Origin: Dehalococcoidia bacterium
GTDB taxonomy: Bacteria; Chloroflexota; Dehalococcoidia; Lucifugimonadales; Lucifugimonadaceae
Reading direction: 5' to 3'
NCBI GenBank assembly: GCA_028281895.1
Contig: JANQIZ010000238.1
Location: 1 to 45,308 of the forward strand
Length of the DNA: 45,308 nucleotides
The notes beneath the pieces are model-generated. The model was not told the DNA's origin and made no database searches. It saw nothing but the letters and a program-made list of their open reading frames with translations. Made by a program: the position numbers and the translations under genes. Shown here piece by piece: positions 1 through 45,308 of this stretch. How positions within the stretch are numbered: the first letter of the stretch is position 1; each line of letters begins with the position of its first letter.

Positions 1-1362
1 GAGGAATGCGCCCTTGTAGCCCGAGGTTGCAACAGCGAGCAGAGCCGATAGCGCAACAATCGTCTTGCCGCTACCGACTTCGCCCTGGAGCAGGCGCGCC
101 ATTGGAACGCCGCTCGCCATGTCTTCGAGGATCCTGTTCAAGGTCTGTTGCTGATCCTCTGTTAGCTCGAACTCAAGACCAGCAAGGAATTTCTCCGTCC
201 GCTCAATGCCATCTGAGATCTGGAGCGAACTCTTTCGTGATTGCCATGCATGGCGATTCCGGAGCACCAGTAGCTGATTAAGCAGCAGCTCGCTGAAGGC
301 CAGTCTGCGATGCGCAGTCTGTGCATCGGCTGCTGTGGACGGGTAGTGCATGTCCGATATGGCCTGGCGAAGACCGGGCATCGCATGCCTGGCGCGAATG
401 CTCTCAGGCAGTGAATCGGCCAGGAGCGGGCGTGACATGTCGATCGCCGCGCGGGTGGCGTTGCGCAGTGTGCGCTGTGCCAGCCCTTCGGTAGAGGGAT
501 ACACAGGGAGCAGGTTTCCCGCATGAGTCAGGCCGTCTGAGCCTCGACCGATCACCTCGTACTCCGGGTTCTCCAACTGGGCCTGGCCGCGGAACGCGTC
601 CACCTTGCCGCTCAACGCTATATCGGTGCCCGGCTTGAGACTGTCGGCAAGGTACGGCTGGCCAAAGAACGTGGCAGATAGCAGCCCGGATCGGTCGTTC
701 ACAAGAACCTTTGCTGCTCCACTCCTTCCGATAGACAGCTTCTCTGTCCGCACCACGTGTCCGACAACCGTTGTTTCCGCGCCGATCTCAAGATTCGCGA
801 TCTTAGTTGGACTTGAGTAGTCGATGTGCCTGCGCGGGAAGTGCCAGAGCAACTCACGCAAACTCGTGACGCCGGCCCGGCTCAGCTTGCCGACTGTGGG
901 ACGAGTGACGATGCCGAGATCTTTGATCGGCGTGTCAAGGGATTCGGGAGCCTTTGGCGGTTTGGCAGGTGCTGTCCGTCGTTGGGTAGCTGCGCGTTTC
1001 GATATAGGTTTTGCAGGTGAGCTGGAGTTGGCAACTCTGGCGCTTGGGCGGCGCTGGCGAGTCTTTGAACCAGGATCGGCTTCAGGAGCCTGACGGGACG
1101 ATGCCAGTCGCTCGAGCACGCGTTCAATCCAGATCTGCCGGTCGCCGGGTCCCATGGAAGCGTACGTCCCGGAGCCGCGGGGAGGAACAGTTTTCAGCCA
1201 AGGCAGTGCCGCGGTGAATGACTCTAGGAGCGCATCCAGGCCGCCGATGACTGCGCGGTCTGCATACTGTTGTGATCGTTCGTGCAGCAGGACGCGCCTG
1301 AGCCGGTCGACGGCATCCGGCCGTGAGCTTGTTCCGGCATTTCTAGAGGTACGGGTTGGCAC
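1..1362 (-). CDS. recG: ATP-dependent DNA helicase RecG, N-terminal portion (runs off the left edge of the window)
   Basis: Reverse-strand frame open from 1419 to 1 (upstream in-frame stop at 1420-1422). It reads ...PIKDLGIVTRPTVGKLSRAGVTSLRELLWHFPRRHIDYSS...(OB wedge)...FELTEDQQQTLNRILEDMASGVPMARLLQGEVGSGKTIVALSALLAVATSGYKGAFL, with the RecG wedge domain and Walker A. Start uncertain (GTG at 1362 is a candidate). Not in the ORF track because no stop lies inside the window. Confidence 0.9.
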   Translation of the reverse strand, partial: MPTRTSRNAGTSSRPDAVDRLRRVLLHERSQQYADRAVIGGLDALLESFTAALPWLKTVPPRGSGTYASMGPGDRQIWIERVLERLASSRQAPEADPGSKTRQRRPSARVANSSSPAKPISKRAATQRRTAPAKPPKAPESLDTPIKDLGIVTRPTVGKLSRAGVTSLRELLWHFPRRHIDYSSPTKIANLEIGAETTVVGHVVRTEKLSIGRSGAAKVLVNDRSGLLSATFFGQPYLADSLKPGTDIALSGKVDAFRGQAQLENPEYEVIGRGSDGLTHAGNLLPVYPSTEGLAQRTLRNATRAAIDMSRPLLADSLPESIRARHAMPGLRQAISDMHYPSTAADAQTAHRRLAFSELLLNQLLVLRNRHAWQSRKSSLQISDGIERTEKFLAGLEFELTEDQQQTLNRILEDMASGVPMARLLQGEVGSGKTIVALSALLAVATSGYKGAFL

Positions 1363-1491
1363 TACTGAAACAGTGAAGCGGCATGCGAGAGATGTCGCCA
1401 GAAAGCGGCGGAACGAATGCTAATGGATTACATCAACACGCAGGCCACTGTGTCGGAAATCTGACCGAATACCGGGGAAGGATCAGGGTAT

Positions 1492-2337
1492 CTAGCTGCT
1501 GGACCTGATCATCCCGAAGCCGAGCATCCCGGGGCCGAGGTATGTGCCAACAACAGGGCCAAGCCTGGCGATTAGCGGTTTGCCACTCGGCGCGTGCTCA
1601 GACAGGTCCGCTGCAAGCTCGCTCGCCAGTTCAGGGTCGGTTGTATGCAGCACACAGAGCGCATCAAGCGGCGTTGCTTCTGCCACGAGGTTCTTGATGC
1701 GGCTGATCCCGCGTGAGCGAGTCCTCGCACGCTCGATCCCATGCGCCTCTCCGTCAACGAGCGCCAGGATGGGCTTTATCCGCAAGAGGGAGCCCAGCAT
1801 CGCCTGGGCACGCCCAATGCGTCCGCCCTTCTGCAGGTACTCCAGCGTTTCGACGAGTCCGGTGAAGCGTGCACGCGCCGACAGCTCGTTCGCGAGAACT
1901 TTGAGTTCTTCTAGCGAACTGCCATCCTGTGCCGCCTTTGCAACCTCAATCGCTACCAGGCCAAGCGCCATAGATGCCTGAAGCGTGTCGATCGGCTCGA
2001 CCTTGATGCCTTCTTCTTTGACTTCGCTGGCGGCCTGCAGAGCGGATGAGTGAGTGGCGCTGACCTTCGAAGAGAGGTGAAGCGAGATGATCCCGTCGTG
2101 GTCCTTCGCAAGCTCCCGGTATAGCTCCATGAAGGCGCCGGGCGATGGCGCAGAAGTGGTTGGAAACACCCTGTCCGACTGGAGACGCTGATAGAAATCA
2201 TCGGCTGTGATGTCTACACCGTCTTGGTAGGCTTCGTCTCCGAAATGGACATAGAGCGGAATGACGTGGATGCCATGCTGGCTTGCGAGTTCAGCAGGCA
2301 GGTCGGATGTTGAGTCAGTGACTACTGCGACGGGCAT
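1492..2337 (-). CDS. DegV family fatty-acid-binding protein
   Basis: 281 aa; MPVAVVTDSTSDLPAELASQHGIHVIPLYVHFGDEAYQDGVDIT is a typical DegV N-terminus. Confidence 0.93.
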   Translation of the reverse strand: MPVAVVTDSTSDLPAELASQHGIHVIPLYVHFGDEAYQDGVDITADDFYQRLQSDRVFPTTSAPSPGAFMELYRELAKDHDGIISLHLSSKVSATHSSALQAASEVKEEGIKVEPIDTLQASMALGLVAIEVAKAAQDGSSLEELKVLANELSARARFTGLVETLEYLQKGGRIGRAQAMLGSLLRIKPILALVDGEAHGIERARTRSRGISRIKNLVAEATPLDALCVLHTTDPELASELAADLSEHAPSGKPLIARLGPVVGTYLGPGMLGFGMIRSSS

Positions 2338-2372
2338 CTGGCAGTCTCCTTACCTGGAAGATTCGCGCAAGG

Positions 2373-4064
2373 TTACTCGATTGACAGCAGGAAGTCGTAG
2401 TCTGGCTGCCCGCCGGAGATCGATTCAAACTCGGTATGCGGGTATGTTTCTTGAAGGCGATCAACGGTTTCTTCCAGTGACTCTTCGCCAAGATCAGCTC
2501 CGCCATAGATCGTCACCAGTGACTCTTCATCGAGCTGTCCATTGAGCATCTCAAGCAGCACTGATGCGCGGTCGTCGCCTGCGGTGACCAGCTTCTCATC
2601 CAGCACGCCCATGTACTGGCCCTCTCGCACTACCACTCCGTCAAGGAGCGCGTCGCGGATGGCTTTGGAGACCGAGCCGCTCCTGACGATGGTCAGAGGC
2701 TCAGACATAGAGGCAGCGTTCTCTTCGACCAGCTTGTCCGGGTTGAATTCCAGTAGAGCGGACAGGCCAACCTGCATCGATCGCGTCTCAACGACGTGAA
2801 CGGTTTTACTGGTCAGATCTACAGCCTGCTTTGCTGTTCCGATGATGTTCTTGTTATTCGGCAGGACAATCACTGCCTGAGACGGCGCAGCCTCTATCGC
2901 TTCCACGATCTCAGCCGTGCTGGGGTTCATGGTGTCGCCGCCGACCAGGACGTTTGCTGCGCCGAGTCCGGCAGTTTCGAAGCACTCGATTAGCCCGGGC
3001 CCGATTGCCAGAGCCACCACGGCGGTCGTGAAATCTTGCTGTTTGGAAGCGCCAGCGCCTGTTTCGGCAGTTCGGTTAGCTGCCCATTCGCGAGCCTGCT
3101 CGTCCATGTTTTGGATTTCGATATTCGAGAGCGAGCCGTACTGGAGCGCTGCGGTAAGCGCGGCTCCGGGGTCTTCCATGTGAACGTGGACCTTCACCAG
3201 CGTTCCAGCACCGGCAACGACAGGCGATCTGCCGATATCGTCCATGTGTTTTCGTATGGGATCAGGCTCGAGATCATTCCCTTCGATTGCAAAGACGGTG
3301 CAATAACCCCAGGCCTTTTCTTCGACCCCTTCGAGGAACTCAGACCGGATGCTTGATCCGGATGCCTGTGATCCCTGAATTGCGGCCACACCCGGAGGAT
3401 CGATCTTTCGAGTTCCGGCCTCGCGGCCTGCCATTAGATCGGCGCCGCTCTGGAGCATGATGGCGAATCCGAACCCGCCTGAGTCCACTACGCCAGCGTC
3501 TCGCAGAACATCGAGCATTTCAGGAGTTCGGCGCACCGTGTCCATCGCCTGATCTGCGGCAGCGATCATCACATGTTCGAGGCCCGCCATCTCGACCACC
3601 GCTTTCTCAGCAGCCTCGGCGCACTCCCGGAAGACGGTGAGCATCGTGCCTTCCTTAGGCTGCGGCACCGCCCTGTATGCGATCTCAGATGCGATCCTGA
3701 GTCCGCGGGCGAACCCCTCACCGCTGATGTCATAGCCGTCTGCCAGTGATTCAGCGAGTCCTTTGAAGTACTGGGCGAGTATCAGGCCCGAGTTGCCGCG
3801 TGCTCCAAGCAGCGATGCCCGAGCCATACGCGCTGATGTGATGCTGGGGTTGGCATCGACCTGCTGTTCAAGCTCGTCGCGAACAGAGCGCATGGTCAGC
3901 ACCATGTTCGTCCCAGTGTCACCGTCTGGCACCGGAAAGACGTTCAGCGCGTTGAGCGTTTCCTGGTTCGTCTCGAGCGCACGGGTGGCAGAGCGGACGA
4001 ACTCCCGCAGCAGGAAGCCGTCAGTCCGCCTGTTCGAGCGCGCTGTGTCCGGATTGTCAGTCAT
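2373..4064 (-). CDS. DAK2 domain fatty-acid-kinase-like protein (FakA/YloV family)
   Basis: 563 aa; LNALNVFPVPDGDTGTNMVLTMRSV and GARGNSGLILAQYFKG motifs; directly upstream of degV in the same orientation. Confidence 0.93.
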   Translation of the reverse strand: MTDNPDTARSNRRTDGFLLREFVRSATRALETNQETLNALNVFPVPDGDTGTNMVLTMRSVRDELEQQVDANPSITSARMARASLLGARGNSGLILAQYFKGLAESLADGYDISGEGFARGLRIASEIAYRAVPQPKEGTMLTVFRECAEAAEKAVVEMAGLEHVMIAAADQAMDTVRRTPEMLDVLRDAGVVDSGGFGFAIMLQSGADLMAGREAGTRKIDPPGVAAIQGSQASGSSIRSEFLEGVEEKAWGYCTVFAIEGNDLEPDPIRKHMDDIGRSPVVAGAGTLVKVHVHMEDPGAALTAALQYGSLSNIEIQNMDEQAREWAANRTAETGAGASKQQDFTTAVVALAIGPGLIECFETAGLGAANVLVGGDTMNPSTAEIVEAIEAAPSQAVIVLPNNKNIIGTAKQAVDLTSKTVHVVETRSMQVGLSALLEFNPDKLVEENAASMSEPLTIVRSGSVSKAIRDALLDGVVVREGQYMGVLDEKLVTAGDDRASVLLEMLNGQLDEESLVTIYGGADLGEESLEETVDRLQETYPHTEFESISGGQPDYDFLLSIE

Positions 4065-4245
4065 GGGCTTCGCTCGTCGGCTATCGCAAATACGATTGAG
4101 AGCAGTTGGCGCGTAAGAATATTGCCCGCAACTTGCCCTCGTGGTAGCTTAGTTAGTCGGCCCCATTCAATTTAGCATCAGGTCGATCATCGACCGTTCG
4201 CTCAGTCCATTTCCGTGTTCAAGCACGGTATTCACGAGGTTAAGC

Positions 4246-4449
4246 ATGGCAAAGTGTCACGTCTGCGGAAAAGGCCCCCAATTTGGCCACAATCGCAGCC
4301 ATGCATTGAACGCGACCCGCAAGATCTCTCAGCCAAACGTGTTCAAGAAGCACCTGGTGATTGACGGCAAGAAGCAGCGTCTCAACGTATGTGCCCGCTG
4401 CATTCGAACGATGGAGAAGAAGGGCACTCTCCAGATCGCTTCTAAGTAG
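4246..4449 (+). CDS. rpmB: 50S ribosomal protein L28 (bL28)
   Basis: 67 aa; MAKCHVCGKGPQFGHNRSHALNATRKISQPN...CARCIRTMEK. Confidence 0.96.
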   Translation: MAKCHVCGKGPQFGHNRSHALNATRKISQPNVFKKHLVIDGKKQRLNVCARCIRTMEKKGTLQIASK

Positions 4450-4458
4450 GCAAGTGGC

Positions 4459-5112
4459 CTAGAGGCTTCGAATAGCCTGCACTGCGCTGGCGGCTCCGCC
4501 CGGGTAGCGCATCAGCCCGGTTCCTGAGATCAGCGTGTCGGCTCCAGCCTCGATCACGCTGGCCGCGTTCTCTACCTTCACTCCGCCATCTACTGCGACA
4601 TCCAGTTCGCGTCCGCGCCCGGCTGCCTTCAAGACTCCGATCTTGGACAGTGTCTCCGTAATGAGTGACTGCCCGCCGAATCCCGGCTCAACGCTCATCA
4701 CAAGAAACCTGTCGACAATTGATGTGAACCGAATCACAGCCTCTGCCTCAGTCGATGGATTGATTGAGATACCAGGCCTCATGCCGGCCTCTGCGATGTC
4801 GGTGAGGGTTCCTGCCAGGTCAGAGCAGGCCTCGGCGTGAACCGTGTAGGTGGTTGCGCCCGCAGCTGCGAATTGTGCAGCGAAACGTCCCGGCTCCGTG
4901 ACCATCATGTGTGCGTCGACCGGCAGATCAGTGAGATTGGAGATCGAAGCGAGAACGTCGGCTCCGAACGTGATGTTCGGGACGAAGTGGCCGTCCATCA
5001 CGTCGTAGTGGATCTCATCACAACCTGAGTCTTCGATCATCCTGACCTGTTCGCCCAGACGCGAGAAATCGGCGGCAAGTACCGAAGCGGATATGCGGAC
5101 GTTTTGTGCCAC
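4459..5112 (-). CDS. rpe: Ribulose-phosphate 3-epimerase
   Basis: 217 aa; ISASVLAADFSRLGEQ, DVMDGHFVPNITFG, VDAHMMV, MSVEPGFGGQ motifs. Confidence 0.95.
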   Translation of the reverse strand: MAQNVRISASVLAADFSRLGEQVRMIEDSGCDEIHYDVMDGHFVPNITFGADVLASISNLTDLPVDAHMMVTEPGRFAAQFAAAGATTYTVHAEACSDLAGTLTDIAEAGMRPGISINPSTEAEAVIRFTSIVDRFLVMSVEPGFGGQSLITETLSKIGVLKAAGRGRELDVAVDGGVKVENAASVIEAGADTLISGTGLMRYPGGAASAVQAIRSL

Positions 5113-5142
5113 CAGTTAGGCCTCCCGTGTAAACAAGAACGA

Positions 5143-5178
5143 CAGCGCCGCGAACCTTCGACACGGCTCGCGGCGCTG
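5143..5178 (-). terminator. Putative intrinsic terminator downstream of the DUF4395 gene
   Basis: Perfect 11-bp inverted repeat CAGCGCCGCGA...TCGCGGCGCTG, 14-nt loop, followed on the minus strand by a T-rich run (tcgttcttgttt). Confidence 0.7.
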
Positions 5179-5204
5179 AATGTAACAGTTCGAGACGGGA
5201 GCGG

Positions 5205-5789
5205 TCAGTTCTGACCGGTCGTGTCAGGCGGTGCGCACGGGTTGCCGTCAGTCAGCACGCCCTGTTCGGCCAGTCGCTGGAACCTGGCCTCTATGTTGGC
5301 GCAGTCTTCACAGACCGATTCAGGGATGATTCCGAACCGCATCAAGATGCTAAAGATCTTGCAGCCCAGGCAGTAGCCGAAGACGGCTTCGAGTCCAGCT
5401 GCGAAGATCAGCCCGCCGAGCACTCCGTATGAAGCTCCTGTCAGCCCAAAGCCGAAGTGCAGCACTATGGCCGTCACGCTGAATGCCACTCCTATCGCAG
5501 CTGCGAACCGCTTTGGAGGTCCAGCCACAGGCTTGTACCTGAGCTTCAGGATAGGAATGACGACCCGGAGCGCGAACTGCGCCAGTGGGCTTAGACGCGG
5601 TCCCGCGGCGACACGTGCGATGAACCCGTATGCGATGACGAACATGAGCCACTCGAACTGGAACACGATCGTCGCTGCTGATAGCACGACAACACCGGCG
5701 GCCACGGTTCGGGCAACGCTCTCATTGATTGGGTGCGGGAAGCTGAAGAAGGGCTGCTTCTCGATGTAATTCCCGGTGGCAGATGCCAT
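5205..5789 (-). CDS. DUF4395 domain-containing membrane protein with CxxC motifs
   Basis: 194 aa; MASATGNYIEKQPFFSFPHPINESVARTVAAGVVVLSAATIVFQFEWLMFVIAYGFIARVAAGPRLSPLAQFALRVVIP matches the DUF4395 pattern; C-terminal GYCLGCKIF and CEDC. Shine-Dalgarno AAGAGGAG at 5800-5807. Confidence 0.85.
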   Translation of the reverse strand: MASATGNYIEKQPFFSFPHPINESVARTVAAGVVVLSAATIVFQFEWLMFVIAYGFIARVAAGPRLSPLAQFALRVVIPILKLRYKPVAGPPKRFAAAIGVAFSVTAIVLHFGFGLTGASYGVLGGLIFAAGLEAVFGYCLGCKIFSILMRFGIIPESVCEDCANIEARFQRLAEQGVLTDGNPCAPPDTTGQN

Positions 5790-5827
5790 TTGCGGTCATC
5801 TCCTCTTGAATATCTGTGCGTTCAGGC

Positions 5828-5864
5828 AAAAAGAAAACCTCGGCCAGCAGTCGGCAGAGGTTTT
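5828..5864 (-). terminator. Intrinsic terminator of a putative Cys-responsive attenuator
   Basis: Minus strand AAAACCTCTGCCGACTGCTGGCCGAGGTTTTCTTTTT: stem AAAACCTC/GAGGTTTT plus GCC/GGC, followed by a U-tract. Confidence 0.85.
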
Positions 5865-5889
5865 TCAGAGTGATATCGCTGAAACGCGC

Positions 5890-5934
5890 TTAGCCGACTG
5901 CTGGCTCCTTACAGGTGCAACAGAGGCAAGTCAT
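5890..5934 (-). CDS. Cys-rich leader peptide MTCLCCTCKEPAVG
   Basis: ATG ACT TGC CTC TGT TGC ACC TGT AAG GAG CCA GCA GTC GGC TAA; 4 of 14 codons are Cys; sits immediately upstream of the terminator and the DUF4395 gene. No clear Shine-Dalgarno. Confidence 0.75.
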   Translation of the reverse strand: MTCLCCTCKEPAVG

Positions 5935-6036
5935 CACGATTCTGGCATTGAGTGCGCTCATCACTCTCAATCTTACTACTGCCGTCGAACTTTCGCCTGA
6001 AACTCAGTAGGTGAGAGAAGGTTTGGGCTGAATAAA

Positions 6037-6071
6037 GAGAACGCCGCAGTGTGCATCACTGCGGCGTTCTC
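6037..6071 (-). terminator. Perfect 15-bp hairpin, possible minus-strand terminator
   Basis: GAGAACGCCGCAGTG-5 nt-CACTGCGGCGTTCTC; on the minus strand followed by TTTATT. Transcript being terminated is unclear. Confidence 0.5.
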
Positions 6072-6472
6072 CAGAGGAGATGGCGGCCGATCTATCCGGG
6101 ATTTTGCCGCCTTATCTATATGGCCTCGATGCGAGCACCATCGCAACCGCCCGCACCCCGCTTATGTTCGTAGGTAGCTGCGCATCTGAGGCTGAAGTCA
6201 ACGTTATGACGATGCTGGTGACAGTAGGGACTCTGATGGGTTGCGAAGAGGTCACGATCTGAAATGACTGCCAGGCGAACTGAAAGCCTGATTGTTGGAG
6301 CCGTGTTTGAACATGACAGCGAAGTGGTGGATCAAGTGTGGCCGGAGCGTTCCTAGACAACTCCTACAGACCTCCGACGCAGAACCGATCTCGGCCCTGT
6401 TTCATGTGTCCAGGCGCCAACGAAGCGCAGCCTTATGAGAAGAGCAACCCATCACAGGGAGACAGTCCGCAG

Positions 6473-6868
6473 ATGGCCACAGTCGGCGTAGTAACAGACT
6501 GCACGGAGACAGTTGAGCAGTTGGAGACGCTGTTGGGACGCCGTGGCCACCGAGTGATGGAGATGGGAGTTCAGAGAGGCTCCAGCCCACCCACCGAATC
6601 AGACAAACAGCGATCAACTCTGATTGACCTGGTGATAGTGGACATCGATGGGCGTACATCCTTAGCGGTGAGCGAGATCAGGTTGATCACCGAGAACGCT
6701 TCGACGGCACTGACACCTGTGCTCGTAGCTGCATCGACAGAGTCGCATGCCGATCTTGCGGTGGCCTGTGCCTATGGAGCCAGTGGGCTTCTCAGCAAGC
6801 CCTTCTCATGGGAGGAGACAATGCCGGATGCAGAAAGGGCGATTGCCACCGACCCAGCCAGCCAGTGA
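6473..6868 (+). CDS. Stand-alone response-regulator receiver-like protein (divergent)
   Basis: ATG at 6473 preceded by a GGGAG Shine-Dalgarno; MATVGVVTDCTETVEQLETLLGRRGH...DLVIVDIDGRTS...TPVLVAAST...ACAYGASGLLSKPFSWEE has the receiver-like DxD and SKPF motifs. Confidence 0.6.
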   Translation: MATVGVVTDCTETVEQLETLLGRRGHRVMEMGVQRGSSPPTESDKQRSTLIDLVIVDIDGRTSLAVSEIRLITENASTALTPVLVAASTESHADLAVACAYGASGLLSKPFSWEETMPDAERAIATDPASQ

Positions 6869-7018
6869 GGACTCTCTGAGTCGGTGAGTTCGACAGGTAT
6901 CTTCCGGCCTTTGTGCCGGTCTTCTCATCCGGCCAGCGGGCCCGGGCCGAGCCGTGGATTGTCCCCCCACGCAAGGACCGGCGCCCGCGACCCGGCTGGC
7001 TGAGAGACGGGCAGTCGC

Positions 7019-8920
7019 CTAAGGGATGACTGGAAGCGTTATCTGTGAGGGGCGATCGGTGTCCAGATAGACCGTGTTGCTGGCGACCTCGAATCGAGTG
7101 TGCTGGCCCAAAGGCTCACCGGTGTTCGGGTTGACGTCGAACCTCGGGAAGTTCGATGAAGAGATGTCCAGCCTGATCCGGTGTCCTGCGACGAAGAGGT
7201 TCGAGATCGGCGGCATCTCTATCTCAACCTCGCAGACCTCGCCCGGTGTCATCAGGCGCTCAGCGTCGAAACCCTCGCGGAAACGTGCCCTGATGATTGA
7301 ATCCGCCAGCGGCAAATGAAAGCCCTCCGGCCAATCGCCGGATGGTGGATAGATATCCAGCAGTTTGGCCGTGAAATCGGTGTCTGGCGCGGTTGATGAG
7401 ATCCATAGTCGCACACGAGGAGCGCCGGTCACCTCGATAGCTTGCGAGAGCGGCTCAGTCTCGAATGACAGAACGTCTTTCCGGTCTCGCAATAACGGGT
7501 ACGGATCGTGGCAGCCAAGTAGCTCTGGCCGTTCCTTCTGATGCATTGGACCGTCAGGGATGACAGATTTCATACGGGCCCGCTGCGGAATGTATGCCGC
7601 GTCAAGATCGTCACCCAGAGGTGCCCACTCGTACATTCCAGTGACGTTTGCGCCGATGCTCGGGACCGGGCTCTGCGGGTCATATACAAACGTTGCTGAA
7701 GCCTCGGGCTCGGCTCCTTTTTCAGCAGTCAGAGATCCATCTGACCGCAGGTGCATGACCGCCTTCGATGTCCGGCTTATCGGCCATTCACGCTCCTCCC
7801 GCCACTGGCCGCCATGCTCGATCTTGCCTGCGCTGTTTTTACGGCCAGTGCCGCCCCCCATCACGAAGATCCTCACTGGCGCATCCGCTTCTACGTCGGT
7901 TTCTTCATCCTTCAGCCAGCGGTCGAACCATCGCAGTCGCTCTGCGTTGAATACTTCATCGCCCCACTTAGCGCTTTCTCCAAACTCGACCTCACCCACA
8001 GATGTAGATCCTCGACCGCGCATCAGCACGTGATTCCATGGGCCAACAACCAATCGCTGAGGCGTCGAGTTCTGAGCCGCCATCGCAGCGAACTGCTCTG
8101 TCACATCGGCAGGGAACGGGTCGTACCAGCCGCTCGAGTAGACCGCTGGTATGTCAGCCATCCGATGGAAGTGCGGAGTCTGGTCGAGGCTTTCTTGTGA
8201 CCAGAAATCGTTGTAGATCCCGTCGCAGTAGTAGTGGAACAGGACTTTTTCGAGATTCGGGACTGCCGCGATTGGCGTTTCACCAGGCCTTAGCGGCTCA
8301 CGCAGAAGTCTTAGCAGTTCCTCGCGTAAATTTTCGGCACCGCGCTCGATGCGCTCTGTTGCCTCCGCGTTGCCGCGCAGTTCCTGTGAGTCGTAGCCGT
8401 GCAGATACAGCGCGCCATACATGTGAAGACCCATTGCGCCGCCTTGCCGTGCCTCCCACTTGAAGGCATTCGTTGGCGCTACATCCACCCATAGCGCTGC
8501 CAGGTGCGGCGGTCGTTCGAGAGACGCCATGTTCTGAACGATCCCACCGTGAGATGCGCCGACCATTCCCACCCGACCATTGCACCATGGCTGATCTGCT
8601 GCCCACTCAATCGTGTCGTAGCCGTCTTTGCCCTCTAGCGGGTTGGCAGTGTGGAAGTACTGCCCGGTGCCTTCTGACAGGCCGCGCCCGCGCAGGTCTT
8701 GTAGCAGCACGACATAGCCGCGTGGAACGAAGAAGTTGGCGATCGGATCGACCCAGATGACTGGATTCGACTTGTCGTACGACGTACGGCCCAGGATTAC
8801 CGGGAACTCGCCTTCGAGTGGTTTGCCTGTTTCATCGGCAGGCCGGTAGACATCGGTCGCGAGTCTAACGCCGTCGCGCATTGGCACCATGACGTTGAAA
8901 CTGGCGTTGACTGTGTTCAT
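7019..8920 (-). CDS. CocE/NonD family hydrolase (X-Pro dipeptidyl-peptidase S15-like)
   Basis: 633 aa; MVPMRDGVRLATDVYRP, QDLRGRGLSEG, GRVGMVGASHGGI (nucleophile Ser), YSSGWYDPF, C-terminal SSNFPRFDVNPNTGEP. Confidence 0.93.
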   Translation of the reverse strand: MNTVNASFNVMVPMRDGVRLATDVYRPADETGKPLEGEFPVILGRTSYDKSNPVIWVDPIANFFVPRGYVVLLQDLRGRGLSEGTGQYFHTANPLEGKDGYDTIEWAADQPWCNGRVGMVGASHGGIVQNMASLERPPHLAALWVDVAPTNAFKWEARQGGAMGLHMYGALYLHGYDSQELRGNAEATERIERGAENLREELLRLLREPLRPGETPIAAVPNLEKVLFHYYCDGIYNDFWSQESLDQTPHFHRMADIPAVYSSGWYDPFPADVTEQFAAMAAQNSTPQRLVVGPWNHVLMRGRGSTSVGEVEFGESAKWGDEVFNAERLRWFDRWLKDEETDVEADAPVRIFVMGGGTGRKNSAGKIEHGGQWREEREWPISRTSKAVMHLRSDGSLTAEKGAEPEASATFVYDPQSPVPSIGANVTGMYEWAPLGDDLDAAYIPQRARMKSVIPDGPMHQKERPELLGCHDPYPLLRDRKDVLSFETEPLSQAIEVTGAPRVRLWISSTAPDTDFTAKLLDIYPPSGDWPEGFHLPLADSIIRARFREGFDAERLMTPGEVCEVEIEMPPISNLFVAGHRIRLDISSSNFPRFDVNPNTGEPLGQHTRFEVASNTVYLDTDRPSQITLPVIP

Positions 8921-8960
8921 GGTGGAGGACCCGAGAAGAAACCGCTCTGTGATATCGCTT

Positions 8961-9869
8961 TTATCCGCTCAAGTCGCCAATCACTTGTGACAGGCGGGCA
9001 TGCAGTGCTTTCTCTAAGGCGACTCGTCCGGCACTGGTGTTCTGATACAGAAGATATCTGTCTGAGCGAATGTCGAATGGGACATCGTTCTGGTTCTGGA
9101 CTATTGGGACTACCATTCTGCCGGCAAGGTGCGCTATCCCAAGTTCGTAGAAGACATTGGCGTTCTGCCCAGTCAGATCTGCGACGATGACCGACGCGTT
9201 GAGGATCAGATAGGCAATGTCGTCCATCACTTTTTGGTTTTGCCAAATGTCATCAGCCCGTAGAACTTCGAATCCAACCTCATGCGCAGTGGGTTTAACC
9301 ACTTGCTCGAACACCTCATCGAGATCGGGTTTGAATGGCATTATGACGGCACAGAGCGGGTTATCTCGGGCCTCAATCCGTGGCAATGTGAATGCGCGAG
9401 GTCGGGCAGCGTAGAAATCATTCAATGGAGCGGCATACGACCAGTTGTCTCCCTCAGTATCCCCAGTGGCCGTACGTACAAGGGAAGCTTTCGTCGTGTT
9501 GGTTCCGGGCAGAACATGTAGGCCAAACCTGGCCAGGCCGTGGTTGAGTTCTTCTACCGCAGCCAAGTATTGTTCTTCGTTGCTGCCGAAAAACTCGTGA
9601 TCCGCTAGATGGGCGATTGTTCGCGCCAGTGCATCGGTCATCCAAAGACCTTGACGATCCGAGTCCATACGCGCTATCGACAATAGAGTGCCAAACGTTG
9701 TCGAAGATCGCGATCCTTCGCCCTCCAAGTCAATCCACAGGTCGGCGAAGAAATCCTCGATCTCGGCGTATGTGCGGTATGGAAAAAGTCCGGAATCAGT
9801 CTGTCCCCGGATCATTTCGTCGAGCCGCCGCAAGAGAACTCGGTTGATCTCAATTGATTCAGTTGTCAT
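8961..9869 (-). CDS. Two-domain protein: AbiJ-N-like N-terminus plus nucleoside 2-deoxyribosyltransferase/TIR-like C-terminal domain
   Basis: 302 aa; C-terminus CAVIMPFKPDLDEVFEQVVKPTAHEVGFEVLRADDIW...ASVIVADLTGQNANVFYELGIAHLAGRMVVPIVQNQNDVPFDIRSDRYLLY. Confidence 0.65.
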   Translation of the reverse strand: MTTESIEINRVLLRRLDEMIRGQTDSGLFPYRTYAEIEDFFADLWIDLEGEGSRSSTTFGTLLSIARMDSDRQGLWMTDALARTIAHLADHEFFGSNEEQYLAAVEELNHGLARFGLHVLPGTNTTKASLVRTATGDTEGDNWSYAAPLNDFYAARPRAFTLPRIEARDNPLCAVIMPFKPDLDEVFEQVVKPTAHEVGFEVLRADDIWQNQKVMDDIAYLILNASVIVADLTGQNANVFYELGIAHLAGRMVVPIVQNQNDVPFDIRSDRYLLYQNTSAGRVALEKALHARLSQVIGDLSG

Positions 9870-9913
9870 CGTTGCTCTGTAGTGGATGAGCGCGCGCCAC
9901 TGCGAACTTAATA

Positions 9914-11626
9914 CTAATCAATCACTGGCAACAAGACGTGCGACTGTCGTTCCGCATCGTGAAATACGGTCTGGTGAGCGACCCTGATCTCGGTGTCGGT
10001 AGCTATAGGATTCCCCGTGTTGAGGTTCCGGTTGTATCGAGGGAAGTTGCTTGATGAGACCTCAACGCGAATCCGGTGCCCTGGCAGAAAGACGTTTGAC
10101 GTGTCCCACATGTCGATACTGAACTCGTAGGCCTGCCCGGGCTCAATGAGTTCTGGAGAGTTAGTGCCGTTACGGAACCGCGCACGGCAGATGCCTTCAG
10201 TCAGGATGATCGCTCGACCGTCCGGATAGACGTCGACTAGCGCAGTTGTGAAGTCCGTGTCAGGGGTTGATGATGATGCGTATAGAACGGCGGAGATGGG
10301 ACCGGTGACTTCGATTTCCTCTGCAAGTGGCTCTGAGGTGTAGACAAGCACATCGCCGCGCCGTTCGATCTGCCGCCTGTCCCGCGGACCGGTCAGGTCC
10401 ATCGTCTGATACTGCGCTCCCCATGAGGGGACGGGATCATCCGGGTCGTATCGGAAGCGGTCAGGCGGCTCATCGCCTGTTGGCGCATCGAAAGACAGCG
10501 AGTGCTCGCCGATCTTGTCTTCCTGCGCATCGTGCGGGCCATCGCCGTGGAGGAATAGCTTCCTCCATTGAGTCCGCGCTAGCGGATACTCGTTCTCGTG
10601 ACGCCACTCGTTCCGGCCCATGACGAAGATCTTGACTGGCGGCTCGTCTTCGATGCCTGTAGCGACCCCTTTGAGCAGCGAGTCGTACCAGCGAAGATGA
10701 ATCTCACCTACATCTCCAATTGCACCTTCACCGAACTCGACATCTTCGAATCGTCCGTTTGGACCGAGCGGGGCACGGCCCCAGGGCGCGACCTGGTGAC
10801 TCCATGGACCGATAAGCAGTTTCGTGCGACTACGCGTCTCTTCTGATCGCGCATGTTGCTTCCAGCCGTTGAAGACGGTGATCGTCTCGTGCAAGAGGGA
10901 GTCGTACCAGCCCGTCACGAACAATGCTGGTGTGTCGGCCTCGTTGTAGCGATCTCTTAGCGAATAGCTGGACCAGAAATCGTCGTACTGCTCGTGCTCG
11001 ACAACGCCCCGGTAGTAGCTGCACTCTCCAAGCTGATCCAGCGTCTCAACGATAGGCAGATGCCGGTAGATCGCATTCCAGTCGAGCCGGTCCAGCGCCT
11101 CGGTCTGCATCACGCGGCCCATCATGTTGGCGAAGAACAGGCTCGTGGCATGAGCCACAACGCCGTCAACTCGATGATGTCCGTAGTTGTCCTGCTGTGA
11201 AGCGATCGGAACAAGCGCTTTCAGATACTTCGACCGAAGCGTGGCTGGCGCTGTCTGGGTGAAACCCGGATAAGAAAGCCCAAAGGTGCCGATGTTGCCG
11301 TCGCACCACTCTTGACGCCCGATCCACTCATGAGTGTCGTAGCCATCCGGATACTCGCAGTTATATGGGTCCCAGTCACCATCTGAATCGTGACGCCCGC
11401 GACAGTTCTGCAACACCACCGCGTAACCGGCATCCAGGAATTGGTCCGTCCACGAGAGATAGCGGGCGTCCTTCGAGTTGTAGATCGTTCGAAGTAGAAG
11501 CACTGGCCATGGACCGTCTGATATAGCAGGTAGGTAGATATCTGCGGAGAGATTGACGCCGTCTCGCATCGGGATCTTGTGATCCAGCAGCAGTTTGAAG
11601 CGTGTAGAGAACGGCTGATTTGGCAT
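9914..11626 (-). CDS. CocE/NonD family hydrolase, second paralogue
   Basis: MPNQPFSTRFKLLLDHKIPMRDGVNLSADIYLPA, NCRGRHDSDGDW, GTFGLSYPGF, VTGWYDSL, SSNFPRYNRNLNTGNP. Start at 11626 preferred to 11767, which would overlap the divergent gene. Confidence 0.92.
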   Translation of the reverse strand: MPNQPFSTRFKLLLDHKIPMRDGVNLSADIYLPAISDGPWPVLLLRTIYNSKDARYLSWTDQFLDAGYAVVLQNCRGRHDSDGDWDPYNCEYPDGYDTHEWIGRQEWCDGNIGTFGLSYPGFTQTAPATLRSKYLKALVPIASQQDNYGHHRVDGVVAHATSLFFANMMGRVMQTEALDRLDWNAIYRHLPIVETLDQLGECSYYRGVVEHEQYDDFWSSYSLRDRYNEADTPALFVTGWYDSLLHETITVFNGWKQHARSEETRSRTKLLIGPWSHQVAPWGRAPLGPNGRFEDVEFGEGAIGDVGEIHLRWYDSLLKGVATGIEDEPPVKIFVMGRNEWRHENEYPLARTQWRKLFLHGDGPHDAQEDKIGEHSLSFDAPTGDEPPDRFRYDPDDPVPSWGAQYQTMDLTGPRDRRQIERRGDVLVYTSEPLAEEIEVTGPISAVLYASSSTPDTDFTTALVDVYPDGRAIILTEGICRARFRNGTNSPELIEPGQAYEFSIDMWDTSNVFLPGHRIRVEVSSSNFPRYNRNLNTGNPIATDTEIRVAHQTVFHDAERQSHVLLPVID

Positions 11627-11760
11627 GTTCGGGATCCGTGCGATGCAGACTTGCAACATGGACTGGCCATGGGCATATTGCGTGGCGGTCAAGATACTAC
11701 GCCAGGCTCTGGTTCGAACGATGGCGTAGGCGAATGGGACACGCAACACGGAGAAGCGCA

Positions 11761-12831
11761 ATGGCACCCAGAAAAGTCGTCATCACGATGAACAACCGAC
11801 CGCCCAGTGACATCACGTTGGATGTGATCAAAGAGGCCGGAATCGAAGTCGAGTACATCTCATGCGACACCGAAGAGCAGGTGATAGCAGCCGCCTCGGA
11901 TGCCGATGTTCTGCTGGTGGGCACTGTTCCAGACACCACCCGCAAGGTGCTGGAGGCGCTGCCAAACCTGAAGATGGTGGGCCGCAGCGGTGTCGGCGTG
12001 GATTCGGTTGACCTCGAAGCGGCTACCGAGCTGGGCATCGCAGTCACCAACACTCCTGGCATCAATACGAGCGAAGTGGCGGATCATGCCATGGCGCTGC
12101 TGCTGTCCCTCACCAAGCAGGTGCCGGAGCTTCGAGAGGCCACGAAGGAAGGTCACTGGAGCGACCGGCCTGCAGATGTGAACGCTCTACGCGGCAAGCT
12201 GCGAAGGATCGCCGGCAACACAGTTGGCATATACGGACTCGGCAACATCGGACGGGCATTCGCAAGTCGAGCCAGAGGTTTCGGTCCATCACGGATCATC
12301 GCTCATGATCCATACGTGCCGCAGACAACCGCTGACCTGTACGGCGTACATCTTGTCGACTTCGAAACACTTCTCGCCGAGTCAGACTTCATAACTGTGC
12401 ACTCGCCCGCTACTGCCGAGACTAACCACGCTTTCAACATCGAGAGCTTCAGGAAGATGAAGCCGACAGCTATCTTCATTAACTGCGCACGCGGGCCACT
12501 CGTAGATGAAGCGGGTCTGCAGGAAGCTCTTGAGACCGGCGTGATCTACGCAGCGGGCATCGATGTGACCGAGATTGAGCCACTGGGTGCTGAGAGTCCT
12601 CTGCTCAAGATTCCGAACCTGACGATCACTCCGCACTTTGCCGGCGCTTCTGATGTGACCTCAGCAGAAGGCGCAAAACGATGGGGCGAGAACGCAGTCA
12701 ACGTCTTGACCGGCCAGCCGGTGCATGGCCTTGGCAACCCGGACGTGGTGAAGGTGATAGCGGTGAAGCGATCACAGGGCGATTCCCGCTGGGACGGTAT
12801 TCCCGACCCTGTAACAAATCGGGGATTCTAG
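11761..12831 (+). CDS. D-isomer-specific 2-hydroxyacid dehydrogenase (phosphoglycerate dehydrogenase-like)
   Basis: MAPRKVVITMNNRPPSDITLDVIKEAGIEVEYIS...NTPGINTSEVADHAMALLLSLTKQ...VGIYGLGNIGRAFASRARGFG...FINCARGPLVDEAGL. Confidence 0.88.
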   Translation: MAPRKVVITMNNRPPSDITLDVIKEAGIEVEYISCDTEEQVIAAASDADVLLVGTVPDTTRKVLEALPNLKMVGRSGVGVDSVDLEAATELGIAVTNTPGINTSEVADHAMALLLSLTKQVPELREATKEGHWSDRPADVNALRGKLRRIAGNTVGIYGLGNIGRAFASRARGFGPSRIIAHDPYVPQTTADLYGVHLVDFETLLAESDFITVHSPATAETNHAFNIESFRKMKPTAIFINCARGPLVDEAGLQEALETGVIYAAGIDVTEIEPLGAESPLLKIPNLTITPHFAGASDVTSAEGAKRWGENAVNVLTGQPVHGLGNPDVVKVIAVKRSQGDSRWDGIPDPVTNRGF

Positions 12832-12835
12832 GAAG

Positions 12836-15265
12836 CTAGCTCCTGGAGATGGCTTTGAGAGTGCGCCCGTCGGTCTTGACTGTGACTTCGCCGTGCTCGC
12901 TGGTGATGTAAATCCTGTCTTCTGGCAAGTTCGAGCGAAGACGTTCCATCACGTTCGATGTTGGATGCCCAAACCGGTTGTCTGTGCCAACCTGGACGAT
13001 TGCCATCTCAGGATCCACCGCATCGAGGAACTGCTGGGTAGATGAGGTGTCGCTCCCGTGATGCGGCACCTTCAACACAGTCGCACGCAGATCATGGCCC
13101 GACTCCAGCAGGCGGCGTTCGACCAGAGACGTGATGTCTCCTGTGAGCAGCATCGAGAAGTTTCTGTATCGCAGCATTGTGACGATTGACGCGTCGTTGA
13201 TGCTGGCATCTGGGAATGGAGGACCGCTCGACAGCACCTCCAGCGTGATCTCGTCATCCAGCGCGATCACTGTGCCTGGTCCAACAGTCCACGTGTGGCC
13301 TTCCCACTCTTCGATAGCTCGGCGCCATGCCGCATGGACTGTGCTTGGATGATCGACTGGAGCTTCGGCTACATTGGCGACTTCGTATCGCTCCAGCACC
13401 GCCTGTGTGCCGCCGATGTGATCGGCATCGGGGTGAGTCACCAACAGCAGGTCCAGAGATCGATCCCAGAATGGGAGAGCGGCATCGAGGCGTCGCACCG
13501 CCCCAAACGGATCCCTGCCGCCGTCGATGAGCGCGGATGATCCATTGGGTGTTCGGATCAGGATCATGTCGCCGCGTTCAGTTTCGAAGAACGTCACCTC
13601 AAGCTCGTCTGTGCCAGCAGCAGTTGCAGCTCCCGTCCACGCGATCACTGCGGCTACGACGGCCAGCAGAACGGACCATGTGGGAACGCCATCGGCTGCA
13701 AAATGACCGATTCGTAAGTGCCGGTTTCCAGCCCGTTTCGGGTTGATCGCACGAGGTCGGAGCTTCATCGTCAGCGGCCGCCACCAGAACGCCAGCGCCA
13801 CGGCGGTATAGAAGACAACCGCGGTCAGAACGCTCCACTCTGCGGTGTCGATTATTCCCGGTGGAATCGACCTAAACAGCGCTGCCACTTCGACGATGTA
13901 CTCAGCCAGCAACCAGGCAGGCCACCCGACGATCTCGCCCAGAGTCGCATCAAGACCGGTCACGAGAGCGGCTATCGCCGATGTGACTATCAGCAGAGGC
14001 ACCGCAGGCAGAACAAGGATTGTTGCAAGGCCGCCCCATACCGGCGCTCCACCGAAGTTGACTGCAATGAGCGGCCAGGTGGCAAGTGTGGCAGCAATAG
14101 AGACGGCAACACTCGAAACCGCTGCATTTATCAAACGGTTCCCATCTGATTCGCCGATTCCATGTGACGGGAAGATCCGTGCCGCAATGTCCTGAAGTCT
14201 TGGTGTCAGCAGCGCGATGCCCGATATCGCTGCGAAGCTCAGTTGGAAGGAGATTGATCTGATGATGTCTGGCGTGATGAGCACCATTGCCGCAGCAGCC
14301 ATGCCAATCGCGGGCAGCGACGCGTTCTGCCGTCCGATGGCTCGAGCCAGGAGCGCGACGCTGAACATGATCGCCGCACGAGTAACGGATGGCGAAAACC
14401 CTGCCAGCGCCGCGTACCCGATCGTCACGCTCAGTGGGATCAGCAGGTAGTACTGGCCTCGCCTGCCGAAGATCGACGATGCGAGACCCAGCGCGAGACC
14501 GCCGATCAGCACAACATGCAACCCTGAGATCGCGAGCAGATGCGATGTGCCTGACTCGCGGAAATCGAGGTTAGTCTCGTTGGAGAGACCGGTTCGGTCG
14601 TTGACAAGCATCGTCTGGCCAAGCGATGCGGCAGGTTCAGACAGGCTCTCGCCAAGGTTTGACGAGATCCACTCACGAGTTGCGGCGACAGCGCCGCGAA
14701 CAGAGTTCCCGTGTCCACCGCCAACGAGATCGACCACGCCAGTGAACACCACTCCGGCGCGAGTCTCGTCAGGGTGTGTTGCTCCTGCGGAGAACCTGCC
14801 TTCGAACTCGTACAGGTCGCCGTATCTGAATCCGGTCGAGCTTCTGCCTGATCCGGTGCGATCTGAGAGGCCGCTGGCGAATACGGTGAGGGTGAAGTCT
14901 GCTGGCTGATCGTTGACTCTTGTCGCCTTAACGTTCAGTCGTACTCCGCCGCCTGCACGGCGCGCATCGTCGGTGAGCCATCCCTCGACCTGAACCGGCT
15001 CACCATCTTCAGGGACGTTTAGACGATCTGTCGCCGGACCGATATCTACAGCGGCAACTCTTGCGATACCGAGGATAACGATCAGCAACGCCGCCACAAC
15101 TGCGACTTGCTGTCTGCTTCTCACAAGAATCGCAAGCAGGATGATGAGTCCTGTGGCAGTGCCAAATAGCGCCGCGCGGGACAGGCTGTCCTGGAGCAGC
15201 GGACCCGCTCCGAATGCGATCACGATCCCGACTACGAAGAGACCGGCAGCGATGGGCAGCCTCAC
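12836..15265 (-). CDS. comEC: ComEC/Rec2 DNA uptake channel with C-terminal metallo-beta-lactamase domain
   Basis: 809 aa; HLLAISGLHVVLIGGLALGL, FSPSVTRAAIMF, LLVTHPDADHIGGTQAV. Confidence 0.93.
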   Translation of the reverse strand: MRLPIAAGLFVVGIVIAFGAGPLLQDSLSRAALFGTATGLIILLAILVRSRQQVAVVAALLIVILGIARVAAVDIGPATDRLNVPEDGEPVQVEGWLTDDARRAGGGVRLNVKATRVNDQPADFTLTVFASGLSDRTGSGRSSTGFRYGDLYEFEGRFSAGATHPDETRAGVVFTGVVDLVGGGHGNSVRGAVAATREWISSNLGESLSEPAASLGQTMLVNDRTGLSNETNLDFRESGTSHLLAISGLHVVLIGGLALGLASSIFGRRGQYYLLIPLSVTIGYAALAGFSPSVTRAAIMFSVALLARAIGRQNASLPAIGMAAAAMVLITPDIIRSISFQLSFAAISGIALLTPRLQDIAARIFPSHGIGESDGNRLINAAVSSVAVSIAATLATWPLIAVNFGGAPVWGGLATILVLPAVPLLIVTSAIAALVTGLDATLGEIVGWPAWLLAEYIVEVAALFRSIPPGIIDTAEWSVLTAVVFYTAVALAFWWRPLTMKLRPRAINPKRAGNRHLRIGHFAADGVPTWSVLLAVVAAVIAWTGAATAAGTDELEVTFFETERGDMILIRTPNGSSALIDGGRDPFGAVRRLDAALPFWDRSLDLLLVTHPDADHIGGTQAVLERYEVANVAEAPVDHPSTVHAAWRRAIEEWEGHTWTVGPGTVIALDDEITLEVLSSGPPFPDASINDASIVTMLRYRNFSMLLTGDITSLVERRLLESGHDLRATVLKVPHHGSDTSSTQQFLDAVDPEMAIVQVGTDNRFGHPTSNVMERLRSNLPEDRIYITSEHGEVTVKTDGRTLKAISRS

Positions 15266-15864
15266 GGCTGGATCACCATCGACCTCAGTCCCTCGACTGT
15301 CGAAGGGCCGATGCCATCGATCGCGGTCAGATCATCCACGAAGAGGATCGGGCCGTTCCGTTCGCGAAAACTGATGATCGAACTTGCCCTTGCGGGTCCG
15401 ATGTTGGGCAGGCTCTCAAGCTGGCTCGCGGAAGCTGTGTTCAGGTCGACGAGGATGGCAGGAGCCTGTCCAGGAGACTCCTCCGTCTGTCCATCGACTG
15501 GGGCGGATGCGATGCCGATAACGGTGACAAGTTGACCATCGTGCACCAGCGCTGCGAGATTGATGCCTGTCTCGGTCGTCGCTCCACCGGCTGCCTCGAT
15601 CGCGTCTGAAGTGCGGCTGCCCGGCGGCAGTGTGTAGACGCCCGGATGCATCACCTCGCCCGCGACATGCACCGTCACCGGTCCCGGTGTTGGGATGATG
15701 ATCTCCACAGTTCTCGGCTGTGGACGAACCAGCGCCCACGTGATGAATCCAGCCCCGGCGACGATCACGGCCAGTGAAAACAGGATCACCGACAGCGCGG
15801 GCCGGCGAACTGCGCCGTCGCGATTCTCGCGAGTGGGAGCTTCGTTATGTCCCGTGTTGGTCAT
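15262..15864 (-). CDS. comEA: ComEA-type SLBB plus helix-hairpin-helix DNA-binding protein
   Basis: 200 aa; one TM segment, VTVHVAGEVMHPGVYTLPPGSRTSDAIEAAGG (SLBB), VDLNTASASQLESLPNIGPARASSIISFRERNGP (HhH); overlaps comEC by 4 nt. Confidence 0.92.
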   Translation of the reverse strand: MTNTGHNEAPTRENRDGAVRRPALSVILFSLAVIVAGAGFITWALVRPQPRTVEIIIPTPGPVTVHVAGEVMHPGVYTLPPGSRTSDAIEAAGGATTETGINLAALVHDGQLVTVIGIASAPVDGQTEESPGQAPAILVDLNTASASQLESLPNIGPARASSIISFRERNGPILFVDDLTAIDGIGPSTVEGLRSMVIQP

Positions 15865-16066
15865 GCTCGCTGTCCGGTTGCCCTTTGCGAACTGACGTGT
15901 TGGATTCGTCGCTGCGTGAAGTGGATGGGCAGTGTATTCGAAGATGCCGGACTGCGCCTAAACGATCTCGACTCTCGGCCAGCCGACCGTTAACCTTCGG
16001 CCTCTCCGATCCAAGCTCCGTGTTCACACCGCGGGCATTAAAGAACTAGCCACCTGGGAATCGCCA

Positions 16067-17221
16067 ATGAAGATCGAGCAGATCAAGGTAACCGTCTTCA
16101 CTTACACATCGCACACCGTTCACGACACGGATGGGCATACGCACCCCGGCGATGCGCACGAGGCTCGTCAGGCGATGATTACGATCACGGACGACGAGGG
16201 TAATTCGGGGCGTTCCTTTGGCGCAGTGGAATCTTTGCGTCCGTACCTGATCGAGAACTACGTCAAGAAGGTCCTGATGGGCGAGGACCCGATGGACCGC
16301 GAAAAGCTGTGGCAGGGTCTCGCAAGGTGGCAGCGCGGCAGCGGATCGCAGCTTTCAGACAAGACCATAGCGACCGTCGAGATGGCTTTGTGGGATCTTG
16401 CAGGCAATGCGCTCAACACTCCCGTCTGGAAGCTTCTGGGCGGTTACCGAGACAGGGTTCCTGCCTACGGCAGCACGATGTGTGGCGATGAGATGGAGAA
16501 CGGTCTGGCCACTCCGGAAGACTATGGCCGATTCGCGGAATGGCTGATCCAACGAGGCTACAAGGCGATCAAGCTTCACACGTGGATGCCGCCTGTGTCG
16601 TGGGCGCCAAGCGTGAAGATGGATATCAAGGCGTGCGCCGCTGTTCGAGAGGCTGTCGGGCCTGACATTCCGCTAATGCTCGATGCCAACCACTGGTACA
16701 GCAGAACAGAGGCCTTCGAGCTGGGTCTGGGGATTCAGAAGCTGGACTACTACTGGTACGAGGAGCCGATGGACGAGCATTCGACCTCGTCATACAGATG
16801 GCTTGCTGAGAACCTCGACATCCCGGTTCTTGGCCCGGAGTACGCGGGAGGCAAGTTCCATACACGGGCCGAGTGGATCGCAGGTGGCGTGTGCGACATC
16901 GCCCGCACCGGCGTGATGGATGTCGGCGGGATTGGGCCGAGCATGAAGATCGCCCACCTGGCGGAGAGCTTCAACATGGACGCGGAGATCCATGGCGGCG
17001 GACCAGGAAACCTGGCGGTACTCGGCGCGATCAGCAATGCGAGATGGTACGAGCGAGGCCTTCTCCACCCGTTCGTCGACTACGATCAGCCGCCTGAGTA
17101 TCTCAACAGCATCGTTGATGAGATGGACTCAGATGGAAACATCCATATGCCCGCAACTCCGGGGCTGGGCCAGGACATCAACTTCGACTGGATCAGCAGT
17201 CACACGGTGAGCGAGCACTGA
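16067..17221 (+). CDS. Mandelate racemase/muconate lactonizing enzyme family protein (enolase superfamily)
   Basis: 384 aa; ALWDLAGNALNTPVWKLLGGYRDRVPAYGS, MLDANHWYSRTEA, YWYEEPMDE, GPEYAGG. Confidence 0.92.
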   Translation: MKIEQIKVTVFTYTSHTVHDTDGHTHPGDAHEARQAMITITDDEGNSGRSFGAVESLRPYLIENYVKKVLMGEDPMDREKLWQGLARWQRGSGSQLSDKTIATVEMALWDLAGNALNTPVWKLLGGYRDRVPAYGSTMCGDEMENGLATPEDYGRFAEWLIQRGYKAIKLHTWMPPVSWAPSVKMDIKACAAVREAVGPDIPLMLDANHWYSRTEAFELGLGIQKLDYYWYEEPMDEHSTSSYRWLAENLDIPVLGPEYAGGKFHTRAEWIAGGVCDIARTGVMDVGGIGPSMKIAHLAESFNMDAEIHGGGPGNLAVLGAISNARWYERGLLHPFVDYDQPPEYLNSIVDEMDSDGNIHMPATPGLGQDINFDWISSHTVSEH

Positions 17222-17877
17222 TGGCCCGCGAGCAATGCATCGATCCACGTGACACTGTGCGTAGTGGCTACGACACGATTGCCGACGAGTACTTGGCGCG
17301 GGTTAGTGGCTCCCGATCAGGAGATGGAGTCCGCACTCAGGTCGAAGCCCTGGTTGCTGAACTGACGTCGCGACTGCCTGAAGGTGGAGATGCGCTGGAT
17401 CTCGGATGTGGTGCCGGCGTGCCGTTCACGCAGCTTCTTTCACGGCACTTTCGCGTTACCGGTGTCGATTTCTCGTCACGGCAACTGGAATTAGCGCGCC
17501 AGAACGTTTCCGGCGCGAAATTTCTGCACGCAGATATGACGAAGCTGGAGCTTCCTTCGGATTCCTTCGATGTCGTCACTGCGTTCTTTTCGATGATCCA
17601 TGTGCCCAGAGACGGACACGAGCAACTCATGCTGAACATCGCCAGCTGGCTCAGGCCGGGAGGGCTGTTCCTGGCCTCTTTCGGGAAGCGTGGCGCGGCC
17701 GAGTATTGGGAGGAAGACTGGCTGGGCGCGCCAATGTTCTGGAGCTATCACGATCCGGGTCACGCTCAAGAACTGGCCGAAAACGCCGGACTCAAGGTTG
17801 ACCGGGCGTGGGTTGAGACCATTGAGGAGGGGATCGACGGACCAGAGACGTTTTTCTGGCTTCTTGCCTCTAAGTAG
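17221..17877 (+). CDS. Class I SAM-dependent methyltransferase
   Basis: 218 aa; ALDLGCGAGVPFTQLLSRHFRVTGVDFSSRQLELAR; TGATG coupling with the upstream gene. Confidence 0.9.
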   Translation: MAREQCIDPRDTVRSGYDTIADEYLARVSGSRSGDGVRTQVEALVAELTSRLPEGGDALDLGCGAGVPFTQLLSRHFRVTGVDFSSRQLELARQNVSGAKFLHADMTKLELPSDSFDVVTAFFSMIHVPRDGHEQLMLNIASWLRPGGLFLASFGKRGAAEYWEEDWLGAPMFWSYHDPGHAQELAENAGLKVDRAWVETIEEGIDGPETFFWLLASK

Positions 17878-17883
17878 GTGAAG

Positions 17884-18354
17884 CTAGCCGAGCTTGTCGA
17901 AGACCTCTCTGGCCTGCGCTTCACGGTCCCCAACCTGCACGGTTACCACGGAGCCGGGTACGAAATGCTCCTCATGCGGGTGGCTGAAGCTGATTCGCCT
18001 GGAGAGGAACGTCAGGCTGGCGGTGACGATGAGCGCGCCAGCAAGGGCGCCAACTATTGTGGCAATAGCAGCCAGCTCCTCGTCGGTTCTTTCGTTAGAC
18101 GCCCAGCTGATCGCAATCGTCAGGAAGAATGCAGCAAGCCCGCCGATAACGCCTCCACCCAGCAGTCCTTCGACTGAGCGGGCCATCGCGTCTTCGTTGG
18201 GAGACTCAATGGTTCCTTGCTGCTGCCAGACGGTGATCTCCTGTTCGATAAACCCGGCCTGGCGGAGGTCGTCCACCGCACTATTGGCCTCGGCTTCGGT
18301 GTCAAAGCGACGTGAGACTGTCATGCCCCACCCGGAGTTGGCCTGCTCGGTCAT
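17884..18354 (-). CDS. General-stress-protein-like membrane protein
   Basis: 156 aa; N-terminal TVSRRFDTEAEANSAVDDLRQAGFIEQEITVW pattern, then glycine-rich TM segments GLLGGGVIGGLAAFF. Confidence 0.6.
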   Translation of the reverse strand: MTEQANSGWGMTVSRRFDTEAEANSAVDDLRQAGFIEQEITVWQQQGTIESPNEDAMARSVEGLLGGGVIGGLAAFFLTIAISWASNERTDEELAAIATIVGALAGALIVTASLTFLSRRISFSHPHEEHFVPGSVVTVQVGDREAQAREVFDKLG

Positions 18355-18522
18355 CTACTTATCTGCTCCTGGAGATCCGTCCGCATTAAAAGCGGCTGCG
18401 TCGAGAGTCTGACGTGAAGAGTATCGCAACCACCGAGCATGCGTCATCTGTCCTGTGCATACCGGCAGAGTTGGTTTGAGTGTGCCATTTGCATGTGACA
18501 GCTCATGGCACGATCGTGGTGG

Positions 18523-18550
18523 TTGTCCGGCGGGCTTCCAAACGTATAAT
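18523..18550 (+). promoter_or_regulatory. Predicted sigma70-type promoter for ilvE
   Basis: TTGTCC - 16 nt - TATAAT. Confidence 0.6.
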
Positions 18551-18556
18551 TGCCCG

Positions 18557-18628
18557 GTCTGTCGAAAAGTTCGACGAAGAGTTGCCCGCGACGTGTGCGG
18601 GCATCGTTATGACTAGCGGTTAGCAGAC
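18557..18628 (+). ncRNA. Candidate structured 5' leader of ilvE (three-way-junction-like)
   Basis: GTCTG (18557-18561) pairs with CAGAC (18624-18628), enclosing TCGAA/TTCGA and GCCCGC/GCGGGC hairpins; begins at the predicted +1. Confidence 0.35.
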
Positions 18629-18643
18629 TTGGAGCGAAAAGCC

Positions 18644-19579
18644 ATGACGCCAGATACATACGCGTTCCTGGGCGGGAAACAGGTTCCCCTCGAGGATGCG
18701 AAGGTAGGCGTCATGACGCACGCGCTTCACTATGGCACGGCGGTATTCGAGGGCATCCGCGGCAACTGGAACGAGGCGCACGGCAAGATGTACGTCTTCC
18801 GACTGCGCGAGCACTACGAGCGATTGCTCCGCGGGTGCAGGATGCTGCGAATCGAGCTGCCGTACGACGTTGGGGAGCTTTGCCAGATAACGGTGGAGCT
18901 GATCGAGCGAAACGGTTTCCGTGAAGATGTGTACATCAGGCCGCTCGCATTCAAGGGCCAGGAGGCGGTTGCCAATCTGAAGCTCCACGAACTCGACAAC
19001 GAATTCACCCTCGTGGTTCTGCCGTTTGGCAACTACATCGAGAACGACAGGCCGATCAGGTGCCAGACGTCGTCGTGGCGTCGGCCGGAAGATTCGATCA
19101 TGCCGACCGGCGTGAAGATCACTGGTCTCTACACAACCAGCATCCTGGCGAAGACAGAGGCAGTCACCGCGGGATATGACGAGGCTGTGCTGCTCAACTG
19201 GGACGGCACGGTTTCCGAGGGCAGCGGCGAGAACCTGTTCATGATCTCTGACGGGAGAATCTCAACACCTTCAGAGACTGACAACTGTCTTCTAGGCATT
19301 ACTCGTGACTCGGTGATAGAGCTTGCCTCGAAGGCGCTTGGCATGGAGGTCGTGGAGCGCAGGATCCACCGCAGTGAGCTCTACCTGGCAGATGAGGTGT
19401 TTCTGACCGGCACTGCAGCGCATATCACGCCGATGGGCGAGCTGGACAACCGTAAGATCGCAGATGGTGAGGTTGGTCCGATCACGAAGAAGCTGCAGGA
19501 GCTGTATTTCGCAACAGTGAAGGGCGACAATCCGGACTACATGGAGTGGTGCACGCCGGTTGTGCCGGGTGGCGGATAG
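18644..19579 (+). CDS. ilvE: Branched-chain amino acid aminotransferase
   Basis: MTPDTYAFLGGKQVPLEDAKVGVMTHALHYGTAVFEGIRGNW...WDGTVSEGSGENLFMI...DEVFLTGTAAHITPM. Track start 18629 is also in frame. Confidence 0.95.
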   Translation: MTPDTYAFLGGKQVPLEDAKVGVMTHALHYGTAVFEGIRGNWNEAHGKMYVFRLREHYERLLRGCRMLRIELPYDVGELCQITVELIERNGFREDVYIRPLAFKGQEAVANLKLHELDNEFTLVVLPFGNYIENDRPIRCQTSSWRRPEDSIMPTGVKITGLYTTSILAKTEAVTAGYDEAVLLNWDGTVSEGSGENLFMISDGRISTPSETDNCLLGITRDSVIELASKALGMEVVERRIHRSELYLADEVFLTGTAAHITPMGELDNRKIADGEVGPITKKLQELYFATVKGDNPDYMEWCTPVVPGGG

Positions 19580-19727
19580 ATCCTGCATCCGGAATGCCAG
19601 CCCGGGGTTGATCTGCATGTTGTTGCTGTTCCGGCAGACTTCTAAAGGCGATTGCCGTATCGTGCTTTGAGTCCGTGCCATTTCACTCGTCGATTAAGCG
19701 CGTCACACAGTGTGAGTTCACAGTCAA

Positions 19728-20360
19728 TTGACCCCTGATCCATCAGACGTCCAGGCGCTGTTTGCTCGCCACTACTTCTATTTCGCCGCGCTCGCGACAC
19801 TCGGAACTCTTCAGATCGCCGTCTCGATTGGCGGTTTCAGGGGCCTCTGGCTGTTGCCGGGGCGATTGATGACTCGCTATCTCGGAGTGGTCCTGATCAT
19901 TGCTGGGGCAGCGCTCTTCTTCCTCATGCCGCTGTGGGTTGAAGGGCCGTGGGCCGCAGGATCGGTCGAGGCTGACTCATCGACGCGGCTCTGGGGCAGG
20001 GCAGATTGGGGTGACCTCGGCGCCGCAAGAAACGTGAACGATGTGGATGGCGGACTGTCCGGGACAGGCCAGGCAACATGGTTCCCTTTGTCGGCTCTTA
20101 TCGCGGTGATCGTCTCGGCTCTTGGTGGATTGATCAACAGAAAGCTGCTTCCTGATCGATTCGAGCGCAATGAGGCAGTCGCGAACCGGTTTGGAGAGTC
20201 CGACGGCCTTGAGTTACTCGAAACGAGCGACTACCTGGCTGCTGTGAAGCGATCGTGGTCAAGATTCAAAGTTGAGCTTGCCGACGATGCCAGGGCGCTT
20301 CTTGCACTGTCCGATAGATGGAGCATCACGGTGCTGGCCTGGCGGAGGTGGCGCCAGTGA
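19728..20360 (+). CDS. Hypothetical membrane protein
   Basis: 210 aa with TTG start; several TM segments (AALATLGTLQIAVSIGGFRGLWLL, YLGVVLIIAGAALFFLMPLWV). Confidence 0.6.
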   Translation: MTPDPSDVQALFARHYFYFAALATLGTLQIAVSIGGFRGLWLLPGRLMTRYLGVVLIIAGAALFFLMPLWVEGPWAAGSVEADSSTRLWGRADWGDLGAARNVNDVDGGLSGTGQATWFPLSALIAVIVSALGGLINRKLLPDRFERNEAVANRFGESDGLELLETSDYLAAVKRSWSRFKVELADDARALLALSDRWSITVLAWRRWRQ

Positions 20361-20941
20361 ACCCCATCGATCGAGAGCTGGTTATCTGGCTCAACGGCCT
20401 GCAAGGCAATGCCACGTTCATCGACGACATGGCGCGAGTGATTGCCACCGACTACCTGATGCCGCTTCTGTTTTCACTCTCGATGTTCGCGATGTGGTTT
20501 GCCATCAGCGATCGGGAGCGGCGGACCCGCGCACAGTACTGGGTGCTGATCGGTATCAGTTCTATCGGACTGTCCAATGTCGCTGTTGTTCTCTTCAACG
20601 TGGCGTGGGACCGGAAGAGACCGTACGAGGTGCTGAGCGAGATCGAGTTGATGTTTTATCGGGCGACCGATCCTTCGTTTCCTGCCAATCCTGTGGCCAT
20701 CGGGTTCGCAGCAGGTTCGGCTGCGTGGATGGTGAACCGCCGATTCGGGTACATGATCTTTGGCGCAGCGCTGATCTATGGCCTGGCTCGCGTCTATGCG
20801 GGAGTTTTCTACCCAAGCGATGTGCTGGGCGGAGCCGCGGTCGGAATCGCTGTCACATGGGGCACGACGTACATTCACCGGCTGTTCCAGCCGATCACAT
20901 GGCTCTTCGTCAGGCTCGTCCGCGGGCTTGCGCTCGGTTAG
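20357..20941 (+). CDS. Phosphatase PAP2 family membrane protein
   Basis: MNPIDRELVIWLNGLQGNATFIDDMARVIATDY...DRKRPYE...ARVYAGVFYPSDVLGGAAVG; GTGA overlap with upstream gene. Confidence 0.87.
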   Translation: MNPIDRELVIWLNGLQGNATFIDDMARVIATDYLMPLLFSLSMFAMWFAISDRERRTRAQYWVLIGISSIGLSNVAVVLFNVAWDRKRPYEVLSEIELMFYRATDPSFPANPVAIGFAAGSAAWMVNRRFGYMIFGAALIYGLARVYAGVFYPSDVLGGAAVGIAVTWGTTYIHRLFQPITWLFVRLVRGLALG

Positions 20942-21756
20942 CTTCTGCCTCTCAGGCCTGGCAGCGGCAGGAAGCGTCCCCAGGAACGCTCGCCTGGATC
21001 GCTGTCTTCAGATTCCGCTTCAGGTGAGTGGCCCTGCAGGATCATTCCCGGCTGCTCTTCGAGGAGCCGAAAGGCAGTGACGTAGTCGGTCGCCCGCTCG
21101 ACCCATCTGAACGCTCTACTCAATCCCGGTGGCCGGACCCCGTGAAGTGAATGGGTGTCCGATGCCACTGCGTGCGCGAGGCGTTGCTGGATCATTCGGA
21201 GTCCTGCGCGCTGTGCTTCCTTGCCGAAGCCGCCTGTGATGCTCCCCGCTGTGACGATGAACAGAGTGCCGTGCTCGATCAGCTCGCGCATTTGCCCCAT
21301 ATCTTGTCGCAGGACGATGTTCCTCTCCGGCCTGACCAGGATTGGAATGAGCCGCTTCATGCGAATCCGGACGATCACATCTTCCATGAACGAAGGGAAG
21401 TTCGAGAAGGGCAGAGACAGCAGCACGAATCTCGAACCGTTCAATGTCAGCGAGTTACCTGCCTCGATGCGGTCTGGCAGATCGGGAGTTATCCGATTCT
21501 CCATGCCGGTGAGCACGCGCACAGTTGGTCCGCCGCCAGCCGCCTCTCTGCGAAGGCGGGAGTTCAGGTCAGCAACCAGTTCTCTGATCTGAGCAGGGTT
21601 GGAGTTCAGCTCAACATCTCGCAGATGAGGCGTTGCGACCAGTGTCTGGCTGCCCTCGCTGGCCGCCTGTTTCGCCATCGCAACGCTCTGATCCATGGAG
21701 GTTGGACCGTCGTCAACGCCGGGCAGGATGTGGGTCAGGAGATCGATATATGGCAT
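20938..21756 (-). CDS. CpsB/CapC-family (PHP-domain) tyrosine-protein phosphatase
   Basis: 272 aa; IDLLTHILPGVDDGPTSMDQSVAMAKQAASEGSQTLVATPHL. Confidence 0.85.
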   Translation of the reverse strand: MPYIDLLTHILPGVDDGPTSMDQSVAMAKQAASEGSQTLVATPHLRDVELNSNPAQIRELVADLNSRLRREAAGGGPTVRVLTGMENRITPDLPDRIEAGNSLTLNGSRFVLLSLPFSNFPSFMEDVIVRIRMKRLIPILVRPERNIVLRQDMGQMRELIEHGTLFIVTAGSITGGFGKEAQRAGLRMIQQRLAHAVASDTHSLHGVRPPGLSRAFRWVERATDYVTAFRLLEEQPGMILQGHSPEAESEDSDPGERSWGRFLPLPGLRGRS

Positions 21757-21765
21757 ATCAGGTCT

Positions 21766-22527
21766 TCAGGGTCTCGCGGTGATCCTGCGGAACCTTTCTG
21801 CATAGTCGAAATTGAATCCATCAGCCGCATCGCTCGCACGTTTTTTCAGGCGAGTGGCAACATCGACGTTCGTCGCCAGACCGCCAACCTGGCTCTCGTG
21901 CTTGAACAACGCCTCGATCTTCGTCTCAAGCGTGTCTGAAACGTCGATGATCACGTTTGGCTGATCCGTTCCCCACATCAGAAGATGCTTGACCTTCCAG
22001 GGTTGGAGTCCTTCTTTTTCGATCTGGTCAGGGAAGTGCAGATGGTCACGGGCGTATGGATAGATAGCGTCTTTGGCAGTGATGCCTACTGCGCGATGGT
22101 CCCTGTGATTGAAGCCGGAAAAGCGCTCCGGATCATGCGCGAAGACCACCTCCGGCCTGTGTTTTCGGATTAGCCTCACCAGCTCTTCCAGGAAGACACG
22201 GTCGGGATCAAGCCATCCATCGGCATGATCCAGCACTTCGATAGTCTCGACTCCCACAGTCGACGCGGCCTCTCGCTGCTCTGCCGCCCGTATCGGGACG
22301 ATCTCATCCGAAGTCATCGATCTGTCGTTACTTCCGGATGAGCCGCTTGTCGACTGAACGTACACAACCTCGCAACCTGCGGCTGTCCACCTGGCCACGG
22401 TCGCGCCGCTGCCAATCTCGGCGTCGTCGGGGTGAGCGAAGATCACCATCGCACGTTCGGGAACTTCGGTGATCTCTTCAAGCAGGCCGTGTGGCTCGAT
22501 GTCGGGCGTCTCGCGTTGCTGGGTCAT
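21766..22527 (-). CDS. PIG-L (LmbE-like) deacetylase family protein
   Basis: [31 protein letters not shown]...[10 protein letters not shown]. Start at 22527 (MTQQRETPD) preferred to 22653. Confidence 0.92.
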
Positions 22528-22668
22528 ATCACTCCGTGCAGGGCGTATCTGTTCTGCGGGGCGTTGAGCATAACTCACGCAGGAATTCCGATGAGCAGTA
22601 TGGGAGAGCGGGCCGGGCGGCGATACACTGTCAGGCCTACTTCTTCTTATCACCTTGCGGAGAGTCTG

Positions 22669-23925
22669 ATGGTCGTACCGTCATCGCTTTTGAGCAGCGA
22701 CCCGGCAGTCGCCAGAGTAGTCGAGGCAGAGGAGCGACGGCTCCGGGAAAACCTCGTGCTGATCGCGTCCGAGAACTACGCCAGCGCGGCTGTGCTGGCC
22801 GCGACTGGATCTGTGCTCACAAACAAGTACGCAGAGGGCTACCCGGAGCGTCGCTACTACGCGGGCACCGAGCATGTGGATGCCGTTGAGAGTCTTGCGA
22901 TTGACCGTGCGAAAGAGCTGTTCGGAGCCGAGCACGCCAATGTTCAGCCACACAGCGGCTCGCAGGCCAACATGGCGGCATATTTCGCTCTGCTCAAGCC
23001 GGGTGATCGCGTGCTTGGAATGTCCCTCGACCACGGAGGCCACCTGACCCATGGGTCACCGGTCAACTTCTCAGGGAAGCTCTTCGAGTTCGGTCACTAC
23101 GGAGTCGATCCTGAGACAGAACAGCTCGACTACGACGCTGTCGCTCAGGCGGCAGAGGAGTTCAAGCCGAAGCTGATCGTGTGTGGATACACGGCGTACC
23201 CGCGAGAGATCGACTTCGCGAGATTCCGTGAGATCGCCGACTCGGTGGACGCGTACCTGCTTGCAGACGTTGCGCACATCGCGGGGCTCGTGGTTGGGGA
23301 CGCACATCCTTCGCCAGTGCAGCACGCTGACATCGTGACAACAACTACACACAAGACGCTGCGAGGGCCGCGTGGCGCGATGGCGCTCACCCGATCCGAT
23401 CATGCACGCAAGTACAACTCGGCCGTGTTCCCGAACATGCAGGGCGGGCCGATGATGCATTCGATCGCTGCCAAGGCAGTAGCGTTCAATGAGGCTGTAC
23501 AGCCGGAGTTCAAGCAGTACGCGACCCAGATCGTCCAGAACGCCCAGGCGCTTTCATCTGCCCTCGCTGCTGGCGGACTTCGAATCGTCTCTGGCGGAAC
23601 CGATAATCACCTGATGCTGGTAGACATGCGTCCGATGGGCCTCACGGGCAAGGCGGCAGAGGCGGCGATGCACGCAGCGGGCATAGTGGTCAACAAGAAC
23701 ACGATTCCCGGCGACCCCGAATCCCCGATGGTCACGAGCGGCATCCGCATCGGCACTCCTGCAGTCACTTCGCGGAAGATGTCTGTCTCCGACATGGAGA
23801 CTGTTGCAGGGTTTATTGTCGATGCTGTGAAGTCCGCTAACGATGAGGTCGCGCTCGCCCGGATCAAGACTGCTGTGTCCAGCTTCGCAACCGACTTCCA
23901 CGTTCCAGGACTGGACGACGCCTGA
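22669..23925 (+). CDS. glyA: Serine hydroxymethyltransferase
   Basis: [45 protein letters not shown]...[15 protein letters not shown]. Start at 22669 with an upstream GGAGAG. Confidence 0.96.
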
Positions 23926-23989
23926 GCAGCTGCAAACATTCACAACGCGGTGCACCAGGTAATAACTGATTTCAGGATCGCCCTCGTGC

Positions 23990-24052
23990 TATACTTTTGA
24001 GGTTGTGCCAGAACGCCGCCAACAGGCGATTTCAAACTCACTAAAGAGCTGG
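23990..24052 (+). promoter_or_regulatory. rpsF promoter (extended -10) and candidate S6:S18-type leader
   Basis: TGC-TATACT (-10 at 23990-23995); CGCC-AACA-GGCG hairpin (24017-24028) enclosed by CCAG (24008-24011)/CTGG (24049-24052). Confidence 0.35.
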
Positions 24053-24062
24053 TAAAGAGACT

Positions 24063-24371
24063 TTGCGCGAATACGAACTGATGTGGATTCTGCCCGGCGC
24101 CTCGTCTGATGAGGACGGTCAGAAGTCCGTTGAGACGGTTACATCCCTTATCACTGACAACGGTGGCGAGGTCAGCTCGGCCGAGCTGTGGGGCAGGCGA
24201 TCACTGTCATATCCGATCAAGAAAAATGCGGAAGGGGCGTATTATCTGGCTCGGTTCAGCATCGAACCGTCTGCCACGCCCGCGATCAACAAGGCTATGG
24301 ACGCCGACCAGGCTGTTCTCCGCCATCTGATCGTTAAGGAAACGCCTAAGAAGGCAGCCGCCGAGAGCTGA
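24063..24371 (+). CDS. rpsF: 30S ribosomal protein S6 (TTG start)
   Basis: 102 aa; LREYELMWILPG...WGRRSLSYPIKKNAEGAYYLARF. Confidence 0.94.
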   Translation: MREYELMWILPGASSDEDGQKSVETVTSLITDNGGEVSSAELWGRRSLSYPIKKNAEGAYYLARFSIEPSATPAINKAMDADQAVLRHLIVKETPKKAAAES

Positions 24372-24408
24372 GCCCCCGATAACGCATCATGAGCCGGGGG
24401 GAACGCAG

Positions 24409-24861
24409 ATGACTCTCAACCAGATACTTCTCATAGGCCGTGCCGGGACGGAGCCGCAGATGCGGTACACGCCGAGCGGCACAGCGGTTACCGATTTCCG
24501 GCTCGCAGTGAACAATCCCTCGCGCGATTCGTCTGGCGAGTGGCAGGACAACACCGAGTGGTTCACGGTGACGGCATGGGATCGGCAGGCAGAGTCTGTT
24601 AACCAGTACCTGGCCAAGGGGCGGCGAGTTTTTGTAGAGGGGCGTCTGAGCACGAACACCTTTACAGGGAACGACGGGCAGCAGAGGACGAGCCTCGAAG
24701 TCCGTGCCTTTCGAGTGATCTTCCTGGACCGTCCTGAAGGACAGGGTGGCGAGGAGTTCGCAGGGTCGCAATCCGCTGGCTCACCTGGCGGAGAATTTGC
24801 AAACGGTAACGGCGGACAGTCCGCCGCACCGGCAGAAGACGTGGAGGAGCTGCCCTGGTAG
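24409..24861 (+). CDS. ssb: Single-stranded DNA-binding protein
   Basis: 150 aa; NQILLIGRAGTEPQMRYTPSGTAVTDFRLAVNNP...; acidic C-terminal tip EDVEELPW. Confidence 0.95.
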   Translation: MTLNQILLIGRAGTEPQMRYTPSGTAVTDFRLAVNNPSRDSSGEWQDNTEWFTVTAWDRQAESVNQYLAKGRRVFVEGRLSTNTFTGNDGQQRTSLEVRAFRVIFLDRPEGQGGEEFAGSQSAGSPGGEFANGNGGQSAAPAEDVEELPW

Positions 24862-24910
24862 CAGCTTCCATTCCCGGTAGGTCCGGGATGTCCATTCCAC
24901 AAGGAGAAAG

Positions 24911-25519
24911 ATGACAACTTCACAGGGCAGGGATTCAAGAGGCGGAGGCCGGCCGGGCACCCGCAGGTTCTCCGGCAGGCGCAGGCGCCAGTGCGTATGC
25001 AAAGAGGTCGGGGCGGTCGATTACAAGGATGTCTCAGTCCTTCGCCGGTTCATAAATGACCGGGGGCGAATCGAGTCTGGCAGGAAGTCTGGCAACTGCG
25101 CCAAGTGCCAGCGAGAGCTGAGCACAGCTATATCACGAGCTCGCCACCTGGCCTTACTCCCCTTTGCGCCAAGCCATCTGCGCGTCACCGGGTCCATCTC
25201 CCAGGCTGCTGCGCCGTCGGAATCGGATGGTGAAGAGAGCGGTTCTGACGAATCCACAGAGGCCGCTGCAAGCGTTGAATCATCTGACGAGTCCGAACAG
25301 TCCGAAGAGACTACGGACACGACTGAGGCAACTGAGACGGAAGCTAGCGCTGAGTCAGAGGATTCAGCGGATGCCGAGGATGATTCCGAAGCCGCTGACG
25401 AACCTGAAGCTTCGAGCGAAGCCGAAGAGGCATCGGAAGACGAAGACTCTGATGAAAGCGATGAGTCAAGTGACGCCGAGGCTGAGGCCGATTCTGAGCC
25501 AGAAGAGGAAGAGAAGTAG
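24911..25519 (+). CDS. rpsR: 30S ribosomal protein S18 with long acidic C-terminal extension
   Basis: S18 core RRQCVCKEVGAVDYKDVSVLRRFINDRGRIESGRKSGNCAKCQRELSTAISRARHLALLPF, continuing in frame into a roughly 107-aa tail rich in S, E, D, A and T. Confidence 0.9.
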   Translation: MTTSQGRDSRGGGRPGTRRFSGRRRRQCVCKEVGAVDYKDVSVLRRFINDRGRIESGRKSGNCAKCQRELSTAISRARHLALLPFAPSHLRVTGSISQAAAPSESDGEESGSDESTEAAASVESSDESEQSEETTDTTEATETEASAESEDSADAEDDSEAADEPEASSEAEEASEDEDSDESDESSDAEAEADSEPEEEEK

Positions 25520-25560
25520 CCTCCGTCTGACCCTGTTCCGATCCTGCTGAAGATTCGACG

Positions 25561-26811
25561 ATGACAAATTCCGAGAACATCCAGGAGCCTGCCGCGACCC
25601 CGGCTGGCGATTACGCGGCTGGCCAGCGGAGTATCACGCAACGGGCGACCAAGTCCCGATTCGATCTTCTTCGAGAGAAGAAAGAGCGGGATCGGAACGC
25701 CCGTCCTTATATCTTCGGTGGACTCGGGATACTGGCAGTGCTCATGGCTGTGCTGGGCGTTGCCTTCTGGAACCAGTTCGTCGCCCCACCGAGAGAGCTG
25801 GCCATTCGCGTTGGCGAGGTCGAGTATTCGCGCGGCGACGTTGTCGATCTCATCAGGTTCAACCAGCGCCTCAGCGAAGAGATCGGAGTGCCGTTCCAGC
25901 TCGGAACTTCCGTATTCGAGGCGCTCCAGATCATCCAGGAGGCGGAGCTTGCATTCCAGTTGGCTCCAAAACTTGGAGTCTCCGTTTCGGAAGAGGAAGT
26001 GGAAGAGCGAATCCAGTTCATCCTCGGCTTCGCAGTCACAGCCGATGATCAGCAGTCTGGCGAGTTCCAGACCAATGTTGAAGAGGCCAAGCGCCAGTTC
26101 CTGAACCGGGTCGGCCTGCCCGAAGAGGTCTGGCGCGACTTCTTGAAGAAGGTTCTGTTCCAGGAGCGAGTGCGAGAAGTTGTTGGCCAGAACGTGGAGA
26201 GAATCCAGCCCCAGGTTCACGTCTACCAGATCATGCTTACCCGCAATGACGCGCAGACGGTGAGCCTCATCCAGAGAGAGCTGAACGCCGGAGCGCCCAT
26301 TGAGGACATCGTGGTCGAGTTCTCCGACGATTTTGATGCGCCGCGTGAAAAGGGTGATCTTGGCTGGATGCCTGAAGGCATCGTGGCACGCCAGATCGAT
26401 CGCCTGTTGTTTGGCCTTAATGAGAACGGTGAGCGCATCCTGCCGCTGAGGACTACCACAACGCCGCAGCTCGACGAAGAGACGAATCTCTGGTCAATCC
26501 TGGTCGTGGAGGAGTACCAGGAGGCGCGCGAGGTGGAGCCAGATGCGCTCGAGATTCTGAAGGACACTGCGATGACGATCTTCTTGAATGAAGAGCGCCG
26601 CAGCATCGATCTATATCTCGACCTGGACAGCGATATCACTAACTGGATCAACAAGCAGGTGTCACTGAATTCGCTCCCCGCTACTGCAGCGGCCGGGCAG
26701 CAGGACCAGCTACAGGGATTGTTGCCGGAGGGAGCGTCGATTAGTGGCGTGCCACCTACGGCTGTGCCCACGCCACGTGGAATTCCCGGAATCAGCGCGC
26801 CTGCCCAGTAG
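25561..26811 (+). CDS. Membrane-anchored peptidylprolyl isomerase (SurA/PrsA, PpiC-type)
   Basis: 416 aa; one N-terminal TM segment, SurA_N-like helical region, then VHVYQIMLTRND...IVVEFSDDFDAPREKGDLGWMPEG. Confidence 0.82.
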   Translation: MTNSENIQEPAATPAGDYAAGQRSITQRATKSRFDLLREKKERDRNARPYIFGGLGILAVLMAVLGVAFWNQFVAPPRELAIRVGEVEYSRGDVVDLIRFNQRLSEEIGVPFQLGTSVFEALQIIQEAELAFQLAPKLGVSVSEEEVEERIQFILGFAVTADDQQSGEFQTNVEEAKRQFLNRVGLPEEVWRDFLKKVLFQERVREVVGQNVERIQPQVHVYQIMLTRNDAQTVSLIQRELNAGAPIEDIVVEFSDDFDAPREKGDLGWMPEGIVARQIDRLLFGLNENGERILPLRTTTTPQLDEETNLWSILVVEEYQEAREVEPDALEILKDTAMTIFLNEERRSIDLYLDLDSDITNWINKQVSLNSLPATAAAGQQDQLQGLLPEGASISGVPPTAVPTPRGIPGISAPAQ

Positions 26812-26923
26812 TCACTCGTTGCTAAATGGCACGATCCTTAGGTCACGGATTAACTGGACTGTCCTATTCTCGCCTGTGTGACTCTGCTCAAGCGCGATTC
26901 ATCACTGTCCAACTGGAGTTCAA

Positions 26924-28216
26924 ATGCGCACGGTAAAGATCGGTCTTCTCGGGCTCGGCGTAGTCGGCTCGGCTGTGTCCAGGGCCATTTCGAGCGATCG
27001 CGGGATGGCCGATAGGTCTGGCGTGAAGCTGGAAGTCTCTAAAGCCGCCGTTCGGGACGTATCAAAGCCAAGAGACGCGAGCCTGCCTCAATCAGCCCTC
27101 ACATCCAACCCTCAAGATGTCGTGAGCGATCCAGATATCGAGATCGTCATTGAGGTTATGGGTGGAGAGAATCCGGCTTTTGAGCTGATCACCAGCGCAC
27201 TGGAATCCGGCAAGCATGTGGTTACCGCTAACAAGGAAGTTCTGGCCAAGCGCGGCGGAGAGCTGCTCGCCACCGCGCAACAGCAGGGGACGCAATTGCT
27301 TTACGAGGCGAGCGTTGGCGGCGGAATTCCGGTGCTGGATGCGATAGAGAATGATCTCGCCGCTAATCAGATCAACTCGATCCGCGCGATCATCAACGGC
27401 ACGACTAACTACATCCTCACACGCATGTCCAGCGAGGGCGCTGCCTACGCAGATGTGCTGGCAGACGCGCAGCGGCTTGGCTACGCAGAGGCAGATCCGA
27501 CTGCTGATGTCGATGGCTTCGATGCCCTCTACAAGATAGTGATCCTCGGGCAGCTGGCTTTTGGGGTCAGCGCGCCGGTCGATGCTGTGTACCGAGAGGG
27601 AATACGGAAGGTTGATGCGAAGGATTTCCGTTATGCAGACGAGCTCGGGTTCACCATCAAGCTGATCGGCGCCGCACAACGCACTGCAGATGGATTGATG
27701 CTGCGAGTCCACCCATCGCTGGTGCCTGTTGGAGTGCCGATGGCTTCGGTCTCCGGCGCGTTGAACATGGTGGAGATCGAAGGCGATCTTGTCGGCGCTT
27801 TGTGGCTGCAGGGTCCGGGAGCTGGACCTGAGCCAACAGCTTCAGCTGTTCTTGGCGATGTCCTCAGCGTTGCTCGCTCCACCGCAGATACTGCGCCAGC
27901 CACTGCTGGTGCCGCTGAACTCGAACTTGCCGAGATGGGAAGTCACCGATGCCGCTACTACATCAGGATGACAGCTGCAGATCGCTCTGGAGTGCTCGCA
28001 CAGGTAGCGCAGGTGCTTGGTGATGCAGATATCAGCATTCGCTCAGTGATCCAGATGGATACGAACGAAAGCGAAGGCGTCGCAGACCTCGTGATAATGA
28101 CTCACTCTGCATTAGAAGCTAACATGCAAGAGGCGGCTGACCGGTTGAGCGGGCTCGACGTGGTTGTCGAGCTGGACAACCTGATCCGAGTTGAGTCTTA
28201 TGATCACGCTGACTGA
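26924..28216 (+). CDS. hom: Homoserine dehydrogenase with C-terminal ACT domain
   Basis: 430 aa; IGLLGLGVVGSAV...VVTANKEVLAKRG...GGGIPVLDAIENDLAANQINSIRAIINGTTNYILTRM. Confidence 0.95.
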   Translation: MRTVKIGLLGLGVVGSAVSRAISSDRGMADRSGVKLEVSKAAVRDVSKPRDASLPQSALTSNPQDVVSDPDIEIVIEVMGGENPAFELITSALESGKHVVTANKEVLAKRGGELLATAQQQGTQLLYEASVGGGIPVLDAIENDLAANQINSIRAIINGTTNYILTRMSSEGAAYADVLADAQRLGYAEADPTADVDGFDALYKIVILGQLAFGVSAPVDAVYREGIRKVDAKDFRYADELGFTIKLIGAAQRTADGLMLRVHPSLVPVGVPMASVSGALNMVEIEGDLVGALWLQGPGAGPEPTASAVLGDVLSVARSTADTAPATAGAAELELAEMGSHRCRYYIRMTAADRSGVLAQVAQVLGDADISIRSVIQMDTNESEGVADLVIMTHSALEANMQEAADRLSGLDVVVELDNLIRVESYDHAD

Positions 28217-28228
28217 GCCGTTCCCGAG

Positions 28229-29374
28229 ATGTCCAAGGCGGTCGCTGTCAGTATTCCTGTCGCTGCCGTTCACCAGAAACCAGCCAGTCAATCGGAACCA
28301 TTGGGAGAGGCACGCGCTTTGGCCGCACGACCTGGCGTAATAGAACGCTACCGCGACCACCTGCCGGTGACCGATGCCACACCGATCATCTCGCTCGGAG
28401 AAGGCAGCACGCCCCTGGTTCTCTCGGAGAACATCGGCCCGAGGCTAGGATGCAAGGCCCTCTATTTCAAGTTGGAAGGATGCAACCCCACCGGCTCTTT
28501 CAAGGACCGCGGCATGGTGATGGCTGTCGCCAAGGCGCTGGAAGCCGGCAAGAAGCGGATTGTCTGTGCGTCGACCGGTAACACGAGTGCTGCAGCTGCC
28601 GCGTATGGCGCCAGGTACGGCCTGGAGACCATCGTCCTTGTTCCATCAGGCGAGATCGCGCTTGGCAAACTGGCACAGGCGATGGCATATGGTGCCCGCA
28701 TCCTCGCTGTGAACGGCAGTTTCGATGACGCGCTGACCACAGTATTCGATCTTGTCGATGCCATCGACGCCGAGCTCGTCAATTCCGTCAACAGGTTTCG
28801 GATTGAAGGGCAGAAGACAGGCTCATTCGAGATCGTTGAGGAGCTTGGTGAAGCGCCGGACATGATGTGCCTGCCAGTCGGCAACGCCGGAAACATCACG
28901 GCTTACTGGAAGGGCTACAAAGAGGCGCAAGAACTGGGCATGGCAAAGTCGACGCCGCGGATGATGGGCTTCCAGGCGGCTGGGGCTGCGCCTATCGTCC
29001 TCGGAGAGCCCGTTCCCAACCCGGAAACGATCGCTACCGCCATCAGGATAGGAAACCCCGCGAGCTGGAAGACTGCGCTTGCCGCGCGTGAGGAGTCAGG
29101 AGGAGTCATCGACAAGGTCGAGGACCGCGAGATTGTCGAGGCTTATCTGATGCTCGCCCGTGAAGAGGGAATATTCTGCGAGCCAGCTTCGGCTGCATCG
29201 GTCGCGGGGCTGCTTAAGCTGGGCAGCCTGGGCGTGGATGTAACCGATCAGACCGTTGTCTGCATCTTAACTGGTAACGGTTTGAAAGATCCTGGGACCG
29301 CCGAGAAGCGAGCGCTGGTTGAACTCGAGTATGTCGAGCCAGACCTCGAATCGGTTGTTAAGCTTCTTACCTGA
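28229..29374 (+). CDS. thrC: Threonine synthase
   Basis: 381 aa; SLGEGSTPLVLSENI...KLEGCNPTGSFKDRGMVMAVAKA...ASTGNTSAAAAAYGARYG. Confidence 0.94.
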   Translation: MSKAVAVSIPVAAVHQKPASQSEPLGEARALAARPGVIERYRDHLPVTDATPIISLGEGSTPLVLSENIGPRLGCKALYFKLEGCNPTGSFKDRGMVMAVAKALEAGKKRIVCASTGNTSAAAAAYGARYGLETIVLVPSGEIALGKLAQAMAYGARILAVNGSFDDALTTVFDLVDAIDAELVNSVNRFRIEGQKTGSFEIVEELGEAPDMMCLPVGNAGNITAYWKGYKEAQELGMAKSTPRMMGFQAAGAAPIVLGEPVPNPETIATAIRIGNPASWKTALAAREESGGVIDKVEDREIVEAYLMLAREEGIFCEPASAASVAGLLKLGSLGVDVTDQTVVCILTGNGLKDPGTAEKRALVELEYVEPDLESVVKLLT

Positions 29375-29450
29375 GCCTGAACGGCTCGTTGCGAATGCTG
29401 ATCGCCCGCAAACTAACTTCTCCTGAACGCGCTATGACGAAAGAGGCTGA

Positions 29451-30443
29451 ATGACCTGCTGTACGACTTCGGTTCGCGAGGAATCGTTCGTATCTCTTTC
29501 AACCGACTGGGCAGCGATAATCGCAACATGCCCAAGAGCCACGGTATTCGACACACCAGAGTGGCAACAGACGTGGTGGGAGCATTTCGGAACAGGCAAG
29601 GCCAGCAGGATCCTGGCTGTTCGCTCAGATAAAGGGCAGGTCGACCTGATCGCGCCCATGTCGCAAGAAGATGGCACAGTCTCGTTCCTGGGCGGCACCG
29701 ATCTTGTTGACTATCACGACTTTGTGAGCAGCGATGAGCCTGGCCGCAGCCTTGTGAAACCGGTTCTCGACGAGCTGGGCGCAGACCCTCAGGTCAGCAG
29801 ATTGATGTTCGAGTCGGTATCCGATCTGTCCCAGACGCTCACAATGCTCCCCGACCTCTTGAGTGAGCGCGGCTGGAAAGTCGAGGTTGAGCGTGAGGAC
29901 GTAGCGCCGAGATTACAGCTTGCTGGCAGCTGGGATGCATACCTTTCTGGTCTGCGAAAGAAGGACAGGCACGAGCTTCGACGCAAGATGCGCCGCCTCG
30001 AAGCTTCCGGATCTGTCGAGCATGTTGAACTGACCGAGCGTAGCGATGTTGAACAGGGAATGCCTGACTTCTTCCGGCTGCACAGGGCGAGTACTCTGGA
30101 GAAGCAGGAGTTCATGACTTCGGACAGGGAGCGCTTCTTCCAGGCTGTGGCAGGCAGGCTTGCAGATAGCGGGATTACCAGGCTCTGTTTCCTCGAACTT
30201 GACGGCGTGAGAGTGGCCACATCACTTTCATTTGTGGTGAGTGGCACAAGGTATCTGTACAACTCCGGGTACGATCCGGAGTATCGCCAGCTGGCTGTGG
30301 GCCTGCTAAATCACGCGTTTTCCATACGCCGCTCTATCGAAGATCAGCACGCGGTGTTTGACTTCATGAGAGGCAACGAGGCGTACAAATACCATCTTGG
30401 CGCCTCTGACCGTGAAGTGTTCCGAATCGTTGCGTCACGGTAG
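29451..30443 (+). CDS. GNAT family N-acetyltransferase (BcsL/CelD type)
   Basis: 330 aa; LRKKDRHELRRKMRRLEASG...FLELDGVRVATSLSFVVSGTRYLYNSGYDPEYRQLAVGLLNHAFSIR. Confidence 0.8.
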   Translation: MTCCTTSVREESFVSLSTDWAAIIATCPRATVFDTPEWQQTWWEHFGTGKASRILAVRSDKGQVDLIAPMSQEDGTVSFLGGTDLVDYHDFVSSDEPGRSLVKPVLDELGADPQVSRLMFESVSDLSQTLTMLPDLLSERGWKVEVEREDVAPRLQLAGSWDAYLSGLRKKDRHELRRKMRRLEASGSVEHVELTERSDVEQGMPDFFRLHRASTLEKQEFMTSDRERFFQAVAGRLADSGITRLCFLELDGVRVATSLSFVVSGTRYLYNSGYDPEYRQLAVGLLNHAFSIRRSIEDQHAVFDFMRGNEAYKYHLGASDREVFRIVASR

Positions 30444-30456
30444 AACCCTCCCGAGC

Positions 30457-31689
30457 ATGAAGAGAATCGCGATCATAAGCGTGCACGGCTGTCCTGTGGT
30501 CCAGGCCGGACTCAAGGATGCTGGCGGCATGAACGTCTATCTCCTGGAGACGGCGCGAGCGCTGGCAGAGCGCGGTATACAGGTCGACATCTTCACCCGT
30601 CATCACGACCCGCTTGATCCGATGATCATCGACCTGATTCCAGGCGCACGGGTCATCCATCTCCCTGCAGGCCCCCCTTCAACAGACAAGACCGGAGTTT
30701 TCGATCTTCTCCCTGAGTTCACGAAGCAGGTGAAGGGATTCACATCAACCTGGAGCCTGCAGTACGACCTTGTGGCCAGTCACTACTGGCTCTCCGGGCT
30801 GGTCGGCATTGAGTTGAGCGAAGCCTGGAATGTGCCACACTCGACCAGTTTTCACACCCTGGCATCGGTCAAGCAGGCTGCGCTACCCGGTGAGTACGAG
30901 CATCCAGCACGTCACTGCTCAGAGACACAGGTAGCGCGCACCGCAGATCAGGTCGTCGTGTGGACGGATCACGAGCGCGATGTAATCAGGGACACCTACG
31001 GAGTATGTGATGATCGAATCACCATCGCTCCACCTGGTGTTGATGCTGAACGCTTTTCTCCTGTCTGCCAGACGATCGCACGGAAAGAGCTTGGCCTGAA
31101 CGGCGAAAAAGCCGTGCTGTATGTGGGCCGGCTTGAGCGACTGAAGGGCATAGACACGCTCTTCAAGGCGATATCGCTGCTCGACCATGTCGAACACCTG
31201 AAACTGTTTGTTGCAGGTGGAAGTCACAACACGCCTGAGATGGATCGCCTCGTGAGCCTTGCGGCCGACCTGGGTATTTCAGACAGGGTTGAGTTCCTCG
31301 GCTCTGTGCCGCAGGAGAGACTGCAGCTCTACTACAGCGCCACAGATGTCTGCGTACTGCCTTCGTACTACGAGAGCTTCGGTTTCGCTGCGCTGGAAGC
31401 CGCGGCATGCGGCAAGCCGGTAGTCGCTTCAAGGGTCGGTGGACTCACGACGATCGTCGATGACGGAGCGACCGGCTTTCTCGTCAACTGGCGTTGCCCG
31501 GGACCATTCGTCGAGCGGCTCGAACTACTGCTAAATGACCAGTCCCTGAGAGAGAGAATGGGGCAGGCGGCCAGGGCGAGGGCAGAGCAGTTCAGTTGGG
31601 ACGCTGCGATAGAGCACTTGATCAATGCCTATTCGAAGTTGCTTAAAGACCGAGCCTCTACAAACCAGCCTGAGCATGCTGTCACCTAG
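30457..31689 (+). CDS. Glycosyltransferase family 4 (MshA/sucrose-phosphate-synthase-like)
   Basis: MKRIAIISVHGCPVVQAGLKDAGGMNVYLLETARALAERGIQVDIFTR; LPSYYESFGFAALEAAACGKPVVASRVGGL. Confidence 0.9.
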   Translation: MKRIAIISVHGCPVVQAGLKDAGGMNVYLLETARALAERGIQVDIFTRHHDPLDPMIIDLIPGARVIHLPAGPPSTDKTGVFDLLPEFTKQVKGFTSTWSLQYDLVASHYWLSGLVGIELSEAWNVPHSTSFHTLASVKQAALPGEYEHPARHCSETQVARTADQVVVWTDHERDVIRDTYGVCDDRITIAPPGVDAERFSPVCQTIARKELGLNGEKAVLYVGRLERLKGIDTLFKAISLLDHVEHLKLFVAGGSHNTPEMDRLVSLAADLGISDRVEFLGSVPQERLQLYYSATDVCVLPSYYESFGFAALEAAACGKPVVASRVGGLTTIVDDGATGFLVNWRCPGPFVERLELLLNDQSLRERMGQAARARAEQFSWDAAIEHLINAYSKLLKDRASTNQPEHAVT

Positions 31690-31707
31690 ACGGACAGCCG
31701 CAGCAGT

Positions 31708-34700
31708 CTAGTCCCCGGCGCCGACAGCCTGCTGAGCTGCGGCCTGCGCCATCTCGATCAGCCGCTCACGGAACATCAGGATCTGCTCGAACAGAGCCGT
31801 CAGTTCTTCCACCCAGTCCGGGTCTTCGCGGTCGATCTCCGCCCTAATCTGCATATGCCCGACGACTACGCCTCGGCCAAGCCATTTCTGCAGAGCGGAA
31901 CGCGCGCCGCCAGTTGGCTCTTTCAAGTTCAGAGTGGCACGCTCTTCAGTGATCGAGACTGAGTCGACTCCTGCCTGCTCGGCCAGTATCCGCATTTTCT
32001 CGGCGGCCAGCAGGAGATCGACGTTGCGAGGCACTGGCCCGAAGCGATCTCTCATCTCGTCTCTCAGGTCTTCCACAGCGCTGACCTCGTGCATGCGGGC
32101 GAGACGCTGATAGACGCTAAGCCGCTGAGCCAGGTCCTCCACATAGCTATCAGGTATCCGCGCATCCATTCCCAGGTCTATGCGGACCGTTGAGAACTCG
32201 ATCAGAGGCGTGCTGTCCGTTCCATCGGCTGGTTTCTTGCCCGACTTGAGATCGGCTACCGTGTCTGCCAGCAGCTTTGAGTACAGATCGAATCCGATTG
32301 CGGCTATATGGCCGCTCTGCTCCCCGCCCAGGATGTTGCCCATGCCACGGATTTCGAGGTCTCGCAGCGCGATCTGGAACCCTGCTCCTAGCTCAGTGGC
32401 AGCCAGGATCGTGTTCAAACGAGCATCAGCAGTCTCGGTCAGCGCTTTGCCGTGCGGAATCATCAGGTAGGCATAGGCACGGTTCGCGCCTCGACCGATC
32501 CTGCCGCGCAGCTGGTAGAGCTGTGATAGGCCAAACGTGTCTGCCCTGTCGACGATAAGCGTGTTCGCATTTGGGAGGTCGATTCCAGACTCGATGATCG
32601 TAGTGCAGACCAGCACATCAAACTTATGCTTTTCAAATGCGCCCATCACTTGCTCAAGATCGTCTTCAGCCATCTGGCCATGACCGATGTCGAAGCGCGC
32701 CTCGGGAACCAGCTTCATCAGCTTTGCGGCAACAAGATCGATGTCTTTGACCCGGTTATGCAGGAAGAACACCTGTCCGCCGCGATCGACCTCTCTCAAG
32801 ATCGCTTCGCGCACCAGCTCATCGCTTTCCTCGGTCACATAGGTCTTGATCGGGAGCCGTTCCTCTGGCGGCGTCTCGATTGTGCTCATGTCACGAATAC
32901 CTGCCAGTGACATCTGCAGAGTGCGAGGGATGGGGGTTGCGCTCAGGCTCATGACATCGATCTGCGTCCGGAACTGCTTGAGCCTTTCCTTGTGCGTTAC
33001 GCCGAACTTATGCTCTTCGTCGATGATGACGAGGCCGATGTTCTTGAAGCGAACATCACGCTGTAGCAGGCGATGCGTGCCAATCACAATGTCGACTGAA
33101 CCAGCGGCCAGCCCTGCGACTACTGCTTTCTGCTCTGCATCGGAGCGAAATCGGGAAAGCAGCTCAACGCTTGCAGGGAATGGCTGCAGGCGTTCAGTGA
33201 AGGTCTCGAAGTGCTGCTGAGCGAGAACAGTTGTTGGTACTAGGATCGCTACCTGCCGTCCGGACTGAACGACCTTGAAGGCCGCTCGCAGCGCGATCTC
33301 GGTCTTGCCGTAGCCGACATCTCCACAGACAAGCCGATCCATTGGGTGCGACGCTTCCAGATCTTTCTTCACCTGGGCGAGCGTTGATAGCTGGTCTGGC
33401 GTCTCCTCGAATGGGAAGCTGGCTTCGAGCGAATCCTGCCATGGGGTGTCGGTTCCGGTCTCGAAGCCTTCCGTGAGCTCCCGTGCGGCGTACAAAGCGA
33501 TTAGCTCTCCCGCCAGCTGTTCCGTCGCTCTGCGTGCTCGCGCCCTGGCGCGGCTCCACTCCTGTGTGCCCAGTCTCGTTAGACGAGGAGCGCTGTCCGA
33601 AGGACCGTGATAGAGCTGGATGCGGTCAAGCTGCTCCGTTGGCACATACAGCTTGTCCTCTTCTGCGTACTCAAGGACCAGATACTCCTGGCCCTTGTCG
33701 CCCATCACCTGCGTTCCCTTGAACTTTGCGATGCCGTGTTCTATGTGTACAACGTACGAATCAGGTTGAAGCTGTTCGAGAGCCGGACCCTTGCGAACAG
33801 GCCGCCTCCTGACTTTGCGGCGCTCCTTGGCTACTCCGAATATCTCGGCATCGGTGATCACCGCGAGGGTGCGCCGGTCACGTGCGAGGACGGTGAATCC
33901 CTGCCTGAGCGTGCCCTGGACCAGTGACACATCTCCGGGCTCTAGCCATTTCTTGATCGCGTCCCGAGTCTTGAGTTTCAGGCCGGTGCTCTTTGCGAAT
34001 TCGACGATTCGACTGGCGTGATTGGAGAGTAGCGCTGTGCGAAGCGAACTCTCATGGCGGTCAGTCACAAGTTCGATGGCGTTCTCTAGTCCGCCTGTAG
34101 TGAGCGGTGACGGTTCGATTGGCAGGCGCAGCGCACCGCCCGGCAGCTCGGAGTCGACGCCCCACGGAGTGAGCGAAATCTTTCTTGCTGGACGATTCAA
34201 GGCATCTGAGAGGAGCCCGAACTCGATGTGAGGCTGAGGGAATCCGCGCGGAACTTCGCCCCTTCTCTCCTTGTTGCCGCGAAGCTCGCTGAGTCGACGG
34301 CCCGCAGTCTCCGCGCTATCTCTGATCTCGCCTGGCCGGACAGTGATAACCAGCGAGTCAGCAGGCAGGAAATCGAATACGGAACCGCGGTTGAAGAATC
34401 CGGCGTAGAAGCCAAGCTCATCGAGTCGCTCGCCCTCGGTGACGCGACCAAGCTCAGCAGGGATTCGATCTCGACTCTCACCGACCGCGGTGTCGAAATC
34501 TACTCGATTGATCGATGCCTTAACTGCCTCGTGATCGGCGTAGGCTGGCAGGATGTCCGACGCAGGCGGCACATGAACGCTCTTCAGGTTCGTGCTGGAC
34601 CGCTGAGATTCAACTTCGAACTCTCGGATGCTGTCCACTTCATCGTCGAAGAACTCGATCCGGACCGGCAGATCACTCGATATAGGGAATATGTCGACGA

Positions 34701-35256
34701 TACCGCCGCGGTGGCTCATCGTTCCCGGAATATCCACTGTCGGCTCGAGCGCGTATCCTGCAGCCGTCCATTCCCGCATGAGCTGGGCGATATCGAACCT
34801 GTCCCCGACTGCGACGTCGCGAGTCGCAGCATCGTACTCTGATGCAAGTGGAGTTCGGTACGAGACAGCGGTCGATGAGGCAACTACAAGCGGCGCTCTG
34901 CCCTTGCCGTTCCAGTTGCGGAGAGCGGAAAGCACGCGCAGTCGTTGGTGAGTGGCGCCAAGGTCTGGCACGTATCGCTCGAAAGGGATGCTGTCCGCTT
35001 CCGGGAATTGCAGAACAGGCGCTGCTTCTCCGCACCAGATCGATAACTGGTCTGAGATCTTTCGAGCGGTGTCGGGAGAGTGTGTGATGACGAAGACCGG
35101 TGCGCCGTACTCGTTCCATAGAGCGGCAATCGAGTACGCAGTGGCCGCATCCGGGGCGATGACCTCCCGGTCTAGCACGGGGCTATGAGCCTGCGCGATA
35201 AGCTCCTCAAACTCGAGCGTAGAGGTCAACGCAGGAAAGAGGCCGGCCAGGGTCAT
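31708..35256 (-). CDS. mfd: Transcription-repair coupling factor
   Basis: 1182 aa; DYVVHIEHGIAKF-type CarD-like region, DRLVCGDVGYGKTEIALRAAFK, DEEHKFGV, SATPIPRTLQMSLAGIRDMS. Confidence 0.97.
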   Translation of the reverse strand: MTLAGLFPALTSTLEFEELIAQAHSPVLDREVIAPDAATAYSIAALWNEYGAPVFVITHSPDTARKISDQLSIWCGEAAPVLQFPEADSIPFERYVPDLGATHQRLRVLSALRNWNGKGRAPLVVASSTAVSYRTPLASEYDAATRDVAVGDRFDIAQLMREWTAAGYALEPTVDIPGTMSHRGGIVDIFPISSDLPVRIEFFDDEVDSIREFEVESQRSSTNLKSVHVPPASDILPAYADHEAVKASINRVDFDTAVGESRDRIPAELGRVTEGERLDELGFYAGFFNRGSVFDFLPADSLVITVRPGEIRDSAETAGRRLSELRGNKERRGEVPRGFPQPHIEFGLLSDALNRPARKISLTPWGVDSELPGGALRLPIEPSPLTTGGLENAIELVTDRHESSLRTALLSNHASRIVEFAKSTGLKLKTRDAIKKWLEPGDVSLVQGTLRQGFTVLARDRRTLAVITDAEIFGVAKERRKVRRRPVRKGPALEQLQPDSYVVHIEHGIAKFKGTQVMGDKGQEYLVLEYAEEDKLYVPTEQLDRIQLYHGPSDSAPRLTRLGTQEWSRARARARRATEQLAGELIALYAARELTEGFETGTDTPWQDSLEASFPFEETPDQLSTLAQVKKDLEASHPMDRLVCGDVGYGKTEIALRAAFKVVQSGRQVAILVPTTVLAQQHFETFTERLQPFPASVELLSRFRSDAEQKAVVAGLAAGSVDIVIGTHRLLQRDVRFKNIGLVIIDEEHKFGVTHKERLKQFRTQIDVMSLSATPIPRTLQMSLAGIRDMSTIETPPEERLPIKTYVTEESDELVREAILREVDRGGQVFFLHNRVKDIDLVAAKLMKLVPEARFDIGHGQMAEDDLEQVMGAFEKHKFDVLVCTTIIESGIDLPNANTLIVDRADTFGLSQLYQLRGRIGRGANRAYAYLMIPHGKALTETADARLNTILAATELGAGFQIALRDLEIRGMGNILGGEQSGHIAAIGFDLYSKLLADTVADLKSGKKPADGTDSTPLIEFSTVRIDLGMDARIPDSYVEDLAQRLSVYQRLARMHEVSAVEDLRDEMRDRFGPVPRNVDLLLAAEKMRILAEQAGVDSVSITEERATLNLKEPTGGARSALQKWLGRGVVVGHMQIRAEIDREDPDWVEELTALFEQILMFRERLIEMAQAAAQQAVGAGD

Positions 35257-35373
35257 CTATGTCTCCGTAATTCTGTTCCTGATGGACGCAACGCGCGCAA
35301 ACAGGCGTCCTGCAACTGCGGCAGGCGCCCATCAAGAACTCGATTCGGCGTGTTTCGCCGACGTATTCTTAGC

Positions 35374-35400
35374 TTAGCACTCAGGAATTCTGAGTGCTCC
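35374..35400. promoter_or_regulatory. CIRCE-like HrcA operator
   Basis: TTAGCACTC-aggaattct(N9)-GAGTGCTcc; matches 16 of 18 positions of the CIRCE consensus TTAGCACTC-N9-GAGTGCTAA with exact N9 spacing. Confidence 0.8.
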
Positions 35401-35443
35401 AGTGGCACTGTTGTGTTAAAACCGCCACAGGGCTTGTCGCAGT

Positions 35444-36676
35444 TTGAGGCCAGTTCAGACCGAGTTCAGCAGGGACCAGGCATTGACGGACGATTCATCG
35501 ACATCGGGCGAACAGCTTGCGACGCAGCGCGATATCAAGCGAATAGTCGTCAAGCTCGGCACAAATCTGATCACAGGCAAGCCAGGGTCAGATGGACGGC
35601 GTCGAGGAATCGACGAAGCGTCTCTCGACATGCTTGTTTCGCAGATGGCTGCACTGCACGCGCAGAGCAAACAGGTGATCGTAGTCACCTCGGGAGCGGT
35701 AGGCGCAGGGCGTGATGTGCTTGCAAGCGGCTCTGGCGCAGCGCGGACTCAGCAGAGGACAGTCGCACACAGGCAGATGCTTGCCTCGCTGGGCCAGATC
35801 AGGCTGATGCTCGCCTACGAGCGGCTATTCGGTCAGCACGATATTCGTATCGCGCAGGCACTGATCTCACGAGAAGACCTGACACAACGACAGCGATACC
35901 TCAACGTCAGGGACACACTTGAGGCGATACTCGAAGTCAACGCCGTGCCGATAGTCAACGAGAACGATGTGGTTGCGGTCGAAGAGCTGGCTGGCGTGAT
36001 CTATGGAGACAATGACCGCCTTTCCGCAATGGTTGCGAACGACCTCGAAGCGGACCTTCTGATTCTGCTGGGTGAAGTCGAGGGCCTGTACGAAGAAGAC
36101 CCACATGTGAATCCTTCGGCCGGGATCATCCCGGAGGTTCCTGCGATCACTTCTGCGATCAGGTCTATTGCCCGCGGGCCGCACGATGGGCGCGGCTCAG
36201 GTGGCATGGCGAGCAAGCTGGAGGCTGCTGAACTGGCAACCTCCTCTGGAACGCCGATGATCATCGCTTCCGGCCGTACTCCGGACGTTCTCACACGCGT
36301 CTGTGCCGGAGAATCGATAGGCACCAGGTTCCCTGCGGCTATCTCAAGGGTCGAGGCCAAGAAGCGATGGCTCATGACCGGAATCACCGATTCTCATGGC
36401 GCTGTCCAGGTGGACGCGGGCGCAGTCAAAGCTCTCCAGGACGGGGGCAGAAGCCTGCTCGCCGCCGGCATATCGCGTGTTATTGGGAGGTTTGAGCGCG
36501 GTGATATCGTCAAGATTGAGGATGAGTCAGGCGCGCTCATAGCCTGTGGGCTCTCAACCTATTCGTCAGATGATGTCGATAAGATTAAGGGCAGGAAGTC
36601 AGGCGAGATGCAGGAGCTTCTCGGCTACTACTACGGCATGGAAGTGGTGCACAGGAACAACATGGCGGTGATCTAG
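35444..36676 (+). CDS. proB: Glutamate 5-kinase (with PUA domain)
   Basis: RIVVKLGTNLITG...VIVVTSGAVGAGRDVL...PIVNENDVVAVEE...GDNDRLSAMVAN. Start uncertain (TTG at 35444 or 35483). Confidence 0.94.
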   Translation: MRPVQTEFSRDQALTDDSSTSGEQLATQRDIKRIVVKLGTNLITGKPGSDGRRRGIDEASLDMLVSQMAALHAQSKQVIVVTSGAVGAGRDVLASGSGAARTQQRTVAHRQMLASLGQIRLMLAYERLFGQHDIRIAQALISREDLTQRQRYLNVRDTLEAILEVNAVPIVNENDVVAVEELAGVIYGDNDRLSAMVANDLEADLLILLGEVEGLYEEDPHVNPSAGIIPEVPAITSAIRSIARGPHDGRGSGGMASKLEAAELATSSGTPMIIASGRTPDVLTRVCAGESIGTRFPAAISRVEAKKRWLMTGITDSHGAVQVDAGAVKALQDGGRSLLAAGISRVIGRFERGDIVKIEDESGALIACGLSTYSSDDVDKIKGRKSGEMQELLGYYYGMEVVHRNNMAVI

Positions 36677-36702
36677 CCGCCTGCCGATACTGAGCGATCA
36701 AT

Positions 36703-37980
36703 ATGACAGCGACCTTAGTTGACCTGAAGCAGATGGGCGCAGCGGCGAAATCGGCCGCCCGGAAGCTGGCCGCCAGTGATTCATCCGTGCGCAACGCAGC
36801 GCTCGAAGCGATCGCCGATGGTCTCGTAGCGAACGAAGACCGAATACTCGCAGCGAACCAGAAGGACATCGCTGAATCGAGGGCTGTGGGACTCGATGAG
36901 CATGTCATCGACCGCATGGTGCTCAATCATGACCGTGTCGTCGCTATGGCCGATGCCTGCCGAGAGATCGCTGCGCTGCCAGATCCGATCGGGAACGTTC
37001 TCGAAGAGCGGACGATGCAGAACGGTCTGGACATCAAGCGAGTTTCGGTTCCCATCGGCGTCATCGGCGTGATCTTTGAGAGCAGGCCCAACGTCACGAT
37101 CGACATCACTGCCCTGTGCCTGAAGTCCGGCAATGGCGCGATCTTGAGAGGCGGAAAAGAGGCTCTTGGCGCGAATCTTGTGCTTGCCGAGATCGCCCGA
37201 GATGCGATCACAAGCGTCGGCCTGCCAACTGACTGTGTGCAGTTCATATCCACGACCGACCGCTCAATCGTGAACGAGATGCTGCAGCTGGATCGCTACA
37301 TCGATCTCATCATCCCGCGTGGAGGCGCTGAGCTGGTGCGCTTTGTTGGCGAGACGGCGAAGATGCCGGCGATCACAGGCGGAGTGGGCGTGTGCCACAC
37401 GTACGTGGATGAAGCCGCGGATGTCGATAAGGCAGTGAAGATCGTCACCAACGCGAAGACTCAGCGTCCCACTGTCTGCAACGCCATGGACACGGTGCTG
37501 GTCCACTCGTCGATAGCTGGAGACTTCCTGCCCGCTCTGGCAAGAGCAAAGGGCATGTCAGACGTTGAATTGCGAGTGGACGGACGAGCGCTTGATCTGC
37601 TGGGTCAGATAGCGGAAGGCGCTCGCGTAGTTCCTGCACGGGACGATGACTTCGGAACGGAGTTCCTGTCTCTGATCGCCTCAGTCAAGGTTGTTGATTC
37701 GATGGACGAAGCTATGGATCACATGACCGAGTTTGGCTCCGCTCACTCGGAGGCGATTGTCACTGAAGACGCCAGAACCGCTGAACGGTTCCTGAACGAG
37801 GTCGACGCGGCAGCTGTGTTCCGAAACGCTTCGACCTACTTCAATGACGGCGGCCAGTTCGGTCTCGGTGCTGAGGTAGCGGTGAGCACCAGCAAGCTCC
37901 ACGCTCGAGGCCCGATGGGCCTGCGCGAGATCACGACCTACAAGTGGGTTGTTCGTGGTGATGGCCAGGTGCGAACGTAG
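36703..37980 (+). CDS. proA: Glutamate-5-semialdehyde dehydrogenase
   Basis: 425 aa; VPIGVIGVIFESRPNVTIDITALCLKSGNGAILRGGKEA; RGPMGLREITTYKWVVRGDGQVR. Confidence 0.96.
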   Translation: MTATLVDLKQMGAAAKSAARKLAASDSSVRNAALEAIADGLVANEDRILAANQKDIAESRAVGLDEHVIDRMVLNHDRVVAMADACREIAALPDPIGNVLEERTMQNGLDIKRVSVPIGVIGVIFESRPNVTIDITALCLKSGNGAILRGGKEALGANLVLAEIARDAITSVGLPTDCVQFISTTDRSIVNEMLQLDRYIDLIIPRGGAELVRFVGETAKMPAITGGVGVCHTYVDEAADVDKAVKIVTNAKTQRPTVCNAMDTVLVHSSIAGDFLPALARAKGMSDVELRVDGRALDLLGQIAEGARVVPARDDDFGTEFLSLIASVKVVDSMDEAMDHMTEFGSAHSEAIVTEDARTAERFLNEVDAAAVFRNASTYFNDGGQFGLGAEVAVSTSKLHARGPMGLREITTYKWVVRGDGQVRT

Positions 37981-38053
37981 TCCGGTCGCCGCATAGCATT
38001 GGCTTGAACCCAACTGGCGATCATCTGCTTCAGGGCTTTTCTGTACATGACGC

Positions 38054-38085
38054 GAACAGACGGCCGAACTAGCAGCCGCCTGTTC
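38054..38085 (+). terminator. Putative terminator downstream of proA
   Basis: GAACAGaCGGC - 10 nt - GCCGcCTGTTC stem followed by ttcgtttcg. Confidence 0.55.
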
Positions 38086-38105
38086 TTCGTTTCGAGCGAC
38101 TACAG

Positions 38106-39122
38106 CTAGATGCCTTTATCCACCATGAACCTGGCGAGGTCGGCTGTGCGGCTTGAGTAGCCCCATTCGTTGTCGTACCAGCCAACGACCTTGACGAAAC
38201 CGTCGCCAACCGCGGCCGTAGACAGCGCATCGATCGTACACGAGTTCGGGTTGCCGATGTAATCGACTGACACCAGCGGCTCTTCTGATACGCCCAGAAC
38301 GCCCTTCAGGCCGTTGGCAGCGGCTGTCTTGAACGCCTCGTTGATCTCTCCAGCAGATGCGTTGCTAGTGAGCTTGCAGGTCAGGTCAGTCACCGAGCCG
38401 GTGATCACTGGAACCCTGTACGCCATACCGTCGATGCGGCCTTTCAGGTCAGGAATCACCTGCGTGACCGCGCGTGCGGCTCCTGTCGATGTGGGGATGA
38501 TGCTGTTGGCAGCAGCCCTTGCTCGGCGGAGATCGCTGTGGACCTGGTCGAGAATCTTCTGGTCGTTGGTATAGGCATGGATCGTTGACATCAATGCGCT
38601 CTCGATGCCGAACTCATCGTGGAGAACCTTGGCCATCGGTGCTACGCAGTTCGTAGTGCAAGACGCGTTCGAGATGACCCGGTGCTGTGACGGATCGTAG
38701 TCATCCTCGTTGACACCAAGAACGACCGTGACGTCCTCATTCTTGGCAGGGGCTGAGATGATCACCTTCTTGGCTCCGCCGTTGAGGTGGCCGGCGGCCT
38801 TCGTGGCATCGGTGAAGATACCGGTCGACTCGACAACCAGTTCCACACCAGCATCGCCCCATGGCAGGCTGCCAGGGTCTCGTTCTCCGAACACCTTGAT
38901 GGTTCGTCCGTCGATTACGAGATCATCGCCACTCGTCTCAACCGTGCCGCCGTATACGCCATACGTCGAGTCGTACTTGAACAGGTGAGCGTTTGTCTCA
39001 GCGTCACCGAGATCGTTGATCGCAACAACCTCAAGCATGTCAGGATGACGCTCGGAGATAGTGCGGAATACCTGTCTGCCGATGCGGCCGAAGCCGTTGA
39101 TGCCAACCTTTACCTTCGCCAT
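38106..39122 (-). CDS. gap: Type I glyceraldehyde-3-phosphate dehydrogenase
   Basis: 338 aa; [17 protein letters not shown]...[19 protein letters not shown]...[15 protein letters not shown]. Confidence 0.97.
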
Positions 39123-39139
39123 GTGGTTCCCCCTTGCTG

Positions 39140-39160
39140 GCGGCGCATGTGCTGCGCCGC
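39140..39160 (-). repeat. Intercistronic hairpin between eno and gap
   Basis: GCGGCGCA-5 nt-TGCGCCGC perfect 8-bp stem with no U-tract. Confidence 0.55.
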
Positions 39161-39170
39161 ACTCTCAGTT

Positions 39171-40529
39171 CTATTGGTTCGTGAGAACGCTCTTGCCTGC
39201 ATATACGGCGTCTGCGCCGAGCGATTCCTCGATGCGCAAAAGCCTGTTGTACTTGGCCACCCGCTCGCTTCGGGCCGGCGCGCCGGTCTTGATCTGTCCA
39301 GAGCACGTGCCAACAGCCAGATCAGCGATCGTTGTGTCCTCGGTCTCTCCTGAGCGGTGACTGACGACTACGCCGAATCCCGCATCCTGAGCGATTTTGA
39401 TCGTCTCGAGTGTTTCGGACACTGTGCCGACCTGGTTCAGCTTGATCAGGATCGCGTTACCAGCGTTCTCGTCGATGCCGCGCTCGAGGTACTTTTTCTG
39501 TGTGACGAACAGGTCGTCTCCAACGATCTGGGTTCTGTCACCGATTCGTCCAGTGAAGGATGACCAGCCTTCCCAGTCGTCTTCCGACAGGCCGTCCTCG
39601 ATTGAGTAGATAGGGAAGTCGGTGCAGAGACTCTCGTATTCGGCGATCATCCGCTCGGAATCGAAGCGGTTGCCTTCTCTCTTCAGGTTGTATCGGCCCT
39701 CGCCTGGCGCTCCCGAGAGGTTCTTATAGAACTCGGATGCCGCGGGATCGAGTGCGATGTAGACCTGGTCGCCAGGGACATATCCGGCTTCTTCAATGGC
39801 CAGAGTCACAAATCCAAGGGCCTGCCGGTTGGTCAATCCGTGCGGCGCGAACCCACCCTCGAAGCCAACGTTGGTTGAGAGGCCTTGCTCTTCAAGCATC
39901 TTGCCGAGCATGTGGTAGATCTCTGAACCGGCCTGGAGCGCCTCTGAGAAGGTGTCCATGCCTAGCGGAGCGACCATGAACTCCTGGAAGTCTGTAGATC
40001 CGGCTGCGTGAGCTCCGCCGTTGAGGATGTTCAGCATCGGCACGGGCAGAACATTGGGCGAATCGTTGCCGATCAGGCGGGCGACCTTGTGGAACACGTC
40101 CTCCCTGTGTCCCTCGCCGTCTGTGACACCGAATGCCGAAGCTCGCAGGGCGGCCAGCGAGACTGCCAGCAGCGCGTTTGCGCCAAGGCTGCTCTTGTCT
40201 TCGGTGCCATCAAGATCGATCATGCGCTGATCGATAGAACGCTGATCTTCTACGTCCATTCCGATGACGGCATCTCTCAGAGGACCATTGACGTGGGAGA
40301 CAGCCTTCAGAACGCCTTTGCCGCCGTAGCGGTTTCGATTGCGGAACGAGTCTCCCTCAGGAAGATTTCCGTCGCGAAGCTCCAGCGCCTCACGCTGACC
40401 TGTGCTTGCGCCGGATGGCACAGCTGAAAGGCCAACTTCACGGTTCTCGAGAGTCACCAGGGCGTAAACCGTTGGGTTGCCCCTGGAGTCGAGAATCTCT
40501 TTGCCGCGGACATCAATGATCTTGGTCAT
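39171..40529 (-). CDS. eno: Enolase
   Basis: MTKIIDVRGKEILDSRGNPTV...GGAHAAGSTDFQEFMVAP...VVSHRSGETEDTTIADLAVG. Start at 40529 preferred to 40625. Confidence 0.96.
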   Translation of the reverse strand: MTKIIDVRGKEILDSRGNPTVYALVTLENREVGLSAVPSGASTGQREALELRDGNLPEGDSFRNRNRYGGKGVLKAVSHVNGPLRDAVIGMDVEDQRSIDQRMIDLDGTEDKSSLGANALLAVSLAALRASAFGVTDGEGHREDVFHKVARLIGNDSPNVLPVPMLNILNGGAHAAGSTDFQEFMVAPLGMDTFSEALQAGSEIYHMLGKMLEEQGLSTNVGFEGGFAPHGLTNRQALGFVTLAIEEAGYVPGDQVYIALDPAASEFYKNLSGAPGEGRYNLKREGNRFDSERMIAEYESLCTDFPIYSIEDGLSEDDWEGWSSFTGRIGDRTQIVGDDLFVTQKKYLERGIDENAGNAILIKLNQVGTVSETLETIKIAQDAGFGVVVSHRSGETEDTTIADLAVGTCSGQIKTGAPARSERVAKYNRLLRIEESLGADAVYAGKSVLTNQ

Positions 40530-40679
40530 ATGGACTCCGAACCTGGACGTGGCGCTGCTGCAGATTTCGTTGGTCTGAAAGGACCTGCTGGAGGCCAGCG
40601 CCGATTCATCCTCGTGCACGATCAAATCGATCGACTCAAGGATACTCCCTGGCTGTTAGCGAATTTTGATATTGATCGG

Positions 40680-41417
40680 TCAGGATCGCAAAGAGCGGAT
40701 TGCTCGATCCTGCTCGACAGAAAGCTGGTCGATGCCGATTTTCGCGAGTTTGAGCATAGCGTTCATATCTTCAGTCGAGTACGGCTGGCCTTCCGCCGTT
40801 CCCTGTACTTCAACGAATGCCCCGGCTCCGTTCATCACGATATTCATATCAACGTCTGCCTGAGAATCTTCTTCATAGGCGAGATCGAGCATTGGCGTGT
40901 CGTTTACGATGCCGACACTCACAGCGGCGATGCCGCCCGACAGTGGCTCTTTCTCTATGCGGCCATTCGCTCTCAGCCATTCGATGGCGCCTGAAAGGGC
41001 GACGTAAGCTCCAGTGATTGCCGCTGTTCTTGTGCCGCCGTCTGCCCGCAGGACATCGCAGTCGATGAGTATGGAGTTCTCTCCCAGCACGTCTAGATCT
41101 ACCCCTGCGCGCAGTGACCGGCCTATAAGGCGCTGGATCTCCTGTGTCCTGCCTCCAAGCTTGCCGCCTCTATCACGCCGCACTCGCTCCGTTGTTGCGC
41201 GCGGCAGCATCGAGTATTCCGCTGTGACCCAGCCTCTGCCTTTTCCGGCCATCCATCGTGGAACACTTGACTCCACTGAGGCTGTGCAGATCACATGAGT
41301 GTTGCCGGTCTTGATGAGTGCTGACCCCTCGGCATAGGGCATGAATCCGGGCGTTATCTCCACCGGCCTCATCTCATCGTTCGCCCTGCCGTCGACGCGT
41401 GGCGTTTCCTGATTCAA
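40680..41417 (-). CDS. rph: Ribonuclease PH
   Basis: 245 aa; [34 protein letters not shown]...[18 protein letters not shown]-type motif ([18 protein letters not shown]). Confidence 0.96.
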
Positions 41418-41635
41418 ATTCGCTACTTCTCCGGTCCTCTAGGGATGACAGCACTCTGCTGCATGTCAGCGAGTCCACCGCTGTACCTGTACTTCATCAT
41501 CGACTGTGGAGCACCAGATGGTATCGTAGGCGACTGGCTCGTTGGCAGTGTGCTCAGGGGTTCAACACCGACTGAAATCCACCGGCCGCGTGAGTCCGCT
41601 TACTCGACACTGTAGTTGGACCTGGAGTTTCTGAA

Positions 41636-42550
41636 TTGAAGATCGCTGTTATGGGCGCGGGAGCCGTGGGTGGCTATTTTGGCGGTGTGCTTGCCAACCA
41701 GGGCGAAGATGTGACATTGATTGCCCGCGGAGATCATCGCGATGCGATAGCGAACAATGGTCTCAGGGTTGATAGTCACTGGGGCAATTTCAATGTCAGC
41801 GTTCCGGTCACCAACGATCCCGGCGAGGTAGGTGCCGTTGATCTCGTTCTCCATTGCGTCAAGCTTTACTCGAATGAGGACGCGCTGAAACTGATCGAGC
41901 CGATGGTCGGCCCTTCAACCAATATCTTGACGATCCAGAACGGTGTGACGAGTGGCGAGACGATTGCCGGGGTGTATGGCTGGGATCGTGTGCTTCAAGG
42001 TGCGACGTATATCGAAGCGGCTTTGATGGGACCGGGCCACATTGAGCAGTCTGGTTCGACCGCCCGGATCGAGTTTGGCGAAAACGATGGCTCTGTCACG
42101 GATCGGGTGGAGCGAATCAGATCGCTGCTGGACAAGCCGGGCATTCAGGTGGAAGCCAGCACAGACATCGTCTCCACACTCTGGACAAAACTGGTGGCTG
42201 TCGGCGCTTTCGGAACAGTGATGACTGCGGCAAGGGCAAGTCTGCCCGAGGTGCTGGCCGGGCCTGAAGGAGAGAGCACGATACGCACGGTGATGGAAGA
42301 GATCGTAGCTGTAGGCAAGTCCGAGGGCGTTGACTTCGAGCCGAACGTTGTAGACGAGAAACTCTCAGGCGGGATCGAAGAAGCCGAGGAGTTCAAGTCT
42401 TCGCTCCAATACGACCTCACGAATGGCAAGCCGCTTGAGCTTGACGACATCCTTGGAGCTGTCGTGCAGAAGGGAAGATCTGCGGGCATCCCGGTGCCAG
42501 CGTCCGCGGCTCTTGTGATGACGCTTGAGAAGTTCAAGCACGGATCTTAG
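41636..42550 (+). CDS. 2-dehydropantoate 2-reductase family protein (TTG start)
   Basis: 304 aa; LKIAVMGAGAVGGYFGGVLANQGEDVTLIARG...TIQNGV. Confidence 0.9.
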   Translation: MKIAVMGAGAVGGYFGGVLANQGEDVTLIARGDHRDAIANNGLRVDSHWGNFNVSVPVTNDPGEVGAVDLVLHCVKLYSNEDALKLIEPMVGPSTNILTIQNGVTSGETIAGVYGWDRVLQGATYIEAALMGPGHIEQSGSTARIEFGENDGSVTDRVERIRSLLDKPGIQVEASTDIVSTLWTKLVAVGAFGTVMTAARASLPEVLAGPEGESTIRTVMEEIVAVGKSEGVDFEPNVVDEKLSGGIEEAEEFKSSLQYDLTNGKPLELDDILGAVVQKGRSAGIPVPASAALVMTLEKFKHGS

Positions 42551-42586
42551 AAACCGATCGATCTGTCAACTACCTGGAGAGATAAC

Positions 42587-43312
42587 TTGGGCGATGCTTC
42601 CGAGACTGTGATTTCCGATGACCTGCTGGCGAAGCTGGGTGAACTGCCAACGCAGACACTTATCGATGCGCTGTGGGTTCGTGAGTGGCCGCAGACGATG
42701 ATCCACGGCGCGCGCCCGCTGTTTCCGGGTCAGAAGATGGTCGGACGCGCTGTAACGCTGCGCTTCGTGCATCACCGTCCCGACATCCTTGCCGACAAGC
42801 CTAAGGGCGTGGATTCACCCGAGTACGTGGCGTTTGAGATGTGCGGTCCCAACGAAGTGCTGGTCGCCTCGGCCGTTGGACCATGGGAGTCGATCGGTGG
42901 CGATATCAAGTTTCTCAGGCTCGCACAGCGCAAGGTTGGCGGCCTGGTAGCCGATGGATCGGTCAGGGACACTTCGGTGTTGAAGGACTACGGGTTCCCT
43001 GTGTACTGCCACTCCAGCACGGCCAAGCAGGGTCCGGGCATCATGCAGCCGTGGGGAGTGAACGAGGTGATCTCGTGCGGTGGAGTTCCCGTTCGACCAG
43101 GCGACGCCATCGTCGGTGACGACGACGGTGTAGTGGTTGTTCCTGCCGCCATGGCGGAAACGGTGCTGGAGATTGCCACTGAGCGAGAAGCGATCGAGCA
43201 TGTGGTCAAGACGGAGCTTGAGCGCAACCCCGGACCTCCAGGCAAGTACTATCCGTTCAATGACGCCACTCGCGAACTGTACGAGGAGTACAAGAAGCGG
43301 GGCGAGGCGTAG
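42587..43312 (+). CDS. RraA-like/4-hydroxy-4-methyl-2-oxoglutarate aldolase family protein (TTG start)
   Basis: 241 aa; GGLVADGSVRDTSVLKDYGFPVYC...GGVPVRPGDAIVGDDDGVVVVP. Confidence 0.9.
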   Translation: MGDASETVISDDLLAKLGELPTQTLIDALWVREWPQTMIHGARPLFPGQKMVGRAVTLRFVHHRPDILADKPKGVDSPEYVAFEMCGPNEVLVASAVGPWESIGGDIKFLRLAQRKVGGLVADGSVRDTSVLKDYGFPVYCHSSTAKQGPGIMQPWGVNEVISCGGVPVRPGDAIVGDDDGVVVVPAAMAETVLEIATEREAIEHVVKTELERNPGPPGKYYPFNDATRELYEEYKKRGEA

Positions 43313-44050
43313 TCAGCCGTTCAGTCTGGCATGCACAGCCGAGGGCACGGAGCTGATCACGGCGTCTGCTCCAGCTTCTAGCGACGCTATCGAGAGCTCC
43401 TGATCTGCGATGACTTCGGAGCCAGCGACGATCATTCGCTTGCCTGCTCCGTGTACCGCTTCGATATCCTGCGCACTGGGCGCGAACGGCACAAGGATCC
43501 AGCTTGAATAGGGGTCGCTCAGCGTGAGCGGCAGTGACTCTGCGTTCGCAGCAACCGCCGAGCACTGGAACTCAGTGCTGCCTTCGTAGAATCGCCTGCG
43601 GACATCGACCGATTGAGCAATGATCCCGAACCCGACTGTGCGGCTGAGCAGACCATGTTCTTGCAAAGCGCTGCATATCATGTTGATGATTCCAGGCTGC
43701 AGGGTCTTCACATTCAAGACGATTACAGGATCGATACCCGGAACGTCTGCGGCCATGCTCAGCGCTGCATCGAGAGTCGGTACACGCTCGCCTGCGAACT
43801 CAGAGCTTTTCCAGCTTCCAACGTCTAGCGCTGTTAGCTCCTGCAAGGACATTTCTGAGACCCGGCCCGACCCGTCTGTTGTTCTGTCCACCGTATCGTC
43901 GTGGATCACAACGAGCTGTTGATCTGAGGTCATAGCCAGGTCCAACTCGATCCCCAGCCCCAGATCGAACGCAGCCCGGTAGGCCGAGAGGGTGTTTTCA
44001 GGATGTGTGTTCTCTAACCCGCGATGGGCGATGAGCGTTGGTTGCGACAT
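43313..44050 (-). CDS. Glycerophosphodiester phosphodiesterase family protein
   Basis: MSQPTLIAHRGLENTHPENTLSAYRAAFDLGLGIELDLAMTSDQQLVVIHDDTVDRTTDGSG. Start at 44050 preferred to 44140. Confidence 0.93.
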   Translation of the reverse strand: MSQPTLIAHRGLENTHPENTLSAYRAAFDLGLGIELDLAMTSDQQLVVIHDDTVDRTTDGSGRVSEMSLQELTALDVGSWKSSEFAGERVPTLDAALSMAADVPGIDPVIVLNVKTLQPGIINMICSALQEHGLLSRTVGFGIIAQSVDVRRRFYEGSTEFQCSAVAANAESLPLTLSDPYSSWILVPFAPSAQDIEAVHGAGKRMIVAGSEVIADQELSIASLEAGADAVISSVPSAVHARLNG

Positions 44051-44057
44051 TGGCAGT

Positions 44058-44495
44058 TCAGTTCTCCTCGACGCGCAAGAATACTGTGTATGCGCTTTCA
44101 AGAACGCCACTCTGGGGCGGTGGATCGGGGCGTAGCTCAAGGATCGTCACCGTCACTCGACCGATATCTACCGACGCCTGTCCTCCAGGGACGATCTCCA
44201 GCCTCGATTCAACAGGATCGTTCGTGTCGACGGTGGTGCTGAGGACTACGAAAGCCTCGCCGGCCCGCACACACTGCACTCCCTCCGGGCAACGAGAGTC
44301 GTTCTCTACAGCAACGACAGTTACGAGCGCACCTTTCTCGTCAGTGCCAAATCCTAGAGAGTCCTTAACGCCTACGAGTCCCTCACTCGAGACTCTATTG
44401 CTGCTCGAGGCAGGTTCGCCACTGGACCCACATGAAACGGCCAGTGCGAACAGTGCTATCAGAAGAAACGCCACCAGCGCGAAAGATCGCTTCAA
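44058..44495 (-). CDS. Hypothetical lipoprotein
   Basis: 145 aa; signal peptide MKRSFALVAFLLIALFALAVSC with lipobox; 4-nt overlap with argH. Confidence 0.7.
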   Translation of the reverse strand: MKRSFALVAFLLIALFALAVSCGSSGEPASSSNRVSSEGLVGVKDSLGFGTDEKGALVTVVAVENDSRCPEGVQCVRAGEAFVVLSTTVDTNDPVESRLEIVPGGQASVDIGRVTVTILELRPDPPPQSGVLESAYTVFLRVEEN

Positions 44496-45308
44496 CTGCC
44501 TTGCTCCATAGCGCTGGAGAGGCGTTTCCTGGCTGTCTGTACGGCGTCTAGCACTCGATTGGGAGCGGTTCCTCCCGGCACATCACGTGCCGCTACCGCA
44601 GATTCGGTAGTGATGGACATGATGTCGTCTTCGAACAGATCCGACGCTGACTTGAAGTCGTCGAGAGTTAGCTCTCCGAATCCCTTGTTCGCCGCGATGC
44701 TCTGCTTCGCCAGCGCAGCGACCGCTATATACGCCTTCCTGAATGGAACGCCTTTGCCAACCAGGTAGTCGGCGAAGTCGGTCGCAAGCACATAGCTGCG
44801 CTCAGCCGCTAGTTTCATGCGTTCAGCATCGACGGACATGCCTTTCACCATTCCAGCGGCTGCTTCCAGAGCAGGGATCACCGTATCCGCCGAATCAAAG
44901 AGCCCTTCTTTGTCTTCCTGCAGATCGCGGTTGTAGGTGAGAGGCAGGCCTTTGACAGTGGTGAGCAACCCCATCAGGTGCCCGTACACACGGCCGGTCT
45001 TCCCGCGAATCAGCTCAGCGAAGTCAGGGTTGCGCTTCTGCGGCATGATGCTTGAGCCAGAGGTGTACTCATCCGGCAGGCCAATGAAACCGAACTCATC
45101 GGACGACCAGATGACGAACTCCTCTGCCAGCCGCGACAGGTGCGCCATCGTCATCGAGGCAGCGAACAGGTAGTACAGGATGAAGTCGCGATCAGAGACG
45201 GCATCCATGCTGTTGGCTGAGATTGCGCTAAAGCCAAGTTCTTCAGCCACAGAGTCGCGATCGAGCGGATACGGCGAGCCAGCCATCGCTCCACTGCCTA
45301 GAGTCATG
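44492..45308 (-). CDS. argH: Argininosuccinate lyase, C-terminal portion (N-terminus beyond the right edge)
   Basis: GSSIMPQKRNPDFAELIRGKTGRVYG signature; ...LPLTYNRDLQEDKEGLFDS. Confidence 0.94.
   Translation of the reverse strand, partial: MTLGSGAMAGSPYPLDRDSVAEELGFSAISANSMDAVSDRDFILYYLFAASMTMAHLSRLAEEFVIWSSDEFGFIGLPDEYTSGSSIMPQKRNPDFAELIRGKTGRVYGHLMGLLTTVKGLPLTYNRDLQEDKEGLFDSADTVIPALEAAAGMVKGMSVDAERMKLAAERSYVLATDFADYLVGKGVPFRKAYIAVAALAKQSIAANKGFGELTLDDFKSASDLFEDDIMSITTESAVAARDVPGGTAPNRVLDAVQTARKRLSSAMEQGS

Follow-up and report, generated by a model that had tools for sequence, protein, structure and literature searches.

A predicted cysteine-responsive transcription attenuator upstream of DUF4395 and sulfur genes in Dehalococcoidia

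The trp, his and ilv attenuators of Proteobacteria and Actinobacteria consist of a leader ORF with tandem codons for the sensed amino acid, an antiterminator formed by regions 2 and 3, and an intrinsic terminator, with genes of biosynthesis or transport downstream. For cysteine, the closest described systems are actinobacterial. In mycobacteria, leaderless poly-Cys ORFs precede several sulfur operons per genome, with cysA2, nirA and Rv0485 as examples (PMC4633059), and two papers that cite Canestrari et al. 2020 (PMC9031893, PMC13236596) describe their cysteine response as translation attenuation. Comparative work on actinobacterial Cys leaders likewise found short ORFs with runs of Cys codons before cysteine genes, yet no conserved terminators (PMC1262725). 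In the literature that we searched, no Cys attenuator has been described in Chloroflexota.

The locus analysed here, from the 2.8-Mb genome of a Dehalococcoidia bacterium, has the leader ORF, the region 2/3 antiterminator, the terminator and the kind of downstream genes known from the trp/his/ilv type, and differs from it in that the amino acid is cysteine, the ORF is apparently leaderless, the host belongs to Dehalococcoidia and the targets include DUF4395 and a tiny protein. With the mycobacterial ORFs it has in common a Cys run, in a probably leaderless ORF, before several sulfur operons of a genome and a presumed response to cysteine; the output element here, however, pairs an intrinsic terminator with an antiterminator, whereas the mycobacterial ORFs are described as acting on translation, and terminator hairpins occur at nearly every leader here whereas none was conserved in the actinobacterial comparison. 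Since the mycobacterial type is described as working on translation and the trp/his type uses terminators, the Dehalococcoidia leader shares its sensor with the one and its output with the other. We propose, with a probability of a little under nine in ten (about 0.87), that the locus is a ribosome-mediated transcription attenuator sensing the supply of cysteinyl-tRNA and that the same switch recurs at several operons as a cysteine regulon. This reading is based, by sequence and folding, on the ORF, its Cys run, the terminator, the alternative pairing, conservation and the target genes, from which we infer leader translation, a leaderless start, ribosome stalling and the response to cysteine.

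Layout of the leader and terminator at the DUF4395 gene

All features of the locus lie on the minus strand of the window (the whole stretch of 45,308 nucleotides analysed). A short ORF ending with TAA at 5890 contains the codon run TGC CTC TGT TGC ACC TGT (5911–5928), that is, four Cys codons within six. The sequence-only reading had begun this ORF at ATG 5934, which gives the 14-aa peptide MTCLCCTCKEPAVG; its four Cys codons hold, but its start is not conserved. The frame remains open upstream as far as ATG 5961, and it is this codon rather than the internal ATG 5934 that matches the start position in relatives, where ORF length, Cys run and the distance from stop codon to terminator are kept as well. 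The true leader ORF is probably the 23-aa MSALNARIVMTCLCCTCKEPAVG (5890–5961 with its stop codon), of which the 14-aa ORF is the 3′ part. A candidate −10 promoter box for the leader transcript, TAAGAT (5970–5975), ends 8 nt before ATG 5961, and of 32 related leaders 28 have a TANNNT box 4–12 nt upstream of the start codon (mode 8–9 nt), compared with 23% in shuffles. Because the box of the window is placed as in its relatives, transcription of the leader would probably begin with the start codon or immediately beside it, making the ORF leaderless, with the transcription start predicted from the position of the box.

Behind the leader ORF, the hairpin AAAACCTC-TGCCGACTGCTGGCC-GAGGTTTT (5834–5864) runs into the U-tract CTTTTT (5828–5833) and forms an intrinsic terminator between leader and DUF4395 gene, as it does in related leaders; the terminator segment of the window has a folding energy of −17.9 kcal/mol. 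The 5′ strand of the antiterminator (region 2), GCCAGCAGTCGGC (5893–5905), is an exact 13-bp complement of GCCGACTGCTGGC (5843–5855), the 3′ strand (region 3), which lies within the terminator hairpin. None of 5000 shuffles reached a complement of this length, the longest being 11 bp. The Shine-Dalgarno region AGAGGAG (GAGGAG core; 5799–5806) and the regulated gene (5205–5789) follow, the latter encoding a DUF4395 membrane protein of 194 aa. Direct reading thus bore out the sequence-only account of the Cys codons, the complement and the terminator, as well as the Shine-Dalgarno sequence and the DUF4395 gene behind them, the gene matching PF14340 with an E-value of 4.1e-32. In several genera, most of the GC-rich leaders have a CGCGC-like motif just behind the leader stop codon (5889–5883 in the window), which may belong to region 2 or to a pause hairpin. 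Shortly after the DUF4395 stop codon and before a ribulose-phosphate 3-epimerase gene lies a GC-rich hairpin, CAGCGCCGCGA...TCGCGGCGCTG (5143–5178). DUF4395 is probably a single-gene unit in the window.

This layout bears on whether the switch acts on translation, as reported for the mycobacterial poly-Cys ORFs (PMC9031893, PMC13236596), whose leaderless layout the present leaders probably share: stalling would then expose the ribosome-binding site of the downstream gene, and the hairpin would be incidental. Such a mechanism would go with a sequestered ribosome-binding site and no terminator. The Shine-Dalgarno sequence of the window lies instead outside the hairpin, which ends 28 nt before it, and the DUF4395 leaders, like all 30 folded leaders of other genes, have a hairpin with a U-tract directly behind. 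We therefore regard translation attenuation as very unlikely. Riboswitch control was also considered. T-boxes likewise sense uncharged tRNA and use terminators. Searches against Rfam, however, gave nothing for the window at the gathering score, nothing for the leader even at E-values up to 1, and nothing for eight related loci, and the Rfam cis-regulator families were rejected for want of a covariance-model match; a T-box or other known riboswitch is accordingly a most improbable controller of the gene.

Alternative pairing and the proposed switch

Region 2 ends directly before the leader stop codon, and a ribosome at the stop therefore covers it. In constrained folding of the window sequence, the terminator had a probability of 0.00 in RNA free of ribosomes; placing a ribosome gave 0.00 at the first Cys codon, 0.07 at the last Cys codon and 1.00 at the stop codon. 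These values reproduce the two states foreseen in the sequence-only reading, in which a ribosome at the stop codon lets the terminator form and one at the Cys codons gives the antiterminator. According to the mechanism that we propose, RNA polymerase would start on ATG 5961 or immediately upstream of it, and the emerging leader would be translated without delay. In cells with ample cysteine, translation would run to the stop codon, the ribosome would cover region 2, the terminator would form and transcription would end ahead of DUF4395; under a shortage of Cys-tRNA, the ribosome would stall at the Cys codons, region 2 would pair with region 3, and DUF4395 would be transcribed for want of a terminator.

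The 13-bp antiterminator is peculiar to the window and is short in its nearest relatives. At equilibrium, a clear switch was seen for the full transcript in only 5 of 32 leaders; in most relatives the terminator stays favoured despite a stalled ribosome, and these would need kinetic control. Timing would decide there, as in any co-transcriptional attenuator. Co-transcriptional folding was modelled on the RNA present when polymerase has only just cleared the hairpin loop, the ribosome footprint being masked. In the 32 DUF4395 leaders region 3 was sequestered at 0.86 with the ribosome at the first Cys codon, 0.31 at the stop codon and 0.64 in shuffled sequences; the corresponding values for 30 leaders of other genes were 0.91, 0.32 and 0.66 (combined p-values against shuffles count related sequences as independent). 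Such masked folding was more telling than duplex energy: comparison of duplex energy with shuffles of region 2 and swaps between genera gave a weak signal, because GC-rich sequences pair anyway. Four leaders (L025, L026, L016, L031) had an antiterminator no better than shuffles, and in several members of the window's own genus it was both short and no better than shuffles. Comparative support comes from genus g8, in which 94.2% of antiterminator cells are standard pairs, falling to 44–48% when the strands are slid. Double changes there replace U-A with C-G (three sequences) and G-C with A-U (one sequence). In genus g10, with six sequences and too few changes, the pair counts show no covariation.

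Conservation in relatives and departure from chance

Short ORFs and terminators are each common, and some DUF4395 copies are without the arrangement, so that an ordinary terminator of another transcript might in principle lie beside a spurious Cys-rich ORF. When the 45-kb window was scanned mechanically for short ORFs that have four or more Cys codons in eight and are followed by a terminator, the DUF4395 leader was the one site found, and 60 dinucleotide-shuffled windows gave one match in total. Relatives were drawn from the same GTDB family (76 genomes, 52 of them with DUF4395, in 57 copies), the close ones (L058–L062) having 77–80% protein identity. Directly upstream of 32 distinct DUF4395 copies from six genera, an ORF of 19–26 aa contains a Cys run and is followed by a terminator, which begins 25–39 nt (50 in one case) past the first nucleotide of the leader stop codon. 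Cysteine makes up 124 of the 682 in-frame residues of these leaders (18.2%), compared with 11/714 (1.5%) and 8/714 (1.1%) in the other frames. Both Cys codons are used (TGC 47 times, TGT 77 times) while the remaining positions vary, and AT-rich genera have leaders such as MSNIYMRKCCCCCCCRNERFL. Both features by which the sequence-only reading had proposed to recognise the switch in relatives, Cys codons kept in a short ORF and compensatory changes, are present. With a site that is unique in the window, rare in shuffles, kept in six genera and found again before sulfur genes, the chance explanation has a negligible probability and is already refuted by conservation.

Two other genera of the family (L030 and L034; L047 and L050) have DUF4395 in second place after a 1-Cys peroxiredoxin gene, and here the poly-Cys leader (e.g. 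MKFYLTQTCCCCCCQDDNGV...) stands at the front of the operon, before the peroxiredoxin, an arrangement that is also found in another family of the class (L114). Counting the 32 direct cases and those at an operon front, a Cys leader is present for at least 36 of the family's 57 copies of DUF4395, and about one-third are without one. Outside the family, DUF4395 has a leader in other families of the order (L095, and L099 with a looser Cys run) and elsewhere in the class (L091). At none of 12 Actinomycetota DUF4395 loci checked was there a Cys leader; the link is therefore not a general property of DUF4395. DUF4395 occurs as tandem duplicates in several genomes of one genus (L014/L056, L009/L041, L005/L055), the second copy usually lacking a clear Cys leader of its own, although one genome (G049) has a leader-model match before the second copy.

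Other genes behind the leader

A sequence-only model (R1) was built from the DUF4395 leaders and searched over the GTDB family, the search of the window's own genome resting on the same model, and the downstream genes at 20 model sites, one of them cut by a contig end, were identified with Pfam and NCBIfam. The APS/PAPS reductase gene cysH was downstream at eight of the 20 sites, followed at several of them by sat or cysDN. One of these sites (L142) is in the window's own genome (G000:C316, about 823–928, minus strand), where the leader MSSKFYCNCACTCRLTFETGVV and a terminator lie upstream of cysH. Elsewhere the leader precedes an O-acetylhomoserine sulfhydrylase gene with metA (metY-metA; L132), or a Sulf_transp (YedE/TsuA-like) protein with a rhodanese-type protein (L133). 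An unbiased check, in which cysH genes were collected by profile and their upstream regions then scanned for a Cys-run ORF and terminator, found the combination at 19 of 30 cysH genes in the family and at 0 of 29 elsewhere in the phylum; a twentieth case (L159) has a terminator that was picked up only by a later scan. Behind the leader, then, are sulfur genes that make or import the sensed amino acid: cysH, sat, cysDN, metY-metA, and Sulf_transp with rhodanese.

At nine of the 20 sites the downstream gene encodes a tiny unannotated protein of 37–44 aa (L140, L141, L143, L144, L147–L151; L143 is in the window's own genome, G000:C145). The protein is RRFVESVQGLAIES in the window's genus and FRRLINAVEGLGIEP in another, stands alone behind a Cys-rich leader and terminator, and had no Pfam match in the two members scanned. 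In another family of the order (L219), a Cys-containing leader, MLRISDTLCICSSPSSGGGVS, with a terminator precedes a gene starting MSLFVVQHKHAAETCPAGHPQ; this leader looks real. Weak model matches at two loci elsewhere in the order (L222, L223) lie in coding sequence and look like chance. DUF4395 adjoins cysK at one locus (L118) and a PALP-family cysteine-synthase-like gene at another (L094).

The nature of the targets and the variability of the leaders also help in judging whether the poly-Cys stretch might work as an arrest peptide, whose nascent chain responds to redox state or to a metal rather than gauging Cys-tRNA supply. Some leaders have up to 7–10 Cys, and one target operon includes a peroxiredoxin. 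The peptide is, however, highly variable outside the Cys codons, and Cys number and spacing vary too, all of which fits codon sensing; most identified targets, moreover, are genes of Cys biosynthesis and sulfur supply. An arrest peptide is thus very improbable, slightly more so than translation attenuation. The attenuator that we favour would operate as the same switch at cysH, sat, cysDN, metY-metA, Sulf_transp with rhodanese, 1-Cys peroxiredoxin with DUF4395, and the tiny protein. Because it precedes genes of sulfate assimilation and other sulfur genes, it very probably turns on DUF4395 and sulfur genes when the cell is short of cysteine, as judged from the genes behind it. The proposal of a Cys-supply sensor at DUF4395 in a non-actinobacterial lineage is supported as a reading but was too narrow in its single-gene scope, as sulfate-assimilation genes lie behind the switch as well. 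Recurrence of the switch at several operons of the family points to a cysteine regulon of cis-acting attenuators, and it is likely that this Dehalococcoidia regulon consists of repeated leaderless poly-Cys leader ORFs, each with an intrinsic terminator and with no need of a regulator protein, with DUF4395 and the 37–44-aa protein among its members.

The DUF4395 gene product scores 111.7 bits against PF14340 (cut-off 24.5) and has several predicted membrane helices and conserved CLGC and CxxC motifs, with C140, C143, C160 and C163 invariant in 21 homologues; a structure model (pLDDT 79) had no significant match in the PDB. Its place in the regulon suggests that DUF4395 handles a sulfur compound or thiol.

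Cysteine-directed attenuation has so far been known from mycobacteria, where it is described as translational, and before that solely as leader peptides lacking terminators. If the present reading is true, leaderless poly-Cys ORFs would be a wider regulatory device that extends to another phylum and possibly evolved more than once. Two families, DUF4395 and the tiny protein, would gain a testable role in sulfur supply, and the leaders could be used as a search signal for cysteine genes in uncultured bacteria.
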